Below are positions 1 through 64,000 of a DNA stretch of 64,000 bases, piece by piece. The DNA comes from Halospina denitrificans. GTDB taxonomy: Bacteria; Pseudomonadota; Gammaproteobacteria; Pseudomonadales; Oleiphilaceae. Both the position numbers and the translations under genes were made by a program. The stretch spans positions 62,001 to 126,000 of the forward strand of contig NZ_SOAX01000005.1 of assembly GCF_004364635.1 (NCBI RefSeq), written 5' to 3'. How positions within the stretch are numbered: the first letter of the stretch is position 1; every line of letters starts with the position of its first letter. The notes beneath the pieces are model-generated. The model made no database searches, was not told where the DNA came from, and saw only the letters and a program-made list of their open reading frames with translations.

Positions 1-782
1 ACCACGTCCTGGTAGACCGGCGCTTCCCTGGGGGCATCGGGAAATGCCTCGTTCCACTGGTTGCGGAACGCCATGCGCGCCTGCTTGTGCCAGGGGAACT
101 CGTGGGCCGGCAGAAGTTCGATGCGCTCCACCTGCTGGATGGAGCGCTGGGTTTCCGGATCAAAGGTCCGGAGTGTTTCCACCTCGTCGTCAAAGAGCTC
201 GATCCGATAGGGGTAATCCGCGCCCATGGGGTAGATATCGAGAATTGCCCCACGAACCGCGTACTCACCGTGTTCGTGCACATTTTCGGCATGACGGTAA
301 CCGGCCGCCTCCAGCCGTTCACGCCAGGGCTCGATGGACAGATGGTCGCCCACGCCGAGCAACAGGGTGTTCCCCTCGGTAAACGTCAGCGGAGGCAACC
401 GGTGCATCAATGTTCTGGCGGGAAGAACGAGTATTCCGTGCTCCACCCTAGGCAGGCGGTGAAGGGTCTGGATGCGCTGCGAGATGATGTCCTCGTGGGG
501 CGAGAACATGTCATAGGGCAGTGTTTCCCAGTCAGGCAGCGACAGCAGTTCGCGACCCGCGCGGTCGGACTGGTAGAAGTGAAGCTCCTGCTCGATCGCC
601 AGCGCCTCGTCTGTGCTGCTGGTAATGATCAGCGTAAGCCCGTTGAATCGTTCGGCGGCGTCGACAATTGCCAGGGACCGGCTGCTGCCCCGGAGTTCGC
701 CCCAGTGCCTGTGGTCGCCGGCCCTGGTTGGCGGATCGGTAGCCAGAACCTTGCGGTGGGGTGACTGTGCTGCTGCGCTCAT
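1..782 (-). CDS. mfd: Transcription-repair coupling factor Mfd, N-terminal part (runs off the left edge)
   Basis: Reading the minus strand from the ATG at 782 gives about 260 codons with no stop before the window edge. The translation contains LPDWETLPYDMFSP followed by HEDIISQRIQTL, the hallmark of the UvrB-like module at the N-terminus of Mfd, and later GEYAVRGAILDIYPMG, also typical. Mfd is the ATP-dependent translocase that removes stalled RNA polymerase from lesions and recruits UvrA. Only the UvrB-homology region is present; the RNAP-binding and translocase domains would lie to the left. The gene is divergent from gap, an arrangement known from Pseudomonas. The plus-strand frames opposite it are shadows. 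Confidence 0.95.
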   Translation of the reverse strand, partial: MSAAAQSPHRKVLATDPPTRAGDHRHWGELRGSSRSLAIVDAAERFNGLTLIITSSTDEALAIEQELHFYQSDRAGRELLSLPDWETLPYDMFSPHEDIISQRIQTLHRLPRVEHGILVLPARTLMHRLPPLTFTEGNTLLLGVGDHLSIEPWRERLEAAGYRHAENVHEHGEYAVRGAILDIYPMGADYPYRIELFDDEVETLRTFDPETQRSIQQVERIELLPAHEFPWHKQARMAFRNQWNEAFPDAPREAPVYQDV

Positions 783-860
783 CGAATCGGACTGCCTTTG
801 GGGGAAAGACGCCATTCTAAGGGCCTGACCCGGGGGCTGCCACCCCGGCGTAAAGCCGGA

Positions 861-889
861 TTGCGCCACTGGCCCTTAAGCTGGATAAT
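861..889 (+). promoter_or_regulatory. Candidate sigma70 promoter for gap
   Basis: TTGCGC (861-866), a 17-bp spacer and GATAAT (884-889) lie in the 173-bp divergent region between mfd and gap. A Shine-Dalgarno-like GAGGA at 943-947 sits 8 nt before the GTG start. Prediction by eye only. Confidence 0.4.
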
Positions 890-955
890 ACGCACCCCCG
901 CAGGGGCGTAAAGGCGCCTGCACATGTAGACAACCTGCTTCAGAGGACCCTGATC

Positions 956-2440
956 GTGAGCCAGGATCAACTCAACCGCTATTTCTCCGAGTGGACAGAA
1001 CGTGAGGCGGTGGCCGAAGCAATGATTCCGATCATTGGCCGTCTGTACCGCAAGAACAATGTGGTCACTTCCATTTACGGCCGGGCACTGATCAATCAGT
1101 CCGTCATCAACATCATCAAGGCCCATCGATTTGTGCGCCAGATCGAGGCGGAAGAGCTCAATGTTCACGATACCTATCCGATACTGGAGACGCTGGACCG
1201 CCTGAATCTCGGGCAGGCCCATATTGATGTCGGCAAACTTGCCAGTCAGTATGCGGAGGTGCGCAACGAGCAGAGCGTTGAGGAGTTTCTGCGTGAAGCG
1301 GTTGCGCCCGTGGTCGATTGTTTCGAGGACGAAAAGAAAGCGGCCCAGGAAAGGGAAACCAAGGACATCGTGCTCTACGGTTTTGGCCGTATCGGGCGTT
1401 ACCTGGCCCGGATCCTGGTCGAGAAGGCCGGCGGCGGCAACAACCTGCGCCTGCGCGCCATTGTTGTCCGCAAGGGCGGGGCGCCCAATGATCTTGAGAA
1501 GCGCGCAAGCCTGCTGCGGCGGGATTCGGTGCACGGCTCCTTCCGCGGCACTATCACCGTGGATGAGGAAAACGAGGCGATCATCGCCAACGGCAATTAC
1601 ATCCAGGTGATCTATTCCGATGGCCCGGATAAGGTCGACTACACCCGCTATGGCATCGACAACGCCATAGTGATCGACAACACCGGCATATGGCGTGACG
1701 ACAAGGAGCTGGGGCTGCACCTTGAATCCAAGGGGGTCAGTCGGGTCATGCTGACCGCGCCAGGCAAGGGCAATGTGAAGAATATCGTGCCGGGCATCAA
1801 CAACCATCTGATCGAGAAGGACGACAAGATCCTCTCGGCGGCCTCCTGCACGACCAATGCGATCACCCCGGTGCTGAAAGCCGTGAACGATCGCTTCGGT
1901 ATTCTGGACGGGCACATGGAGACCGTTCATGCCTACACCAACGACCAGAACCTGATTGATAACTATCATAAGGGTGAGCGTCGTGGTCGCAGTGCCCCAC
2001 TCAATATGGTCCTTACCGAAACCGGTGCGGCCAAGGCGGTTGCCAAGGCGCTTCCGGAGCTTGAGGGCAAGCTGACCGGCAACGCGATACGCGTGCCCAC
2101 GCCAAACGTCTCCATGGCCATCCTCAACCTGAATCTCGAGAAGGCTGCAAACCGGGATGAGCTGAATGAGTTCCTCCGGGAAGTGGCCCTGCACTCCGAT
2201 CTGCAGAAGCAGATTGATTACGTGAGTTCACCGGAAGTGGTGTCTTCAGACTTCGTCGGCTCGCGTCACGCGGGTGTGGTCGACGGCCAGGCCACCATCG
2301 CCAATGGCCATCGTGCCGTGCTCTATGTGTGGTATGACAACGAGGCGGGCTACAGCGCCCAGGTCATCAGGGTTGTCAGCGAGATGGCCGGCATGTCTTT
2401 TCCGATATTCCCCGAAAGGGGTACGGCTGCTGACCACTGA
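956..2440 (+). CDS. gap: Glyceraldehyde-3-phosphate dehydrogenase, long form
   Basis: 494-residue protein that oxidises glyceraldehyde 3-phosphate to 1,3-bisphosphoglycerate with NAD(P). The Rossmann motif GFGRIGR is at about 142-148 and the catalytic cysteine motif SAASCTTNAITP places Cys298. About 135 extra residues precede the nucleotide-binding domain, so the protein is far longer than the usual 330-340-residue GapA. It belongs to the long GAPDH type found beside mfd and nqr in Pseudomonas. The start is a GTG with a purine-rich GAGGA 8 nt upstream; no in-frame ATG is better placed. The gene ends at a strong terminator before nqrA, so it is probably transcribed alone. Whether it works in glycolysis or gluconeogenesis is not visible here. 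Confidence 0.95.
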   Translation: MSQDQLNRYFSEWTEREAVAEAMIPIIGRLYRKNNVVTSIYGRALINQSVINIIKAHRFVRQIEAEELNVHDTYPILETLDRLNLGQAHIDVGKLASQYAEVRNEQSVEEFLREAVAPVVDCFEDEKKAAQERETKDIVLYGFGRIGRYLARILVEKAGGGNNLRLRAIVVRKGGAPNDLEKRASLLRRDSVHGSFRGTITVDEENEAIIANGNYIQVIYSDGPDKVDYTRYGIDNAIVIDNTGIWRDDKELGLHLESKGVSRVMLTAPGKGNVKNIVPGINNHLIEKDDKILSAASCTTNAITPVLKAVNDRFGILDGHMETVHAYTNDQNLIDNYHKGERRGRSAPLNMVLTETGAAKAVAKALPELEGKLTGNAIRVPTPNVSMAILNLNLEKAANRDELNEFLREVALHSDLQKQIDYVSSPEVVSSDFVGSRHAGVVDGQATIANGHRAVLYVWYDNEAGYSAQVIRVVSEMAGMSFPIFPERGTAADH

Positions 2441-2461
2441 TGCGCGTATCATGCGTTTCTC

Positions 2462-2515
2462 AGGGCCGGATACCGATGCAGCCGTAACCGGCTCGCATGG
2501 GGTCCGGCCCTTTTT
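2462..2515 (+). terminator. Rho-independent terminator after gap
   Basis: AGGGCCGGA (2462-2470) pairs with TCCGGCCCT (2503-2511), with a second inner stem (AGCCG/CGGCT) inside, followed by a T run to 2515. Confidence 0.8.
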
Positions 2516-2520
2516 ATGTG

Positions 2521-2549
2521 TGGATAATACGGCATTACATCATTATAAT
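2521..2549 (+). promoter_or_regulatory. Candidate promoter of the nqr operon
   Basis: TGGATA (2521-2526), a 17-bp spacer and a consensus TATAAT (2544-2549), immediately after the gap terminator and 44 bp before the nqrA ATG. The -10 is perfect and the -35 matches 4 of 6. Confidence 0.55.
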
Positions 2550-2593
2550 TGGGCCGATTTTTCACTCCATCCTGTTCTGATTGGGCAAAGCGA

Positions 2594-3946
2594 ATGATCA
2601 AGATCAAGAAAGGCCTCGATCTTCCGATGAATGGCAAGCCCGAGTCCACTATCGAGGAAGGTCGGCCAGTCAGGCACGTTGGCCTGACCGGTTTTGACTA
2701 TGTCGGCATGAAGCCGACCCTCGAAGTTCGCGAAGGTGATCGCGTCAAGCGTGGCTCGCTGTTGTTTACCGACAAGAAGAATCCAGGCGTACGCTATACA
2801 GCGCCGGCGTCCGGCGTCGTCCGTGAGATCAACCGCGGTGAGCGGCGGGTTTTCCAGTCCCTGGTTATTGAAACTGAGGGTGACGAGGCGGAGACCTTCG
2901 AGAAATACAGTGTGTCATCACTGGACAGTCTCGAATACCAGCAAGTAGTTGATAATCTTGTTAACAGCGGGCTCTGGCCGGTATTGAGAACACGCCCTTA
3001 CAGCAAAGTGCCCGCAATTGACAGCGAACCGCCACACTCGATTTTTGTGTCGGTTATGGACACCAACCCTGTGGCACCGGATCCCCAGCTTATTATCAAT
3101 GACGATCCGGAAGCGTTTGAGAATGGCCTGCGTGTCCTAGGGCGTCTGACCGAAGGCAAGGTGTTCGTCACGGGCCGTCCCGATACACAGGTGCCTGTCC
3201 CGAACGACAGCCGCTTTGAAAAGCATGCCTTTGACGGGCCGCACCCCGCCGGTAATGTGGGAACGCATATCCACTATCTGGACCCCGTGGGGGGCGATAA
3301 GACCGTCTGGACCGTCGCCTATCAGAAGGTGATGGATATAGGGCGCTTTTTCACCACGGGTGAGCTTCCGAAGGAACAGATCGTTGCCATCACCGGCCCC
3401 TGCGCCCGCAAGCCACGCCTGGTGCGTACCCAGATCGGGGCCAGCCTGGATGAGCTTCTTGAGGGCGAAATCGAGCAGGGTGATATGGATGTCCGTGTCG
3501 TCAACGGCTCCGTGCTGGGCGGGCGAGCCGCTCGGGGGCCAGTGTCCTATCTGGCCCGCAGCGTGAGTCAGGTGACGCTGCTCGAGGAAGGCTATCGCCG
3601 ATACTTCATGGGGTGGTTGTCCCCGGGGACCAACCGTTTCTCCCGGCTCAACATCTATCTGTCCAAGCTGATGCCGGGCAAGAGATTCAACTTTACAACC
3701 ACGACCAACGGGTCGGAGCGCGCCATGGTACCGATCGGTACCTACGAGGAGGTGATGCCACTCGACATCCTGCCCACACAGCTTCTGCGGACGCTGATTG
3801 TCCAGGATACAGAGCAGGCACAGCTTCTGGGAGCACTGGAGCTGGATGAAGAGGATCTGGCTCTGTGCACCTTTGTGTGTCCGGGTAAATACGAATATGG
3901 GCCGATTCTCAGGCAGAATCTGACGCGTATCGAGATCGAGGGCTGA
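2594..3946 (+). CDS. nqrA: Na+-translocating NADH:quinone reductase subunit A
   Basis: 450-residue subunit of the six-subunit Na+-NQR, the respiratory complex that oxidises NADH, reduces ubiquinone and pumps sodium out across the inner membrane. NqrA is the peripheral cytoplasmic subunit. The N-terminus [11 protein letters not shown] is the family's normal start, so the ATG at 2594 is chosen over an upstream in-frame codon at 2549 that lies on the predicted -10 box. No strong ribosome-binding site precedes it. First gene of nqrABCDEF, with nqrB 3 nt downstream. Length and motifs are normal. Confidence 0.97.
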
Positions 3947-3949
3947 TTC

Positions 3950-5155
3950 ATGGCGCTAAGACAGTTTTTTGACCGGATTGAGCCGCACTTTGAGAAGGGT
4001 GGCCGTTTCGAGCGCTGGTATCCGCTGTACGAGGCAGCGGACACCATCTTTTACACACCACCGACAGTGACCCGCAGCAACGCGCATGTGCGTGATGGTA
4101 TCGACCTCAAGCGGATCATGATCACAGTCTGGTTCTGTGTGTTCCCCGCCATGTTCTTCGGTATGTGGAACATTGGCTACCAGGCCAATACCTATCTGGC
4201 CGAGCAGGGCCTCGCGATGGACGAGGGGCTCCGGGCAGCATTCATCTCCGCGCTCGCCGGCAATGACCCGAGCAGTATCTGGGACAATATTATTTTCGGT
4301 GCGGCCTACTTCGTACCGATCTATTTCGTCACCTTTGTGGTTGGCGGCTTCTGGGAAGTGCTTTTCGCGATGACGCGTAAGCACGAGGTGAACGAGGGCT
4401 TTTTCGTCACCTCAATCCTGTTTGCGCTGATCCTTCCCCCCACCACGCCACTCTGGCAGGTGGCGCTGGGCATCAGTTTTGGTGTCGTGATCGCAAAAGA
4501 GATCTTTGGCGGTACCGGCAAGAACTTCCTGAACCCGGCCCTGACGGGGCGCGCCTTTCTGTATTTCGCCTATCCGGCGCAGTTGTCGGGCGCCCAGGTA
4601 TGGACGGCTGTCGATGGCTTCAGTGGCGCGACATCACTGAGTGTGGCGGCGTCTGGCGGCATGGAGGCGCTCAAGGATCACCTGACCTGGTTTGATGCGT
4701 TCTGGGGATTCATGCAGGGTTCCATGGGAGAAACATCGACCGCGATGATCCTGATTGGCGGCGCAGTGCTGCTGATCATGAAGATTGCGAGCTATCGCAT
4801 CGTCGCCGGTGTGCTGATCGGGATGATTGCGACCTCACTGCTCTTCAATGCCGTGGGGTCTGAATCGAATCCGATGTTCGGGATACCGCCACACTGGCAT
4901 TTTGTGCTGGGAGGTTTTGCCTTCGCCATGATGTTCATGGCCACGGATCCGGTCTCGGCGTCCATGACCAATATCGGACGCTGGATTTTCGGTATCTTCA
5001 TCGGGGTCATGACAGTTCTGATCCGGGTCGTGAACCCGGCCTTTCCGGAAGGCGTGATGCTCGCGATTCTGTTCGCGAACCTCTTCGCCCCCTTCATTGA
5101 CCATCTCGTCATACAGGCCAACATTAAGCGGAGGCAAGCTCGTGTCGCAGTCTAA
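3950..5155 (+). CDS. nqrB: Na+-NQR subunit B, membrane flavoprotein
   Basis: 401-residue polytopic inner-membrane subunit. The motif GFSGATSL places the covalent FMN attachment threonine at about Thr228 (SGAT, residues 225-228), equivalent to the phosphoester-linked FMN site known in Vibrio NqrB. Many hydrophobic segments span residues 55-390. NqrB carries riboflavin and FMN and is part of the sodium pathway and the quinone site. It starts 3 nt after nqrA and its 3' end overlaps the chosen nqrC start by 14 nt, as expected for translational coupling. Flavinylation needs an ApbE enzyme, which is not encoded in this window. Confidence 0.97.
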
Positions 5156-5942
5156 CGATACAATCCGCAAAACGCTGATCGTAGCGGTCTCGCTCAGTAT
5201 CGTCTTCTCGGTCGTGGTATCCGGATCTGCTGTGATGCTGCGGCCATTGCAGGAGAAGAACAAGGCACTGAGTACCCGCTCGAACATGATTGCGGCAGCT
5301 GGTGTGTTGTCCTCAGGCGCATCCAATGAGAAAGTGTCAGAAGCCTTTGAGCAGTTTGAAGTGCTCCTCGTTGAGATGGGGACGGGCGAGATAGTCACTC
5401 CTGAGGCTGTTAATGCCAAATCGGCGGAAGCCTATGACCAGCGGGCGGCGTCCAGGGATATGGAGCTGTCCCGGAGCCTGGAAGAGGACCCGGCCGGGAT
5501 CAATCGGCTGGCGAAGTACCGGAAAGTCTACGTTCTCCGTGACGGGGAGGAAGTCACCAAAATCGTCCTCCCGATCCATGGATATGGCCTCTGGTCAACA
5601 ATGTATGGCTTTCTCGCGCTTCAAGGGGATGCCAACACGGTTGAAGGGATCCGCTTTTACGAACATGCCGAAACGCCCGGACTGGGCGGCGAGATTGAGA
5701 ACCCCGAGTGGACCGCCAAGTGGAAGGGCAAAAAGATCTATGAAGACGGTGAATGGACGGATCCGAAGTTTGCCCTCGTCAAGGGTGGCGTTGGCGAGAA
5801 TACGGACAACAAGGAGTACAAGGTGGATGCATTGTCCGGGGCGACGCTGACCTCGCGCGGTGTTGGTAGCACGGTTAATTTCTGGTTGGGTGATCGGGGT
5901 TACGGCCCGTTTCTCAAGAAAGTTCGGCAGGGGGAGATCTGA
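5142..5942 (+). CDS. nqrC: Na+-NQR subunit C, covalent FMN protein
   Basis: 266-residue subunit with one N-terminal membrane anchor (about residues 10-30) and a periplasmic flavin domain. The motif [10 protein letters not shown] near residue 235 holds the threonine that receives FMN covalently. The start is a GTG at 5142 preceded by GGAGG at 5130-5134 (7-nt spacing); an earlier in-frame ATG at 5097 lies inside nqrB with no such site. Between nqrB (overlap) and nqrD (3-nt gap) in the operon. Requires ApbE for maturation. Confidence 0.96.
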
Positions 5943-5945
5943 ACC

Positions 5946-6596
5946 ATGGCGGAACTCAAGACCAAAGATGTCCTTTTCGGTCCCATACTCTATAACAATC
6001 CTATTGCGCTACAGGTTCTGGGGATCTGCTCGGCGCTGGCCGTCACCAGCAGCCTGAAAGTGAGCCTGGTTATGTGCGCAGCGGTTATCGCGGTGACCTG
6101 TGCGTCCAACGTCGCGGTCTCACTTATACGTAGTCAGATACCCAGCAGCATCCGCATCATTGTGCAGATGACGATCATTGCCTCACTGGTTATCGTCGTC
6201 GATCAGTTCCTTCAGGCCTTTGCGTACCAGATCAGTAAGCAGCTCTCTGTGTTTGTGGGGTTGATCATCACCAACTGCATCATCCTCGGTCGCGCTGAAG
6301 GCTTTGCCATGCAGAATGGCCCCTGGCTCAGTTTCGTGGATGGGCTTGGTAATGGGCTCGGTTACAGCCTGATCCTGGTAGTGGTAGCGATAGCCCGGGA
6401 GGCATTGGGTGCCGGCACGCTGCTCGGTTACGCGGTCATGCCTGAGTGGTATGTGCCTAATGGCCTGATGCTGCTGCCGCCGAGTGCCTTCTTCCTGATT
6501 GGCCTGTTCATCTGGGCCGTGCGGACCTGGGATCCGGAGCAGGTTGAGGAAGAGGAATACGAGATGCAGCCTCACAGAGTTAGGGAGGCCTTCTAA
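5946..6596 (+). CDS. nqrD: Na+-NQR subunit D
   Basis: 216-residue integral membrane subunit of the NqrD/RnfE family with about six hydrophobic helices. With NqrE it forms the inverted pair of membrane subunits around the intramembrane iron centre of Na+-NQR. The motif [15 protein letters not shown] is typical: its cysteine in the TNC turn is one of the conserved pair in NqrD. The C-terminus is short, acidic and cytoplasmic. It is directly followed by nqrE, whose ATG overlaps the TAA stop by one base. Confidence 0.96.
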
Positions 6597-7204
6597 TGGA
6601 ACATTATATCAGCCTGATACTGCAGGCCGTTTTTGTTGAGAACCTGGCGTTGGCCTTCTTTCTGGGGATGTGTACGTTCATTGCCATTTCCAAGAAGGTT
6701 GAGGCGGCCGTTGGCCTCGGCATTGCGGTTATCGTGGTGCTGTCGATCTCGGTTCCCGTCAATAACCTGATCTACAGCTATGTGCTGCAGGATGGCGCGC
6801 TCAGCTGGGCGGGGCTTCCGAACGTTAACCTGAATTTCCTGGGCCTGCTGACTTACATCGGTGTCATCGCGGCGCTGGTTCAGATTCTTGAGATGTTCCT
6901 CGACCGCTATGTACCGGCGCTCTATAACGCTCTTGGTGTTTTCCTGCCACTGATCACGGTGAATTGCGCGATCCTGGGTGCATCGCTCTTCATGGTGGAA
7001 CGGAATTACAACTTTTCCGAGAGTGTGGCGTATGGGTTCGGAGCCGGCATTGGTTGGGCACTGGCGATCATTGCCCTGGCCGGCATCCGCGAGAAACTTA
7101 AATACAGTGACGTACCGGCAGGTTTGCGTGGGCTGGGCATCACCTTTATCACCGTGGGGCTGATGTCGCTGGGCTTTATGTCCTTTTCCGGTATCTCCCT
7201 GTAA
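6596..7204 (+). CDS. nqrE: Na+-NQR subunit E
   Basis: 202-residue polytopic membrane subunit, NqrE/RnfA family, partner of NqrD. The segment [16 protein letters not shown] contains the conserved cysteine of the VNCA turn that helps ligate the intramembrane iron centre. About six hydrophobic segments cover nearly the whole chain. The start codon overlaps the nqrD stop (TAATG), indicating translational coupling. Confidence 0.96.
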
Positions 7205-7241
7205 AGACGACGGAATCAGGATCTAACCAGAAGGCGTAATC

Positions 7242-8468
7242 ATGGCTACAGAAATCATACTGGGCGTGGTGATGTTCACCGTTATCGTCCTGTCGCTGGT
7301 CGCAGTGATCCTCGGGGCGAGAGCCAGACTGGTCAGCTCCGGTGATATCAACATCGAGGTCAATGGAGACCCCGAGCACAGCTTTGAGACCCAGGCAGGC
7401 GGCAAGCTGCTGGGGAAACTGGCCGAACAGGGGATTTTCCTGTCGTCAGCCTGTGGCGGCGGTGGCAGTTGCGGCCAGTGCGTGTGCAAGGTTCATGAAG
7501 GTGGTGGGGCCGTATTGGCCACCGAAAAGAACCACTTTACACCCCGTGAGCAACGGGATGGCTGGCGGCTGTCCTGCCAGGTGCCGGTCAAGCAGGATAT
7601 GAAGGTCGAGGTTCCGGAGGAATTCTTCGGTGTGCAGAAGTGGGAGTGCACCGTGCGCTCCAATCACAACGTTGCCACCTTCATCAAGGAAACCATTCTG
7701 GATCTTCCCGAGGGCGAAGAGGTGGACTTCCGGGCCGGCGGTTATGTGCAGTTTGAGGCCCCGCCCCATGAAGTTTACTTCAAGGACTTCGATGTAGACG
7801 AAGAGTATCACGAGGATTGGGACAAGCACGGGCTTTGGGACCTCAAATCCGTAGTGAAGGAAGATATCGTGCGGGCCTACTCCATGGCCAACTATCCGGG
7901 TGAGAAGGGCGAACTGCGCTTCAATATCCGGATTGCCACGCCACCGCCCGGTACGAACCATCCGCCAGGTCAGATGTCGTCCTATATGTTCAGCCTGAAG
8001 CCGGGCGACAAGATGACGGTCATGGGGCCATTCGGCGAGTTCTTCGCCAAGGATACCGATGCGGAAATGATCTTTATCGGTGGTGGTGCGGGTATGGCTC
8101 CCATGCGGGCGCACATTTTTGACCAGCTCAAGCGCCTTAATTCCAAGCGTAAGATCAGCTTCTGGTATGGTGCGCGCAGCAGGCGGGAAATGTTCTATGT
8201 TGAGGACTTCAACCAGCTGCAGGAAGACTACGATAACTTTGAGTGGCACGTCGCCCTGTCGGACCCGCTGCCCGAGGACGAATGGGAAGGGGATACCGGC
8301 TTTATCCACAATGTGCTCTATGATCGCTATCTCAAGGACCATGAGGCTCCCGAGGACGTCGAGTACTATATGTGTGGGCCGCCAATCATGAATGCGGTCA
8401 GCATCAAGATGCTCAAGGACCTTGGCGTCGAGGATGAAAACATCATGCTTGATGACTTTGGCGGCTGA
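7242..8468 (+). CDS. nqrF: Na+-NQR subunit F, NADH-oxidising flavoprotein
   Basis: 408-residue electron-input subunit. One N-terminal helix (about 4-26) anchors it. A plant-type ferredoxin domain carries the [2Fe-2S] ligands Cys71, Cys77, Cys80 and Cys112 ([10 protein letters not shown], then LSCQVP). A ferredoxin reductase-like module follows, with an FAD-binding RAYSMANYP and nucleotide-binding [12 protein letters not shown], and a C-terminal YMCGPP motif for NADH. Length is normal. Last structural gene of the operon: a hairpin terminator follows 13 nt after the stop. The neighbouring apbE found after nqrF in many relatives is absent. Confidence 0.97.
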
Positions 8469-8481
8469 CCGTTACTCAGAG

Positions 8482-8507
8482 ACACCCGGCTCCGGCCGGG
8501 TGTTTTT
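8482..8507 (+). terminator. Rho-independent terminator after nqrF
   Basis: ACACCCGGC (8482-8490) pairs perfectly with GCCGGGTGT (8495-8503) around a TCCG loop, followed by a T run. nqrM lies beyond it, so nqrM is transcribed by read-through or from its own promoter. Confidence 0.85.
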
Positions 8508-8577
8508 GGTTGCGGACAGAGGTTGATCGGCGTCACACTGGATGTTGAAGAATCCCGGCGGCCGTGAGGAGGTTGCT

Positions 8578-8847
8578 ATGTTGAATACGTTTTTGTTGGC
8601 CCTTGGTCTGGTGCTTCTGTTGATCGCGGGCATGTCCATTGGGGTAATTTTCGGCCGTAAGCCGATCAGTGGTTCCTGTGGCGGTGTCGGAAGCCAGATC
8701 GGCGGCGGTGGGGGCGGATGCTCAGTCTGTGGTCGTGAATCCGGAACCTGCGACGATGACGCCGAAGACGGTGAATTACCTGACCGTTCCGGCACGGCTG
8801 CTCATCTGGCCTACAAGGCGGGCGGCGTCAGCCGGGATAACACCTGA
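8578..8847 (+). CDS. nqrM: Na+-NQR maturation protein NqrM (DUF539)
   Basis: 89-residue protein with one N-terminal transmembrane helix (about 4-26) followed by GRKPISGSCGG and a Gly/Cys-rich tail with Cys34, Cys48, Cys51 and Cys58. This matches the DUF539/NqrM family, required for assembly of the iron centre shared by NqrD and NqrE. The ATG at 8578 is chosen because TGAGGAGGT lies just upstream and the family starts with this hydrophobic helix. It sits 109 nt after nqrF, beyond a terminator. Confidence 0.92.
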   Translation: MLNTFLLALGLVLLLIAGMSIGVIFGRKPISGSCGGVGSQIGGGGGGCSVCGRESGTCDDDAEDGELPDRSGTAAHLAYKAGGVSRDNT

Positions 8848-8925
8848 CCCCGGGCCTGGCGACCGCAAGCTGGACGAAACCCGGATTCCCGGGGACTTAC
8901 ACTGGTTATAGGAGTTTGTGATCTG

Positions 8926-10320
8926 ATGTCGGATCAGCATTTTGATGTTGTTGTGATTGGTGCCGGTCCCGCCGGTGAGGGCGCCGCAATGAACGCGGCC
9001 AAGCATGGCAGCCGTGTTGCCATTGTGGATGACAAGCAGACCGTCGGTGGGAACTGCACCCATTGGGCAACGATACCTTCCAAGGCGTTGCGGTATTCCG
9101 TCAAACAGATCATCAACTTCAACACCAATTCGATGTTCCGGGATATTGGAGAGCCGCGCTGGTTTTCCTTTCCGCGGGTCCTTCAGAATGCTGAGCGGGT
9201 GCGTGACAAACAGGTCAAACTTCGCACCGGGTTCTACGCGCGTAACCGGGTCGAGCGCTTTCACGGGAAGGCCCGCTTCCAGGACCAGAATCAGCTTGAA
9301 GTCTACTCCGAGGAGATGGGGGACCAGCTTCTCACGGCGGACAGTTTCATTATTGCTACCGGCTCTTCCCCGTATCTGCCGCCGGACGTCGATTTTTCCC
9401 ATGATCGAATCTATAACAGCGACTCCATTCTGACGCTCTCCCATACACCGCGAACCCTGACGATCTATGGCGCTGGGGTGATCGGGTGTGAGTATGCATC
9501 GATTTTCTGTGGTCTGGGTGTCAAGGTTGACCTGATCAATCCGGGTAACCGGTTGCTGTCATTCCTGGATGATGAGATCTCGGACGCGTTGAGTTACCAC
9601 CTCCGTAACCATGGGGTACTGGTTCGGCATAATGAAAAGTATGCGTCAGTTGAGGGCGACAACCATGGGGTTGTTCTGAACCTCGAGTCCGGCAAGAAGG
9701 TCCGGTCTGACGCCTTCATGTGGTGTAACGGGCGCAGCGGTAATACAGGCTCGTTGGGCCTGGATAACGTGGGTCTCGAAGTGAATTACCGTGGCCAGCT
9801 CAGCGTTGATGATCATTACCGGACCCAGGTTCCGAATATCTACGCCGTTGGTGATGTAATCGGGTGGCCGGGGCTCGCCAGCGCGGCCTATGACCAGGGG
9901 CGCTCGGCTTCGTCGGATATACTGTCTGACAAGTATTTCCGGTATGTGGACGATGTTCCGACCGGGATCTACACCATTCCTGAAATCAGCTCAGTGGGGC
10001 CGACAGAACGGGAGCTTACGGAAGCCAAGGTGCCGTATGAGGTGGGGCAGGCGTTTTTCAAGGATCTGGCCCGCGCGCAGATTTCCGGGGATCCTGTAGG
10101 CATGCTCAAGCTGCTGTTCCATCGCGAAACGAAGCAGCTTCTTGGCATTCACTGTTTTGGCGACCAGGCCGCGGAGATCGTGCATATCGGCCAGGCCATC
10201 ATGAATCAGCCTGGTGATGCCAACACACTGGATTACTTTATCAACACCACCTTCAATTACCCCACCATGGCGGAGGCCTATCGTGTCGCTGCCCTGAATG
10301 GCCTTAACCGGCTTTTCTAG
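8926..10320 (+). CDS. sthA: Soluble pyridine nucleotide transhydrogenase
   Basis: 464-residue flavoprotein that equilibrates NADPH + NAD+ with NADP+ + NADH in the cytoplasm. The N-terminus has the FAD dinucleotide fold [10 protein letters not shown], then [16 protein letters not shown]. As is normal for SthA, the second cysteine of the disulfide reductase CxxxxC pair is missing, which separates it from dihydrolipoamide dehydrogenase. A second nucleotide fold ([12 protein letters not shown]) and a C-terminal dimerisation domain follow. It follows the nqr genes as in Pseudomonas. Its TAG stop forms half of a CTAG palindrome shared with the stop of the convergent phosphodiesterase gene. Confidence 0.96.
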
Positions 10321-11123
10321 GCCTCCCGGCCGATCGACGACCCCGTGTCTCGGTCGGCCTCTGACTGATTCCATTCCGGTCGGCAAAAATCGCCAACCCT
10401 GCGCCGGTTTTCAAAGTAGATGAGGGCGCTTGTGGGGTAATCCGTAATGATGGAATCCACGCCCGCTTTTTCCAGCACCAGCATGTCATGAATGCGGTTG
10501 ACGGTCCATGCAGAGACGTGGAGTCCGTACTGATGCGCCCTGTTGATGAGGGCTGGCTGGCAGAGGTGACTGTTACAGCACAGATAGCTGCAGTCGAGGC
10601 GCCGCGCCTGACGTAGCGGCGGGGGATACCGGCGTTCAGCGACATACCCCAGACTGATGCGACGGTCCAGCCGACGGGCTGCTCTCAGGAACCAGCCGTT
10701 ACTGGAAGTCAGCGTGATTCGCTGATACAGGTTTTCCTTCTGTATCCACTCAACAAGCCGGTTGCAGAGTCTGTTAAGGCGTCTGCGGTCGTCGTTTTTA
10801 ACTTCCAGTTGCAGATGTTCAAAATCCGGGCAGGCGGCAACCACTTGATCGAGGGTGGGAACGCCAGTCGTGTGGTGCCAGCCGGTGGTGTTCTGTCGTG
10901 CATCCATGCCTCCCATTTCCGAGGCGGAGGCCTTGGATACGGCCCGGCTGTTTCCGGTAGTGCGCTCCAGGGACAGGTCATGGATTACCATTGGAACGCC
11001 ATCGGACGACAATAGAATGTCCATCTCAAATCGGCGGATGCCGTGACGGTAGGCATGCCTGAATCCGGCCAGCGTGTTCTCTGGTGCTTCACCCTTGGCG
11101 CCGCGGTGGCCATATAGTTGCAT
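10317..11123 (-). CDS. Glycerophosphodiester phosphodiesterase family protein
   Basis: About 268 residues. Near the N-terminus [18 protein letters not shown] shows the GDPD catalytic histidine and Arg/Glu cluster, followed by [18 protein letters not shown] with the metal-binding Glu/Asp and second catalytic His. Such enzymes hydrolyse glycerophosphodiesters to glycerol-3-phosphate and an alcohol. No signal peptide is seen, so it is probably cytoplasmic (UgpQ-like). The ATG at 11123 fits the family start; a TTG at 11144 overlapping the upstream aro stop is also possible. Last gene of tal-aro-GDPD. Its stop overlaps the sthA stop in CTAG. Confidence 0.9.
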
Positions 11124-11140
11124 TACTGGTAGCTGACTCC

Positions 11141-12253
11141 TCAATCGTCCCGTGCGTAGATCTCCCGCCGTCTCTGATAGGTATGGTGGCAGAGATCGAT
11201 ATCTTCAAGGAATCGGGGCAGGTCCTTGGGCATCAGCGCCTGTGGGCCGTCCACCAGCGCTTTTTCAGGGTTCGGGTGGAAGTCGGCAAGGACCATGTTG
11301 GCTCCGGCGATCACACCCTGCGCTGTGGCATGGATGATATCCGAGATGCCGTCCGGCGCCTTGTCGCGGATGCCCACCGAATGGGAAGGGTCGATGCAGA
11401 CCGGCATCCGGGTGAGGCGTTTGACCACGGGAATATGGGCGAAATCCACGAGGTTCCGGTGGGGGTTTCCCGCTTCCGTTTTCATGCCCCGCAGGCAGAA
11501 AATGACCCGGGTATTGCCTTCCGTCGCGAGGTACTCGGCGGCATTCAGCGATTCATTGAGCGTGATGCCGAAGCCGCGCTTGAGCAGCACGGGATACTGG
11601 GTCTGGCGCCCCAGGGCCTTGAGCAGCTCAAAATTCTGGGTGTTGCGGGTCCCGACCTGAAGCATGACCCCGGTGGGATGCCCACTTTGTGCCAGCGCGT
11701 CCTCAATCTCACGAACATGGTTCTCATGGGTCACTTCCATGGCTACAACCCGGATGCCGTACTTGCCGGCCAGCTCAAAAACCCAGGGCAGGCATTCCGC
11801 ACCATGACCCTGGAAGGAATAGGGGTTGGTGCGTGGCTTGTAGGCGCCCATGCGCGTGCAGTACTGGCCATTGTCGCTCAGTGCCCGCAGGGTTTCCTCG
11901 ACGTGCTGGCGGTTGTCGACGGCGCAGAGCCCCGCGAAGACGTTGAGGTTGTCCTGATCGAAATGGACGCCGTTGTAGTCGAAACCAGTCTGTCGTTCCG
12001 CCGCCTTGTGGCGACCCAGGATGCGGAAGTCGTCTGAAATCCGGATAACCCGTTCAACGGCGGGCAGGGCACCGATGGCGTCCTGATCCAGGGCCTTGGT
12101 GTCGCCGATCAGGTAGATTTCGGTCAGGGTCTGCCGGCTGCCCTGAACGTCGTGAATCCGGACCTCGACGTTGTCGAGGTTGTCCAGGAAGTTCATGGTT
12201 TCCCGGTAAGCCTCGCTGTCCCTGGTTGTATCCGGATGCAGAACCAGCAGCAT
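11141..12253 (-). CDS. 3-deoxy-7-phosphoheptulonate (DAHP) synthase, class I-beta type
   Basis: 370-residue enzyme condensing PEP and erythrose 4-phosphate in the first step of the shikimate pathway. An N-terminal ferredoxin-like regulatory domain (about 1-75) precedes the barrel. Visible motifs are GAYKPRTNPYSFQG, VLLKRGFG, IFCLRGM and PVCIDPSHSVG, matching the AroF/KDSA-like family rather than AroG. GGAGGT lies 3 nt upstream of the ATG. It follows tal by 27 nt, and transaldolase can supply its erythrose 4-phosphate. It overlaps or abuts the phosphodiesterase gene downstream. Which amino acid, if any, inhibits it is not evident. Confidence 0.92.
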   Translation of the reverse strand: MLLVLHPDTTRDSEAYRETMNFLDNLDNVEVRIHDVQGSRQTLTEIYLIGDTKALDQDAIGALPAVERVIRISDDFRILGRHKAAERQTGFDYNGVHFDQDNLNVFAGLCAVDNRQHVEETLRALSDNGQYCTRMGAYKPRTNPYSFQGHGAECLPWVFELAGKYGIRVVAMEVTHENHVREIEDALAQSGHPTGVMLQVGTRNTQNFELLKALGRQTQYPVLLKRGFGITLNESLNAAEYLATEGNTRVIFCLRGMKTEAGNPHRNLVDFAHIPVVKRLTRMPVCIDPSHSVGIRDKAPDGISDIIHATAQGVIAGANMVLADFHPNPEKALVDGPQALMPKDLPRFLEDIDLCHHTYQRRREIYARDD

Positions 12254-12280
12254 GGGACCTCCTTACCTTGGTGGACGCTG

Positions 12281-13246
12281 TCAGGCCGCCTGAAGCGCCC
12301 CGGACAGGTGTGATTCCAGTGTTTCCTGATCCGCTGCGAAACGCCGGATGCCGTCGGCCAGCTTTTCCGTGGCCATGGCGTCCTGGTTCAGGTGCCAGCG
12401 GAAGCGCTTTTCGTCCAGCGGCGGATAGGGTTGGGACTGCGGCACGTTGTCCGGTGAAAGGCACCGCTCCAGCCCATTCTGGTCGTTATCCAGGGCTTCC
12501 AGCAATGCCGGGCTGATCGTGAGACGGTCGCAGCCGGCAAGCATCTCGATCTCACCCTGGTTTCGGAAGCTGGCGCCCATGATCACAGTGTTGTAGCCAT
12601 GAGCCTTGTAGTACTCGTAGATGTGCCTTACCGAGTTTACGCCTGGGTCTTCTTCCGCCGGGATCGAATCCTTACCGGTGCTCGCAAGGTGCCAGTCCAG
12701 AATGCGACCCACGAAGGGTGAAATCAGGGTAACGCCGGCCTCGGCACAAGCCTGGGCCTGGGTGAAGGAAAACAGCAGGGTCAGGTTGCACGCAATGCCC
12801 TCGGCCTCCAGTTCCCTGGCCGCCTGGATGCCTTCCCAGGTGGCTGCGATCTTGATCATGACCCGGCTTGTATCGACGCCGCGCTGGCGGTAAAGCTCAC
12901 TGAGTTTGCGGGCCTTATCCTTGGTGGCCTCGGCGTCGAAGGAGAGTCTCGCGTCCACTTCCGTGGAGACCATGCCGGGGATGATGCCGAGGATCTGCTC
13001 CCCGGCAAGTACCGCCAGATAGTCCGTGGCATTGGCCAGCTTCTCGGCCGTGGTGCCGCCCTGGCGCTCCGACCATTGCACGGCCTCATTCACCAGGTGC
13101 TGGTAGGCCGGTGAGGTAACGGCCTTGAGCAGCAGCGACGGGTTGGTGGTGGCATCCCGTGGCTGCCACTGGCGGATGGCGTCGAGGTCGCCGGTGTCGG
13201 CGACAACCGTGGTCATGGCGCGGAGCTGTTCCAGTTTGGAGGTCAT
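12281..13246 (-). CDS. tal: Transaldolase
   Basis: 321-residue class I aldolase of the non-oxidative pentose phosphate pathway that transfers dihydroxyacetone units between sedoheptulose 7-phosphate and glyceraldehyde 3-phosphate, giving erythrose 4-phosphate and fructose 6-phosphate. The Schiff-base lysine is Lys132 in [12 protein letters not shown], the same number as in E. coli TalB. The [12 protein letters not shown] segment at about 31-42 is a family signature. Normal TalB length. First gene of a likely tal-DAHP synthase-phosphodiesterase operon on the minus strand. Confidence 0.97.
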
Positions 13247-13326
13247 GGTTATCCCTGTGAGGTTCGGTTATATCCTGATTGTCGCTCTAGCATACCGCAA
13301 AGAACCGTAGCGCGCTGCCGGGGGGA

Positions 13327-14319
13327 TCACAACAGTGCCCCGTTATCCGAAACCTGCCCCATAGCGTCCTGCAGGACCTCAATTCCGGCATCCGGCTTAT
13401 GGGCGTTCTCGCTCAGGTAACGGCGGAAGCGTCTACCCCCATGACAGCCGTGGAAAAGGTTCATGATGTGGCGGGTCATCGTTTTGAGAGGAACACCCGC
13501 GGCAAGACGCTGTTGTACATAGGGCAGGAAAGCGTCCAGGGCCGCATCGCGGCTTTGTACCGGCGCGGGCGTGCCGTAGATGAGCGGGTCGACGTCGGCC
13601 AGGAGCCAGGGGCTGTGGTAGGCAGCGCGGCCGACCATAACCCCGTCCACGTGTTCCAGCTGTTCCCGGCAGGCGCCGATGGTGTCAAAGCCGCCATTGA
13701 TGATGATTTCCAGATCCGGGAACTGGCGCTTCAGGGCATGTACCCAGTCATAACGCAGAGGCGGAACCTCCCGGTTTTCCTTGGGGCTGAGGCCTTCGAG
13801 TATCGCGATGCGAGCGTGGACGATGAAGGTTCGGCAGCCGGCTTCCGCCACACGCGCGACAAAGTGCACCAGTTCTTCCCAGCTGTCGTTACCGTTGATG
13901 CCGATGCGATGCTTAACGGTGACCGGGATCCGGCAATGGCGCTGCATGGCTTCGACGCCTGCTGCGACAAGTTCAGGGTTCGCCATGAGGCAGGCCCCGA
14001 TCTGGTTGTTCTGGACCCGGTCGCTGGGGCAGCCGACGTTGAGATTGACTTCATCGTAGCCCCAGGCCTCCGCCATTGCTGCGCACTGGGCAAGCGCCTG
14101 CGGGTCTGAGCCGCCCAGCTGCAGGGCCAGCGGGTGTTCACGGTCACTGTAGGCCAGGAATCGCGCGGCATCGCCGTGGATGAGGGCGCCCGTTGTTACC
14201 ATCTCGGTGTAGAGCAGGGCGTGACGCGACAGTCCACGCGCGAAATAGCGGTAATCGCGCGTGGTGTGGTCCATCATCGGGGCGATGCTGAAACGGCGGT
14301 CGGGTTCGGGCGGTTGCAT
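13327..14319 (-). CDS. dusA: tRNA-dihydrouridine(20/20a) synthase DusA
   Basis: 330-residue FMN-dependent enzyme that reduces uridines 20/20a in the tRNA D-loop. The FMN barrel begins FSIAPMMDHTTRDYRYF; NVGCPSDRVQNNQIGACLM carries the catalytic cysteine, and INGGFDTI and GVMVGRAAY are phosphate-binding loops, all characteristic of DusA. The ATG at 14319 is chosen; a longer in-frame reading from 14457 would lie inside znuA and add residues unrelated to the family. It lies 31 nt downstream of the znuA stop on the same strand, so both could share a zinc-regulated transcript. Confidence 0.95.
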   Translation of the reverse strand: MQPPEPDRRFSIAPMMDHTTRDYRYFARGLSRHALLYTEMVTTGALIHGDAARFLAYSDREHPLALQLGGSDPQALAQCAAMAEAWGYDEVNLNVGCPSDRVQNNQIGACLMANPELVAAGVEAMQRHCRIPVTVKHRIGINGNDSWEELVHFVARVAEAGCRTFIVHARIAILEGLSPKENREVPPLRYDWVHALKRQFPDLEIIINGGFDTIGACREQLEHVDGVMVGRAAYHSPWLLADVDPLIYGTPAPVQSRDAALDAFLPYVQQRLAAGVPLKTMTRHIMNLFHGCHGGRRFRRYLSENAHKPDAGIEVLQDAMGQVSDNGALL

Positions 14320-14350
14320 GGCCCGTATTATACAGGTTTGCGGGCTGAGG

Positions 14351-15211
14351 TCAGGGCCCGCAGTTGACCAGGGCATCGGCCAGCTGATCCAGGAAGCGGG
14401 TATATCCGCCCTGTCGAATCTCAACCTCCGTGCCCATAGGGTCCCAGTGACTGACACTCATGGGCTGATCAATGTTCAGGCCTTCCCACCAGTTCCTGCT
14501 GAACTGTGGTTCCGTCATGATACAGGGCGACCGGGCGTTATTGAGCTTGTCCTGCAGCTCGGCGAGGTGACGCGCACCAGGGTTCTGCTCGGGATTGGCG
14601 GTGAGGGTGCCTGCAATCCGGATGTCGAAGTGTTCCGCGAAGTGATGGAAGGCGCCGTGATAGGTGAAAACATCCATGGCTGGAAGCTTGTCCAAACGCT
14701 TGCGGATCCTGTCCTCGGCTGCCGCGAGGCGCTCGAGGAACTGTTGCCGGTTCTCTTCCAGCTGTGGTCGACGCAGTCCCTCGAGTTGCGCCAGGGAGTC
14801 GACGATGGGCGGCAGCATGGCGCGGACCTCATCGGGGTTGAGCCAGATGTGGGGATCTTCCTGCGCGGTATCATGGTTGTGAGCAGCGGTGGCGTCACCC
14901 CGGTCCAGCGCCAGGCTTCTGCGTTCCAGGTCCGGATCATCCAGGGTGCCCTCCAGGAATGGCTCCTTGGCGGGCCCCAGCCAGATGAAACGGTGTGCAT
15001 TCTGCAACCGTCGCCTTTCCGAGGGTTTCATGCTGTAGTGATGGGGACTGACGTTGGCCGGAATCAGGGCTGATACGCGGGCATCATCGCCCACCAGTTC
15101 CTTAACCACCAGTGCAAGCGGATGGATGCTGGTGACAATTGTTGGCTGACCAGCCTGGGCCGGGAAGCTCAGCATCATCAGCAGGATCAGGGCGCCAAGG
15201 GAACGGATCAT
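14351..15211 (-). CDS. znuA: High-affinity zinc ABC transporter substrate-binding protein ZnuA
   Basis: About 286 residues with an N-terminal signal peptide (MIRSLGALILLMM..., cleavage near PAQAG), so periplasmic. SIHPLALVV and SPHHYSMKPSE carry the first zinc-binding histidines, DPHIWLNPDEV the conserved His/Asp region, and VFTYHGAFHHF the third. The metal-binding loop is short (about HNHDTAQEDPH) compared with the long His-rich loop of many ZnuA proteins. No znuC, znuB or zur gene is adjacent, so the ATP-binding and permease subunits must be elsewhere. A Zur-box-like palindrome lies just upstream. A GTG nine bases earlier (15220) is an alternative start. Confidence 0.92.
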   Translation of the reverse strand: MIRSLGALILLMMLSFPAQAGQPTIVTSIHPLALVVKELVGDDARVSALIPANVSPHHYSMKPSERRRLQNAHRFIWLGPAKEPFLEGTLDDPDLERRSLALDRGDATAAHNHDTAQEDPHIWLNPDEVRAMLPPIVDSLAQLEGLRRPQLEENRQQFLERLAAAEDRIRKRLDKLPAMDVFTYHGAFHHFAEHFDIRIAGTLTANPEQNPGARHLAELQDKLNNARSPCIMTEPQFSRNWWEGLNIDQPMSVSHWDPMGTEVEIRQGGYTRFLDQLADALVNCGP

Positions 15212-15226
15212 GGGGCTCACTTTGAT

Positions 15227-15241
15227 TGTTATAACGTAACA
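15227..15241 (-). promoter_or_regulatory. Candidate Zur operator upstream of znuA
   Basis: TGTTATAACGTAACA is an inverted repeat differing at two positions from the core TGTTATAnTATAACA of gammaproteobacterial Zur boxes. It lies 15 nt upstream of the znuA ATG, where bound Zn-Zur would block transcription. Confidence 0.7.
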
Positions 15242-15338
15242 TTAGGGTTCTCGATGGCATTCTACGCAAAATGGCGTGAAAGGACTATAGGGGATGCCAC
15301 GGAAGGGCTTTCGACGGGACCTGCAGGAGACGAGCCGT

Positions 15339-15344
15339 TATAAT
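15339..15344 (+). promoter_or_regulatory. Possible -10 box for gltX
   Basis: A consensus TATAAT lies 33 nt before the gltX ATG, but no convincing -35 hexamer is found 16-18 nt upstream. Confidence 0.3.
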
Positions 15345-15377
15345 GACCCGCTTTAACGTCAGCAACAGGAACACCGA

Positions 15378-16868
15378 ATGACAGTCAGAACCCGCATTGC
15401 ACCGTCGCCTACCGGTGATCCCCATGTCGGAACCGCCTATATTGCCCTCTTCAACCAGTGTTTTGCGCGCCAGCACGGTGGCCAGTTCATACTGCGCATT
15501 GAGGATACCGACCAGCTGCGCAGTACGCCCGAGTCGGAGCAGGCCATTCTGGATGCGTTGAAATGGCTGGGTCTGGAATGGGACGAGGGACCGGACGTGG
15601 GCGGTGCCTATGGGCCCTACCGTCAATCCGAGCGCCAGTCCGAGTACAGCGAATACGCGGAGCAGCTCGTAGCGTCCGGCCATGCGTTCTACTGTTTCCG
15701 CACACCGGAAGAGCTGGATGCGATCCGGGAGGATCGCAAAAACCGGGGCCTCAACCCCGGTATCAAGGGAGACCTGGAGCTCCCTGAGGCGGAGGTGAAG
15801 CGGCGGCTGGGCGCGGGTGAGCCCTATGTCATCCGGATGAAGGTGCCGGATGAAGGTGTCTGTGAGATTGAGGACATGCTGCGTGGAACCGTGACCATTG
15901 ACTGGGCCCAGGTGGATGCTCAGATCCTTCTGAAATCGGATGGTATGCCCACCTATCACCTGGCCAATGTGGTGGATGATCATCGCATGGGCATCACGCA
16001 CGTGATCCGCGGGGAGGAGTGGATCAATTCCGCCCCCAAGCACCAGCTTCTTTACCGGTATTTCGGCTGGGAGATGCCGGTGCTGTGCCACATGCCGCTA
16101 TTGCGTAATGAGGATGGCACTAAGCTCAGCAAACGCAAGAACCCGACCAGTATCGATCTGTACGAGCGGCTGGGCTTTATGCCGGAGGCGGTCATCAACT
16201 TCCTTGGGCGCATGGGGTGGTCCATGCCGGACGAACGCGAGATGTTCACCCTGCCGGAGATGGAGGAGGCCTTTGATATCACTCGGGTATCATTGGGCGG
16301 ACCGGTCTTTGACCGCGCCAAGCTGCGTTGGCTCAATGGCCTCTGGATCCGGGAAACGCTCAGCGACGAGGCGTTCATGGACCGGGTCAGTGACTGGTGG
16401 TTGAACCGGGAAATGCTGGCCCCGTTGGTTCCTCACATCAAGAGCCGCATTGAGGCTTTTTCCGACATCGCCCCCATGGCGTCCTTCATGTTCTCGGGCC
16501 TGCTTGACCTGAATCCGTCGGATTTCGAGCACAAGAAGCTTGCGGAAGAGGATGTTAAGCGGATTCTGCAGTTCGGGCTCTGGCGGCTGGAGGCGGAGCG
16601 TCATTGGAGCCGCGACACGGTATTTAGTGATCTCAAGGAGTTGGCCGGCGCCATGGGCATCAAGATTGGCGACTTCATGTTCCCGATCTTTGTTGCCATT
16701 GCCGGGACGCCCAATTCCTGGTCCGTGGTGGATTCCATGGCGCTGTTGGGGCCGGACGTATCGAGGGCAAGGTTGCGGCACGCACTCCATGTGCTGGGCG
16801 GCTTCTCCAAGAAGCAGACCAAGAAGGTGGAGAAGGAATATGCTTCGCTGATGGCGGGAGAGGAATAA
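15378..16868 (+). CDS. gltX: Glutamate--tRNA ligase
   Basis: 496-residue class I aminoacyl-tRNA synthetase charging tRNA-Glu. The HIGH-type motif appears as [17 protein letters not shown] at residues 7-23, and the KMSKS-type loop as [12 protein letters not shown]-terminal helical anticodon-binding domain (about 320-496) ends in [11 protein letters not shown]. Length and motifs are normal. It is followed by tRNA-Ala and then its cognate tRNA-Glu, the same order as in Pseudomonas. Confidence 0.97.
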
Positions 16869-16876
16869 TCCTGCAA

Positions 16877-16900
16877 AACCGGGGTTGACGCGCCCCGGTT
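16877..16900 (+). terminator. Perfect 8-bp inverted repeat after gltX, possible weak terminator
   Basis: AACCGGGG (16877-16884) and CCCCGGTT (16893-16900) are perfect inverted arms around an 8-nt loop, 9 nt after the gltX stop. There is no T run, so termination would be weak. The loop contains the -35 box of the following tRNA promoter. Confidence 0.45.
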
Positions 16901-16913
16901 CCGCCTCTAATAT
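16885..16913 (+). promoter_or_regulatory. Promoter of the tRNA-Ala/tRNA-Glu operon
   Basis: TTGACG (16885-16890), a 17-bp spacer and TAATAT (16908-16913), 20 nt before the tRNA-Ala 5' end. Both boxes are close to the sigma70 consensus. Confidence 0.75.
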
Positions 16914-16933
16914 ACGCTCCCGTTAACGGCAGT

Positions 16934-17009
16934 GGGGCCATAGCTCAGCTGGGAGAGCGCGGCGCTGGCAGCGCCGAGGTCGGGAGTTCGAGCCTCCCTG
17001 GCTCCACCA
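16934..17009 (+). tRNA. tRNA-Ala (GGC)
   Basis: 76-nt cloverleaf: acceptor GGGGCCA pairs with TGGCTCC, the D arm is regular, the anticodon stem CGGCG/CGCCG holds loop CTGGCAG with anticodon GGC, the T-loop is TTCGAGC, and CCA is encoded. Co-transcribed with tRNA-Glu. Confidence 0.97.
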
Positions 17010-17017
17010 CTTTTTCA

Positions 17018-17093
17018 GTCCCGTTCGTCTAGAGGCCTAGGACACCGCCCTTTCACGGCGGTAACAGGGGTTCGAGTCCCCTACGGGACGCCA
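17018..17093 (+). tRNA. tRNA-Glu (TTC)
   Basis: 76-nt cloverleaf: acceptor GTCCCGT pairs with ACGGGAC, anticodon stem CCGCC/GGCGG with loop CTTTCAC (anticodon TTC), CCA encoded. Starts 8 nt after tRNA-Ala. Substrate of the adjacent gltX product. Confidence 0.97.
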
Positions 17094-17100
17094 TAAGCTA

Positions 17101-17130
17101 AAAAAACCGGCTGCATTGGCCGGTTTTTTT
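17101..17130. terminator. Bidirectional rho-independent terminator
   Basis: An A run plus CCGGC (17108-17112 region) pairs with GCCGG plus a T run around a TGCATTG loop. It ends the tRNA operon on the plus strand and can also serve the T-fold gene arriving on the minus strand. Confidence 0.85.
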
Positions 17131-17161
17131 ATGTCTAATCGACAACCTGGGTGAAATATCG

Positions 17162-18004
17162 TCAGTCTCCGGCGTATGCGCCTTTGTTGACGCCCTCGAA
17201 GGCTTTCACGATGATTCTGGAGTCTGGCTCCAGTTTTTGTGTTTCATCCCGCAGGTAGCAGGCAATCCACTCCACGGTGGTGTCCTGATCCATGGTTTCG
17301 ACGCGGTGGCTCGGCAGGATCAGCTCGAACTGGCCCTGGTTGGCGGTGTATCGGTAATGGGTGTACTCAACCCCCGCCTCAACGAAAGTGCCAACCTCAT
17401 CATCGCGGGTTGCGATGTAAATGTCCTCCCAGCGTTCTGCCCAGTAGGTTTCCAGGTCGGGCGCCCGCGCACCATTGCGGTATATTTCCAGTCTTGAACG
17501 GTGGCCGTGGGCAATTCGCTGGCAATTGCCCTCATGTTTCCTGAGCCCATGGGTGTAATGGTAAAGGGCACCTTCAATGACCTCTGGCCTGAGGCGCACG
17601 ACAATATCGTGCACGTTGGCCGGCAGTTTCTGGCGCAGCAGAGTGACCAGCAGTGTCTCGATGCGCTCGCGTTGAAGATGGCTGCCGGGAACGGCAATAA
17701 CCGATTCCTCGGGGCCCGCATGGCTGATACGCCATCCGCCGTTGGTGACCCAGTCGAGATTGCCGGTTTCTGTCCACGATAGTCCCCGGTGATCACGGGG
17801 GACCAGCAGGCGGTGATCCACGAGGGCGTCAATCTCGTCCTTGATGGTGCGTTTCACGTGACCAAAATCGAACACCATGCCGGCCTCGTTGAGCTCGCCG
17901 GCGAGCTCGATATCCACAATCCAGCTTTCCCCGACAAGCCCGCGCTCGGGGTCCAGGAAGGCAAAATCTATGACGGTAAGGTTATCAACGAAAAGACGGT
18001 TCAT
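17162..18004 (-). CDS. Tandem T-fold protein of the 6-pyruvoyl-tetrahydropterin synthase / QueD family
   Basis: 280 residues beginning MNRLFVDNLTVIDF. Two T-fold halves are visible. The first (about 1-145) keeps the MVFDFGHVKR and VDHRLLVP segments of QueD-like enzymes but has GLVGESW (VGES at 24-27) where the zinc-binding HGH should be. The second (about 140-280) has THGLRKHEGN and then Cys161 followed by HGH at 166-168, and ends KAFEGVNKGAYAG with the conserved Glu. So the zinc site appears intact only in the C-terminal half. Zinc T-fold enzymes make pterin or 7-deazaguanine intermediates; this protein's reaction is not known. The ATG at 18004 is used; upstream residues belong to the divergent gene's region. 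Confidence 0.8.
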   Translation of the reverse strand: MNRLFVDNLTVIDFAFLDPERGLVGESWIVDIELAGELNEAGMVFDFGHVKRTIKDEIDALVDHRLLVPRDHRGLSWTETGNLDWVTNGGWRISHAGPEESVIAVPGSHLQRERIETLLVTLLRQKLPANVHDIVVRLRPEVIEGALYHYTHGLRKHEGNCQRIAHGHRSRLEIYRNGARAPDLETYWAERWEDIYIATRDDEVGTFVEAGVEYTHYRYTANQGQFELILPSHRVETMDQDTTVEWIACYLRDETQKLEPDSRIIVKAFEGVNKGAYAGD

Positions 18005-18076
18005 GGTGTCGACGGTCGCCCGGGGCTGGAAATGGCGATATGGTAACAGATTCAATGCTTCAGAGGGGGTGACCCG

Positions 18077-18661
18077 GTGGTTCCGATACTGATCCTGGCG
18101 GCGGGGCAGGGCCGCCGGCTTGGCCGCGTCAAGGCGCTGGCGCCCTGGAAGGAAGGAACATTGCTGGACGACGCGCTTTACCGTGGCAGGCAGGCTTCGG
18201 GTTGCCTCGTTGCGGCGGTTGGTGCGGGTGAATCGCTGGTGCGCTCTCGGACGGGTCAAAGGCCAACGTACTGGTGCCCCGTGCCTGATTGGCACGAGGG
18301 GCAGTCCCGTTCCCTGCAGGCGGGTCTGCGCACTCTGTCCATGAAGGGCTTCTGGTCCGGAGCGCTCGTCATGCTGGTGGATCAGCCCCTGATACCCGCC
18401 AGCCACCTGCAGGCACTTGTATCACAGGCAGGAAAGGTACCTGACGAGGCCGTGGGAACCTGTGCCGGTAACCGTTGCATGGCACCGGCTTATCTGCCGC
18501 GCGGGCTGTGGCCACGGGTTTTCCAGCTGGAGGGTGATCGAGGCGCCGGCGGGATCCTCAACGCCTTGGGAGCCAAAGGCTTGGAGTGCGAAGCCGCCGC
18601 ACAGGACATCGATACGCGGGCGGAACTGCTTGCCGCCCGGCATCGCGAGCGGGGTGGTTAA
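18077..18661 (+). CDS. MobA/MocA-like nucleotidyltransferase
   Basis: 194-residue protein starting [20 protein letters not shown], the nucleotide-binding glycine-rich loop and lysine of MobA-like NTP transferases. [14 protein letters not shown] and [13 protein letters not shown] (metal-binding Asp) follow, closest to the MocA/MobA subgroup that attaches CMP or GMP to molybdenum cofactor. No moco genes are nearby, so the substrate is uncertain. The start is a GTG with GAGGGGG upstream; it lies 72 bp from the divergent T-fold gene. Its TAA stop shares the palindrome TTAA with the convergent receiver-protein gene. Confidence 0.75.
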
Positions 18662-19743
18662 CCGAAGAGGCCGCCGAGCCAGGCAATGCCCAGACTGAAG
18701 ACACCCAGGCTGATGGCCAGCGCGACGGTGTACATTTTGGCGCTTGCTGCCCGTTGTTCCTTGAGATAGAGATCGAGCGTGCGCTGCGCCACTTCCTCGG
18801 ACGTATCCCGTGCAATGTCGTGGGCCTGTTGGACCGCCTCGGATTGCAGCGTCTGCCAGAACTCGGTGTCGATGGTCTGGGCCGCCGTAATATGATCCTT
18901 GAGTGCTTTCAGGTCATCGTCACTGAAGCCGCCCGCCGCCTGTTGCTGGAGCTGCTTGCGGAGTTCGGAGAGTTCGTTGCCCAGGTTGAGAGTCACCTCG
19001 GCCGCCACTTCGTTCTTGAGGTTGTCAAGCTTCCCCTCGACCAACTCCCGGAACTCGGTGGTCTGCTGTTCGATCTGTTTCTCGCGCTTGCGTTCCGTAT
19101 CATCCAGCAGACGCTTGAGGTGGTCGTGCTGTTCATCGAACAGGCTGGACAGCAGCTCATGGAGTCGATTGTTGATATGGGTTTTCACGGCAGAGCGTGA
19201 AATCTGCTCGATCAGATCCGAGGTCAGGGGGACGGTGGTTCCCGATTGCTCACTACCGCCGATTTCAGTATTGAGATGCACGGCCGCATCCGTTTCCAGG
19301 CTGTCCTCGTCGTCCTCTGCCAGGGTGTCGTCCTCGTTTGCGGGTGGCTCGGGGAGGGTGCCTTCCTCCAGGTCCTTGCTCAGCCCGCTGAGAATGCTGT
19401 CCAGCCCATCGCTCTGGGGAGGCTTGGTGAGGATGTTGTACACGCCATAGCCACGTGCCTCCTGCATAAAGTCATCGGACTTTTTGGAGGTGCACATCAC
19501 GACCGGGATGGAGGCGGTCGCCGGATTGCGCTTGATGGCCTTGGTCGCTTCGACACCGTTCATTCCGGGCATCAGATGGTCCATGAAAATCACATCCGGC
19601 CTTTGGCTGCCATTGAGAAAATCCAGGGCTTCTTCGGCGGACCCAGCCATGCTGACGTCCATATCCCGATTTTCCAGCAGTTTGCTCAGCGCAAAGCGGG
19701 CAACCTTGGAATCATCCACCAGAAGTGCGTTCTTGATGGCCAT
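18658..19743 (-). CDS. Receiver-domain protein with coiled coil and C-terminal membrane anchor
   Basis: 361 residues. The receiver domain (1-125) has acidic pair Asp10/Asp11, phosphoacceptor Asp55 in [13 protein letters not shown], Thr in VVMCTSKKS and the conserved Lys in NILTKPP, so it should be phosphorylatable. An acidic linker follows (about 135-175), then a long charged coiled-coil stretch (about 200-330), and one hydrophobic helix at the very C-terminus ([20 protein letters not shown]). There is no DNA-binding or enzymatic output domain and no histidine kinase nearby. The start ATG at 19743 has AAGAGG upstream. 46 nt downstream of the MORN gene and probably in its operon. Function unknown. 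Confidence 0.8.
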
Positions 19744-19789
19744 CTGAGAACCTCTTAATAACTGCGTTGACGCCGGGTTTGCCGACATT

Positions 19790-20998
19790 TCACCATCCCT
19801 CCATGGCTGGGCATTGAGTGGCACGGTAGCTGTTCCTGCGGTAGCACACGCCCGGCTCGGAAGTGCGCGCCGTGAAGATCTCCCCCTCGGGAGTGGTCAG
19901 TGTTACCTCCCCGTAGGGGTCGCCCTCGCGGAAGGTGCTTTCAATGCTGGCACCACTCGGATGGCGGATTTCACCCTGGCCATGGAATCGACCTTCCACG
20001 AACTCGCCTTCGTACCGCCGGCCGCTGGCGTAAGTGCGCTCCCCGTGGCCATGGTAGAGGTTATTGGCGAATTCGCCCTTGTAGGTGCCCCCATCAGGAT
20101 AGGTCAGGGTGCCCTTGCCGTGAAGCTCGCCATCGCGGAAATCGCCCACATACATCATGCCTTCCGCCGTGGTCATGGTTCCGTGCCCGTTGAGTTCACC
20201 GTCCTCCCAGTTGCCTGTGAAGGTATCGCCGTTGGAGGCGGTCAGCGTTCCCCGCCCACTGAACTGATTGTTACGGAAATAGCCTTCATAGACGTCTCCG
20301 TTGGTGAGCTGGAGTTCCCCCTCCCCATGCATCTTGCTGTCCTTCCATTCACCCTCATAGACCCGACCATCGGGAAAGTGCGCGGTACCTTCGCCGTGGA
20401 ATTCGCCGTCCTCGAAGTCGCCCTCATAGCGCAGCCCTTCCTCGTCGCGGTACGTGCCCTCACCGGTCTTGACACCATGCTTCCAGGTCCCGTTGCGGTA
20501 CTCCACCGTGGTGTAGCGCTCGAGGCGTGCCATCAGGGTGTGGTCATCGCCTGCGTCCACCGCGACCTGTCTGCGCCAGGTCGAGTGACCCTGCTTGCGT
20601 ACCTCAATCTCATAGGTGCCCGGCTCAAGTTCCACGTCCATGGCGGTCGATCCACGTTGCTCGCCATTGATCAGTACCCTGTCTCCATAGACGTTGGAAC
20701 GCAGCGTAAGGTTCGCGACCCTGGGTTCAGGCTCGGGGGGTTGTGTCTGGACAATGACCGGACTGGGGTCGAACAGGGGGTCAGCCGGTTCGGCGCTGGC
20801 CGGTTCCGGGGAAGTGGGCTCCGGCTCCTTCTGGGCCGAGCGTTCCACGATCGGCGCTTGCTCGGTGGGAACGGCACCCGGATCGGGCTTTTTGGTGCCA
20901 ACCAGCTCAGGAGATCGCTGGATAGTCGCAAATCCAGCGGTAACAAGCAGCATCACGGCCAGAAAGTTGGCGAAAAGCAGCGGTTTGGGATCGATCAT
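19790..20998 (-). CDS. PEGA-domain / MORN-repeat protein, membrane-anchored
   Basis: 402 residues. An N-terminal hydrophobic helix (about 8-25) is followed by a Pro/Glu-rich linker (30-92), a PEGA-like beta domain (about 94-160, with [18 protein letters not shown]) and about nine MORN repeats (165-365) of the type [15 protein letters not shown]. The predicted topology puts the repeats in the periplasm. A pair of cysteines near the C-terminus ([12 protein letters not shown]) could form a disulfide. MORN repeats act as lipid- or protein-binding scaffolds. Middle gene of a three-gene set with a two-TM protein and a receiver protein. No known bacterial pathway could be assigned. Confidence 0.8.
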
Positions 20999-21112
20999 CA
21001 GTGACCACTCCGTAAGGATTCCGTGAGACGGGCTGCTTTCAGCCCCGACCTCAAAATGTCACCGACAATACTACCCCAGATCGCGCTGCTGCTGCGTGAA
21101 GTGACGCACTTT

Positions 21113-21574
21113 TCAGGCTTTCTCCTGGCCTGAGGATTGCTGCAGCTCTTCCCACGCACGCATGTGGACATCCGCCTCATACTCATAAGGGGACTTGAAG
21201 GGCGTGAGAACCAGGTCGAAAACCGCGAAGAGGAACCCGATGGAGAGCCATGAGAGAAACAGGGTCTCCATCGTGGTCGCCTGGACCTGGGCTGTGGCGT
21301 TGACGAAAGCCTCCAGGTGGGGGAGGGCTTTGTCCACCATGGCCACCGGGTTGAAGCGTGAAAAGACCAGCGGAATCCAGAATGCGATGAATACCGGAAA
21401 AAAGCCAAAGGACCACAGGAACCGCCGCAGCAGGTAAATGCCCAGCGCATTGGCGTAACGGCGACGAAGCTCGGGGATCCCCCTGATCTCCTCAAGGTAC
21501 CGTTTGCGCTCCACCCAGTATGCCTCAAGGCGGGGTCGGGAGCCTGTTGCTGGAGTTTTGGCCTGTTCGGTCAC
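21113..21574 (-). CDS. Two-transmembrane-helix protein of unknown function
   Basis: About 153 residues. A charged N-terminal region (YWVERKRYLEEIRGI) precedes two hydrophobic stretches: about residues 50-75 (LWSFGFFPVFIAFWIPLVF) and about 105-125 (LFLSWLSIGFLFAVFDLVL). N- and C-termini are predicted cytoplasmic. I do not recognise the family. The start is ambiguous: GTG at 21574 with AAGAG six nt upstream is preferred to TTG at 21580. First gene of the minus-strand set leading to the MORN and receiver proteins, divergent from the M16 peptidase. Confidence 0.65.
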   Translation of the reverse strand: MTEQAKTPATGSRPRLEAYWVERKRYLEEIRGIPELRRRYANALGIYLLRRFLWSFGFFPVFIAFWIPLVFSRFNPVAMVDKALPHLEAFVNATAQVQATTMETLFLSWLSIGFLFAVFDLVLTPFKSPYEYEADVHMRAWEELQQSSGQEKA

Positions 21575-21742
21575 GGTCAACTCTTTCGGTTGCTGGTGTG
21601 TGTATTACTATAATTCAGTTGGGCGCACATGCCAGAAGCCGCTACTATTGGCGCCGGCTGCGGGAGTCGCCACGATCGGTAGGATTCCCGCCATGCAATC
21701 GATAGAATGGCGCAACACTCACTGAACGGACAGGAATCATAC

Positions 21743-24667
21743 ATGACCGAGACTGGGTCGAAAGAGGTACATCCCGCATTTGAGCGTATCCGGGTCCATC
21801 CCATCAGCACTCTGCATCTGGATGTTGAGGAGTACCGGCATCGTGCCACCGGCGCGCGCCATCTGCACCTGGCCTCTGCCAACGATGAGAACGTGTTTCT
21901 CGTTGCGTTGCGCACCTTCCCGATGGATTCCACGGGGGTTGCCCATATCCTGGAGCACACCGCGCTGTGCGGGAGCGAGAACTATCCGCTGCGCGACCCG
22001 TTTTTCATGATGATCCAGCGTTCACTGAACACCTTCATGAATGCCCTGACCAGCAGCGACTGGACGGCGTACCCCTTTGCGAGCAGGAACCGGAAGGATT
22101 TTGATAACCTGCTGTCCGTCTACCTGGATTCCGTATTTTTTTCCAACCTGGATCGCCTGGATTTTGCCCAGGAAGGCCATCGGCTGGAATTCGAGGTACC
22201 CGACGATCCCGCCACGCCGCTGACCCACAAGGGGGTCGTCTACAACGAGATGAAGGGAGCCATGAGCTCGCCGGTCTCACAGCTCTGGCAGACCCTGTCC
22301 AAACACCTGTTTCCCACAACCACCTATCATTACAACAGTGGCGGTGATCCGGATCATATCGTGGATCTGAGCTACGAGCAGCTGTGTGACTTCTACCGCC
22401 AGCACTATCATCCGAGCAATGCCATTTTTGCCACCTTCGGCAACATCCCCGCCCACGAGCACCAGCAGCGGTTTGAGGAGCTGGCATTGGGCCGTTTTTC
22501 GGCGGCGGATATTGATCTGCCCGTGCGCGATGAAAAGCGTTACTACGCCCCCCTCCGGGTGCAGGAACATTACGGCAGTGATCCGGACGAAAAGACCGAG
22601 GGCAAGACCCATGTTGTCGTTGGCTGGCTGCTGGGCCACAGCTTCGATCTGGAAAAGAACCTGGAGGCCGAGCTGCTGACCTCGGTGCTTCTGGACAACA
22701 GCGCGTCGCCGCTGATGCATGCGCTGGAAACCACCGAACTCGGACATGCCCCGTCGCCGCTGTGTGGGCTCGAGGATTCCAATCGCGAGATGACCTTTGT
22801 CTGTGGTATCGAGGGCGCGGAACCCTCGGAGGCCGTGGCGATCGAGGAGCTTATTGTCAAAACCCTGGAAGGGGTGATGGAGGACGGCGTTGCCGAGGAC
22901 CGCCTGCTCGCCATAGTGCACCAGCTGGAGCTCCACCAGAGGGAGATTTCCGGAGACGGGGCGCCCTATGGTCTGCAGCTGATCATGCATTCCCTTTCGC
23001 CCATGGTGCATGGCGGTGATCCGGTGGACCTGCTGGACCTGGAGCCCGTACTCGAGCGCCTGCGTGAACGGATCCAGGATCCGGGCTACGTCCCCGGGCT
23101 GGTCAAGCGCCTGCTGCTGGACAATCCCCACCGGGTAACACTGACACTGGCCCCTGACAGTCAGCTCCATGAGCGCCGGGAGGCAGCAGTGAAGCAGGCG
23201 CTGGAGGAAAAACGCCGGGCGCTTGATGAACAGCAGACCCGCGACATTATTGACCAGGCGCTTGCCCTGCAGGGCCGTCAGGATCAGGAAGACGATCACT
23301 CGCAGTTGCCGCGGGTAGGGATCGAGGACGTGCCTGCGTCCCTCAATATGCCCGAGGGGGAGGATGATGGGGAGCTTCCCGCAACCCTCTACAGGACCGG
23401 CACCAACGGCCTGATCTACCAGCAGGTGGTTGTGCCACTGCCGGCACTGGAGCCTGAACAACGCCAGCTGCTTCCCCTTTACACCAGTATTCTGACCGAG
23501 CTGGGTGCCGGTGATCTTGATTACCTGCGCATGCAGGACCGTATTTCCGCATGCAGTGGCGGCATAAGTGCCTCTGCAACGATCAAGGGGAATGTGGATG
23601 ACGTGCAGCAGGTAAAGGGGTATTTCACCCTCAGTGGCAAAGCGCTGGCGAATAACAGCGCGGATCTTCTGGCCCTGCTGAGCGATGTCTATTCACGTCC
23701 GTCTTTCGATGATCCGGAACGCGTCCGTGAACTGGTGGCACAGATGCGGGCGCGCCGTGAACAGGCGATTACCGGCAATGGGCATATGCTGGCCATGGGG
23801 GCCGCGGCTCAGGGGGCGAGCCCCGGAGCGAAACTGTCCTATGAGCTGGGGGGGCTCGCCGGTATCCGCCATCTGGTCGCGCTGGATGACGCCCTTGCCG
23901 ACGACAAACAGGCGAGCAATCTCTGCCAGAAGCTGTCGGACCTGCATGAACGGATTCTCTCCCAGACACCACGGTTCCTGCTGGTCGGGGAGCAGTCCGG
24001 CCTGGAGCAGTCCCGCGAAGCGTTGCGCACCCGTTGGGGTCACGTTGAGCAGGACGGAGCCGGCGACTTCGCGCTTGAACCCGTGCATGAACAGGTCAAT
24101 CAGGCCTGGCTCACCTCCACCCAGGTCAACTTCTGCGCACGGGCATTCCCGACAGTGCCGGTAGAGCACGAGGATGCCCCCGCACTGACGGTTCTCGGGG
24201 TGCTGCTGCGCAATGAATTCCTGCATCGCCATATCCGTGAGCATGGTGGTGCCTATGGCAGCGGTGCCGGCCAGGACAGCAGTAATGGTGTTTTCCGGTT
24301 TTTCTCCTATCGCGACCCCCGCCTGGAGGAGACATTGGCGGACTTTGACGCATCGCTGGCCTGGGTTCAGGAGCATGACCACAGCCCCGAGAGCGTCGAG
24401 GAAGCGATACTTGGCGTGATTTCCCAGCTTGACCGCCCCCGCTCCCCGGCCGGGGAGGCGCGTCACGCCTATCATAGCCGTCTGTTCGGGCGCACCAGTG
24501 AACAGCAACAGCGTTTCCGCGAGCGGGTACTTTCAGTGACACTGGCGGATATGCGTGCGGTGGCGCGTCGTTGGCTGGATCCGAAGCATGCGAGCACAGC
24601 GGTTGTCACGAGCTACGGGAACCGCGAGCGCCTCCAGGAACTGGGAATGAGCATCGAGGAGATCTGA
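21743..24667 (+). CDS. M16 family zinc metallopeptidase (presequence protease-like, M16C)
   Basis: 974 residues. The inverted zinc motif HxxEH is HILEH at residues 68-72, and the downstream VVYNEMKGAMSS supplies the third ligand region typical of M16C (PreP/Cym1/falcilysin). The four-domain clam-shell organisation fits the length. No signal peptide is seen, so it is probably cytoplasmic, where relatives degrade short unstructured peptides. The ATG at 21743 with AGGA eight nt upstream is chosen; an earlier in-frame ATG at 21707 is possible. Its stop lies one base from the stop of the convergent ppsR. Confidence 0.92.
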   Translation: MTETGSKEVHPAFERIRVHPISTLHLDVEEYRHRATGARHLHLASANDENVFLVALRTFPMDSTGVAHILEHTALCGSENYPLRDPFFMMIQRSLNTFMNALTSSDWTAYPFASRNRKDFDNLLSVYLDSVFFSNLDRLDFAQEGHRLEFEVPDDPATPLTHKGVVYNEMKGAMSSPVSQLWQTLSKHLFPTTTYHYNSGGDPDHIVDLSYEQLCDFYRQHYHPSNAIFATFGNIPAHEHQQRFEELALGRFSAADIDLPVRDEKRYYAPLRVQEHYGSDPDEKTEGKTHVVVGWLLGHSFDLEKNLEAELLTSVLLDNSASPLMHALETTELGHAPSPLCGLEDSNREMTFVCGIEGAEPSEAVAIEELIVKTLEGVMEDGVAEDRLLAIVHQLELHQREISGDGAPYGLQLIMHSLSPMVHGGDPVDLLDLEPVLERLRERIQDPGYVPGLVKRLLLDNPHRVTLTLAPDSQLHERREAAVKQALEEKRRALDEQQTRDIIDQALALQGRQDQEDDHSQLPRVGIEDVPASLNMPEGEDDGELPATLYRTGTNGLIYQQVVVPLPALEPEQRQLLPLYTSILTELGAGDLDYLRMQDRISACSGGISASATIKGNVDDVQQVKGYFTLSGKALANNSADLLALLSDVYSRPSFDDPERVRELVAQMRARREQAITGNGHMLAMGAAAQGASPGAKLSYELGGLAGIRHLVALDDALADDKQASNLCQKLSDLHERILSQTPRFLLVGEQSGLEQSREALRTRWGHVEQDGAGDFALEPVHEQVNQAWLTSTQVNFCARAFPTVPVEHEDAPALTVLGVLLRNEFLHRHIREHGGAYGSGAGQDSSNGVFRFFSYRDPRLEETLADFDASLAWVQEHDHSPESVEEAILGVISQLDRPRSPAGEARHAYHSRLFGRTSEQQQRFRERVLSVTLADMRAVARRWLDPKHASTAVVTSYGNRERLQELGMSIEEI

Positions 24668-24668
24668 G

Positions 24669-25487
24669 TCAACGGGCCCTGCGCTCGATGCCGGTCTGGA
24701 CGAGGATCCGGGTGGAGATCTCCTCAACCGAGTAGTCCGTGGTATTGAGCGAAGGGATGCGTTCACGACGATACATGGCCTCGGCCTCGTTAACCTCAAG
24801 CATGCACTGGCGCAGTGAGGCGTAGGTGGAATCGGGCCTGCGCTCATTACGGATCGCGGAGAGGCGGTTGGGGTCGATCGTGAGGCCGAACAGTTTCGCG
24901 CGGTAGGGCTTGAGTACGGTCGGGATCCGCTGCTCACCCATGTCGTCCTCGGTAAGAGGGTAGTTGGCGCCCTTGATTCCGTACTGCAGTGCCAGGTAGA
25001 GGCAGGTGGGCGTCTTGCCACTGCGGGACGGCCCTACAAGGATGACATCCGCCTCATCGTAGTAGCGCGTCCGTGCCCCATCGTCGTTCTCCAGTGCATA
25101 GTTAACGGCCTTGATGCGTTGTTCGTAGCTGCCGTCATTGGTGATCGAGTGGGACTTGCCGACCGTGTAGGAGGAGTTCGAATGCAGCTCGGCTTCCAGT
25201 GGGGACAGGAAGGTACCGAAAATATCAACCATAAAGGCGTCTGCCCGTGACAGTTCCGCCCGGATCGTGCTGTCAACAATGGTGTCGAAGGTCAGCGGTT
25301 TTGACCCGTCAAGCGATCCGGCCTTGTTGATCTGCTGTACCGCCTCATGGGCTTTGTCCACGGAGTCGATATAGGGCAGCGTCACTTTCTCGAACTGGAT
25401 GTTTTCAAACTGGGCAAGGAGGCTGTTGCCAAGCGCTTCGGCGGTGATGCCCGTACCATCGGAAATGAAAAAGGCGGTGCGCTTCAT
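24669..25487 (-). CDS. ppsR: PEP synthase regulatory protein (bifunctional Ser/Thr kinase/phosphorylase)
   Basis: 272-residue DUF299 protein beginning [20 protein letters not shown], with the P-loop [15 protein letters not shown] at about 155-169. It inactivates PEP synthase by ADP-dependent phosphorylation of a threonine near the catalytic histidine and reactivates it by phosphate-dependent dephosphorylation. It is divergent from ppsA, its target, as in Pseudomonas and E. coli. Length is normal. Confidence 0.95.
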
Positions 25488-25561
25488 GAGTCTCGGCCCT
25501 TCTGCAACGGTTTTGGGTATCCTAGTGGCGGTAGTCGCGGTTGTGAAGCCTTGAGTCTGCC

Positions 25562-25598
25562 GGTTTTCTGGTGAAAACCCGGGTGGTTCAAGTATGAT
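25562..25598 (+). promoter_or_regulatory. Candidate ppsA promoter with an overlapping hairpin
   Basis: TATGAT (25593-25598) has GTGAAA 16 nt upstream (25571-25576). The -35 lies in a perfect 7-bp inverted repeat, GGTTTTC (25562-25568) / GAAAACC (25573-25579), possibly an operator. It lies in the 176-bp region divergent to ppsR. Confidence 0.4.
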
Positions 25599-25663
25599 GT
25601 CGGGGTTTCCGGAAAAGCGGCAACCCGCTTGAGATGACTGGCAATAATTTAGGGAGACTGGCT

Positions 25664-28033
25664 TTGGACGATTACATCATCGGATTCGAAGAGCTGGGGA
25701 TGGACGATGTTGACCGGGTTGGCGGCAAGAACGCTTCCCTGGGAGAGATGATCAGCAATCTGGCCAATGCCGGTGTGTCTGTTCCGGGCGGCTTTGCGAC
25801 AACCGCGGCCGCCTATTGGGAGTTCCTGGAAAAGGATGGTCTGCGCCAGCGTATCGACGAGGAGCTCAACGACCTCGATATCAATGACGTCAACGAGCTT
25901 GCCAGGGTTGGCGCGAACATCCGCCAGTGGATCATGGATACGCCGTTCCCGCCGAAGCTGGGTGCGGCCATTGACGAACGCTTTGAACAGCTCCAGCAGG
26001 GCGATCCCGCGTTTGCCGTGGCGGTACGTTCCTCCGCCACGGCCGAGGATCTTCCGGATGCTTCCTTTGCCGGGCAACAGGAAACCTTCCTGAACATTGT
26101 GGGTATTGATAACGTCAAGCAGGCCGTGAGGGAGGTTTTTGCGTCCCTGTTCAATGACCGGGCCATTTCCTACCGGATACATCACGGCTTTGACCACAAG
26201 AAAGTGGCACTTTCCGCCGGTATACAGCAGATGGTGCGCAGTGAAACCGGCAGCAGCGGCGTGATGTTTACGCTGGATACCGAGTCCGGATTCCAGGATG
26301 TGGTCTTTATCACGGCGTCCTACGGCCTGGGTGAAACGGTCGTGCAGGGCGCGGTTAATCCCGATGAATTCTACGTGCACAAGCCCACGTTCGAGGCGGG
26401 GCGGCCGGCTATTCTGCGGCGTAATCTGGGCAGTAAAGCGATCAAGATGATCTATGCCGGCGATGGCGATACGGGTAAGTCGGTTGAGACCGTCAAGGTG
26501 GACGCGGAAGACCGCAACCGATTCTGCCTCAATGACGAGGACGTCACTGAACTGACGCGTCAGGCGCTGATCATCGAAAAGCATTACCAGCGCCCCATGG
26601 ATATTGAGTGGGCGCGTGATGGTGACAGCGGCAAGATCTACATCGTCCAGGCGCGCCCGGAGACGGTCCGCAGCAGCAAGGGCATCCACACCATGGAGCG
26701 GTATCTTCTCAAGGAGACCGGACAGGTCATTGTCGAGGGACGCAGCATCGGCCATCGGATCGGTAGCGGCCCGGCACGCATTGTCACCAGCATCCACGAA
26801 ATGGATCGGGTCCAGAAAGGGGATGTCCTGGTCACTGACATGACGGATCCTGACTGGGAACCGGTGATGAAGCGCGCGTCCGCGATCATTACAGACCGGG
26901 GCGGCCGCACTTGCCATGCCGCCATTATTGCCCGGGAGCTTGGTATCCCGGCGGTGGTCGGTTGCGGCAATGCGTCAGAGATTATCAAGGAAGGCCAGGA
27001 GGTGACGGTTTCCTGCGCCGAGGGCGATACTGGCCTGGTCTATGAGGGACGCCTGGACTTTGAGCTTCGGGAGAATTCCGTTGAGTCCATGCCGGCACTG
27101 CCGTTCAAGATCATGATGAACGTGGGCAATCCGGACCGTGCCTTCGATTTTCAGGGGCTTCCCAACGAAGGGGTGGGTCTGGCCCGGCTGGAGTTCATCA
27201 TCAATCGTATGATCGGTGTTCACCCCAAGGCTCTGCTCAATTTTGATTCGCTTCCCAGGGATATCCGCCAGACGGTTGAGAAACGCATTGCGGGCTACAG
27301 TTCGCCGGTTGAGTTCTACATCGACAAACTCGTGGAGGGCATATCCACGCTGGCCGCCGCGTTCTATCCGAAGAAGGTGATCGTACGCCTGTCGGACTTC
27401 AAGTCCAACGAATACGCCAACCTCATCGGGGGCACGCTGTACGAACCGGATGAAGAGAACCCGATGCTTGGTTTCCGGGGCGCATCCCGGTATATCTCCG
27501 ACGCCTTCCGGGACTGTTTTGAGCTGGAATGCCGGGCGCTGACCCGCGTGCGGGATGAGATGGGGCTGACCAACGTGGAAATCATGGTGCCTTTCGTGCG
27601 CACGCCCGGCGAGGGTCGACAGGTGGTTGACCTGCTGGCCAGCAACGGGCTTGAACGCGGCAAGGCGGGACTGCGCGTCATCATGATGTGCGAACTGCCG
27701 GCCAATGCGCTGCAGGCCGAAGAGTTCCTCGAGTGTTTCGATGGTTTCTCCATCGGCTCCAACGACCTGACGCAGCTGACACTGGGTCTCGATCGGGACT
27801 CCGGCATCGTCGCGCACCTCTTCGACGAGCGTAACGAGGCCGTGAAGATGCTGCTCTCCAGTGCCATCAAGGCCTGCCGTGAAGCGGACAAATACGTTGG
27901 TATCTGTGGCCAGGGCCCCTCGGACCATCCCGACCTGGCGAAGTGGCTCATGGATCAGGGCATTGACAGTGTCTCACTGAACCCGGATTCGGTGCTCGAC
28001 ACCTGGTTCTTCCTGGCCGAGGATCAGAAATAA
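25664..28033 (+). CDS. ppsA: Phosphoenolpyruvate synthase
   Basis: About 789 residues. Converts pyruvate and ATP to PEP, AMP and phosphate in gluconeogenesis. The N-terminal ATP-grasp region contains [14 protein letters not shown]; the swivelling domain has [17 protein letters not shown] with the catalytic His and the PpsR-target Thr two residues before it; the C-terminal barrel has [20 protein letters not shown] and the proton-donor region GICGQGPSD. The TTG at 25664, with GGGAG seven nt upstream, gives a family-like N-terminus; an ATG at 25634 would add ten residues. Divergent from its regulator ppsR. Confidence 0.96.
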
Positions 28034-28081
28034 CAGCCGGTGACCAGTGGATCATAACAACGGAGCAAGGAACCCCAGAGG

Positions 28082-29017
28082 ATGCAGAGCAGTAGCCGCC
28101 TGTTTCCAGTAGCGCTGTCGGCCACGGAAATGGCTGGAGAGCTTTACGAGGATGTCTATCATATGAAGCCGGGCGTCAGTACTGACCCCACGGTCCGTCT
28201 TGCTGTCACCCGTGTCCGCGACCCCGCCTGGCAGGGCGAGCGGTTTCCAGTCGTCCTGCTCCATTCCGAGTTCCATAACCGCAGGCTGTGGCTCACGCCT
28301 ATGGGTGAGGGCTTTGCGGGGCTTCTGGCAAGCTATGGCTATGATGTCTGGCTCCCGGAAATGCGGGGCCATGGCCTCTCCCCGGGAAACAGGGATTGGG
28401 CAAAGGGGCATGAGGCGCTGTTGGCCGAGGAGGACCTGCCCCCCGTTCACCGATTCGTTGCCGAGCAGAGTGGCCATGAGCCCGCCTGGGTTGGCCAGGG
28501 GCTAGGTGCGCGTCTGCTCGCCCACGTCATGATCCATAATCACCAGCTTCTGCAGCTGATTCCCGCGGCAGTCTTTATCGATCCCGGCAGTCCCGGGTCC
28601 CACTGGACAACCCGCGTGATGTCCTTTTTTGAGCGGCTGAATCTCGGGCGTCATGAGCGTGTGTCCGGCCCACGTCGTGGCTGGGGACCGGAAGATGAGC
28701 CCAGTTTCCTCCTGCGCGATATCCACCGCAGCCAGCGGCGTTATCGCCGGCGCAGGCCGCACCCGATTTACGACAGCCTCAGGGTTATCCGTTGTCCGAC
28801 GCTGTCGGTGTCGCTTGCCAGCGATGAAGAGGCCCGCACCTTCGCCGGACTTCTTGGTGGGCAGGTACGCCAGACGTTGGTTGCCTCCCGGTATGAAACG
28901 GCCCGGTCCGGCGAGGAAGGCTGTACCCTGGCGCCCGCGATCCAGAACGATATGCGGGCCTGGCTGGACGAGGTATGCCGGATTTCACAGCCCGAGCCCT
29001 TCTCCAGGGCACTGTGA
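28082..29017 (+). CDS. Alpha/beta-hydrolase-fold protein lacking the usual nucleophile serine
   Basis: 311 residues with an alpha/beta-hydrolase layout: VVLLHSEFHNRRLW as the oxyanion-hole region, LPEMRGHGLSPG after strand 4, and the nucleophile elbow AWVGQGLGARLL. The elbow should read GxSxG, but residue 140 is Gly (GQGLG), so ordinary serine hydrolysis is not expected. C-terminal RCPTLSVSLASDEEA matches the strand that carries the acid. It follows ppsA by 48 nt and precedes rraA, the same order as the esterase-like gene PA1771 in Pseudomonas. It may be a pseudo-enzyme or use another residue. Confidence 0.75.
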   Translation: MQSSSRLFPVALSATEMAGELYEDVYHMKPGVSTDPTVRLAVTRVRDPAWQGERFPVVLLHSEFHNRRLWLTPMGEGFAGLLASYGYDVWLPEMRGHGLSPGNRDWAKGHEALLAEEDLPPVHRFVAEQSGHEPAWVGQGLGARLLAHVMIHNHQLLQLIPAAVFIDPGSPGSHWTTRVMSFFERLNLGRHERVSGPRRGWGPEDEPSFLLRDIHRSQRRYRRRRPHPIYDSLRVIRCPTLSVSLASDEEARTFAGLLGGQVRQTLVASRYETARSGEEGCTLAPAIQNDMRAWLDEVCRISQPEPFSRAL

Positions 29018-29065
29018 GCGCCTTGTCTGGTTGCCTTTTTTTCATAAGTGATGAAGGAGAAAGCT

Positions 29066-29554
29066 GTGTCTGAAATCGTAACCCCCGATCTGTGTGATGC
29101 ACATCCCGAGGTGGACGTGGTTGAACCCATGTTCCGTAACCTGGGTGGTAAGAGTGCGTTTGGCGGTGAGATCGTGACTGTGAAATGTTACGAGGACAAC
29201 TCCGTGGTCAAGGAGCAGGTCGGTAAGCCGGGCAATGGCTGCGTCCTGGTCGTTGATGGGGGTGGCTCGCGCCGCATAGCACTGCTTGGCGATATGCTGG
29301 CAGAGAAGGCTTCGGCCAATGGCTGGCAGGGAATTATTGTCTACGGCTGCATCCGCGACGTGGATATCGTCGGGCAGACCGACCTGGGCGTGCAGGCGCT
29401 GGCAACCCATCCTCGCAAGAGCGAGAAGCGGGGTCTTGGCGACCTGAACGTGGTTCTTCATTTTGGCGGGGTAACCTTCCGTCCCGGCGATTATGTCTAC
29501 GCCGACAATAACGGGATTATTGTCTCGGAAAAGGCGCTTCCGGAAGCTCAATGA
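29066..29554 (+). CDS. rraA: Regulator of RNase E activity RraA
   Basis: 162-residue protein beginning [48 protein letters not shown] and [19 protein letters not shown] match RraA, a trimeric protein that in E. coli binds RNase E and inhibits its activity; related proteins are class II HMG/CHA aldolases. The GTG at 29066 is chosen because AAGGAG lies seven nt upstream and the length then matches the family; codons at 29048-29053 are alternatives. RNase E itself is encoded 3 kb downstream on the other strand. Confidence 0.93.
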
Positions 29555-29575
29555 GAGGTGGTGGTGATGACACCG

Positions 29576-29664
29576 ACGCCAGTGCCCAGCGCAGCAACCA
29601 GCTGCGCCGGGGAGTCACTGGCGTCCCGGCCCCGGGGTTGAAGAGGTCAAGTGCTGGCCTCTTC
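29576..29664. other. Nested inverted repeats between convergent rraA and ygiM-like genes
   Basis: ACGCCAGTG (29576-29584) pairs with CACTGGCGT (29616-29624), with an inner perfect stem GCGCAGC/GCTGCGC (29589-29595/29601-29607). A second hairpin, GAAGAGG/CCTCTTC (29640-29646/29658-29664), ends just before the ygiM-like stop. Neither has a clear T run; together they may terminate both convergent transcripts. Confidence 0.5.
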
Positions 29665-29665
29665 T

Positions 29666-30334
29666 TCAGGCCCAGTTCTCTGATTTGCGGCTGGGCTTAA
29701 GCAGCGGGAAAACAACCGCGATGAAAATGCCGGCAATCACCAGTCCACCCCCGGTCAGGAGGTAGCTGGATTCCCGGCTGTCTTTCAGGCGTTGGTTTTC
29801 CGTGGCCAGGACCTCCACTTCTTTCTGCAGTTCCTGCCTTGCCTCTCTCAGCTCGGTGTTTCGTTTCTCAAGGTTGATGGCGTTTTCAGAGACGGATTTG
29901 ATACGCTCAAGCTCTTCAGTAACGCTTGAAAGCCTGGATTCGAGCTGCTGTTTTTCTTCGCGCGTCTGTTCCAGGGCAGTTCGCGTTTCCTCAAGTTCAG
30001 AGCGCGCAGTGCTCAGCGAGTTCCGGGCTTCCTCGAGGTTGGATTTAGCGCGCGACAGACGGTCCTCGGCGATTGGCTCGCCGGTCAGGTACTGGGTCTG
30101 GATGTAGCCTTCCTGTCCATCCCCGAAACGGATGAAGGAATAACCCGTTTCCTCATTCTGTTCAATCACCTCGAGAGGCGTACCACTGCGCAGTCCCTGT
30201 TGGACAATCCGGTACTGGTTGCCTTCGCCCGCTCTGACGGGCACGTAGAGCACATCCTTGACGTACATGGTCTCTGCCTGGACGCTTCCGACAGCCAGAA
30301 GCAGGAGTAACGCCAGTAAGCTGATACGATGCAT
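29666..30334 (-). CDS. YgiM-like SH3-domain membrane protein (TIGR04211 type)
   Basis: 222 residues. A signal peptide (MHRISLLALLLLLAVGSVQA) precedes a bacterial SH3 domain (about 22-90; YVKDVLYVPVRAGEGNQYRIV), a long coiled coil (about 95-185), and one C-terminal transmembrane helix (LLTGGGLVIAGIFIAVVFPLL) with a basic tail. This is the architecture of E. coli YgiM. The coiled coil should lie in the periplasm. The ATG at 30334 is chosen because it begins the signal sequence; longer readings add charged residues before it. Function is poorly defined. Confidence 0.85.
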   Translation of the reverse strand: MHRISLLALLLLLAVGSVQAETMYVKDVLYVPVRAGEGNQYRIVQQGLRSGTPLEVIEQNEETGYSFIRFGDGQEGYIQTQYLTGEPIAEDRLSRAKSNLEEARNSLSTARSELEETRTALEQTREEKQQLESRLSSVTEELERIKSVSENAINLEKRNTELREARQELQKEVEVLATENQRLKDSRESSYLLTGGGLVIAGIFIAVVFPLLKPSRKSENWA

Positions 30335-30416
30335 TGCGTGATCCACGGTTCTCAGTTCCTTGTTTATAGAGCGCCGAATTCTGACACAGTTATGTAATCT
30401 TGCCCATACCACCCCT

Positions 30417-30716
30417 TCAGGGCAGGACCGGCTTGTAGGGCTTAACCATTACCGAGTTGTAAACACCTGCTGCCACATAAGGGTCCGCATTGGCCCAGGA
30501 CTGTGCATCTTCCAGTGACTCGAACTCAGCAATCACCAGGCTGCCGGAAAATCCGGCGTCCCCGGGCTCGGTTGTATCCGCTGCCGGGAACGGACCGGCA
30601 AGCAGCAATCGGCCTTCATCCCGCAGCGTTTCAAGTCGTGCGATGTGGTCTGCCCTTGCCCCTTTTCGAAGTTCCAGGCTGTTGGGAACATCTTCCGATA
30701 TGATCGCGTAATACAT
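30417..30716 (-). CDS. yciI: YciI-like protein
   Basis: 99-residue protein of the YciI family (dimeric ferredoxin-like fold). [47 protein letters not shown] and [10 protein letters not shown] match E. coli YciI closely, including the conserved His/Asp pair (DHIARLETL and NADPYV). The biochemical role is unknown. The ATG at 30716 gives the family length. Divergent from the PHP-domain gene, 89 bp apart. Confidence 0.92.
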
Positions 30717-30805
30717 GAGTTGTCTCCGTGTTGGTCTGGATTTGATTCGTTCCGGCATCAGGGGAATGATAAAGTGCCCGGCTGACTTCCGAAACAGGCA
30801 CTCCC

Positions 30806-31690
30806 ATGATCGCCGAGAACCTCCCCGGATCGCCCACAGTCGATCTTCACTGCCACAGTACTGCCTCCGACGGAACGCTCTCGCCGGCGGGCGTGGTTGC
30901 ACGAGGCCACGAGCAGGGTGTTCGGGTTCTTGCGCTGACCGATCATGACACCGTCTCGGGCGTCGGCGAGGCGAGGGCCGCCGCGGATGCGAGAGGCATG
31001 GTGCTGGTCACCGGTATTGAGCTTTCCTGCCTTTGGCGGGGGCAGACCATCCATGTGGTGGGGTTGGATTTTAACAGTGAGGATTCAGATCTGGTTGCGG
31101 CCGTTGAGGGCCAGGAAACGGTTCGCCATGAGCGGGCACGGACGATTGATGAACGTCTCCGTCAGAAGGGGCTGCCTTCGGTATTGGCGGAAGCTCAGGC
31201 ACTGGCGGCCGGTGTTCCAGGGCGGCCGCATTTTGCCCAGGCGCTGGTGGAGCGAGGTGTTGTTGCGAAGCCTGACGCGGCGTTTCGCCGTTATCTGGGT
31301 AACGGCAGGGTGGGGGATATCAAGGCCTGCTGGCCCGACCTCAGTGACGTGGTTCAATGGATTGTCGACGCTGGTGGTAAGGCAGTGCTGGCGCATCCGC
31401 GTAAGTACCGGCTCACCAATAACAAACTCAGGAAGTTAATTGGCGATTTCACCGGGGTTGGTGGCAGCTGTATCGAGGTCCTGAGTTCCGGCCAGTCGCC
31501 CCAGGATACGAACTATCTGGCCAGATTGTGCCGGGAGTTGGGTTGCACTGCCTCCGGGGGCAGTGACTTCCATGGACCCGGTCGTCCCTGGTGCGAATTG
31601 GGGCAACTGCCTCAATTACCGCCAGAGGTTGATCCCGTATGGCACCACCTCAGTGACAATACCCGGCAGAGACTTGAGGCGCTGGCCTGA
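30806..31690 (+). CDS. PHP-domain phosphoesterase, TrpH/RNase AM (YciV) type
   Basis: 294 residues. [15 protein letters not shown] (metal ligands), [21 protein letters not shown] and, near the C-terminus, GGSDFHGPG are the metal-binding motifs of PHP phosphoesterases. In E. coli YciV (RNase AM) the family hydrolyses 3',5'-nucleotide bisphosphates and matures rRNA 5' ends. Length matches. It is divergent from yciI and convergent with the UPF0149 gene seven nt away. Confidence 0.88.
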
Positions 31691-31697
31691 GAACGGG

Positions 31698-32237
31698 TTA
31701 GGGGGAGTGAAAATGCAGGTAGAGATCGGTCAGGATATCCGGTATGGCCTCTGAATAATCCGCATAACGCTTCGGATCCTGTCTTGCCTGCTGGAACGCC
31801 TCGTCGTCAAACAGATTGGAGAGCGTCAGTATGGGAGTCACGAGCTGACCGATCTGCTCCTCATCCGACGCCAGCCATTGGTCCTCCTCAAGAAGGAAGA
31901 TATCCGTGAAGCCGGCGCACCAGTTCTCTACGGCTTCCTCTTCTGACTCTTCGTCGTCGGGTTCGGGCAGTTCCGCTGAATGGCCCTGTTCCAGCAATTG
32001 GCGCAACTCCTGCGCCATGCGGGTTACCAGCCGGGAGAAAATCTCAGGGATCGATGAAACTGCCTCCGGCGCCTGGCCTGTTGCCACGGCAAAGACCCGG
32101 TGCATATCCAGCGCCTCCGGGCTGACCACGGCGGCTGTTACAGCCCCGTGCAGCCCGAACACATCCAGCGCATGATCCCCGTATTCTGGGTCGAAAAGGA
32201 TCGACTCAAGCGCTTCAACCTCGTCTTCTGTGAGCAT
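31698..32237 (-). CDS. UPF0149 (YecA/YgfB-like) protein
   Basis: 179-residue acidic protein beginning MLTEDEVEALESILFDPE, with helical repeats and WCAGFTDIF as in the UPF0149 family. These proteins have no firm biochemical role; some members carry a C-terminal zinc-binding SEC-C motif, absent here. The ATG at 32237 is chosen; upstream in-frame sequence overlaps rne. It lies 10 nt downstream of the rne stop and is probably co-transcribed with it. Confidence 0.75.
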   Translation of the reverse strand: MLTEDEVEALESILFDPEYGDHALDVFGLHGAVTAAVVSPEALDMHRVFAVATGQAPEAVSSIPEIFSRLVTRMAQELRQLLEQGHSAELPEPDDEESEEEAVENWCAGFTDIFLLEEDQWLASDEEQIGQLVTPILTLSNLFDDEAFQQARQDPKRYADYSEAIPDILTDLYLHFHSP

Positions 32238-32247
32238 GCCGCCGCCT

Positions 32248-35200
32248 TCAGTTCTCGGTGTCCGTTTGGGCTGTCCCGGATTGCTGTTTCTTGAACGCCT
32301 CGCGACGCCTGCGGATCTCCCTCGGGTCGTTATAGGCCCGCCCATTCAGTGGCGGCAGGTGGATCTCGTCTGCAGCCGGTTTATGCTCTGGTTCCGCGGT
32401 TTTCTCCACAGCTTTTTCATCGCCAGCTCCGGCGCTGGGCTTACTGGAATCCTGCTCGCTGGAGTCCTGCTTAGCGGACTCCTGCTTAGCGGACTCCTGC
32501 TTGGCGGACTCCTGCTTGGCGGGCTCCTGCTTGGCGGACTCGTGCTTGGCGGACTCCTGCTTAGTGGGCTCCTGCTGAGCAGATTCCGGCTTCTTGCCTT
32601 CCTTGGGGCCTGGCTTCTTCTCGGCTGCCTTGTCCGCGGGTTTCGCTGCCTCTGTTTTCGGTGTGGACTCCGGCGCACTGGTCTGGGAGTTTTCCGGACC
32701 AGCCGGTGCTTCCGCCGATTTTTCCGCTTTGGTCTCAGGTTGAGCCTGGGCGGCAGACGCCTCCCCGTCCTGTTTTTCCGGTGCAGATTCCGTGCGCTCG
32801 TTCATTCCGTTTGCAGCGGATCCGGGACCCGTCTGGGTATCGTCGGCGGGTGTGCCATCCTTATTACGGGGGCGGCGCGGGCGCTCGAAGCGCTCGTCCG
32901 GCTTGTAATCGCCCGAACTTTCCTGATTCTGGCGGTTGCCTGACCCGGATCGGTTGCGGTTGCCCCCGCCGGACCGGCGTTTCTGATTCCGCTGGCGCCC
33001 GTCCTCGCGGCTGTCCTCTCCAGACTGGCCGTCGGATTTATTCTTATCCGGGTCCTTTGGTTTGCTGTCCTTGGGCTTGTTATCCGGCTTGTTCTGCTTG
33101 TCACCGGATTTGTTGTCTGCCTTGCCTTGATTGTTTTCTTTGCTCTTGTTGTCTTCCTTGCTTCTGGCGTCTTCCTTAGGCTTATTACCCGGCCTATTCC
33201 GGTTTTCGTCACCGGAGCGGTTTTTCGACTCGGAGCCGCCGCCCTTGCCCTTGTCGCCGCTGGGCTTGTCGCCTGACTGCTTGTTCCCGCCCTGTTTGCG
33301 GGTGTCACCCTGATTACGCTTGCGCTCGTCGTCGCGTTGGTTCTGACCGCCACGACGATTTCGGTTCTGGCCGCCCCCCTGGGAGCGATCCTGCTGGCCG
33401 CGACCGGAATCCTGCTTCTGGCGTCCGGTTTGCTCTTTGCCGCTGTCCCGGCTGCCTGCTCCCTTATTGGCATCAGAAGAAGGGCGCCGGCTGGTGTCCG
33501 CGTCATTCTTCTGTCCAGCTTCATCTTCCGTGGCCGGCGGCGCGAACATGGTCTGAAGTTTGCGCGCGGCGCGTTGCCAGAAGCCCAGGGGTTCGGCGGT
33601 TTCCGTCTGTCGGGAAGGCGTGGGGGCCGGGGTGCGAGCGGCAGGGCTGATCGCCTTGACCGCCGCTTCCTCGCGGACATTTTCCCGCTGCATCATTTCC
33701 CAGGAAACTTCCGTCTCACTCTCTTCACTGCGCGCGGCAATCCGGAAGCTCTGCTCACCTTCACGGGCATCGCTGTCATCGGATCTCAGACGCTGGACCT
33801 CAAAGTGCGGGGTTTCCAGGTTCTGGGAGGGGATTACCATGACCCGGACTTTCTCGCGTTCTTCGATCGCGTTGATCTCGTCACGCTTCTCATTGAGCAG
33901 GAAGGCCGCCACGGTAACGGGGACGAGTGCACGGACCTCCCCGGTCATGTCCTTGGAGGCTTCTTCATACATCAAACGCATGATGCTCAGCGACAGCGAC
34001 TCGATGCTGCGGATCGAGCCCTGGCCGTTACAGCGGGGGCAGACCTCGCTGCGTGTTTCTCCAAGGGAGGGCCGAAGGCGCTGCCGTGACATTTCCAGCA
34101 GACCAAAGCGGGAGATGCGGCCGAGTTGAACCCGGGCGCGGTCAAGCTCCAGGGCCTCCCGCATGCGTTGTTCAACTTCGCGCTGATGGCGGTTCGGTGA
34201 CATGTCGATGAAGTCGATCACGATCAGGCCGCCAATATCCCGCAGACGCAGCTGGCGAGCGATCTCGTCCGCAGCTTCGAGATTGGTCTGCAGAGCCGTT
34301 TCCTCAATATCACCGCCACGGGTGGCCCGAGAGGAGTTGATGTCGATGGAAACCAGTGCTTCGGTCGGGTCGATGACCAGTGAGCCACCGGAGGGCAGTG
34401 AGACCTCGCGCTGGAAGGCGGTTTCGATCTGCGCCTCGATCTGGTACCGGCTGAGCAGGGGGATTTCGTCCGTGTACAGCTTGATCCGGTTCTCGAACGA
34501 CGGCATAACCGCGCGGACAAAGTTCAGCACATCCTCGTAGACGGCTGGCGAGTCAATCATGACCTCGCTGATTTCCTGGCGCAGGTAATCCCGGACTGCG
34601 CGGATAATGACATTGCTCTCCTGGTAGATCAGGAAAGGGGCCTTGCGCGCACCAGCGGCCTCGGTGATTTTTTCCCAGAACTGGAGGAGGTAGTCGAGGT
34701 CCCACTGCAGCTCCTCGCTTTCACGGCCAATGCCGGCGGTGCGCACGATTACGCCCATGCCCTTGGGCACCTTGAGCCCGGACATGGCGTCCTTGAGCTG
34801 GGTTCGCTCATCCCCCTGAATGCGACGCGAAATGCCGCCCGCGCGGGGGTTGTTGGGCATCAGGACCAGGTAGCGGCCTGCCAGTGTGATGAAGGTGGTC
34901 AGGGCAGCGCCCTTGTTGCCGCGCTCCTCCTTGTCGACCTGGACAATGATTTCCTGACCTTCTTTGACCACGTCGCGAATGTTGATCTTGCCTTCGATCT
35001 CGGAAGGGGACTTGCTGAAGTATTCGCGGGCCATTTCCTTCAGGGGCAGGAAGCCATGGCGTTCGGAGCCATAATCGACAAAGGCCGCTTCGAGACTGGG
35101 CTCGACGCGGGTGATACGACCCTTGTAGATGTTGGACTTTTTCTGTTCCCGGGTGCTGGATTCGATATCCAGATCGATGAGCCGCTGGCCATCAACCAGA

Positions 35201-35250
35201 GCAACGCGCAACTCTTCTTCGTGAGTTGCATTGATGAGCATTCTTTTCAT
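32248..35250 (-). CDS. rne: Ribonuclease E
   Basis: 1000-residue endoribonuclease and degradosome scaffold. The N-terminal half carries the S1 domain, the DNase I-like region with catalytic Asp in [13 protein letters not shown] and [10 protein letters not shown], and the Zn-link CPRCNGQG near residue 404. The C-terminal half (about 530-1000) is low-complexity and charged: an Arg/Gly/Asn-rich and Lys/Asp/Asn-rich stretch that should bind RNA, then Glu/Ala/Pro-rich sequence with eight pentapeptide repeats (KQESA type), ending with a conserved-looking [18 protein letters not shown]. Its long leader suggests feedback control as in E. coli. rraA, its inhibitor, is in this window. Confidence 0.96.
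32461..32580 (-). repeat. Eight 15-bp tandem repeats within rne
   Basis: Exactly eight 15-bp units of the type GGACTCCTGCTTGGC occupy 120 bp, with a few substitutions. On the coding strand they encode (A/S)KQE(S/P) pentapeptides in the disordered tail of RNase E, so length changes keep the frame. Confidence 0.9.
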
Positions 35251-35906
35251 GAATTAGAGACTTCCATCGTTCTTCGACGGAAGCTCGGCGGGCACGCAAG
35301 GGCGAGAGTGTTGGGGTACCCACGGAAATGCCTCGGCCCGGCACTGGCCGACACCTTCGCAAAGGTGCTCTGAAGTGGCGTGTTCCAGTCCATTACGAGG
35401 CGCACTGGAACGCGTTGTGCCGGATACCGCTCCGTTCTGGCATCCAGTTCATTCTCATTTGTCTGTTCATGTGGGTCGCGAGGTCTTATGTCATATTCAT
35501 GATCAGGACAGCCCGGACCTGCATGATTCCGTAAACCGTTGCGATGTACCTGCCGGATGCTTCCGTACGGGTTTACATCATCCAGCCCGAATCGGAATCA
35601 ATATCGGGCCGGACACCTGTGTTCACCTGGTCAGCTGCCAGCCACCCTCTACAATGGGCGTCAACTTGTCGGCCGGCATGGTGACGGTCTTGTTCAAAGC
35701 TGTTGGTCTTGCCTGTTTTCCGGACCCCTGGACACCTTATGTCACCGGGAAGCCATTTCAAACCGGACCCGTAAGCACTATAATCCCGGGCTCGATGGCT
35801 TGCTTGCACACGCGTCGCATGCAGAACGGGAAAACAGCTGGCAATATAGCAGTATTCCATAGCCCCATCAACGATCTGCAATCCAGTGGTAACGAGGAAA
35901 CAGTGC
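35251..35906. other. Divergent intergenic region with the putative rne leader
   Basis: 656 bp without a credible gene. On the rne side it holds two hairpins: CACCTT/AAGGTG (35352-35357/35362-35367), whose rne-sense loop reads UGCG, and an 8-bp GTTCCAGT/ACTGGAAC pair (35382-35389/35404-35411) that extends to 11 bp with one wobble. On the rluC side it holds a TATAAT. Short frames here lack ribosome sites and family resemblance. Confidence 0.6.
35756..35784 (+). promoter_or_regulatory. Candidate rluC promoter
   Basis: Consensus TATAAT at 35779-35784 with a weak TTTCAA 17 nt upstream; it would give an untranslated leader of roughly 115 nt before rluC. Confidence 0.35.
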
Positions 35907-36905
35907 ATGCCGGGCCAGTTCCGTCCCGAGGACAATACAGCCGCTGCAGACAACAGGCCCCGCGTGCAGTGGCTGGAAGTGGCGCCGGAGTGGGCCGGGC
36001 AGCGTCTTGATAACTTTCTGCTCGGGCGATTCCGTGGTATTCCAAAGAGTGTCATCTATCGGGTTATCCGGAAGGGTCGGGTGCGGGTCAATCGCAAGCG
36101 GGCGCGGCCGGACTACCGCATCGTCGCGGCCGACCAGATCCGGGTGCCGCCGTTGCATGTACCGGAGGCGGGACCCGAGAAAGCCCAGCCCGGAGCACGC
36201 GTTCAGCGTCGTATGACTGACGCGATCCTCTACGAGGACCGGGACTTCCTGGTTGTGAATAAACCCTGTGGCATCGCGGTTCATGGGGGCAGTGGTATCG
36301 ACTTCGGGTTGATCGAGACACTGCGTGCGGCTCGCGACGACCGGTACCTGGAGCTGGTTCACCGTCTGGACCGGGATACCTCCGGCGTGATCCTGGTCGC
36401 GCGGCGGCGCTCAGCGCTCAAGGCCCTTCAGGATCAGTTCCGCGAGAAGACCACGCGTAAGGCCTATCAGGTGCTCGTGATGGGCGACTGGCCGGATGAT
36501 CTCGACCGCGTGGATCAGCCTCTTCGGCGCACGGAGACTCCATCGGGTGAGCGCATGGTTCGGCCTGATTCCCGGGAGGGGCGAAGCGCGGAGACCCGGT
36601 TTCGGGTCCTGGAGCGATTTGCGGGTTATACTCTACTGGAAGCCATGCCCATTACCGGGCGGACGCACCAGATCCGGGTTCATGCTGCCCTCAAGGGTCA
36701 TCCGGTGGCCGGGGACAGCAAGTATATGGACGATGCAGCGCTGGCCGCCTGGCGAAAAATCGGCGGCGATCGCCTGATGCTTCACGCGCACAGGCTGACC
36801 CTTGCCTCCCCCGGCGAGGACGGACAGAAAATGACTTTTGAAGCCCCGCTCGAGGAACGTTTCCGTAAACGTCTCGAGCAGCTTCGACAGCGGGAGAGCG
36901 GATGA
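35907..36905 (+). CDS. rluC: 23S rRNA pseudouridine(955/2504/2580) synthase RluC
   Basis: 332 residues. An N-terminal S4 RNA-binding domain (QRLDNFLLGRFRGIPKSVIYRVIRKGRVRVN) precedes the RluA-type catalytic domain with HRLDRDTSGVILVA (catalytic Asp155) and GRTHQIRVHAA. It isomerises three uridines in 23S rRNA. The ATG at 35907 has GAGG nine nt upstream. It overlaps the next gene by ATGA. Placement opposite rne with a HAD hydrolase downstream is shared with Pseudomonas and E. coli. Confidence 0.94.
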   Translation: MPGQFRPEDNTAAADNRPRVQWLEVAPEWAGQRLDNFLLGRFRGIPKSVIYRVIRKGRVRVNRKRARPDYRIVAADQIRVPPLHVPEAGPEKAQPGARVQRRMTDAILYEDRDFLVVNKPCGIAVHGGSGIDFGLIETLRAARDDRYLELVHRLDRDTSGVILVARRRSALKALQDQFREKTTRKAYQVLVMGDWPDDLDRVDQPLRRTETPSGERMVRPDSREGRSAETRFRVLERFAGYTLLEAMPITGRTHQIRVHAALKGHPVAGDSKYMDDAALAAWRKIGGDRLMLHAHRLTLASPGEDGQKMTFEAPLEERFRKRLEQLRQRESG

Positions 36906-37549
36906 GTTTTGATGTTGTTATATTCGACTGGGACGGAACCCTCGTGGACTCAGTCGACCACATTGCGGCAAGCCTCGAGCAGGCGGCCGGAGACCTTGGC
37001 TATCCCCGGCGCAGCCGTGAAGAGCTGCGCCACATTGTGGGACTCGGTATGCAGGAGGCGCTCGAACACCTGTATCCGGGGATTTCCCAGCGGGAAATTA
37101 CGGAGCTGCGGGAGGCCTACGCCCAGTATTTCTTCAGTCGCGATACCACACCGGAAGACCTTTTCTCCGGTATTGACAGTTTGCTGGATCGCCTCAGGGG
37201 CGAGAAGCGGCGAATGGCCGTTGCCACCGGCAAGAGTCGCCCGGGCCTGGACCGGGGGCTTGTTTCGAGCAGGCTGGGTCCCTACTTTGAGTTGACACGC
37301 TGCGCCAATGAAACGGCCTCCAAGCCTGACCCGCTGATGCTCCGCCAGATCCTTGATGTTACCGGGGTGAACGCAAGCCGGGCAGTTATGGTGGGTGATA
37401 CCATCTATGACATGGAAATGGCGCGGCGTCTGGGGATGCCTGCCATTGGCGTGACCTGGGGCGTGCATTCACAGGATCAGCTGGGGGCGCATGGGCCCGT
37501 TGAAATTGTCTCCGACCGTCACGCGCTCGAAAGAGTGCTTTTTTCGTAA
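36902..37549 (+). CDS. HAD-IA family hydrolase (phosphoglycolate phosphatase-like)
   Basis: 215 residues. Motif I is IFDWDGTLVDS with nucleophile Asp9 and Asp11, a helical cap follows (about 15-85), then motif II (AVATGKS), motif III Lys in SKPDP and motif IV VMVGDTIYDMEMA. This is a complete HAD subfamily IA phosphatase; the substrate cannot be read from sequence. Its start overlaps the rluC stop (ATGA), so the two are translationally coupled, as in Pseudomonas. Confidence 0.9.
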   Translation: MSFDVVIFDWDGTLVDSVDHIAASLEQAAGDLGYPRRSREELRHIVGLGMQEALEHLYPGISQREITELREAYAQYFFSRDTTPEDLFSGIDSLLDRLRGEKRRMAVATGKSRPGLDRGLVSSRLGPYFELTRCANETASKPDPLMLRQILDVTGVNASRAVMVGDTIYDMEMARRLGMPAIGVTWGVHSQDQLGAHGPVEIVSDRHALERVLFS

Positions 37550-37583
37550 CACCAGGCACCAAGTATCAAATTAAGGAGTACGT

Positions 37584-38633
37584 ATGTCCGAGTGGGATTC
37601 TGATGACGCAGAGTGGGGCGCACCCGCTTCACGTGGGAGCGATGGCGGGGCGGGTGGTTCCGCGCGGGATCAGGGAGGCGCACCGGATGAGAGCTCCAAG
37701 GAATGGCGCCTGATCGAGAAAACCATGCTCTCCATGCAGGCCGAGCAGCGTCGCAGCCGTCGCTGGGGGATTTTCTTCAAATCCATTGGTTTTCTGTATC
37801 TGATCTCATTGCTGTTTCTCTTTCAGTCTCCTTTCAGCGGCGATGTGCCAGCCCCGGATGCCGGCGGCGCACACACAGCGTTGGTGGACGTGCAGGGGGT
37901 AATAGCGAGTGACCAGGATGCGAGCGCCGATAACCTGGTTACCGCAATGGAACGGGCCTTCGGGAACGAGGACTCCAGGGCGGTGATCCTGCGCATTAAC
38001 AGCCCGGGAGGCAGCCCGGTGCAGGCCGATTATGTGTATCAATCCATCAACCGGTTGCGCGACGAGTACCCCGACAAGAAGCTCTACGCAGTGGTTTCGG
38101 ATATTGGTGCTTCTGGAGCCTATTACATTGCCGCTGCCGCCGATCGCATCTTCGCGAACCCATCGAGCCTTGTCGGCTCCATTGGCGTCAGGGGTGGTGG
38201 ATTCGGGTTCACCGGTGCCATGGAAAAGCTCGGTATCGAGCGGCGTCTATACACGGCTGGAGAAAACAAGGCATTCCTCGATCCATTCCTGCCGGAGGAC
38301 GAACAACAGGTGGATTTCTGGGAGGACGTTCTCGCAGAGACCCATGATCAGTTTATCCAGCGGGTTCGGGAAGGGCGCGGGGATCGTCTCAAGGAGGATA
38401 AGGCCGAGCTGTTCTCGGGCCTTATCTGGACCGGTGATCAGGCCCGCGAACTCGGTTTGATTGATGACTTCGGCTCCGCAGGCCAGGTTGCCAGAGAGGT
38501 TGTGGGCGAGGAGAACATCGTGGATTACAGCTACGAGCCGTCGCCGCTCAAGCGCCTGATGCGCCAGCTGGGCACCTCTGTTGGAGAAGGGGTGTTCAAC
38601 ACCCTGCTTGAATCCGGTCCGAGGCTCAGGTAA
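37584..38633 (+). CDS. S49 family membrane peptidase (SppA/SohB-like)
   Basis: 349 residues. A Gly/Asp-rich cytoplasmic N-terminus (1-45) precedes one transmembrane helix (about 62-82), then a single S49 domain. The nucleophile is Ser177 in VSDIGASGAYYIAAAADRI, and the general-base lysine is Lys229 in TAGENKAFLDPF. SppA-type proteases cleave leftover signal peptides within the membrane. The short single-domain form is expected to oligomerise. In Pseudomonas a maf gene lies between this gene and yceD; it is absent here. Confidence 0.92.
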   Translation: MSEWDSDDAEWGAPASRGSDGGAGGSARDQGGAPDESSKEWRLIEKTMLSMQAEQRRSRRWGIFFKSIGFLYLISLLFLFQSPFSGDVPAPDAGGAHTALVDVQGVIASDQDASADNLVTAMERAFGNEDSRAVILRINSPGGSPVQADYVYQSINRLRDEYPDKKLYAVVSDIGASGAYYIAAAADRIFANPSSLVGSIGVRGGGFGFTGAMEKLGIERRLYTAGENKAFLDPFLPEDEQQVDFWEDVLAETHDQFIQRVREGRGDRLKEDKAELFSGLIWTGDQARELGLIDDFGSAGQVAREVVGEENIVDYSYEPSPLKRLMRQLGTSVGEGVFNTLLESGPRLR

Positions 38634-38677
38634 TGGGCTTTGACATCAAGCCCGTGCGGCAATAGAATCGCGGCCTT

Positions 38678-39244
38678 ATGTCGAATTCTGAGCTCCCCCT
38701 GTTTGTTGATTCGGTAAAACCGTTCGAACAGGGGTCGGAACGCACCGGGCAGTTACCGGTTGCCGGTTTCAAGCGTTTGCTTCCCCTGCTTGTCGATGAC
38801 AGCGGTGATGTGGACGTCAGTCTGGTGTTCTCGTTTGATGAGGACAAGCGGCGGGTTATCGAAGGCCGGCTGTCCGCGACGCTCAACGTTGAGTGTCAAC
38901 GCTGCCTTGAGTCGATGGCCCTGCCGGTTGCGTCGGAATTCCAGGTGGGCGTGGTTGACTCCGAGGCATTGGCCGAGCAGTTGCCGGCGGAGCTTGAGCC
39001 GGTGGTAGCGCAGGAACGGGAGATTGATGTCCGCGGACTCATCGAGGATGAACTCATCATGAGTCTTCCGGAATTCCCGCTCCACGAGTCGGAGCAGTGC
39101 GCCGCCACGGCAACACTCGAGCGGATAAACAAGAGCGCGGATGCGGATTTTGAGCAGGCGCGCAAGAAAAGGGAAAATCCTTTTCAGGAGGCACTGGCCG
39201 GACTCGGGAGCTCGGGGTCCAGGGGCCAGGAGCCGGATCAATAG
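38678..39244 (+). CDS. yceD: 23S rRNA accumulation protein YceD (DUF177)
   Basis: 188-residue DUF177 protein. NVECQRCLESMALPV contains the conserved CQRC, and EREIDVRGLIEDELIMSLPEFPLHE is the typical acidic C-terminal segment, with a Cys in SEQCAAT. YceD affects 23S rRNA processing in E. coli and plants. It is immediately upstream of rpmF, the standard arrangement, in which rpmF is often co-transcribed with yceD and the fatty-acid genes. Confidence 0.93.
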   Translation: MSNSELPLFVDSVKPFEQGSERTGQLPVAGFKRLLPLLVDDSGDVDVSLVFSFDEDKRRVIEGRLSATLNVECQRCLESMALPVASEFQVGVVDSEALAEQLPAELEPVVAQEREIDVRGLIEDELIMSLPEFPLHESEQCAATATLERINKSADADFEQARKKRENPFQEALAGLGSSGSRGQEPDQ

Positions 39245-39280
39245 AATCAGATAGCAGACAAGACTCCAGGAGTAACCAGT

Positions 39281-39460
39281 ATGGCTGTTCAGAAGAATCG
39301 CAAAACCCGTTCCCGTCGGGGCATGCGTCGGTCCCACGATAGCCTGCGCAAGCCGGCGCTTTCCATGGATCCGACAACCGGTGAAGTTCATCGCCGTCAC
39401 CATATCTCTCCGGATGGTTTCTACCGGGGTAAGAAGGTGATTGAAACCCCGGAAGACTGA
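39281..39460 (+). CDS. rpmF: 50S ribosomal protein L32
   Basis: 59-residue basic protein [20 protein letters not shown]..., ending KKVIETPED. It lacks the CxxC zinc ribbon pairs, so it is the zinc-independent form. The ATG follows CAGGAG by several bases. It lies between yceD and plsX, the classical position; its TGA stop directly precedes the GAGG site for plsX. Confidence 0.97.
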
Positions 39461-39467
39461 GGTTCCA

Positions 39468-40475
39468 TTGCCGGGCCCTGACATCATCATCGCGGTTGAC
39501 GCCATGAGCGGCGACCGGGGCTGTGAGCCGGTGGTCAGGGCCGCGGAATCCGCAGTATCCGAAAACAGGGCCTTGAGGATTGTGCTGCTGGGGAGCAAAG
39601 CAATTCTCGAGGCCTTTTTAATGCGTGACCATGAACGCATCGAAGTAATCGATGCGTCTCAGGTGGTTACCATGGATGAGAGGCCGTCTCACGCACTGCG
39701 CCATAAACAGTCCTCGTCAATGGCTGCGGCGCTTCGCATGGTTGCGGAGGGCCGCGCGGATGGCTGTGTCAGTGCTGGCAACACGGGGGCTCTCATGGCC
39801 ATGGGGCGCAGTATCCTGCGCACCTACCCCGGTATAGACAGGCCCGCGATCATCAAGCGGGTCCCCTCCTTCACCACACCGACCTATGTTCTCGACCTTG
39901 GTGCCAATGTCGATGCTGGCGCGGAGAACCTGTTCCAGTATGCGGTGATGGGTTCACTGATGGCGCGTGCCATTGAGGGTATCGAGAACCCCCGGGTTGC
40001 CCTCCTGAATGTGGGCGCAGAAGACGTGAAGGGCAATGAGCAGGTGCGTCTTGCATCGCACATGCTCGCTTCACAGAGTACTGTTCACTATATCGGCTAT
40101 ATTGAAGGAGATGACCTTTTCCGTGGTGTGGCGGATGTGGTCGTGTGCGATGGATTCGTTGGTAACATTGCCCTGAAAACCGGCGAGGGTGTTGCGGAGT
40201 TGCTCCGCGACCTGATCCGGCTATCCTTCACACGCGGTTGGTATGGACGGCTTATCGGGCTTCTTGCCGCGCCGTTACTCAAGCGGCTCGGGCGCCGTAT
40301 GGATCCCGCCCTGCACAACGGGGCCAGTTTTATTGGCCTGCGGGGCGTGGTCATCAAGAGTCACGGTAACGCGGATACAACGGGGCTGAATGCCGCCATC
40401 CATCAGGCCTGCAGTGAAGTGGAGCAGGGCATACCGAAGCGACTCAGTGAGTCACTGGAACAGATCGACTTTTAA
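39468..40475 (+). CDS. plsX: Phosphate acyltransferase PlsX
   Basis: 335-residue enzyme making acyl-phosphate from acyl-ACP for phospholipid synthesis. IIIAVDAMSGDRGCEPVV, VVTMDERPSHALRHKQSSS, SAGNTGALMAMG and VVCDGFVGNIALKTGEG are PlsX signatures. The normal AMGGD is AMSGD here. The start is probably TTG at 39468, five nt after GAGG that begins at the rpmF stop; no ATG occurs before the conserved core. As in Pseudomonas, fabH is not between plsX and fabD. Confidence 0.94.
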   Translation: MPGPDIIIAVDAMSGDRGCEPVVRAAESAVSENRALRIVLLGSKAILEAFLMRDHERIEVIDASQVVTMDERPSHALRHKQSSSMAAALRMVAEGRADGCVSAGNTGALMAMGRSILRTYPGIDRPAIIKRVPSFTTPTYVLDLGANVDAGAENLFQYAVMGSLMARAIEGIENPRVALLNVGAEDVKGNEQVRLASHMLASQSTVHYIGYIEGDDLFRGVADVVVCDGFVGNIALKTGEGVAELLRDLIRLSFTRGWYGRLIGLLAAPLLKRLGRRMDPALHNGASFIGLRGVVIKSHGNADTTGLNAAIHQACSEVEQGIPKRLSESLEQIDF

Positions 40476-40492
40476 CCAGACAGGGTGCATCA

Positions 40493-41425
40493 ATGCCAAT
40501 AGCTGTTGTATTTCCGGGGCAGGGATCACAGTCCGTTGGAATGCTTTCCGAGGCAGCGGAACAGTGGTCAATTGTGGGTAAAACCTTTGATGAGGCCTCA
40601 GAGGTTCTTGGTTATAACCTCTGGAAGGTCTGCCAGGAAGGACCCCAGGAAAGTCTTAACCGCACGGACATAACCCAGCCCGCGCTTCTCGCCAGTAGTG
40701 TAGCGCTGTGGCGGGTCTGGAATGAGCTTGGAGGCCCGGAGCCAGGGTTTCTCGCCGGGCACAGCCTGGGTGAATACAGTGCGCTTGTGGCCGCGGGTTC
40801 AATTGGTTTTGCGGATGCCGTCGAGCTCGTGCGTGTGCGCGGCGAGGCAATGCTGGGTGCGGTGCCCTCCGGGGACGGGCGCATGGCGGCGATTCTCGGG
40901 CTTGATGATGAGCGGATTATTGCAATCTGCCAGGATCATGTTGCTGACGGAGTGGTTGAGGCCGTGAACTTCAATGCCCCTGGACAGGTTGTTATCGCCG
41001 GCGGACGTGCCGCGGTTGATAAGGTGGCTGATGCCTGCCGCGAGGCCGGTGCCAAGCGGGTGATGCCGCTGGATGTCAGCGTTCCCTCGCACTGTGCCCT
41101 GATGCAGCCAGCCGCGGATCGCATGGCCGGGGCGCTTGCGGGTTGCAGTGTTAGTGACGCGGCAATCCCGGTCGTGCAGAATGTGTCTGCTGCGGCCGTT
41201 ACCGATGCGAATATGATCCGGGAGAACCTGTATTGGCAGCTTATCTCCCCGGTGCGCTGGACTGACTCCGTACGCTATATGGCGGAGCAGGGAGTAACGG
41301 CGATGGCAGAGTCGGGCCCCGGTAAGGTTCTGTCGGGATTGGCGCGCCGTATCGATCGGAATCTTGGCTGTTTCCCTACCGAGACACCGGCTCAGATGGA
41401 ATCAGCTCTGGAGGGCTGCCGTTAA
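40493..41425 (+). CDS. fabD: Malonyl-CoA:ACP transacylase
   Basis: 310 residues. Transfers malonyl from CoA to ACP. VVFPGQGSQSVGM at the N-terminus, GHSLGEYSALVAAG with nucleophile Ser91, and the conserved catalytic His in DVSVPSHCALM. Normal length. Lies 17 nt after plsX and 34 nt before fabG in one operon. Confidence 0.96.
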   Translation: MPIAVVFPGQGSQSVGMLSEAAEQWSIVGKTFDEASEVLGYNLWKVCQEGPQESLNRTDITQPALLASSVALWRVWNELGGPEPGFLAGHSLGEYSALVAAGSIGFADAVELVRVRGEAMLGAVPSGDGRMAAILGLDDERIIAICQDHVADGVVEAVNFNAPGQVVIAGGRAAVDKVADACREAGAKRVMPLDVSVPSHCALMQPAADRMAGALAGCSVSDAAIPVVQNVSAAAVTDANMIRENLYWQLISPVRWTDSVRYMAEQGVTAMAESGPGKVLSGLARRIDRNLGCFPTETPAQMESALEGCR

Positions 41426-41459
41426 ACGGCAGGGTCACGAACAACAACAGGAGATGAGG

Positions 41460-42200
41460 ATGCTTCAGGGGCAGGTGGTACTGGTTACGGGTGCCAGCCG
41501 TGGCATCGGTAAGGCCATACTGGAAGGTTTTGGCCGTGCTGGAGCCACGGTGATCGGCACGGCCACATCGGAATCGGGGGCCTCCGGTATTTCCCACGAA
41601 CTGGGCAAGGAAGGCTGGAATGGTGACGGTATTGTAATGAACGTTGGCGACCCGGAGAGTGTCTCTGCGGGAATCAGCCAGGTCACCCAGGCCTATGGGG
41701 CGCCTTCCGTGCTGGTAAACAACGCGGGCATTACCCGTGATGGCCTGGTCATGCGGATGAAGACGGATGACTGGGAGGATGTGATCAGCACGAATCTGTC
41801 AGCGGCCTATCGTACGAGTCAGGCCGTATTGAAAGGTATGATGAAGGCGCGTTGGGGGCGTATCATCAATATCAGTTCCGTGGTTGCCTCCATGGGAAAC
41901 CCCGGACAGGTGAACTATGCGGCGAGCAAGGCCGGTGTTGAAGGTCTGACACGCTCACTTGCCCGGGAAGTGGCCAGTCGCGGCATAACCGTCAATGCGA
42001 TCGCTCCCGGGTTCATCGAGACGGATATGACCCGGGCCCTTGACGACAAGCAGCGTGAAGCCATGCTGTCCGCGATCCCCGCCGGGCGGCTGGGAGAGGC
42101 TTCGGAAGTTGCTGAACTGGCGGTCTTTCTGGCTTCCGGCGCAGCAGGTTACATCAATGGTGAAACCATTAATGTCAATGGCGGCATGTATATGAATTAA
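41460..42200 (+). CDS. fabG: 3-oxoacyl-ACP reductase FabG
   Basis: 246-residue short-chain dehydrogenase that reduces beta-ketoacyl-ACP with NADPH. GASRGIGKAI is the cofactor loop, NNAGITRDGL, the catalytic Ser in INISSVVAS and YAASKAGVEG (Tyr/Lys) complete the active site, and it ends GETINVNGGMYMN as usual. The ATG at 41460 with GGAG six nt upstream is used; longer in-frame readings overlap fabD. Confidence 0.97.
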   Translation: MLQGQVVLVTGASRGIGKAILEGFGRAGATVIGTATSESGASGISHELGKEGWNGDGIVMNVGDPESVSAGISQVTQAYGAPSVLVNNAGITRDGLVMRMKTDDWEDVISTNLSAAYRTSQAVLKGMMKARWGRIINISSVVASMGNPGQVNYAASKAGVEGLTRSLAREVASRGITVNAIAPGFIETDMTRALDDKQREAMLSAIPAGRLGEASEVAELAVFLASGAAGYINGETINVNGGMYMN

Positions 42201-42332
42201 ACGGTTTATAGTGCGTGTTGTAGGCGCGGTATAAACATCGGAATACCCCCGCTCTGGTTCGCTTGTCTGCCGGGGGGGATTCAACTAAACTGGCACGCCA
42301 GCACAGCTTGGTGAAGAAAAAAAGAGGACATT

Positions 42333-42566
42333 ATGAGTACAATTGAAGAGCGCGTTAAGAAGATCGTTTGTGAGCAGCTTGGTGTGAAGGAATCCGAAGT
42401 CCAGAGCACCTCTTCCTTTGTGGAAGACCTTGGGGCCGATTCCCTGGATACGGTTGAGCTGGTCATGGCGTTGGAAGAGGAATTCGAAACTGAGATTCCC
42501 GACGAAGAGGCCGAAAAGCTCACAACGGTGAAGGACGCGGTCGACTATATTGAGTCGCACACCTGA
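42333..42566 (+). CDS. acpP: Acyl carrier protein
   Basis: 77-residue acidic carrier. The phosphopantetheine attachment serine is Ser37 in [20 protein letters not shown]. It is separated from fabG by 132 bp, which may contain its own promoter, and is followed by a strong terminator before fabF. High expression relative to neighbours is therefore expected. Confidence 0.98.
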
Positions 42567-42592
42567 AACGCGCCCTGTTCAGACACCAGGCC

Positions 42593-42623
42593 AAAAGCCG
42601 CCCCGGAACAGGGCGGCTTTTTT
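42593..42623 (+). terminator. Rho-independent terminator between acpP and fabF
   Basis: AAAAGCCGCCC (42593-42603) pairs with GGGCGGCTTTT around CGGAACA, followed by more T to 42623. It should reduce read-through from acpP into fabF. Confidence 0.85.
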
Positions 42624-42666
42624 AATGGATAGCCCGCCCTGGGCACTGTGTTGAAGAGGTTCCTCT

Positions 42667-43914
42667 ATGGCCGCAAGGCGTGTGGTTTTGACGGGATGCG
42701 GGGCCGTGTCGCCACTTGGCAATACGGTCGCCGATAACTGGAAGGCGATTGCCGCCGGAGAAAGCGGTATCGGGCCGATCGAGCGGTTCAATACTGAGGG
42801 ATACTCAACCCGGATTGGCGGTGCGATACGCAACCTGGAGGTCAGTGATTACCTCCCTCCCAAAGACATCCGCAAGATGGATGCCTTTATCCAGTACGGA
42901 CTTATTGCCGCTTACGAGGCCATTGAAACGAGTGGCCTCATGATCGGGGATGGACCGGATCCCGACCGTGTGGGTTGCGCCATTGGCTCGGGCATCGGCG
43001 GTCTGGAGTATATCGAGAAGAACTTCCATGCCCTTAGGGATCACGGGCCTCGTCGCGTGTCTCCGTTTTTTGTTCCCGGATCCGTGATCAATATGGTCGC
43101 CGGAAATCTCGCCATCCAGTATGGCTTCTGCGGCCCCAATATCGCGATTACCACGGCCTGTACCACCGGGACCCATAACATTGGGTATGCGGCACGCACC
43201 ATCGCCTATGGCGATGCGGATGTGATGATCGCCGGCGGCGCCGAGATGGCGACAACGCCGACAGGCCTGGCTGCGTTCGCCTCGGCGCGTGCCCTTTCAA
43301 CCCGCAATGAGGAGCCGGAAAAGGCCAGCCGTCCCTGGGATCGGGGGCGGGATGGCTTTGTGCTGAGTGACGGTGCCGGCGCCGTTGTGCTTGAGGAGCT
43401 TGAGCATGCACGGGCCCGGGGTGCCACAATCCTCGCGGAAGTGGCGGGTTTCGGGATGAGTGACGATGCCCATCATATAACCTCCCCGCCGGAGGACGGG
43501 CGTGGCGCGGCCAAGGCCATGAGTAATGCCCTGCGTGATGCCGGGATGGAGCCGGAGCAGGTGGACTACGTCAACGCCCACGGCACCAGCACGACGGTGG
43601 GGGATGTGGCGGAAGTGGCCGCGGTCAAGAGTGTCTTCGGTAGCCACGCCCGGAACCTGTCGGTCAGCAGTACCAAGTCAATGACCGGTCACCTTCTCGG
43701 CGCCGCGGGCGCGGTCGAGGCCATCTACTGTGCGCTGGCCATTCGGGATGGCCTGCTGCCTCCGACGATCAACCTTGATGACCCCGATGACGGCTGTGAC
43801 CTGGATTTTGTACCGCACAAAGCCAGGCACTCGGTTGTCAACGTGGCGCTCTCGAATTCGTTTGGTTTCGGGGGAACCAACGGGACCCTGATCCTGCGAC
43901 GCCCGGAGCCGTAA
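42667..43914 (+). CDS. fabF: 3-oxoacyl-ACP synthase II
   Basis: 415-residue condensing enzyme. The catalytic cysteine is Cys165 in [13 protein letters not shown]; the two histidines are in [11 protein letters not shown] and [11 protein letters not shown]. It elongates acyl-ACP with malonyl-ACP and is important for cis-vaccenate formation. Its TAA stop overlaps the pabC ATG (TAATG). Confidence 0.97.
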
Positions 43915-44747
43915 TGACCCGGGGTATTGAGTGGGTCTGGGCTGATAACGGTGATTCTGTCCCGCCAGACGATCGGGGGCTTGCCTATGGTCAGGGTGTT
44001 TTTGAAACCATGCGCCTGGAGCCGGAAGGTCTGTTGCTGGAACAATACCATCGTGAGCGTCTGCTCCATGGCTGCCATGCGTTGGGAATTCCCTTCCATA
44101 GTGACGGCTTCGCGCAATGGCGGGCCGCTGCTAGTCAGCGGGGCCTGCTTGATGCGCCGGGAGCGGGCCGGTTCCTGAAGCTGACGGTTACGGCAGGGTC
44201 CGGCGGTAGAGGGTACCGTATGCCGCCGGCGCCCCGCGCCCGGGTTATTACGGCGACAGCGCCTCTGCCACAATCCCCCCTTCCGGGCGAACCGATTCGG
44301 GTTCGCGGTTGCCGGCAGTGCGTTCAGCCCCGGGTTGAACGCCAGGGCCTGAAAACGCTGGACAGGCTGGATCAGGTGCTCGCCAGTATGGAGCTTGCCA
44401 GCGATGACTTCGAAGGACTCATGAACGATTCCAATGGCTATCCTTTGGAGGGAACCCGGAGCAATATCTTTGTTCTGATGGGGGACACGCTGGTGACACC
44501 ACCGGCTGAGCGTGTTGCTGTGCACGGAACACTGCGCCGCTGGCTGGGCGTGCCCCTTCCTGAATTGGGCCTGCGGTTGGTGGAGGGGGATCTCACGCGC
44601 GCTATAATCCAGAAGAATGGGCTTATGCTTGGCAACAGTGTCATGGGCCTGGTCAACGCCACAGTGCTGGATGATCATCCACTTCCGGTCACCGATGACG
44701 CCGCGCGGCTACAAGAGAGTGTTATCAATTGGTTGGGGCTTGCCTGA
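43914..44747 (+). CDS. pabC: Aminodeoxychorismate lyase
   Basis: 277-residue PLP enzyme of fold type IV that releases pyruvate from 4-amino-4-deoxychorismate to give p-aminobenzoate for folate. DRGLAYGQGVFETMR, the PLP lysine in RQGLKTLDRLDQV (about Lys147) and EGTRSNIFVL are typical. The gene is coupled to fabF (TAATG) and to mltG (TGATG). Confidence 0.93.
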   Translation: MTRGIEWVWADNGDSVPPDDRGLAYGQGVFETMRLEPEGLLLEQYHRERLLHGCHALGIPFHSDGFAQWRAAASQRGLLDAPGAGRFLKLTVTAGSGGRGYRMPPAPRARVITATAPLPQSPLPGEPIRVRGCRQCVQPRVERQGLKTLDRLDQVLASMELASDDFEGLMNDSNGYPLEGTRSNIFVLMGDTLVTPPAERVAVHGTLRRWLGVPLPELGLRLVEGDLTRAIIQKNGLMLGNSVMGLVNATVLDDHPLPVTDDAARLQESVINWLGLA

Positions 44748-45817
44748 TGCGTTTCAGATACCTGGTTGCGGTTGCATTCGTGGCGCTAATCCTTGGCGTC
44801 ACGGCCGCCGGCGTTTTCCTTTATGAGAAGCTCTCCGCTCTCGAAGAACCGATAGTTCTGTCGGAACCAGCGTTCATCGAACTTCAGCGCGGTACGTCTT
44901 TTATTGGCCTGGCAAGGGAGCTCGAGCGGCGGGGTTTCGTTGAGGATGCTTTATGGATGCGAATCAGGGGGCGGCTTGAACCGGAATTGACCGGCATCCA
45001 GTCCGGCTATTACCAGCTCGAGCCCGGCATGTCGGCGCTTGACCTGGTCCGCCGAATTGTCCGTGGTGAGACGCATACCTGGTCGGTGCGCCTGCCGGAG
45101 GGGTGGACGTTTTCCCGTATCCGCGAACGGCTGAAGGAGCAGGAGCATCTGGGCCAGGTCCTGGACGAGGTGCCACCCAGGGCGGTCATGGAGAAACTGG
45201 GTAAAGAGGATATGCATCCCGAGGGTTGGTTCTTCCCGGCAAGCTATGAGTATCAAAAGGGCGACACCGACCTTGATGTTCTGCGACAGGCCCATGAGCG
45301 GATGACGTCCGTGCTGTCGCGCGCCTGGGCATCGCGGGCCGATGATCTCCCCTTCGACTCGGCCTATGAGGCGCTCATTCTTGCCTCGATCATTGAGCTC
45401 GAGACGCCATTGTCGAAAGAGAAGCCCCGGGTCGCCGGCGTCTTCGTGCGCCGGCTTGAGCGCGGAATGCGGCTGCAGACGGATCCCACCGTCATCTATG
45501 GGATGGGCGAGAGCTATGACGGGCGGATTGGCAGCTCCGACCTGCGTGAAAACACTTCGCACAATACCTACAGGATTGATGGCCTACCGCCGACGCCCAT
45601 CGGCATGCCGGGTGAAGCCGCGATTCAGGCCGCGGTTAATCCTGCGGAGGGGGAGGCCCTGTATTTCGTAGCCCGTGGTGACGGGTCCCATTATTTTTCG
45701 CGGACCCTGGAAGAACATAACAAGGCGGTCCGGCGTTTTCAGCTTAATCGTGGCGAGGACTATCGCTCCTTCCCAGCCCCTGCTCCGGATGCAAGCGAGG
45801 ACGGTACGGATGAATGA
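44747..45817 (+). CDS. mltG: Endolytic murein transglycosylase MltG
   Basis: 356 residues. An N-terminal transmembrane helix (about 5-26) is followed by a LysM-like region and the YceG catalytic domain. The catalytic Glu is Glu217 in LASIIELETPLSKEK, followed by RLERGMRLQTDPTVIYG and NTYRIDGLPPTPI. It cleaves nascent glycan strands at the inner membrane. The ATG at 44747 overlaps the pabC stop; its own stop overlaps tmk. Confidence 0.96.
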   Translation: MRFRYLVAVAFVALILGVTAAGVFLYEKLSALEEPIVLSEPAFIELQRGTSFIGLARELERRGFVEDALWMRIRGRLEPELTGIQSGYYQLEPGMSALDLVRRIVRGETHTWSVRLPEGWTFSRIRERLKEQEHLGQVLDEVPPRAVMEKLGKEDMHPEGWFFPASYEYQKGDTDLDVLRQAHERMTSVLSRAWASRADDLPFDSAYEALILASIIELETPLSKEKPRVAGVFVRRLERGMRLQTDPTVIYGMGESYDGRIGSSDLRENTSHNTYRIDGLPPTPIGMPGEAAIQAAVNPAEGEALYFVARGDGSHYFSRTLEEHNKAVRRFQLNRGEDYRSFPAPAPDASEDGTDE

Positions 45818-46451
45818 CGGTGGTCGGGGACTCTTTATCACCTTTGAGGGCACCGAGGGCGTTGGCAAATCCACCGCGATCCGTCTTGTGTCGGAGTATC
45901 TGACGAATCGTGGCATTGACCACCGGGTTACCCGAGAGCCCGGTGGAACCCCATTGGCGGAGGAAATCAGAGCCCTGCTTCTTGCTTCCCGCGAGGAGGC
46001 AGTGGACCCGACCACTGAATTGCTCCTGATGTTCGCGGCCCGGGCCCAGCACCTGGCCCGCCTGATCCGCCCCAGCCTCGACGGTGGGCAATGGGTGCTG
46101 TGTGACCGCTTCACTGATGCCACCTACGCCTACCAGGGCGGCGGACGCAACCTTGACGCGGAGCTAGTAGCAACCCTGGAGCAATTGGTTCAGGGGGATC
46201 TGAGGCCGGATCGAATCTTCTGGCTGGATGCGCCGGTGGCAAAAGGCATGGAGCGGATATCTGACCGCGCCGGCGGTAAGGATCGCTTCGAGACCGAGCG
46301 GGAACGATTTTTTGAGCGTGTACGCGCTGTCTACCGGGAGCGGGCACAGACCCTTCCGGAGGCCTACCGCCGGATTGATGCCGCCCAGCCACTGGAGGTG
46401 GTTGAGCAGGCCCTATACCGGGAAACGGCTTCATTGATTGACCGTTGGTAA
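45810..46451 (+). CDS. tmk: Thymidylate kinase
   Basis: 213 residues. Phosphorylates dTMP to dTDP. P-loop EGTEGVGKST at 13-22, the substrate motif TREPGGTPLAEEIR and the CDRFTDATYAYQGGGR segment are standard. The ATG at 45810 overlaps the mltG stop by 8 nt. In relatives holB follows; here the cluster ends and putA begins about 108 nt later. Confidence 0.96.
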   Translation: MNDGGRGLFITFEGTEGVGKSTAIRLVSEYLTNRGIDHRVTREPGGTPLAEEIRALLLASREEAVDPTTELLLMFAARAQHLARLIRPSLDGGQWVLCDRFTDATYAYQGGGRNLDAELVATLEQLVQGDLRPDRIFWLDAPVAKGMERISDRAGGKDRFETERERFFERVRAVYRERAQTLPEAYRRIDAAQPLEVVEQALYRETASLIDRW

Positions 46452-46559
46452 CATAACGTTTGATTCCCGTGCACTTCTGTTAATCCTCTGCTTTAATGAC
46501 CTGATCGGGTAAGTAAATCTCAATCCGTGACGCCCGTCATTGAGTGGAGGTCCTTCTTT

Positions 46560-49500
46560 ATGTATGAAGCCAGTCGGGTGCTCGACCCGTCGTTCCCCCG
46601 CGACGATCTGGATTACCTCTGGCAGGGAATCGTCGAGAACCACTACACAGATGAATCGGCCTATCTCGAGTCCCTTCTCGCCATCTCGGAGCCCAGTGAT
46701 CGCGAACGCCAGGCCATCGCGGACCGGGCCACTGGATTGATCCGCAAGGTGCGCGAGCAGGACGACTCCGTTCACATGGTGGACGCGCTGCTCCAGGAGT
46801 ACAGCCTGGACACCGAGGAGGGCATCCTGCTCATGTGTCTGGCCGAGGCGCTCATCCGCATCCCCGACGCGCATACCGCCGATGCCCTCATCCGGGACAA
46901 GATGGGGGATGCGGACTGGAACAAGCACCTTGGTCGCAGCGAATCGGTGATGGTTAACGCCTCAACCTGGGGCATGCTCCTTACCGGCCGTGTTGTACGC
47001 ATGGACCCGGGGCTTGACGGCCATCCCAAGTCGATCTGGCACAAACTGGTGAATCGCTGCGGCGAGCCTGTGATCCGAAAGGCCATGTATCAGGCCATGG
47101 CCATCATGGGTCGTCAGTTCGTGCTTGGCCGGGATATTGATGAAGCGCTTCACGAAGGGCGCCAGTACCGGAACCAAGGTTATACCTATTCGTTTGATAT
47201 GCTGGGTGAGGCGGCGCTGAATGACTCCGATTCGTCGCGTTATTTCAATGATTACTGGAGCGCCATCGAGTCTGTGGGCAGCGACAGCTATCCCCGCGGC
47301 GAGCAGTCCATGCCATCGGTGTCCATCAAGCTGTCAGCGCTGCACCCACGGTATGAGCGTGCACAGCAGGACCGGGTGCACAAGGAACTTACCACGCGGC
47401 TTCTCAGACTGGTCCGTTTTGCCCGCGAAAAGGGCGTTCCCTTGACGGTGGATGCCGAGGAGATGGACCGCCTGGAACTGTCCCTGGAGGTGTTCCGGAC
47501 GGTCTATGAATCGGATGCCTGTCGGGGCTGGGGGGAATTCGGCCTGGCGGTACAGGCCTACTCGAAGCCGGCGTTGCCGGTGCTGTGCTGGATTGCGGCC
47601 CTGGCGCGCAAGCAGGGCGATCGCATCCCGGTTCGTCTGGTCAAGGGCGCGTATTGGGATACCGAAGTCAAGCACGCGCAGGTGCTGGGCGTGGAAAGCT
47701 ACCCGGTCTATACGCGCAAGGAAGGGACGGATGTCTGTTTTCTGGCCTGCGCGCGTTTCCTGCTCAGTGAGTACGCCCAGGGCCATATCTTCCCGCAGTT
47801 CGCCAGCCACAATGCGCACACGGTCGCCTCCATCCTGAACATGGCCGAGGAAAACGGCGCCGACTACGAATTCCAGCGCCTTCATGGCATGGGTGACGCG
47901 CTCTATGCGGTTGTCATGCAGGAAGTCCCCAAGATTCCGGTCCGCATCTATGCACCGGTTGGTGCTCACAAGGACCTGCTCCCTTACCTGGTTCGACGGC
48001 TGCTGGAAAATGGCGCCAACTCCTCCTTCGTCCATCGACTCGTGGATGCGGAGACGCCCATCGAGGACCTTGTAGGTCATCCCGCCGATGCGCTGCGCTC
48101 ACACGAGCAGTTCCCGGATCTGCGCATTCCGCGCCCGTCCGGTATCTACGGGGAGGAGCGGCGCAACTCCCGGGGGCATAACCTGGCGGTTCTCTCCGAA
48201 CTCAATCCATTCATGGAAGGTCTCCGCAAGTGGTCATCCCATGAATGGCAGGCCACGCCCATCGTTAATGGTGAGCGGTGCAAGTCCGATGCCCGTACGA
48301 CCGTGACCTGCCCCCATGACCAGTCCCGCAAAGCGGGCATCATGAGCTGGAGCCGGCCGGATCTGGTTGAAAAGGCGTTGAAGACGGCTCATGAGTCATT
48401 CGAGGGCTGGAATCAGACACCGGCTGAACAACGGGCCCGTTGTCTGGAAGCCTACGCCGACCGCATGGAAGCGAACGAGCACGAACTGATCGCCCTGTGC
48501 AGCCGGGAAGCTGGTAAATCGCTGCTTGATGGTATCGCAGAGGTGCGCGAAGCGGTGGATTTCTGTCGCTATTACGCCATGCAGGCACGTCGCCAGTTTG
48601 CCGAGCCCATGGAGATGCCGGGGCCAACAGGGGAATCCAACGAGTATTACCTGGAAGGGCGGGGTGTGTTCCTGTGCATCAGCCCCTGGAACTTCCCGCT
48701 GGCGATTTTTACCGGCCAGATCATGGCGGCATTGGCTGCCGGCAATACGGTGCTTGCCAAGCCCGCCGAGCAGGCATCACTCATTGCCTATCGGGCGACG
48801 GAGCTGATGCTGGAGGCCGGTTTCCCGCCCGGTGTCATCCAGCTGATACCAGGAGAGGGGGCGGGCATCGGCAAGCAGGTGCTTTCGGACCCGAGGCTCG
48901 CCGGGGTTACTTTCACCGGTTCCACAACCGTTGCCCACATCATCAGCCAGACCTTGGCCGCGAGGAAAGGTCCCATCATTCCGTTGATCGCGGAAACCGG
49001 GGGCCAGAACGCGATGATCGTCGACAGCAGCGCGCTGCCGGAACAGGTGGTCAAGGATGTGATCATGTCCGCCTTTGGCAGTGCCGGTCAGCGCTGTTCC
49101 GCGCTGAGGGTGCTCTATGTCCAGGACGATGTTGCGGATGCCATTGAGGAAACCCTCGCCGGAGCGATGCGGGACCTCAGGCTGGGTGATCCGGAAAAGC
49201 TTGAGACGGACGTCGGGCCGGTGATTGACCGCGACTCCTACCGCGTCCTGATGGGGCATGTGGAGGAACTCAGGGCGTCTCACCGCATTGTGGGAGAGGC
49301 GCCGCTGGCGGATAGCTGTGAGAGGGGCTTCTTTGTGCCCCCGGTCGCCTATGAGATCACCAGCATCGAGTCGCTGGACCAGGAGTATTTCGGGCCGATC
49401 CTGCACGTTGTGCGGTATGACGCTCAGGATCTGGATAAAGTGATTGATGAAATCAATGGCGCCGGCTATGGGCTGACCCTGGGCATTCACAGCCGAAGCG

Positions 49501-49745
49501 AGTCCACGGCGGCGTACATTGAACGCCGCGTCAAGGTCGGCAACACCTATATCAACCGTAATCAGGTCGGCGCCGTTGTGGGCGTCCAGCCCTTCGGCGG
49601 TCGCGGACTGTCCGGGACCGGCCCCAAGGCTGGTGGGCCGAACTACCTGCCGCGCTTCGCGACGGAGCGCGTCAGGAGCAATAACACTACGGCGGCGGGA
49701 GGCAATGCCACGCTCCTGTCACTGGGTGTCGAGGAAATAGGCTGA
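46560..49745 (+). CDS. putA: Bifunctional proline dehydrogenase / P5C dehydrogenase PutA (no RHH domain)
   Basis: 1061 residues. The FAD-dependent proline dehydrogenase barrel (about 100-470) includes SIKLSALHPRYE, VDAEEMDR and RLVKGAYWD. The aldehyde dehydrogenase (about 530-1040) has SPWNFPLAIFTGQ, catalytic Glu in AETGGQNAMIVD and Cys in SAGQRCSALRV, converting glutamate semialdehyde to glutamate. There is no N-terminal ribbon-helix-helix, so unlike E. coli PutA it should not repress its own gene. The ATG at 46560 has GGAGG upstream; an earlier in-frame codon at 46527 is possible. putP follows. Confidence 0.96.
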   Translation: MYEASRVLDPSFPRDDLDYLWQGIVENHYTDESAYLESLLAISEPSDRERQAIADRATGLIRKVREQDDSVHMVDALLQEYSLDTEEGILLMCLAEALIRIPDAHTADALIRDKMGDADWNKHLGRSESVMVNASTWGMLLTGRVVRMDPGLDGHPKSIWHKLVNRCGEPVIRKAMYQAMAIMGRQFVLGRDIDEALHEGRQYRNQGYTYSFDMLGEAALNDSDSSRYFNDYWSAIESVGSDSYPRGEQSMPSVSIKLSALHPRYERAQQDRVHKELTTRLLRLVRFAREKGVPLTVDAEEMDRLELSLEVFRTVYESDACRGWGEFGLAVQAYSKPALPVLCWIAALARKQGDRIPVRLVKGAYWDTEVKHAQVLGVESYPVYTRKEGTDVCFLACARFLLSEYAQGHIFPQFASHNAHTVASILNMAEENGADYEFQRLHGMGDALYAVVMQEVPKIPVRIYAPVGAHKDLLPYLVRRLLENGANSSFVHRLVDAETPIEDLVGHPADALRSHEQFPDLRIPRPSGIYGEERRNSRGHNLAVLSELNPFMEGLRKWSSHEWQATPIVNGERCKSDARTTVTCPHDQSRKAGIMSWSRPDLVEKALKTAHESFEGWNQTPAEQRARCLEAYADRMEANEHELIALCSREAGKSLLDGIAEVREAVDFCRYYAMQARRQFAEPMEMPGPTGESNEYYLEGRGVFLCISPWNFPLAIFTGQIMAALAAGNTVLAKPAEQASLIAYRATELMLEAGFPPGVIQLIPGEGAGIGKQVLSDPRLAGVTFTGSTTVAHIISQTLAARKGPIIPLIAETGGQNAMIVDSSALPEQVVKDVIMSAFGSAGQRCSALRVLYVQDDVADAIEETLAGAMRDLRLGDPEKLETDVGPVIDRDSYRVLMGHVEELRASHRIVGEAPLADSCERGFFVPPVAYEITSIESLDQEYFGPILHVVRYDAQDLDKVIDEINGAGYGLTLGIHSRSESTAAYIERRVKVGNTYINRNQVGAVVGVQPFGGRGLSGTGPKAGGPNYLPRFATERVRSNNTTAAGGNATLLSLGVEEIG

Positions 49746-49781
49746 ACAACAACAAACGGGGAAACCCGATGGAGCCGAACC

Positions 49782-51263
49782 ATGGTTGAAAACACAGGTG
49801 TCGTTATCGTCACTTTTATTATCTATCTGCTGGTCATGCTGGGCCTTGGCCTGGTGGCCTATCTGCGCACCCAGAATCTGTCGGACTATATTCTGGGTGG
49901 GCGTAACCTGGGGCCGATCCCCTCGGCTCTGAGCGCCGGTGCGTCCGATATGAGCGGTTGGCTGCTGATGGGCCTCCCGGGTTTTGCCTATGCGGCGGGT
50001 CTGCAGGCAACCTGGATTGCCGTTGGTCTTCTGATCGGCACCTGGGCCAACTGGCTGCTGGTTGCACGGCGTCTGCGGAATTACAGCGCCGCGGCCAAGG
50101 ATTCGCTGACGATCCCGTCTTTCCTGGAGAATCGATTCCGGGACGAAACGCGGATCCTCCGTGTCATCGCAGCGTTCTTCATACTGCTTTTCTTCCTGTT
50201 CTATACCAGTTCCGGGCTTGTAGCTGGCGGCAAGCTGTTCGAGACCGTCTTTTCCATGCCGTACGAGTGGGCGGTTGTTGTCGGCACTATTGCCATCGTC
50301 TCCTACACACTGTTTGGCGGCTTTCTGGCCGTATCCTGGACGGATGTTATCCAGGGGCTGATGATGCTGCTTGCGTTGATGCTCGTGCCAGTGCTCGCCA
50401 TCAATAGTGGTGAAGTTGGTGGCTGGAGTGGCATGAAGGCGTCAATGCTGGATGAAGGTTCGGGCATGCTGGGCTTCTTCACCAACGCTGAGGGTGAAGC
50501 GCTTGGCTTCATCGCCATTGTCTCGCTGCTGGCGTGGGGGCTGGGTTATTTCGGCCAGCCTCACGTTCTGGCGCGCTTCATGGCGATCAGCAGCCAGGAT
50601 CGGGTGCCCTACGCGCGTCGTGTTGCCGTGTCCTGGTCCGCGCTGACCCTGCTGGGCGCGCTCTTCGTTGGCTTCGCTTCCATTGCCTTTTTTGAGGGCG
50701 AGGGGCTCGAAGACGGCGAGCGGGCCTTCATGATGCTGGTGGATGCCCTTTTCCATCCGGTTATTGCTGGCGTTCTGCTGGCGGCAATCCTTGCGGCTGT
50801 CATGAGTACGGCTGACTCCCAGCTTCTGGTCTCGTCTTCGGCCCTGGCGGAGGACTTCTATAAGGGCTTTTTCCGCCCGGACGCGGATTCCGTTGAGCTG
50901 GTGCGTATTGGCCGCGCAGGGGTGATCGTTATTGCCGTGCTTGCCTGTGTGATTGCGTTGGATGACGACAGCATGGTCCTGGATCTTGTGTCCTATGCCT
51001 GGGCCGGCTTCGGCGCCGCGTTCGGACCAGTGATTCTCATGTCACTGTACTGGCCCCGCATGAACCGCGGAGGTGCTCTTGCCGGGATAATCGTGGGCGG
51101 CGTTACCGTCGTGGTCTGGAATATGCTGGAGGGCGGTCTGTTCGATATGTACGAGATCGTCCCAGGCTTCCTGTTTGCCATTATCGCCATTGCGGGTGTG
51201 TCGCTGGCGACCGGCGAGCCGGAAAAAGAGATCAGCGATGAGTTTGAGAAGGTCAACGGCTAG
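49782..51263 (+). CDS. putP: Sodium/proline symporter PutP
   Basis: 493-residue sodium:solute symporter with about 13 hydrophobic helices. SDYILGGRNLGPIPSALSAGASDMSGWLLMG shows the substrate/Na+ region of PutP, and later VMSTADSQLLVSSSALAEDFY is the conserved Na+ site segment. It imports proline with sodium, to feed PutA or as an osmolyte, and uses the gradient made by Na+-NQR. It lies 36 nt after putA. Confidence 0.94.
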   Translation: MVENTGVVIVTFIIYLLVMLGLGLVAYLRTQNLSDYILGGRNLGPIPSALSAGASDMSGWLLMGLPGFAYAAGLQATWIAVGLLIGTWANWLLVARRLRNYSAAAKDSLTIPSFLENRFRDETRILRVIAAFFILLFFLFYTSSGLVAGGKLFETVFSMPYEWAVVVGTIAIVSYTLFGGFLAVSWTDVIQGLMMLLALMLVPVLAINSGEVGGWSGMKASMLDEGSGMLGFFTNAEGEALGFIAIVSLLAWGLGYFGQPHVLARFMAISSQDRVPYARRVAVSWSALTLLGALFVGFASIAFFEGEGLEDGERAFMMLVDALFHPVIAGVLLAAILAAVMSTADSQLLVSSSALAEDFYKGFFRPDADSVELVRIGRAGVIVIAVLACVIALDDDSMVLDLVSYAWAGFGAAFGPVILMSLYWPRMNRGGALAGIIVGGVTVVVWNMLEGGLFDMYEIVPGFLFAIIAIAGVSLATGEPEKEISDEFEKVNG

Positions 51264-51318
51264 GTTGCACTGGCGCCTGAGCCGGGGGTATTCTCGCGCT
51301 TTTTGAGGGAGCACGGGG

Positions 51319-51936
51319 ATGCCCCAGATCGACCTTTCCCATATCCATGAATTCCTGCCTTGCCCCACGCCCTCGGCCTGGGTCGAGGCAGCCCTCCGGA
51401 ATCAGGATCTACTCCTGATCGATCACGCGCATTGTGAAAAGAAGGCCGCCTCAACGGCGTTGGGCCTGATGTATCGCTATATGGACGATCCGGATCTGCT
51501 GCATCGCATGTCGCGCCTGGCGCGGGAGGAGTTGCGGCATTTCGAGCAGGTTCTGTCGATTCTCCAGAAGCGTGGCATCGACTACGGCTACCTGTCGCCG
51601 GCCCGTTACGCCCAGGCACTGCACGCCCATGCCCGCAAGGAGGAGCCTGGCCGGCTGGTGGACACGCTCATCATCGGGGCCATTATCGAGGCGCGTTCCT
51701 GCGAGCGGTTTGCCGCCATTGCGCCCCATCTCGACGAGGAGCTTGCCGAGTTCTATAACTCGCTGCTGAAGTCTGAGGCCCGACACTACGAGGATTACCT
51801 GAGGCTGGCGGAGAAGGCTGCGGGTCATCGCGTCGAGGAACGCGTATCGGAATTGCTGGGGGTTGAGCGTGAGCAGATTGAGGGGCCGGATGAGGTGTTC
51901 CGGTTTCACAGCGGTGTGCCTGGTTTTGTTACCTAG
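51319..51936 (+). CDS. miaE: tRNA-(ms2io6A37) hydroxylase MiaE
   Basis: 205-residue diiron ferritin-fold monooxygenase that hydroxylates the isopentenyl group of ms2i6A37 in tRNA. Helical iron-ligand motifs are visible: DHAHCEKKAAS, REELRHFEQV, GAIIEARSCERF and SEARHYEDYL. Normal length. It is convergent with lpxH, with palindromic repeat copy 1 between the stops. Confidence 0.92.
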   Translation: MPQIDLSHIHEFLPCPTPSAWVEAALRNQDLLLIDHAHCEKKAASTALGLMYRYMDDPDLLHRMSRLAREELRHFEQVLSILQKRGIDYGYLSPARYAQALHAHARKEEPGRLVDTLIIGAIIEARSCERFAAIAPHLDEELAEFYNSLLKSEARHYEDYLRLAEKAAGHRVEERVSELLGVEREQIEGPDEVFRFHSGVPGFVT

Positions 51937-51953
51937 CCTGTTGGGGTAGGGGG

Positions 51954-52063
51954 TCAGTGATCGGGGACGGCCACACGGGAAACGCTGTAAATACGTCCCT
52001 GTACGCTGCTCTTCCGCCATCCATGGCTCCAGAGCTTCCCGTGAGGCCGTCCCCGATCACTGA
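51954..52063 (+). repeat. Palindromic intergenic element, copy 1
   Basis: 110 bp. Arms 51954-51981 and 52036-52063 are complementary over 28 bp with one A-A mismatch. The core contains CGCTGTAAATACGTCC and CCGCCATCCATGGCTCC, shared with the copies at 55149, 56747 and 59130. It begins 17 nt after the miaE stop and ends 8 nt before the lpxH stop, between convergent genes. Confidence 0.95.
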
Positions 52064-52071
52064 GTTCAGGT

Positions 52072-52818
52072 TCAGGGTTGGGCGCCCAACTCGGTGAATG
52101 ACACTGAGAGCAGTTCGGGGGCATGGCCAGGTGCAGCTTCGATGTACCAGGCCTTCTCGTGCCAGTCTCCGGTCACATAGCGGGTGGCGGGCCGGCCATT
52201 GGCCGTCAGTTGATGGACTGCAGGCCTGTGGGTATGGCCATGGATGAGTCGCTGAACGCCCTGTGATTCCATGGCCGAGACCACTTCCTCCGGCGTGACA
52301 TCCATGATGGCCTGTTCCTTGCCCTGATTCTTGGCCTGACTGATCTCCCGCAGCTGGCGAGCAACCATCTGGCGCTCCGCCAAGGACCGCTTCAGGAAGG
52401 CCTGCTGCCACTCCGGATTACGCATTTTGGCCCGAAACTCCATGTATTCGGTGTCCGCCGTGCAGAGGCTGTCACCGTGCATCAGCAGTGTGGGCTCGCC
52501 GTAGAGGTCAATACAGGTCGGGTCGTCCAGCAGGGTTGCCCCGATCCGGTCGCAGAAATCCTGTCCGATGAGAAAATCCCGGTTGCCGTGCATCAGATAG
52601 AGGCGCGTACCTGTGGCATGGACCTGCTTCAGGGCCCCGGCCACTTCCTCCTGCAAGGGAGTTCGCTCGTCGTCCCCGATCCAGTTCTCGAAGAAATCGC
52701 CCAGTATGTAGAGCGCATCAATGTTCCGGGCGTATCCGTCCAGGAAGCCAAGGAAGGCGTCGGTGACATCCCGTCGGGATTCCTCCAGGTGCAGGTCCGC
52801 GATGAACCGGGTGGTCAT
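52072..52818 (-). CDS. lpxH: UDP-2,3-diacylglucosamine diphosphatase LpxH
   Basis: 248-residue metallophosphoesterase of lipid A synthesis, making lipid X from UDP-2,3-diacylglucosamine. The metal motifs are FIADLHL (Asp8, His10), LGDFFENWIGDD, MHGNRDFLIG, LMHGDSLC and IHGHTHRP. Length is normal. Its ATG overlaps the ppiB stop (ATGA), so it is translated with ppiB; this pair is common in gammaproteobacteria. Confidence 0.95.
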   Translation of the reverse strand: MTTRFIADLHLEESRRDVTDAFLGFLDGYARNIDALYILGDFFENWIGDDERTPLQEEVAGALKQVHATGTRLYLMHGNRDFLIGQDFCDRIGATLLDDPTCIDLYGEPTLLMHGDSLCTADTEYMEFRAKMRNPEWQQAFLKRSLAERQMVARQLREISQAKNQGKEQAIMDVTPEEVVSAMESQGVQRLIHGHTHRPAVHQLTANGRPATRYVTGDWHEKAWYIEAAPGHAPELLSVSFTELGAQP

Positions 52819-53324
52819 GATTCACCTTCGCCATCAACAAGGCGTGCCTCGTGGATAAGGATCTCATCCACCGGAACGTCGCGGTGCCCCGCGCGGGCGG
52901 TGGTAGGGACTTCGCGGATGCTGTCCACAACGTCCATGCCTTCAACAACCTGCCCGAAGACGCAGTAACCCCAGCCGTCCTGGGTTTTGGCGGTGTGGTC
53001 CAGGAAGCCGTTATCGTTCACATTGATGAAGAACTGGGACGAGGCTGTATGCGGGTTCATGGTGCGTGCCATGGCAATGGTTCCGCGCTTGTTGCTGAGG
53101 CCGTTGTCCGCCTCGTTCTGGATCGGGGCGCCGGGCCTGTGCGGCTCCATATCCGGCCCGAATCCGCCGGTCTGGATCATGAAGTTGCTGATGACCCGAT
53201 GGAAGATCAGTCCATCGTAGAAACCGTCGCGCACGTAACTCTTGAAATTCTCGGTGGTAATCGGGGCATTATCCGGGTCGGTTTCCAGCACAATGCGGCC
53301 CTTACTGGTTTCCAGAACGACCAT
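52815..53324 (-). CDS. ppiB: Peptidyl-prolyl cis-trans isomerase, cyclophilin type, cytoplasmic
   Basis: 169 residues, no signal peptide. ETSKGRIVLETDPDNAPITTENF, FHRVISNFMIQTGG (active-site Arg), TASSQFFINVNDN and FGQVVEGMDVVD are cyclophilin motifs. It accelerates proline isomerisation in folding proteins. The ATG at 53324 matches the family start. First gene of ppiB-lpxH, divergent from glnS. Confidence 0.94.
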   Translation of the reverse strand: MVVLETSKGRIVLETDPDNAPITTENFKSYVRDGFYDGLIFHRVISNFMIQTGGFGPDMEPHRPGAPIQNEADNGLSNKRGTIAMARTMNPHTASSQFFINVNDNGFLDHTAKTQDGWGYCVFGQVVEGMDVVDSIREVPTTARAGHRDVPVDEILIHEARLVDGEGES

Positions 53325-53454
53325 GAAACTATATCCTTTCGCATTCAAACGGGGCGTATTGTAAGGCATCCATCATCCGGGTGCATGAGATCCTTGCAAG
53401 CAGTGCGTATAATGGCCGATTTTCACATTCCACTCCGGCGGTGTCAGGAATTCT

Positions 53455-55131
53455 ATGAGCGCAGAAGCAAATCAGTCCGGTAACTTCATCAAAACCATCA
53501 TCCAGGACGACCTGGAGCAGGGCCGTCACGACCACATTGTGACCCGGTTTCCGCCGGAGCCCAACGGTTACCTGCACATCGGCCACGCCAAGTCCATCTT
53601 CGTGAATTTCGGGATGGCCGAAGCCTTTGGGGGTGACTGCACACTTCGCTTTGACGACACCAACCCGGAGAAGGAAAGCCAGGAATACATCGATTCCATC
53701 AAGCGGGATGTTGAGTGGCTGGGCTATGAATGGAAAGGCCCGGTCCGGTTTGCATCGGATTATTTTGACCGGCTCTATGAGTACGCTGAAGAGCTGATTC
53801 GCAACGGTCACGCTTACGTTTGCAGTCTGGATCCGGAAACGGCCGCTTCCTACCGGGGGACGCTCAAGGAAGCCGGGAAGAACAGCCCGTATCGGGATCG
53901 CTCGGTCGAGGAGAATCTCGACCTGTTCCGTCGCATGCGGGCCGGGGAGTTCGCCGAGGGTGAACACGCGCTGCGGGCGAAGATCGATATGGCCTCACCG
54001 AACATGAACCTGCGTGATCCCATCCTGTACCGGATCCGTTTCCTGCACCACCACCAGACCGGCGACAAGTGGTGCATCTATCCGATGTACGATTTCACCC
54101 ATCCGTTGTCCGACGCGGAAGAGGGGGTGACCCACTCGCTCTGTACCCTGGAGTTCGAGGATCACCGTCCGTTGTATGATTGGGTCCTCGAGAACGTGAC
54201 GCCGCCGTGCCGGCCTCGGCAGATTGAGTTCGCCCGGTTGAACGTGAACTACACCATCACCAGCAAGCGCAAGCTGATGCGCCTGGTGAACGAGGGCTAC
54301 GTGGACGCCTGGAATGACCCGCGCATGCCGACGCTCTCCGGGATGCGCCGGCGTGGCTTTACGCCGGCGTCCATTCGCCAGTTCTGCGATATGGTGGGCA
54401 TCAACAAGACCGGTGGAACCGTGGACCTGGGTATGCTGGAGCACGCCATTCGGGATGATCTGAACAAGCATGCACCCCGGGCCATGTGTGTGCTGCACCC
54501 GGTGAAGCTGGTGCTGACTAACTACCCGGAAGGACAGCGGGAAAGCCTGACCGTGCCGGTGCATCCCCAGGATGAATCCATGGGTACCCGGGAGGTGACC
54601 TGGACCCGGGAGCTCTATATTGACCAGAACGACTTCGCTGAAGTGCCGCCGCGTAAGTGGAAGCGGCTTTCCCCGGGTAATGCGGTGCGGCTGCGGGGAG
54701 GGTATGTGATTACCTGTACGGATTTTGTGCAGGATGATGAAGGCAATGTTACGGAGATTCATGCGGAATACGATCCGGCTACGCTTGGGGTCAATCCGGA
54801 GGGGTACAAGCCCAAGGGGGTGATTCACTGGGTGTCGGCGGAGACGGCGGTGGATCTGGAGTTGCGGCTCTATGACCGCCTGTTTGGGGTAGAGAATCCT
54901 GGAGCGGATAAGGAACGGGATTATATTGAGGATCTGAATCCGGAGAATCTGGTGACCCTTTATGGGTGCAAGGGCGAGGAGAATCTGGCGGAACCTCGGC
55001 GGGATATTGCTTACCAGTTTGAGCGGGAGGGGTATTTCTTCTTTGATCCCGAGGTGAGTGATGGGGATCGGATTGTTCTGAATCGGACCGTGACGTTGCG
55101 GGATTCCTGGGCCAAGGTCAGTGGTCAGTAG
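53455..55131 (+). CDS. glnS: Glutamine--tRNA ligase
   Basis: 558-residue class I synthetase. HIGH motif in [20 protein letters not shown]-like [11 protein letters not shown], then the two-barrel anticodon domain ending [10 protein letters not shown]. Charges tRNA-Gln directly. The last 400 or so bases use noticeably more GGG, GAT and AAT codons than the first part. It ends 17 nt before palindromic element copy 2. Confidence 0.97.
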
Positions 55132-55148
55132 TCTGGTAGTGTCGTGCG

Positions 55149-55263
55149 GGATCAGCGACCGGGGAGGACTTTCCGGGAATCGCTGTGAATACGTCCCTGT
55201 ACGCTGCCCTCCGCCATCCATGGCTCCGGAGCTTCCCGGAAAGTCCTCCCCGGCCGCTGATCC
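55149..55263 (+). repeat. Palindromic intergenic element, copy 2
   Basis: 115 bp. Arms 55149-55179 and 55233-55263 pair over 31 bp with a single mismatch. Core contains CGCTGTGAATACGTCC and CCGCCATCCATGGCTCC. It lies between glnS and cysS, ending 44 nt before the cysS start. Its core is nearly identical to copy 3 in the opposite orientation. Confidence 0.95.
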
Positions 55264-55307
55264 TCCGGCTACGGGGTTGGTTAATCATGTCAGGAAATGG
55301 AGATAGT

Positions 55308-56687
55308 GTGATCCAGCTATACAGTACGCTCAGTCGCAAAAAGGAAACTTTCCAGCCGATTGAACCAGGGAAGGTTGGGATCTATGTGTGCGGCATGACG
55401 GTGTATGATTACTGTCATCTGGGCCACGCACGGGTACTGGTGGCGTTTGATGTGATCACGCGCTATTTCCGGCATCGGGGCTACGACGTTCATTATGTGC
55501 GTAACATCACCGATGTGGACGACAAGATACTGGATCGTGCGCGGGAGAACGGTGAGGATTTTCATGTGCTCACTGACCGCATGATCGAAGCCATGCACGT
55601 GGATGAGGGGGCGCTCGGGGTGTTGCGGCCGAACGAAGAGCCGCGCGCTACCGAGTACATGGACGAGATGATCGACATGATCCGGACCCTGGTGGATAAG
55701 GGGCATGCGTATCCGGCGGACAATGGGGATGTTTACTTTGCCGTCTCGACCTTTGATGACTACGGCAAGCTGAGCCGGAAGAAGCTGGAGGATCTGGTTG
55801 CCGGTGCCCGGGTTGAGGTTCAGGAAGCCAAGGCCAGTCCGGCGGATTTCGTGCTCTGGAAATCCGCAAAGCCCGGCGAGGTCAGCTGGCCGTCGCCCTG
55901 GGGCGAGGGCCGGCCCGGCTGGCACATCGAGTGCTCCGCTATGTCCCGCTCCCGACTCGGGCGCACCTTCGACATCCATGGCGGCGGCCCGGACCTGATG
56001 TTCCCGCACCACGAGAACGAGATCGCCCAGTCCGAGTGCGCCCATGAGCAGCCGTTCGTGAACTACTGGATGCACGCCGGTGCGGTGCGGGTGAACCACG
56101 AAAAGATGTCCAAGTCCCTGGGCAACTTCTTCACCATCCGCGACATCCTCCAGGAACACGACCCGGAAGTGGTGCGCTATTTCCTGATCTCCAGCCACTA
56201 CCGCAGCCAGATCGACTACACCCCGGACAGCCTCGCGGATGCGAGGTCCGCACTGATGAAGTTCTACCAGGCCCTGGATGGTGTGGAGCCCGCAAAGGAC
56301 CCGGCAGAAACCGAGCACGACCAGCGCTTCATGGCTGCCATGGACGACGACTTCAACACTGTCGAAGCCACAGCGGTACTGCACGCGGTCACGGCAGAAC
56401 TTAACCGGTGCAAGAAAGCGGGCGAAACCGAACAGTCCAGCGCCATGGCAGGTGTTCTCAAACGTCTTGGCGGTGTGCTGGGCGTTCTCGAACGTGAACC
56501 GGCTTCCTTCCTCCAGGCCGACACCGGCGACCTGAATGCGGACCGCATTGAAGGGCTTATCGAAGAGCGGCGTCAGGCCAAGAAAAACAAGGACTTCGGT
56601 GAAGCTGATCGCATTCGGGATGAACTCCTGGAGCAGGGTATCGTTCTAGAAGACAGCCGGGAAGGAACCACCTGGCGACGCGAGTAA
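55308..56687 (+). CDS. cysS: Cysteine--tRNA ligase
   Basis: 459-residue class I synthetase. [18 protein letters not shown] carries the zinc Cys and HIGH-type motif; HIECSAMS and [14 protein letters not shown] supply zinc ligands and [11 protein letters not shown] is the KMSKS loop. The GTG at 55308, five nt after GGAG, aligns with the E. coli start; the ATG at 55287 is an alternative. A longer reading would run through the repeat and is rejected. Codon use changes near 55,870 within the gene. Bracketed by inverted copies 2 and 3 of the palindromic element. Confidence 0.95.
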
Positions 56688-56746
56688 ACCACTCGGCCTG
56701 TAAATTCAGAGCTAGTTTGCCGTAGAATACGCGCACGAATTTAGAA

Positions 56747-56853
56747 GGCGGGTGGGGGAGCCCGTTCCGGGAAGCTCCGGAGCCATGGATGGCGGAGGGC
56801 AGCGTACACGGACGTATTCACAGCGATTCCCGGAACGGGCTCCCCCACCCGCC
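56747..56853 (-). repeat. Palindromic intergenic element, copy 3 (inverted)
   Basis: 107 bp. Arms 56747-56773 and 56827-56853 are perfectly complementary over 27 bp. The core is in the reverse orientation (GGAGCCATGGATGGCGG then GGACGTATTCACAGCG). It lies 59 nt after cysS and ends 47 nt before the glcB ATG. Confidence 0.95.
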
Positions 56854-56900
56854 AAAGCACCAAACCCGAGATTTACCAAAAGCAATCCGAGGCAAACAAC

Positions 56901-59081
56901 ATGACGGAACGCGTGAACGCAGGGGGCCTGCAGGTCGCCCGACTCCTTTACGACTTCATCAACAACGAAGCCATCCCCGGCACCGGCGTCGACCAGGACC
57001 ACTTCTGGAACGAATTCGGCCGCATCGTCGCCGACATGGCGCCGCGCAACCGCGACCTCCTCAAGTTCCGGGAAGACCTGCAGGCCAAGATCGACAACTG
57101 GCACCGCGAAAACAAGGGCCAGCCCATCGATCTGGAGAGCTACAAAGGCTTCCTCAAGGACATCGGCTACCTCAAGCCGGAAGGCGAGGATTTCACCGCC
57201 ACCACCGCCAACGTCGACGACGAGATCGCGCGGGTCGCCGGCCCCCAGCTGGTCGTGCCAATCTCCAACGCACGTTTCGCGCTGAACGCCGCCAACGCCC
57301 GCTGGGGCAGCCTCTACGACGCTGTCTACGGCTCCGACATCATCCCGGAAGAGGGCGGCGCGGACAAAGGCCCCGGTTACAACCCGGTTCGCGGCGAAAA
57401 GGTCATTGCCTACGCCCGTGGCGTTCTCGATGAATCCGCACCGCTGGCCCAGGGCAGCCACAGCGACTCCATCCTGTACCGCGTCGATGGCGGCAAGCTG
57501 GTCGTGAAGCTCAAGGACGGTTCCGAAACCGGTCTGAAGGATCCGGCCCAGTTCGTCGGCTACAAGGGCAGCGAGTCCGAGCCCGAATCCGTACTGCTGG
57601 TGCGCAACGGCATGCACCTGGAAATCCAGGTCGACGCCAGCCATCCGATCGGCCAGGACGACCCGGCGCACGTCAAGGACGTGGCCACGGAATCCGCCCT
57701 GACCACGATCATGGACTGCGAGGACTCGGTTGCGGCGGTTGATGCCGACGATAAGACCGGCGTCTACCGCAACTGGCTGGGCCTGATGAAGGGCAGCCTC
57801 GAGGAGAGCTTCGAGAAGGGCGGCAAGACCGTTACCCGTAAGATGAACGCCGACCGCGATTACACCGGTGCCGATGGCAAGCCGCTGAGCCTCCAGGGCC
57901 GCAGCCTGATGCTGGTGCGCAACGTGGGCCACCTGATGACCAATGACGCCATCCTGGACAGCGACGGCAACGAAGTGCCCGAGGGCATCATGGACGGCAT
58001 GGTCACTTCCCTGATCGCCATCCACGACCTCAAGGGCAATAGCAAGGTCGCCAATAGCCGCACCGGCAGCGTCTACATCGTGAAGCCCAAGATGCACGGC
58101 CCGGAAGAAGTGGCGTTCACCAACGAGCTCTTCGGCCGCGTCGAGGACGCCCTGGGCATCGCCCGCAACACCCTGAAGGTTGGTGTTATGGACGAGGAGC
58201 GCCGGACCACCGTCAACCTCAAGGAATGCATCCGCGAGGCGAAGGACCGGATCATCTTCATCAACACCGGCTTCCTGGACCGCACCGGCGACGAGATCCA
58301 CACCAGCATGGAAGCCGGCCCCGTGATCCGTAAGGGCGAGATGAAGCAGGCGCCCTGGATGACCAGCTACGAGGATTGGAACGTGGACATCGGCCTGGAA
58401 ACCGGCCTCAAGGGCCGCGCCCAGATCGGCAAGGGCATGTGGCCCATGCCGGACAAGCTGGCGGCCATGATGGAAGCGAAGATCAGTCATCCCAAGGCCG
58501 GCGCTAACTGCGCCTGGGTCCCATCACCCACGGCGGCAACGCTGCACGCCATCCACTATCACCAGGTCAACGTGATGGCGGTCCAGGACGAACTGGCCAA
58601 GCGCGAGCGCGCCAGCCTGGACAACATCCTGACGATCCCGCTGATGAAGGATCCCAAGTCCCTCAGCCAGGACGAGATCAAGCAGGAGCTAGATAACAAC
58701 GCCCAGGGCATCCTCGGCTACGTCGTGCGCTGGATCGAGCAGGGCGTGGGTTGTTCCAAGGTGCCGGACATCAACGATGTGGGGCTGATGGAGGACCGCG
58801 CCACCCTGCGGATCGCCTCCCAGCTGCTGTGCAACTGGCTGTACCACGGCATCTGCACGGAAGAGCAGGTGATGGAGACGCTCAAGCGCATGGCGAAGGT
58901 TGTGGACCGTCAGAACGAGGGCGACCCGAGTTACATCCCCATGGCGGATGATTTCGAAGGTAACGTGGCCTTCCAGGCAGCCTGCGACCTGATCTTCAAG
59001 GGTCGCGAGCAGCCCAGTGGTTACACGGAGCCGCTGCTCCATGCCTACCGCCGTAAGGCCAAGGCTAAATACGGCCAGTAA
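56901..59081 (+). CDS. glcB: Malate synthase G
   Basis: 726-residue enzyme condensing glyoxylate and acetyl-CoA to malate in the glyoxylate cycle. Typical segments: [36 protein letters not shown] (catalytic Asp/Glu region), [16 protein letters not shown] and [15 protein letters not shown]. Length matches the monomeric G isoform. Codons end in C much more often than in glnS upstream. A strong terminator follows 5 nt after the stop, then palindromic element copy 4. Confidence 0.97.
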
Positions 59082-59085
59082 ACAG

Positions 59086-59111
59086 AAAACCCCGCTTCGG
59101 CGGGGTTTTTT
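59086..59111 (+). terminator. Rho-independent terminator after glcB
   Basis: AAAACCCCGC (59086-59095), TTCG tetraloop, GCGGGGTTTT (59100-59109) and a further T run. Confidence 0.9.
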
Positions 59112-59129
59112 ATTGGCAGGATGCCAGAG

Positions 59130-59254
59130 GTTGCGAAGGAGGGATCGGGGACCGCTTTCAGGGATACGCTGTGAATACGTCCCTGTACGCTTGCTTCCGC
59201 CATCCATGGCTCCAGACAATCCCGGAAAGCGGTCCCCGATCCCTCCTTCGCAAC
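59130..59254 (+). repeat. Palindromic intergenic element, copy 4
   Basis: 125 bp. Arms 59130-59159 and 59225-59254 are perfectly complementary over 30 bp, extended by GGGAT/ATCCC after one mismatch. Core contains CGCTGTGAATACGTCC and CCGCCATCCATGGCTCC. It ends 10 nt before the folD stop, between convergent glcB and folD. Confidence 0.95.
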
Positions 59255-59264
59255 ATGCACGAAC

Positions 59265-60119
59265 TCAGCCGTCGTGGTTGTTAGCAGCCTCCAGGGTATT
59301 ACGGAGCAGCATTGCAATCGTCATCGGCCCCACACCCCCAGGCACCGGCGTAATCCAGCCCGCACGCCGTGAGGCTGCGTCGAAGCCCACGTCTCCGATC
59401 AGCTTGCCGGATTCGGTCCGGTTAATGCCTACGTCAATCACTGTTGATCCGGGTTTCACCCATTCGCCGTCAATCAGCCCCGGCTTGCCTGCGGCGGCAA
59501 TCAGCAGATCCGCGTCGGCCACAAAGCGGGGCAGGTCGCCGGTAAAGCGATGGGTCACGGTCACCGTGGTGCCCTTTAAAAGGAGTTCCATGGTCATCGG
59601 GCGCCCCACAATATTCGAAGCACCCACGATCACCGCGTGCTGACCCTTGTAGGGTGTGCCAATGGCGTCCAGCAAATGGATGATGCCTGCCGGGGTGCAG
59701 GGGCGCAGCTCAGGCTTGCGTTGACACAGGCGCCCCACGTTGTAGGGGTGGAAGCCGTCCACATCCTTGTCAGGGCGAATGCGTAGCAGCATCTCATCCG
59801 CGTCGAGATGGTCCGGCAGGGGAAGCTGGACCAGGATGCCATCAATGGCCGGATCCTCGTTCAACTGCTCAATGAGGGCATTCAGCGTTTCCTGGGTCGT
59901 GTTCGGATCCAGGTCATGGTCCTCGGCGTGGAAGCCGGCTTCCTCACAGGCTTCGCGTTTTTTGCGCACATAGACGCTGGAAGCGGGATCGGAGCCCACG
60001 AGCACCACGGCGAGCCCCGGAGGACGTTTACCGCTGGCTGTTCGTTGGCGAACCTGCTCCGCAACTTCCCTGCGAATGTCCAGGGCAATGCTCTTGCCGT
60101 CGATAATCTGCGCTGTCAT
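59265..60119 (-). CDS. folD: Methylenetetrahydrofolate dehydrogenase / cyclohydrolase FolD
   Basis: 284-residue bifunctional one-carbon enzyme. [14 protein letters not shown] carries the catalytic Lys and Tyr; [28 protein letters not shown] and [15 protein letters not shown] (NADP fold) are FolD signatures, ending [15 protein letters not shown]. The ATG at 60119 fits the family; an upstream in-frame codon at 60185 adds unrelated residues. Confidence 0.96.
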
Positions 60120-60222
60120 GTATCGGGCCTGTGAATGCGATTCTGTAAAAGGCATAATTGTCGCAGTTTTACCCGCCGCCGCCAATTATTCCGGTTGTGG
60201 GGCGAGTCTCGGAAACAGAGTA

Positions 60223-60251
60223 TTGACGCTGTTAAAAGCGGCCGGTATGAT
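60223..60251 (+). promoter_or_regulatory. Promoter of the tRNA-Pro-Arg-His-Leu operon
   Basis: TTGACG (60223-60228), 17-bp spacer, TATGAT (60246-60251), 41 nt before tRNA-Pro. Both boxes match sigma70 at 5 of 6 positions. Confidence 0.75.
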
Positions 60252-60292
60252 TCGCTCCAACTTCGCTGAGAGCCGGCGCAGGTGAGTTTTAA

Positions 60293-60369
60293 CGGGGTAT
60301 AGCGCAGTCTGGTAGCGCGCCTGCTTTGGGAGCAGGATGTCGGGAGTTCGAATCTCTCTACCCCGACCA
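60293..60369 (+). tRNA. tRNA-Pro (TGG)
   Basis: 77-nt cloverleaf: acceptor CGGGGTA/TACCCCG, anticodon stem CCTGC/GCAGG with loop TTTGGGA (anticodon TGG), T-loop TTCGAAT, CCA encoded. Confidence 0.97.
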
Positions 60370-60384
60370 GACATTATACAGAAT

Positions 60385-60461
60385 GCGCCCGTAGCTCAGC
60401 TGGATAGAGCACCGGCCTTCTAAGCCGTAGGTCGTAGGTTCAAGTCCTACCGGGCGCGCCA
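60385..60461 (+). tRNA. tRNA-Arg (TCT)
   Basis: 77-nt cloverleaf: acceptor GCGCCCG/CGGGCGC, loop CTTCTAA with anticodon TCT, CCA encoded. The top pair of the anticodon stem (27-43, at 60412 and 60428) is a C-T mismatch; the remaining four pairs are canonical. Confidence 0.95.
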
Positions 60462-60493
60462 ACCTTGACGACGGCAATGGTGAAGTTTTTAGT

Positions 60494-60570
60494 GGTGGAC
60501 GTAGCTCAGTTGGTAGAGCTCAGGATTGTGACTCCTGCGGTCGAGGGTTCGATCCCCTTCGTCCACCCCA
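60494..60570 (+). tRNA. tRNA-His (GTG)
   Basis: 77 nt including the extra 5' G(-1) that opposes discriminator C73. Acceptor GTGGACG/CGTCCAC, anticodon stem CAGGA/TCCTG with loop TTGTGAC (anticodon GTG), CCA encoded. Confidence 0.97.
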
Positions 60571-60615
60571 TTTTCCAGATTCCAGCGTTCCGGATAATGA
60601 CCCTTCCAATGACGT

Positions 60616-60700
60616 GCGAAAGTGGCGGAACTGGTAGACGCGCTGGATTTAGGTTCCAGTGGGGCAACCCGTGAGAGTTCGAGTCTCTCCTTTCGCACCA
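60616..60700 (+). tRNA. tRNA-Leu (TAG)
   Basis: 85-nt class II tRNA with a long variable arm. Acceptor GCGAAAG/CTTTCGC, anticodon loop TTTAGGT (anticodon TAG), T-loop TTCGAGT, CCA encoded. Confidence 0.97.
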
Positions 60701-60774
60701 GATTTCCCGCTGATGCAACCGCTCCCCCCGTGTCGTCTTAACGTGATAGAATCGTCGACCTGCCTCTTGCGGTC

Positions 60775-60803
60775 TTGCCAAGAAGGCTTTTCGTTTCTAT
60801 GAT
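60775..60803 (+). promoter_or_regulatory. Candidate tig promoter
   Basis: TTGCCA (60775-60780), 17-bp spacer, TATGAT (60798-60803), 46 nt before the tig ATG. No heat-shock-type promoter was recognised. Confidence 0.65.
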
Positions 60804-60849
60804 CCCCGGCTTTACATTGAATCAGAACGGCAATAACTGAGGATAATCC

Positions 60850-62157
60850 ATGCAAGTCTCTCTTGAATCGACGTCCAATATCGAGCGTCGGATGACCATT
60901 GGCGTGCCCGCCGAACAGGTTGAACAGGAAGTTGATAAGCGCCTCCAGGAGGCGGCCAAGTCCGTTCGGCTGAACGGTTTCCGTCCGGGCAAGGTCCCGC
61001 TGAAGGTTGTGCGCAAGCGCTTCGGGCAGGGCGTTCGCCAGGAGGTGCTGGGTGAAGTGATGCGCAACTCCTACATGGAGGCGATCCAGCAGGAAGACGT
61101 ACAGCCGGCTGGTCAGCCACGCTTCGAGCCCAAGACCGTGGAAGAAGGCAAGGATTTCGAGTTTGTTGCCGTGTTTGAAGTTATGCCTGACCTCGAAGTG
61201 GGGGACCTGAGCAAGATCAGCGTTGAGAAGCCCGTGTCCGAGGTGCAGGACAAAGACATCAAGAAGATGATCGATAATCTGCGCCGCCAACAGGCAACGT
61301 ACAAGGAAGTGAAGCGCAAGGCCAAGAAGAAGGATGTCATGACCATCGACTTCAAGGGCACAATGGATGGTGAAGCCTTTGAAGGAGGCAGCGCGGAAGA
61401 TCAGCAGATTACGCTTGGTGAGGGCCAGCTGATCAAGGACATGGAAGATCAGCTCGTCGGCGCCAAGACAGGGGAGGAGCACACGCTTGATGTGACATTC
61501 CCCGAGGACTACCAGAACGAAGAGCTCGCGGGCAAGCAGGCGCAGTTTGAGGTCACCATCAAGAAAGTGGAAGAGCCTCAGCTACCGGCGCTTGAGAAAG
61601 AGTTCTTCGAGCAGTTCGGTGTCCAGGCGGAGACCGAGGAAGAGTTCCGGGAAGAAGTCCGCAAGAACATGGAGCGCGAGCTCAAGAACGGGATCAACAA
61701 CCGCGTCAAGCAGCAGGTAATCGACGGGCTGCTTGAAGTTACCGAGGTTGAAGTTCCGCAGTCCATGGTCGATCAGGAAATCGACCGGATGAAGCAGGAA
61801 GCCGTACAGCAGTTCGGCGGCCAGATGGATGCGTCACAGCTGCCTTCGGAGCTCTTCCAGGACCAGGCCGTGCGCCGGATCAAGACAGGGCTGATCTTCC
61901 AGCAGCTGGTCAAGGATAATGACCTTGAACCCGATCCGGAGAAGGTCGACGAGCGTATCCGTGATATTGCTTCCACCTATCAGGATCCGGACGAAGTCGT
62001 CGAGCATTACAACAACAACCCGGACCAGAAACAGCAGATTGAGTCTGCCGTCCTTGAGGATCAGGTTGTTGATCATGTACTTGACCAGGCCAAGGTCAAG
62101 GAGAAGAAATACAAGTACGAGGATGCGGTGCAGCCGCCCAACCAGGCAGCGGGTTAA
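60850..62157 (+). CDS. tig: Trigger factor
   Basis: 435-residue ribosome-bound chaperone and prolyl isomerase. The ribosome-binding signature is GFRPGKVP at about residues 43-50; the FKBP-like domain starts near 150 (DVMTIDFKGTMDGEAFEGG), and the C-terminal helical arms follow (230-435). GAGG lies 7 nt before the ATG. Upstream of clpP and clpX as in most gammaproteobacteria, linking co-translational folding with ClpXP proteolysis. Confidence 0.96.
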   Translation: MQVSLESTSNIERRMTIGVPAEQVEQEVDKRLQEAAKSVRLNGFRPGKVPLKVVRKRFGQGVRQEVLGEVMRNSYMEAIQQEDVQPAGQPRFEPKTVEEGKDFEFVAVFEVMPDLEVGDLSKISVEKPVSEVQDKDIKKMIDNLRRQQATYKEVKRKAKKKDVMTIDFKGTMDGEAFEGGSAEDQQITLGEGQLIKDMEDQLVGAKTGEEHTLDVTFPEDYQNEELAGKQAQFEVTIKKVEEPQLPALEKEFFEQFGVQAETEEEFREEVRKNMERELKNGINNRVKQQVIDGLLEVTEVEVPQSMVDQEIDRMKQEAVQQFGGQMDASQLPSELFQDQAVRRIKTGLIFQQLVKDNDLEPDPEKVDERIRDIASTYQDPDEVVEHYNNNPDQKQQIESAVLEDQVVDHVLDQAKVKEKKYKYEDAVQPPNQAAG

Positions 62158-62179
62158 CGTCAACAGGGCCACTGCAGAT

Positions 62180-62206
62180 TCGGGAGAATCGGCTACACTC
62201 TCCCGA
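62180..62206. other. Inverted repeat between tig and clpP
   Basis: TCGGGAGA (62180-62187) and TCTCCCGA (62199-62206) are perfect 8-bp arms. There is no T run; it may slow or partly end the tig transcript or protect its 3' end. Confidence 0.5.
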
Positions 62207-62275
62207 GTCAATCAATGTGAAATACTGCTGTGGTGACGCAGCAAAACGGTTACAAACCGGGAGACGACCACGATC

Positions 62276-62911
62276 ATGAGTAACTCAATGTCCGAAGGCG
62301 GCAGTGACATCACCAACAGCGGCCTGATCCCGATGGTGATTGAGCAGACGGCCCGGGGGGAACGGTCTTTCGACATATTCTCCCGCCTGCTCAAGGAACG
62401 GGTGATCTTTCTGGTTGGCCCGGTCGAAGACCATACGGCCAATCTGATCGTGGCGCAGCTGCTGTTCCTTGAGTCCGAGAACCCGGACAAGGATATTCAC
62501 TTCTATATCAACTCCCCCGGCGGTGCAGTAACAGCGGGCATGGCCATCTACGACACCATGGAATTCATCAAGCCCGATGTTTCCACGCTCTGTGTTGGTC
62601 AGGCAGCCAGTATGGGCGCGCTGCTTCTGGGTGCCGGTGCTCCCGGCAAGCGTTACTGCCTGCCGAATTCGCGGGTGATGATCCATCAGCCGCTGGGTGG
62701 CTTCCAGGGCCAGGCATCCGACATTGAGATTCATACCCGTGAGATCCTGAAGACCAAGGAAAAGCTCAACCAGATTCTGGCGCACCATACCGGCCAGTCC
62801 TACGAGCGGATTGCCCAGGACACGGATAGGGATAATTTCATGGATGCCTATGAGGCCGCTGAGTACGGGCTGGTCGACTCGGTACTTGATAAACGCGCGG
62901 GTAATACATAA
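62276..62911 (+). CDS. clpP: ATP-dependent Clp protease proteolytic subunit
   Basis: 211-residue serine protease forming the tetradecameric barrel that works with ClpX. Catalytic Ser112 in [11 protein letters not shown], His137 in [14 protein letters not shown] and the Asp in the DTDRDNF region. A short N-terminal propeptide is expected. The ATG at 62276 is preceded by GGGAG at a rather long 12-nt spacing. clpX follows by 87 nt. Confidence 0.96.
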
Positions 62912-62998
62912 TACTGGTAGCAATTCCCGTTTTTGCCGCCTCCTGCCCCGAGTGGGGCGGGGAAAAGCGGTTTTCAGAAAGAAAACAGAGGTAAATCA

Positions 62999-64000
<1,002 letters not shown>

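Follow-up and report, generated by a model that had tools for sequence, protein, structure and literature searches.

Four related palindromic elements lie within 7.3 kb of the window (the whole 64,000-nucleotide stretch analysed here), and the question they raise is to which family they belong, how they came to be there and what, if anything, their conserved core does.

Anatomy, number and family of the elements

Copy 1 (51954..52063, + orientation, TCC core on the + strand and GGA-strand RNA on the − strand) is located between a MiaE-like gene (+, end at 51936, with a match below the curated MiaE cut-off) and lpxH (−). Copy 2 (55149..55263, TCC core on +) lies between glnS (+) and cysS (+), copy 3 (56747..56853, inverted, TCC core on − and GGA strand on +) between cysS (+) and the gene for malate synthase G (+), and copy 4 (59130..59254, TCC core on +) between the latter (+) and folD (−). 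On re-check, all coordinates and orientations of the earlier note were correct, and the common core of ∼53 bp that it had proposed was found to sit inside complementary arms: the palindromes (107–125 bp) consist of a conserved core of ∼53 nt enclosed by arms of 27–36 bp. The arms are 91% complementary in copy 1 (51954-51987/52030-52063), 97% in copy 2 (55149-55179/55233-55263), 100% in copy 3 (56747-56773/56827-56853) and 97% in copy 4 (59130-59165/59219-59254). Two small hairpins were assigned from the core coordinates on the GGA strand and the loop statistics. Hairpin 1 is UAC-AGGGAC-GUA in copies 1 (51992..52003, −), 2 (55190..55201, −) and 4 (59176..59187, −), and UAC-ACGGAC-GUA in copy 3 (56805..56816, +). 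Hairpin 2 is GCC-AUGGAU-GGC in all four (52016..52027, −; 55213..55224, −; 56782..56793, +; 59199..59210, −). A scan of the 64 kb with a 25-nt half-core, allowing up to 6 substitutions, returned these four places only, as had been claimed. Shorter core probes (15- and 17-mers) gave extra weak matches with 3–4 mismatches.

In the whole genome, the 17-mer AATACGTCCCTGTACGC was found at 96 places with at most 3 mismatches, versus 4 for the reversed control; the matches are thus beyond chance, and plain chance was rejected as their origin. A regular expression run on the 320,698 bases around these places, window included, gave 99 hits. Both hairpins are present in 89 of them, the full copies; the remaining 10 hits, judged truncated, expanded or fortuitous, were not counted. 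The number of 89 is a lower bound (one further copy is listed at C1:543938), and 88 of the 89 are intergenic. Some copies are paired. Matches to the exact pattern number 79 here, versus at most 31 in any of 96 relatives, the Marinobacter-group genomes having up to 31 each. The genome-wide core search suggested by the earlier note therefore yielded many relatives, at least 89 of them full copies, and its picture of a dispersed, intergenic palindromic family was borne out. Descent of the four copies from one local duplication, for which their position inside 7.3 kb could speak, is extremely improbable and was rejected: at least 89 copies are spread across the genome, the arms differ from copy to copy, and when 89 copies were placed uniformly, 382 of 5000 trials put at least four within 7.3 kb somewhere (p ∼0.08), so that the cluster needs no explanation.

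The earlier note had recognised no known family. Here the assessment changes, since the core is that of YPAL/RU-2 (Yersinia palindromic sequence) as printed in PMC2759123, and the Rfam model Ysr224 (RF02770, Yersinia sRNA 224) matches three enterobacterial copies with 129.9, 84.7 and 73.3 bits (cut-off 70). Of the two other outcomes that the note had allowed for, a named relative thus exists and a single local duplication does not. The GCC-ANGGAT-GGC and TACANGGAYGTA hairpins occur in the order of YPAL, and the copies of Yersinia similis, Samsonia and Pectobacterium, when folded, give two hairpins in that same order. The long outer stem, the intergenic position and the multiple copies of the YPAL type are present as well; arm or terminal sequence shared with the Yersinia copies was not found (the arms differ by eye, and in this window the Ysr224 model stays at 18.3 bits, below its cut-off of 70). 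Judged from the core, all four elements belong to a YPAL-type family of small mobile hairpins. What is new is that, on the same sequence grounds, this family runs through Gammaproteobacteria; the accounts of YPAL in PMC2229807, PMC2267715 and PMC2759123 that were found describe it from Yersinia and Erwinia only. Size, intergenic position and the occurrence of paired copies would also suit a RAYT-mobilised REP/BIME or ERIC element, but this identity can practically be dismissed. Y1_Tnp (PF01797) has no match in the whole genome, in agreement with the absence of a RAYT gene noted earlier, and a RAYT/REP identity was rejected on this ground; G001, G002 and G003 gave no match either, and G004 has two. 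Moreover, REPs are described as 20–40 bp in PMC3733652, and the core is, in a comparison by eye, unlike the ERIC-type sequence printed in PMC2759123.

Mobility and genomic context

Empty sites were found by the comparison of orthologous gaps that the earlier note had proposed. In two genomes of the same genus, G001 and G003, all four window sites are empty, as they are in G004 to judge from its alignment gaps. Of the copies on C5 (12 full copies, 11 compared), 10 correspond to an orthologous gap that is empty in G001/G003; the C5 sites are too diverged for target duplications to be read. At Marinobacter site B, 6 of 35 rows (query included) are empty; by eye against these empty sites, the element is flanked by CAGGCCCGTA / CAGGCCGGTA in some of the filled rows. 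For YPAL, a target duplication of 3–26 bp is given in PMC2229807. The orientation at site B varies among species (22 GGA+, 7 TCC+), with 7 scattered changes on the flank tree, and grouping the six TCC+ rows other than L288 into a single clade was rejected (p-AU 0.00025). The TCC+ case L288 looks like an independent insertion. In-place flipping is only suggested by these data; exchange between species or separate insertions fit too, because the flanks beyond the arms also differ. A search of viral contigs gave one match only and no phage carrier.

In the named genomes, where 97 of 127 elements could be classed, 24 lie between convergent and 10 between divergent genes; background gaps of at least 100 nt comprise 43 convergent and 92 divergent of 344. 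The elements are thus enriched in convergent and poor in divergent gaps. This would agree with a generic 3′-end hairpin as proposed for Yersinia YPAL, that is, a mobile stem-loop behind genes that alters mRNA stability or termination, with loops that serve mobility or are neutral and no part for CsrA. The description of YPAL in PMC2229807, according to which it is co-expressed with the genes upstream and may influence the stability of transcripts, points the same way. In the present genome, however, 16 of 89 copies lie in divergent gaps, so that such gaps are not avoided. Tandem gaps hold 29 GGA-sense versus 17 antisense copies here and 31 versus 32 in the named genomes; pooled, 60 versus 49 (p 0.34), which leaves a cis-acting site needing the GGA orientation behind genes unsupported.

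The folded strand and its loops

Between copies the arm sequences are near random, and within a copy the pairing is 90–100%. For 23 copies of this genome, 99.9% of the cells were paired versus 73.0% in shuffles, the covariation score was 0.697 versus 0.141, and 26 of 28 arm pairs had changed on both sides. An origin of the arms in target sequence taken up on insertion was given up, because empty site B alleles lack the outer arm GAGCCGGTG and because inherited copies have changed both arms in place. The arms form a rare natural set, nearly free in sequence and nearly perfect in complementarity, from whose mispairs alone the functional strand can be read. Arm mispairs were sorted by the strand on which they make a G-U pair, and those that do so on the GGA strand alone exceed those that do so on the TCC strand alone by 110:12 (p 5e-21; 181 of 208 other elements). 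For 129 non-redundant elements the ratio was 73:10, for the 89 copies of this genome 12:3, and by group it was 63:9, 23:1, 21:2 and 3:0. At the vertically inherited sites A and B it was 9:0 (13 of 14 element rows) and 13:1 (25 of 28), respectively. It follows that the GGA strand, with its two A-N-GGA-N hexaloops, is the folded strand. By this indirect route, the mispair asymmetry, the GGA strand is the constrained one; RNA and single-strand DNA both fit.

In principle, the element could act at the DNA level, as a single-strand or cruciform hairpin read by a transposase or recombinase, with the arms kept perfect by template switching in the palindrome and not by RNA selection. The lack of a gene-strand bias, the low number of wobbles of any kind, the extension of the palindrome to at least 34 bp, into the flanking sequence, in 24 of 89 copies, and the opposite orientations at site B agree with this. 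A strand-neutral DNA palindrome must, however, give A-C and G-T mispairs 1:1, which the 110:12 ratio and its persistence at inherited sites contradict, although the mispair test may be compatible with a hairpin that the GGA strand forms as single-strand DNA. As for orientation, one of the seven TCC+ cases (L288) appears to be separately inserted, and interspecies exchange could explain the others. We regard a DNA-level element as quite unlikely.

The loops were assessed in 290 palindromes, which remained of 310 found via their arms after filtering by core patterns had removed 20. By eye, at least four of these 20 (L043:6650, L086, L154, L222) are still the element, altered in its stems or expanded. 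The hexaloop begins with A in 352 of 364 cases and is free at positions 2 and 6, and the closing stems vary (UAC/GUA, CAC/GUG, CCC/GGG, GCC/GGC, GGC/GCC). The two free positions are, we take it, the free positions of the longer RsmE/CsrA consensus. A-N-GGA in hairpin loops, at least two per RNA, was the pattern found, with 565 ANGGAN loops on 3-bp stems in the 290 cores; expanded copies carry additional GGA hairpins. A(N)GGA is given as the CsrA motif in PMC5864184, and the two hexaloops fit the CsrA/RsmA site. The genome has one CsrA, and CsrA is present in 14 of 14 element-bearing genomes, in 13 of 14 gammaproteobacteria that lack the element and in 2 of 14 non-gammaproteobacterial genomes, a comparison confounded by phylogeny.

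The best explanation, towards which we lean, is a non-autonomous mobile insertion of the YPAL kind, intergenic and spread through Gammaproteobacteria, whose RNA would be a two-site CsrA ligand. The GGA-strand transcript would form one long stem (∼29 bp, nearly free in sequence) that holds two small A-N-G-G-A-N hexaloop hairpins, and the two loops would bind one CsrA (RsmA) dimer. If transcribed, the dispersed copies would act as two-site CsrA ligands within transcripts and together as a diffuse sponge. Several observations weigh against the ligand reading: no strand preference relative to genes, the location of 16 of 89 copies in divergent gaps, the drawing of Ysr224 by Rfam on the TCC strand, the conservation of core parts outside the loops as strongly as the loops, which CsrA does not explain, and the outcome of a greedy hairpin picker: of 290 cores, only 88 were assigned two GGA hexaloops, 169 received a single one and 33 received none, as alternative hairpins compete with them on paper. 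The 3′-end hairpin predicts neither A.GGA. hexaloops that vary only at the two CsrA-free positions despite changing stems, nor, since about half of the tandem copies are antisense to their neighbours, the one-strand G-U rule; we consider it unlikely. Beyond the ligand reading, and as a tentative proposal somewhat short of probable, the ∼90 two-site ligands of this genome might constitute a selfishly spread sponge, in which readthrough into the repeats would partly set CsrA activity; the RNA fold would be kept while arms drift, orientation turns over at sites and expanded copies gain GGA hairpins. Were the YPAL core, running through Gammaproteobacteria, indeed a two-site CsrA ligand, a class of mobile repeats would gain a concrete molecular partner and its role would become experimentally testable.

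Relation to known repeats and RNAs

The closest known system is YPAL/RU-2, which has both hairpins of the elements described here in unchanged order (RU-2 sequence in PMC2759123) and shares with them an outer stem, intergenic placement and empty sites. The YPAL unit is ∼168 bp, versus 107–125 bp here, and, unlike in YPAL, the arms vary from copy to copy yet stay complementary and the host is outside the Enterobacterales. The review passages on YPAL name no transposase. The copies of this element in Yersinia, Samsonia and Pectobacterium fall under Ysr224, which is drawn on the strand opposite to the GGA strand and is reported in PMC12112432 as multi-copy and expressed in Y. ruckeri. A literature search returned no paper that joins YPAL with CsrA, or CsrA with such repeats.

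GTAG and CGTC REPs are also dispersed palindromes, found mainly between unidirectional and convergent genes as summarized in PMC3733652, but they are single hairpins of 20–40 bp, whereas the elements here are larger and their host is without a Y1_Tnp match. TwoAYGGAY (RF01731), another two-loop RNA and proposed CsrA ligand, likewise carries a pair of loops that match the CsrA type, held by an outer stem of low conservation (description in PMC4333381). Its model scores 30.9 bits on copy 4 (− strand), below the gathering score of 43, and had no match at the cut-off in 18 other loci; homology between the two is at most a possibility, and the description in PMC4333381 mentions no dispersed repeat. 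CsrB and RsmX/Y/Z carry several A(N)GGA sites and are thought to sequester CsrA (PMC5864184); they are sRNA genes with multiple sites, whereas the elements described here are dispersed two-site insertions.

Copies in the window and in the genome

The four palindromes of the window (51954-52063, 55149-55263, 56747-56853 and 59130-59254) measure 107–125 bp, and in each of them complementary arms enclose a conserved core about 53 nt in length. The gaps that hold them lie 3' of a MiaE-like gene (a match under its cut-off), glnS, cysS and the gene for malate synthase G. A core scan detected no fifth copy across the 64 kb, in agreement with the earlier note. Four tRNA genes (Rfam tRNA) are located at 60293-60697 between folD and tig, the latter named by eye.

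In the whole genome (G000; 3.32 Mb, 16 contigs) a core 17-mer with at most 3 mismatches occurred at 96 places, versus 4 for the reversed pattern. The DNA around these places was fetched (320,698 bases), and a regular expression then run on it gave 99 matches; 10 of these were excluded, and the remaining 89 are full copies. The earlier note had proposed such a genome-wide count with orientation and neighbours; with a simple gene caller of our own, 88 of the 89 copies were found between called genes, in tandem (46), convergent (26) or divergent (16) gaps, and one overlapped a called gene. Eight pairs of copies lie less than 700 bp apart; seven of them are arranged TCC+ then TCC−, that is, with the GGA strands pointing apart, at 192–646 bp, and similar close pairs are present in the genomes G001, G003, G004 and G015. 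The tetranucleotide GTGC was present in the left flank (TCC frame) of 50 of the 89 copies (14.5 expected), frequently 33–37 nt away from the arm's inner end, and in the right flank of 20 (10.2 expected).

Pairing of the arms and the folded strand

Among the 89 copies, arm positions 1–28 pair at 90–100%; the next two, 29 and 30, pair at 78% and 52%. The conserved parts of the arm are GGG at 3–5 and GG at 17–18; positions 12–28, save 17–18, carry just 0.17–0.66 bit. In 24 of the 89 the palindrome extends to 34–53 bp, past the usual edge at 28–30 bp and into the flanking DNA. Covariation was assessed on 23 copies (from 83 distinct ones every second was printed, giving 42, of which 23 of the 24 with a length of 109 nt were aligned; L021 was left out). 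Both-sided change was seen in 26 of the 28 arm pairs, and 99.9% of the cells were paired; shuffles reached 73.0% and slid controls no more than 49%. At two sites inherited across Marinobacter species, A and B, the core is nearly constant and the arms vary by paired substitutions, the pairwise ratio of both-sided to one-sided differences being 605:97 at site A and 2694:248 at site B.

A palindrome without strand preference must give equal numbers of A-C and G-T mispairs. Counted in the TCC frame, the ratio was 12:3 in G000 (p 0.035; p 0.057 once copies with more than 3 mispairs were dropped), 110:12 among 208 other elements after removal of the 27 with fewer than 20 Watson-Crick pairs out of 25 (181 kept), 73:10 among 129 non-redundant elements, and 9:0 and 13:1 at the inherited sites A and B; the same-genus loci by themselves gave 3:0, a number too small for a test. 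An A-C mispair in the TCC frame is a G-U pair in RNA of the other strand, so the strand with the GGA loops tolerates wobble and, judged from these mispairs, is the folded one. Transcription-coupled deamination of the GGA strand would be expected to give a similar skew, and would likewise make the GGA strand the RNA-like one. The folded molecule may also be single-stranded DNA of the GGA strand instead of RNA.

Loops on the GGA strand and orientation

Because elements should not be chosen by their loops, inverted repeats (at least 17 of 18 pairs, 40–139 nt between the arms) were searched in the fetched DNA (1.96 Mb, counting overlapping stretches). This yielded 310 repeats, of which the 290 with a core by loose patterns were counted. 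They hold 565 ANGGAN loops on 3-bp stems that vary by paired substitutions; with a greedy picker, in which other hairpins compete, only 88 cores retained two such loops, 169 retained one and 33 had none. Of 364 hexaloops chosen for matching GGA in two letters or more, 352 begin with A; their positions 2 and 6 varied, and G, G and A were present at 98, 100 and 97%, these three partly through the selection. Expanded copies (loci L042, L043, L072 and L273, and the G001 orthologue of G000:C5:205734) carry an extra module of about 75–82 nt that resembles a nested element and interrupts an ANGG|A loop in either hairpin 1 or hairpin 2; it consists of three hairpins with variable yet complementary stems and several GGA loops.

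The longer RsmE/CsrA consensus is A/U-CANGGANG-U/A. The shorter A(N)GGA is described as the CsrA motif (PMC5864184), and CsrA binding has been proposed on such loop grounds for TwoAYGGAY (PMC4333381). One CsrA match was found in G000; CsrA is present in all 14 element-bearing genomes tested, in 13 of 14 Gammaproteobacteria free of the element and in 2 of 14 genomes from other classes, a comparison confounded by phylogeny. What counts most against the CsrA reading is the absence of a gene-strand preference: in tandem gaps of G000 and the named genomes 60 elements were GGA-sense and 49 antisense (p 0.34). Either both orientations serve, through readthrough from convergent neighbours, own transcription or a titration role, or the RNA is important for the element itself rather than for the neighbouring genes.

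Turnover, spread and known relatives

Orthologous gaps were compared for empty sites, as the earlier note had suggested, and 10 of 11 compared copies on contig C5 have no element in the same-genus genomes G001 and G003. One C5 copy is common to the three genomes; its core is retained, in expanded form in G001, and its arms have been replaced. Of 35 rows at site B, the query among them, 22 are GGA+, 7 are TCC+ and 6 are empty; the states are scattered on the flank tree, with 7 changes between the two orientations. The flanking genes at this site (L218:6015-6130 and orthologues) are the same and the element has opposite orientations in different species; inversion inside the palindrome is possible.

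The exact family pattern, GCCANGGATGGC-N(3-11)-SCNTACANGGAYGTA, occurs at 79 places in G000, 2–23 in the other four genomes of this genus and 0–31 in the genome group g12. The search of related genomes that had been proposed found it in 32 of 97 genomes, G000 included. Among 398 Pseudomonadota genomes, by our own count of rows, it was present in 15 of 137 Gammaproteobacteria (own genome included) and in 0 of 261 outside this class. The matches listed (at least 119 stretches) include Marinobacter, Stenotrophomonas, Shewanella, Oceanisphaera, Halopseudomonas, Pectobacterium and Yersinia similis; viral contigs gave one match. At G346:C1:94454-95398 five cores form a tandem array in a single orientation, spaced by about 228 bp.

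The statement that the sequence matches no recognised family did not hold: RU-2, the Yersinia pestis YPAL whose sequence is given in a table of PMC2759123, contains the same hairpin pair. Copies of Yersinia similis, Samsonia and Pectobacterium exceed the cut-off of Rfam Ysr224, whose matches lie on the TCC strand. A CsrA-loop reading of YPAL-type repeats was not found in the literature searched. For YPAL, PMC2229807 gives target duplications of 3–26 bp, with targets within or near dyad symmetry, and PMC2267715 gives 101 sequences that fit the YPAL model in Y. pestis. From sequence comparison, the element appears to be a dispersed, structurally constrained hairpin with two CsrA-type loops on the strand under folding constraint. 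It is a YPAL-type miniature insertion, and in that sense an ordinary object, but in a variant form.
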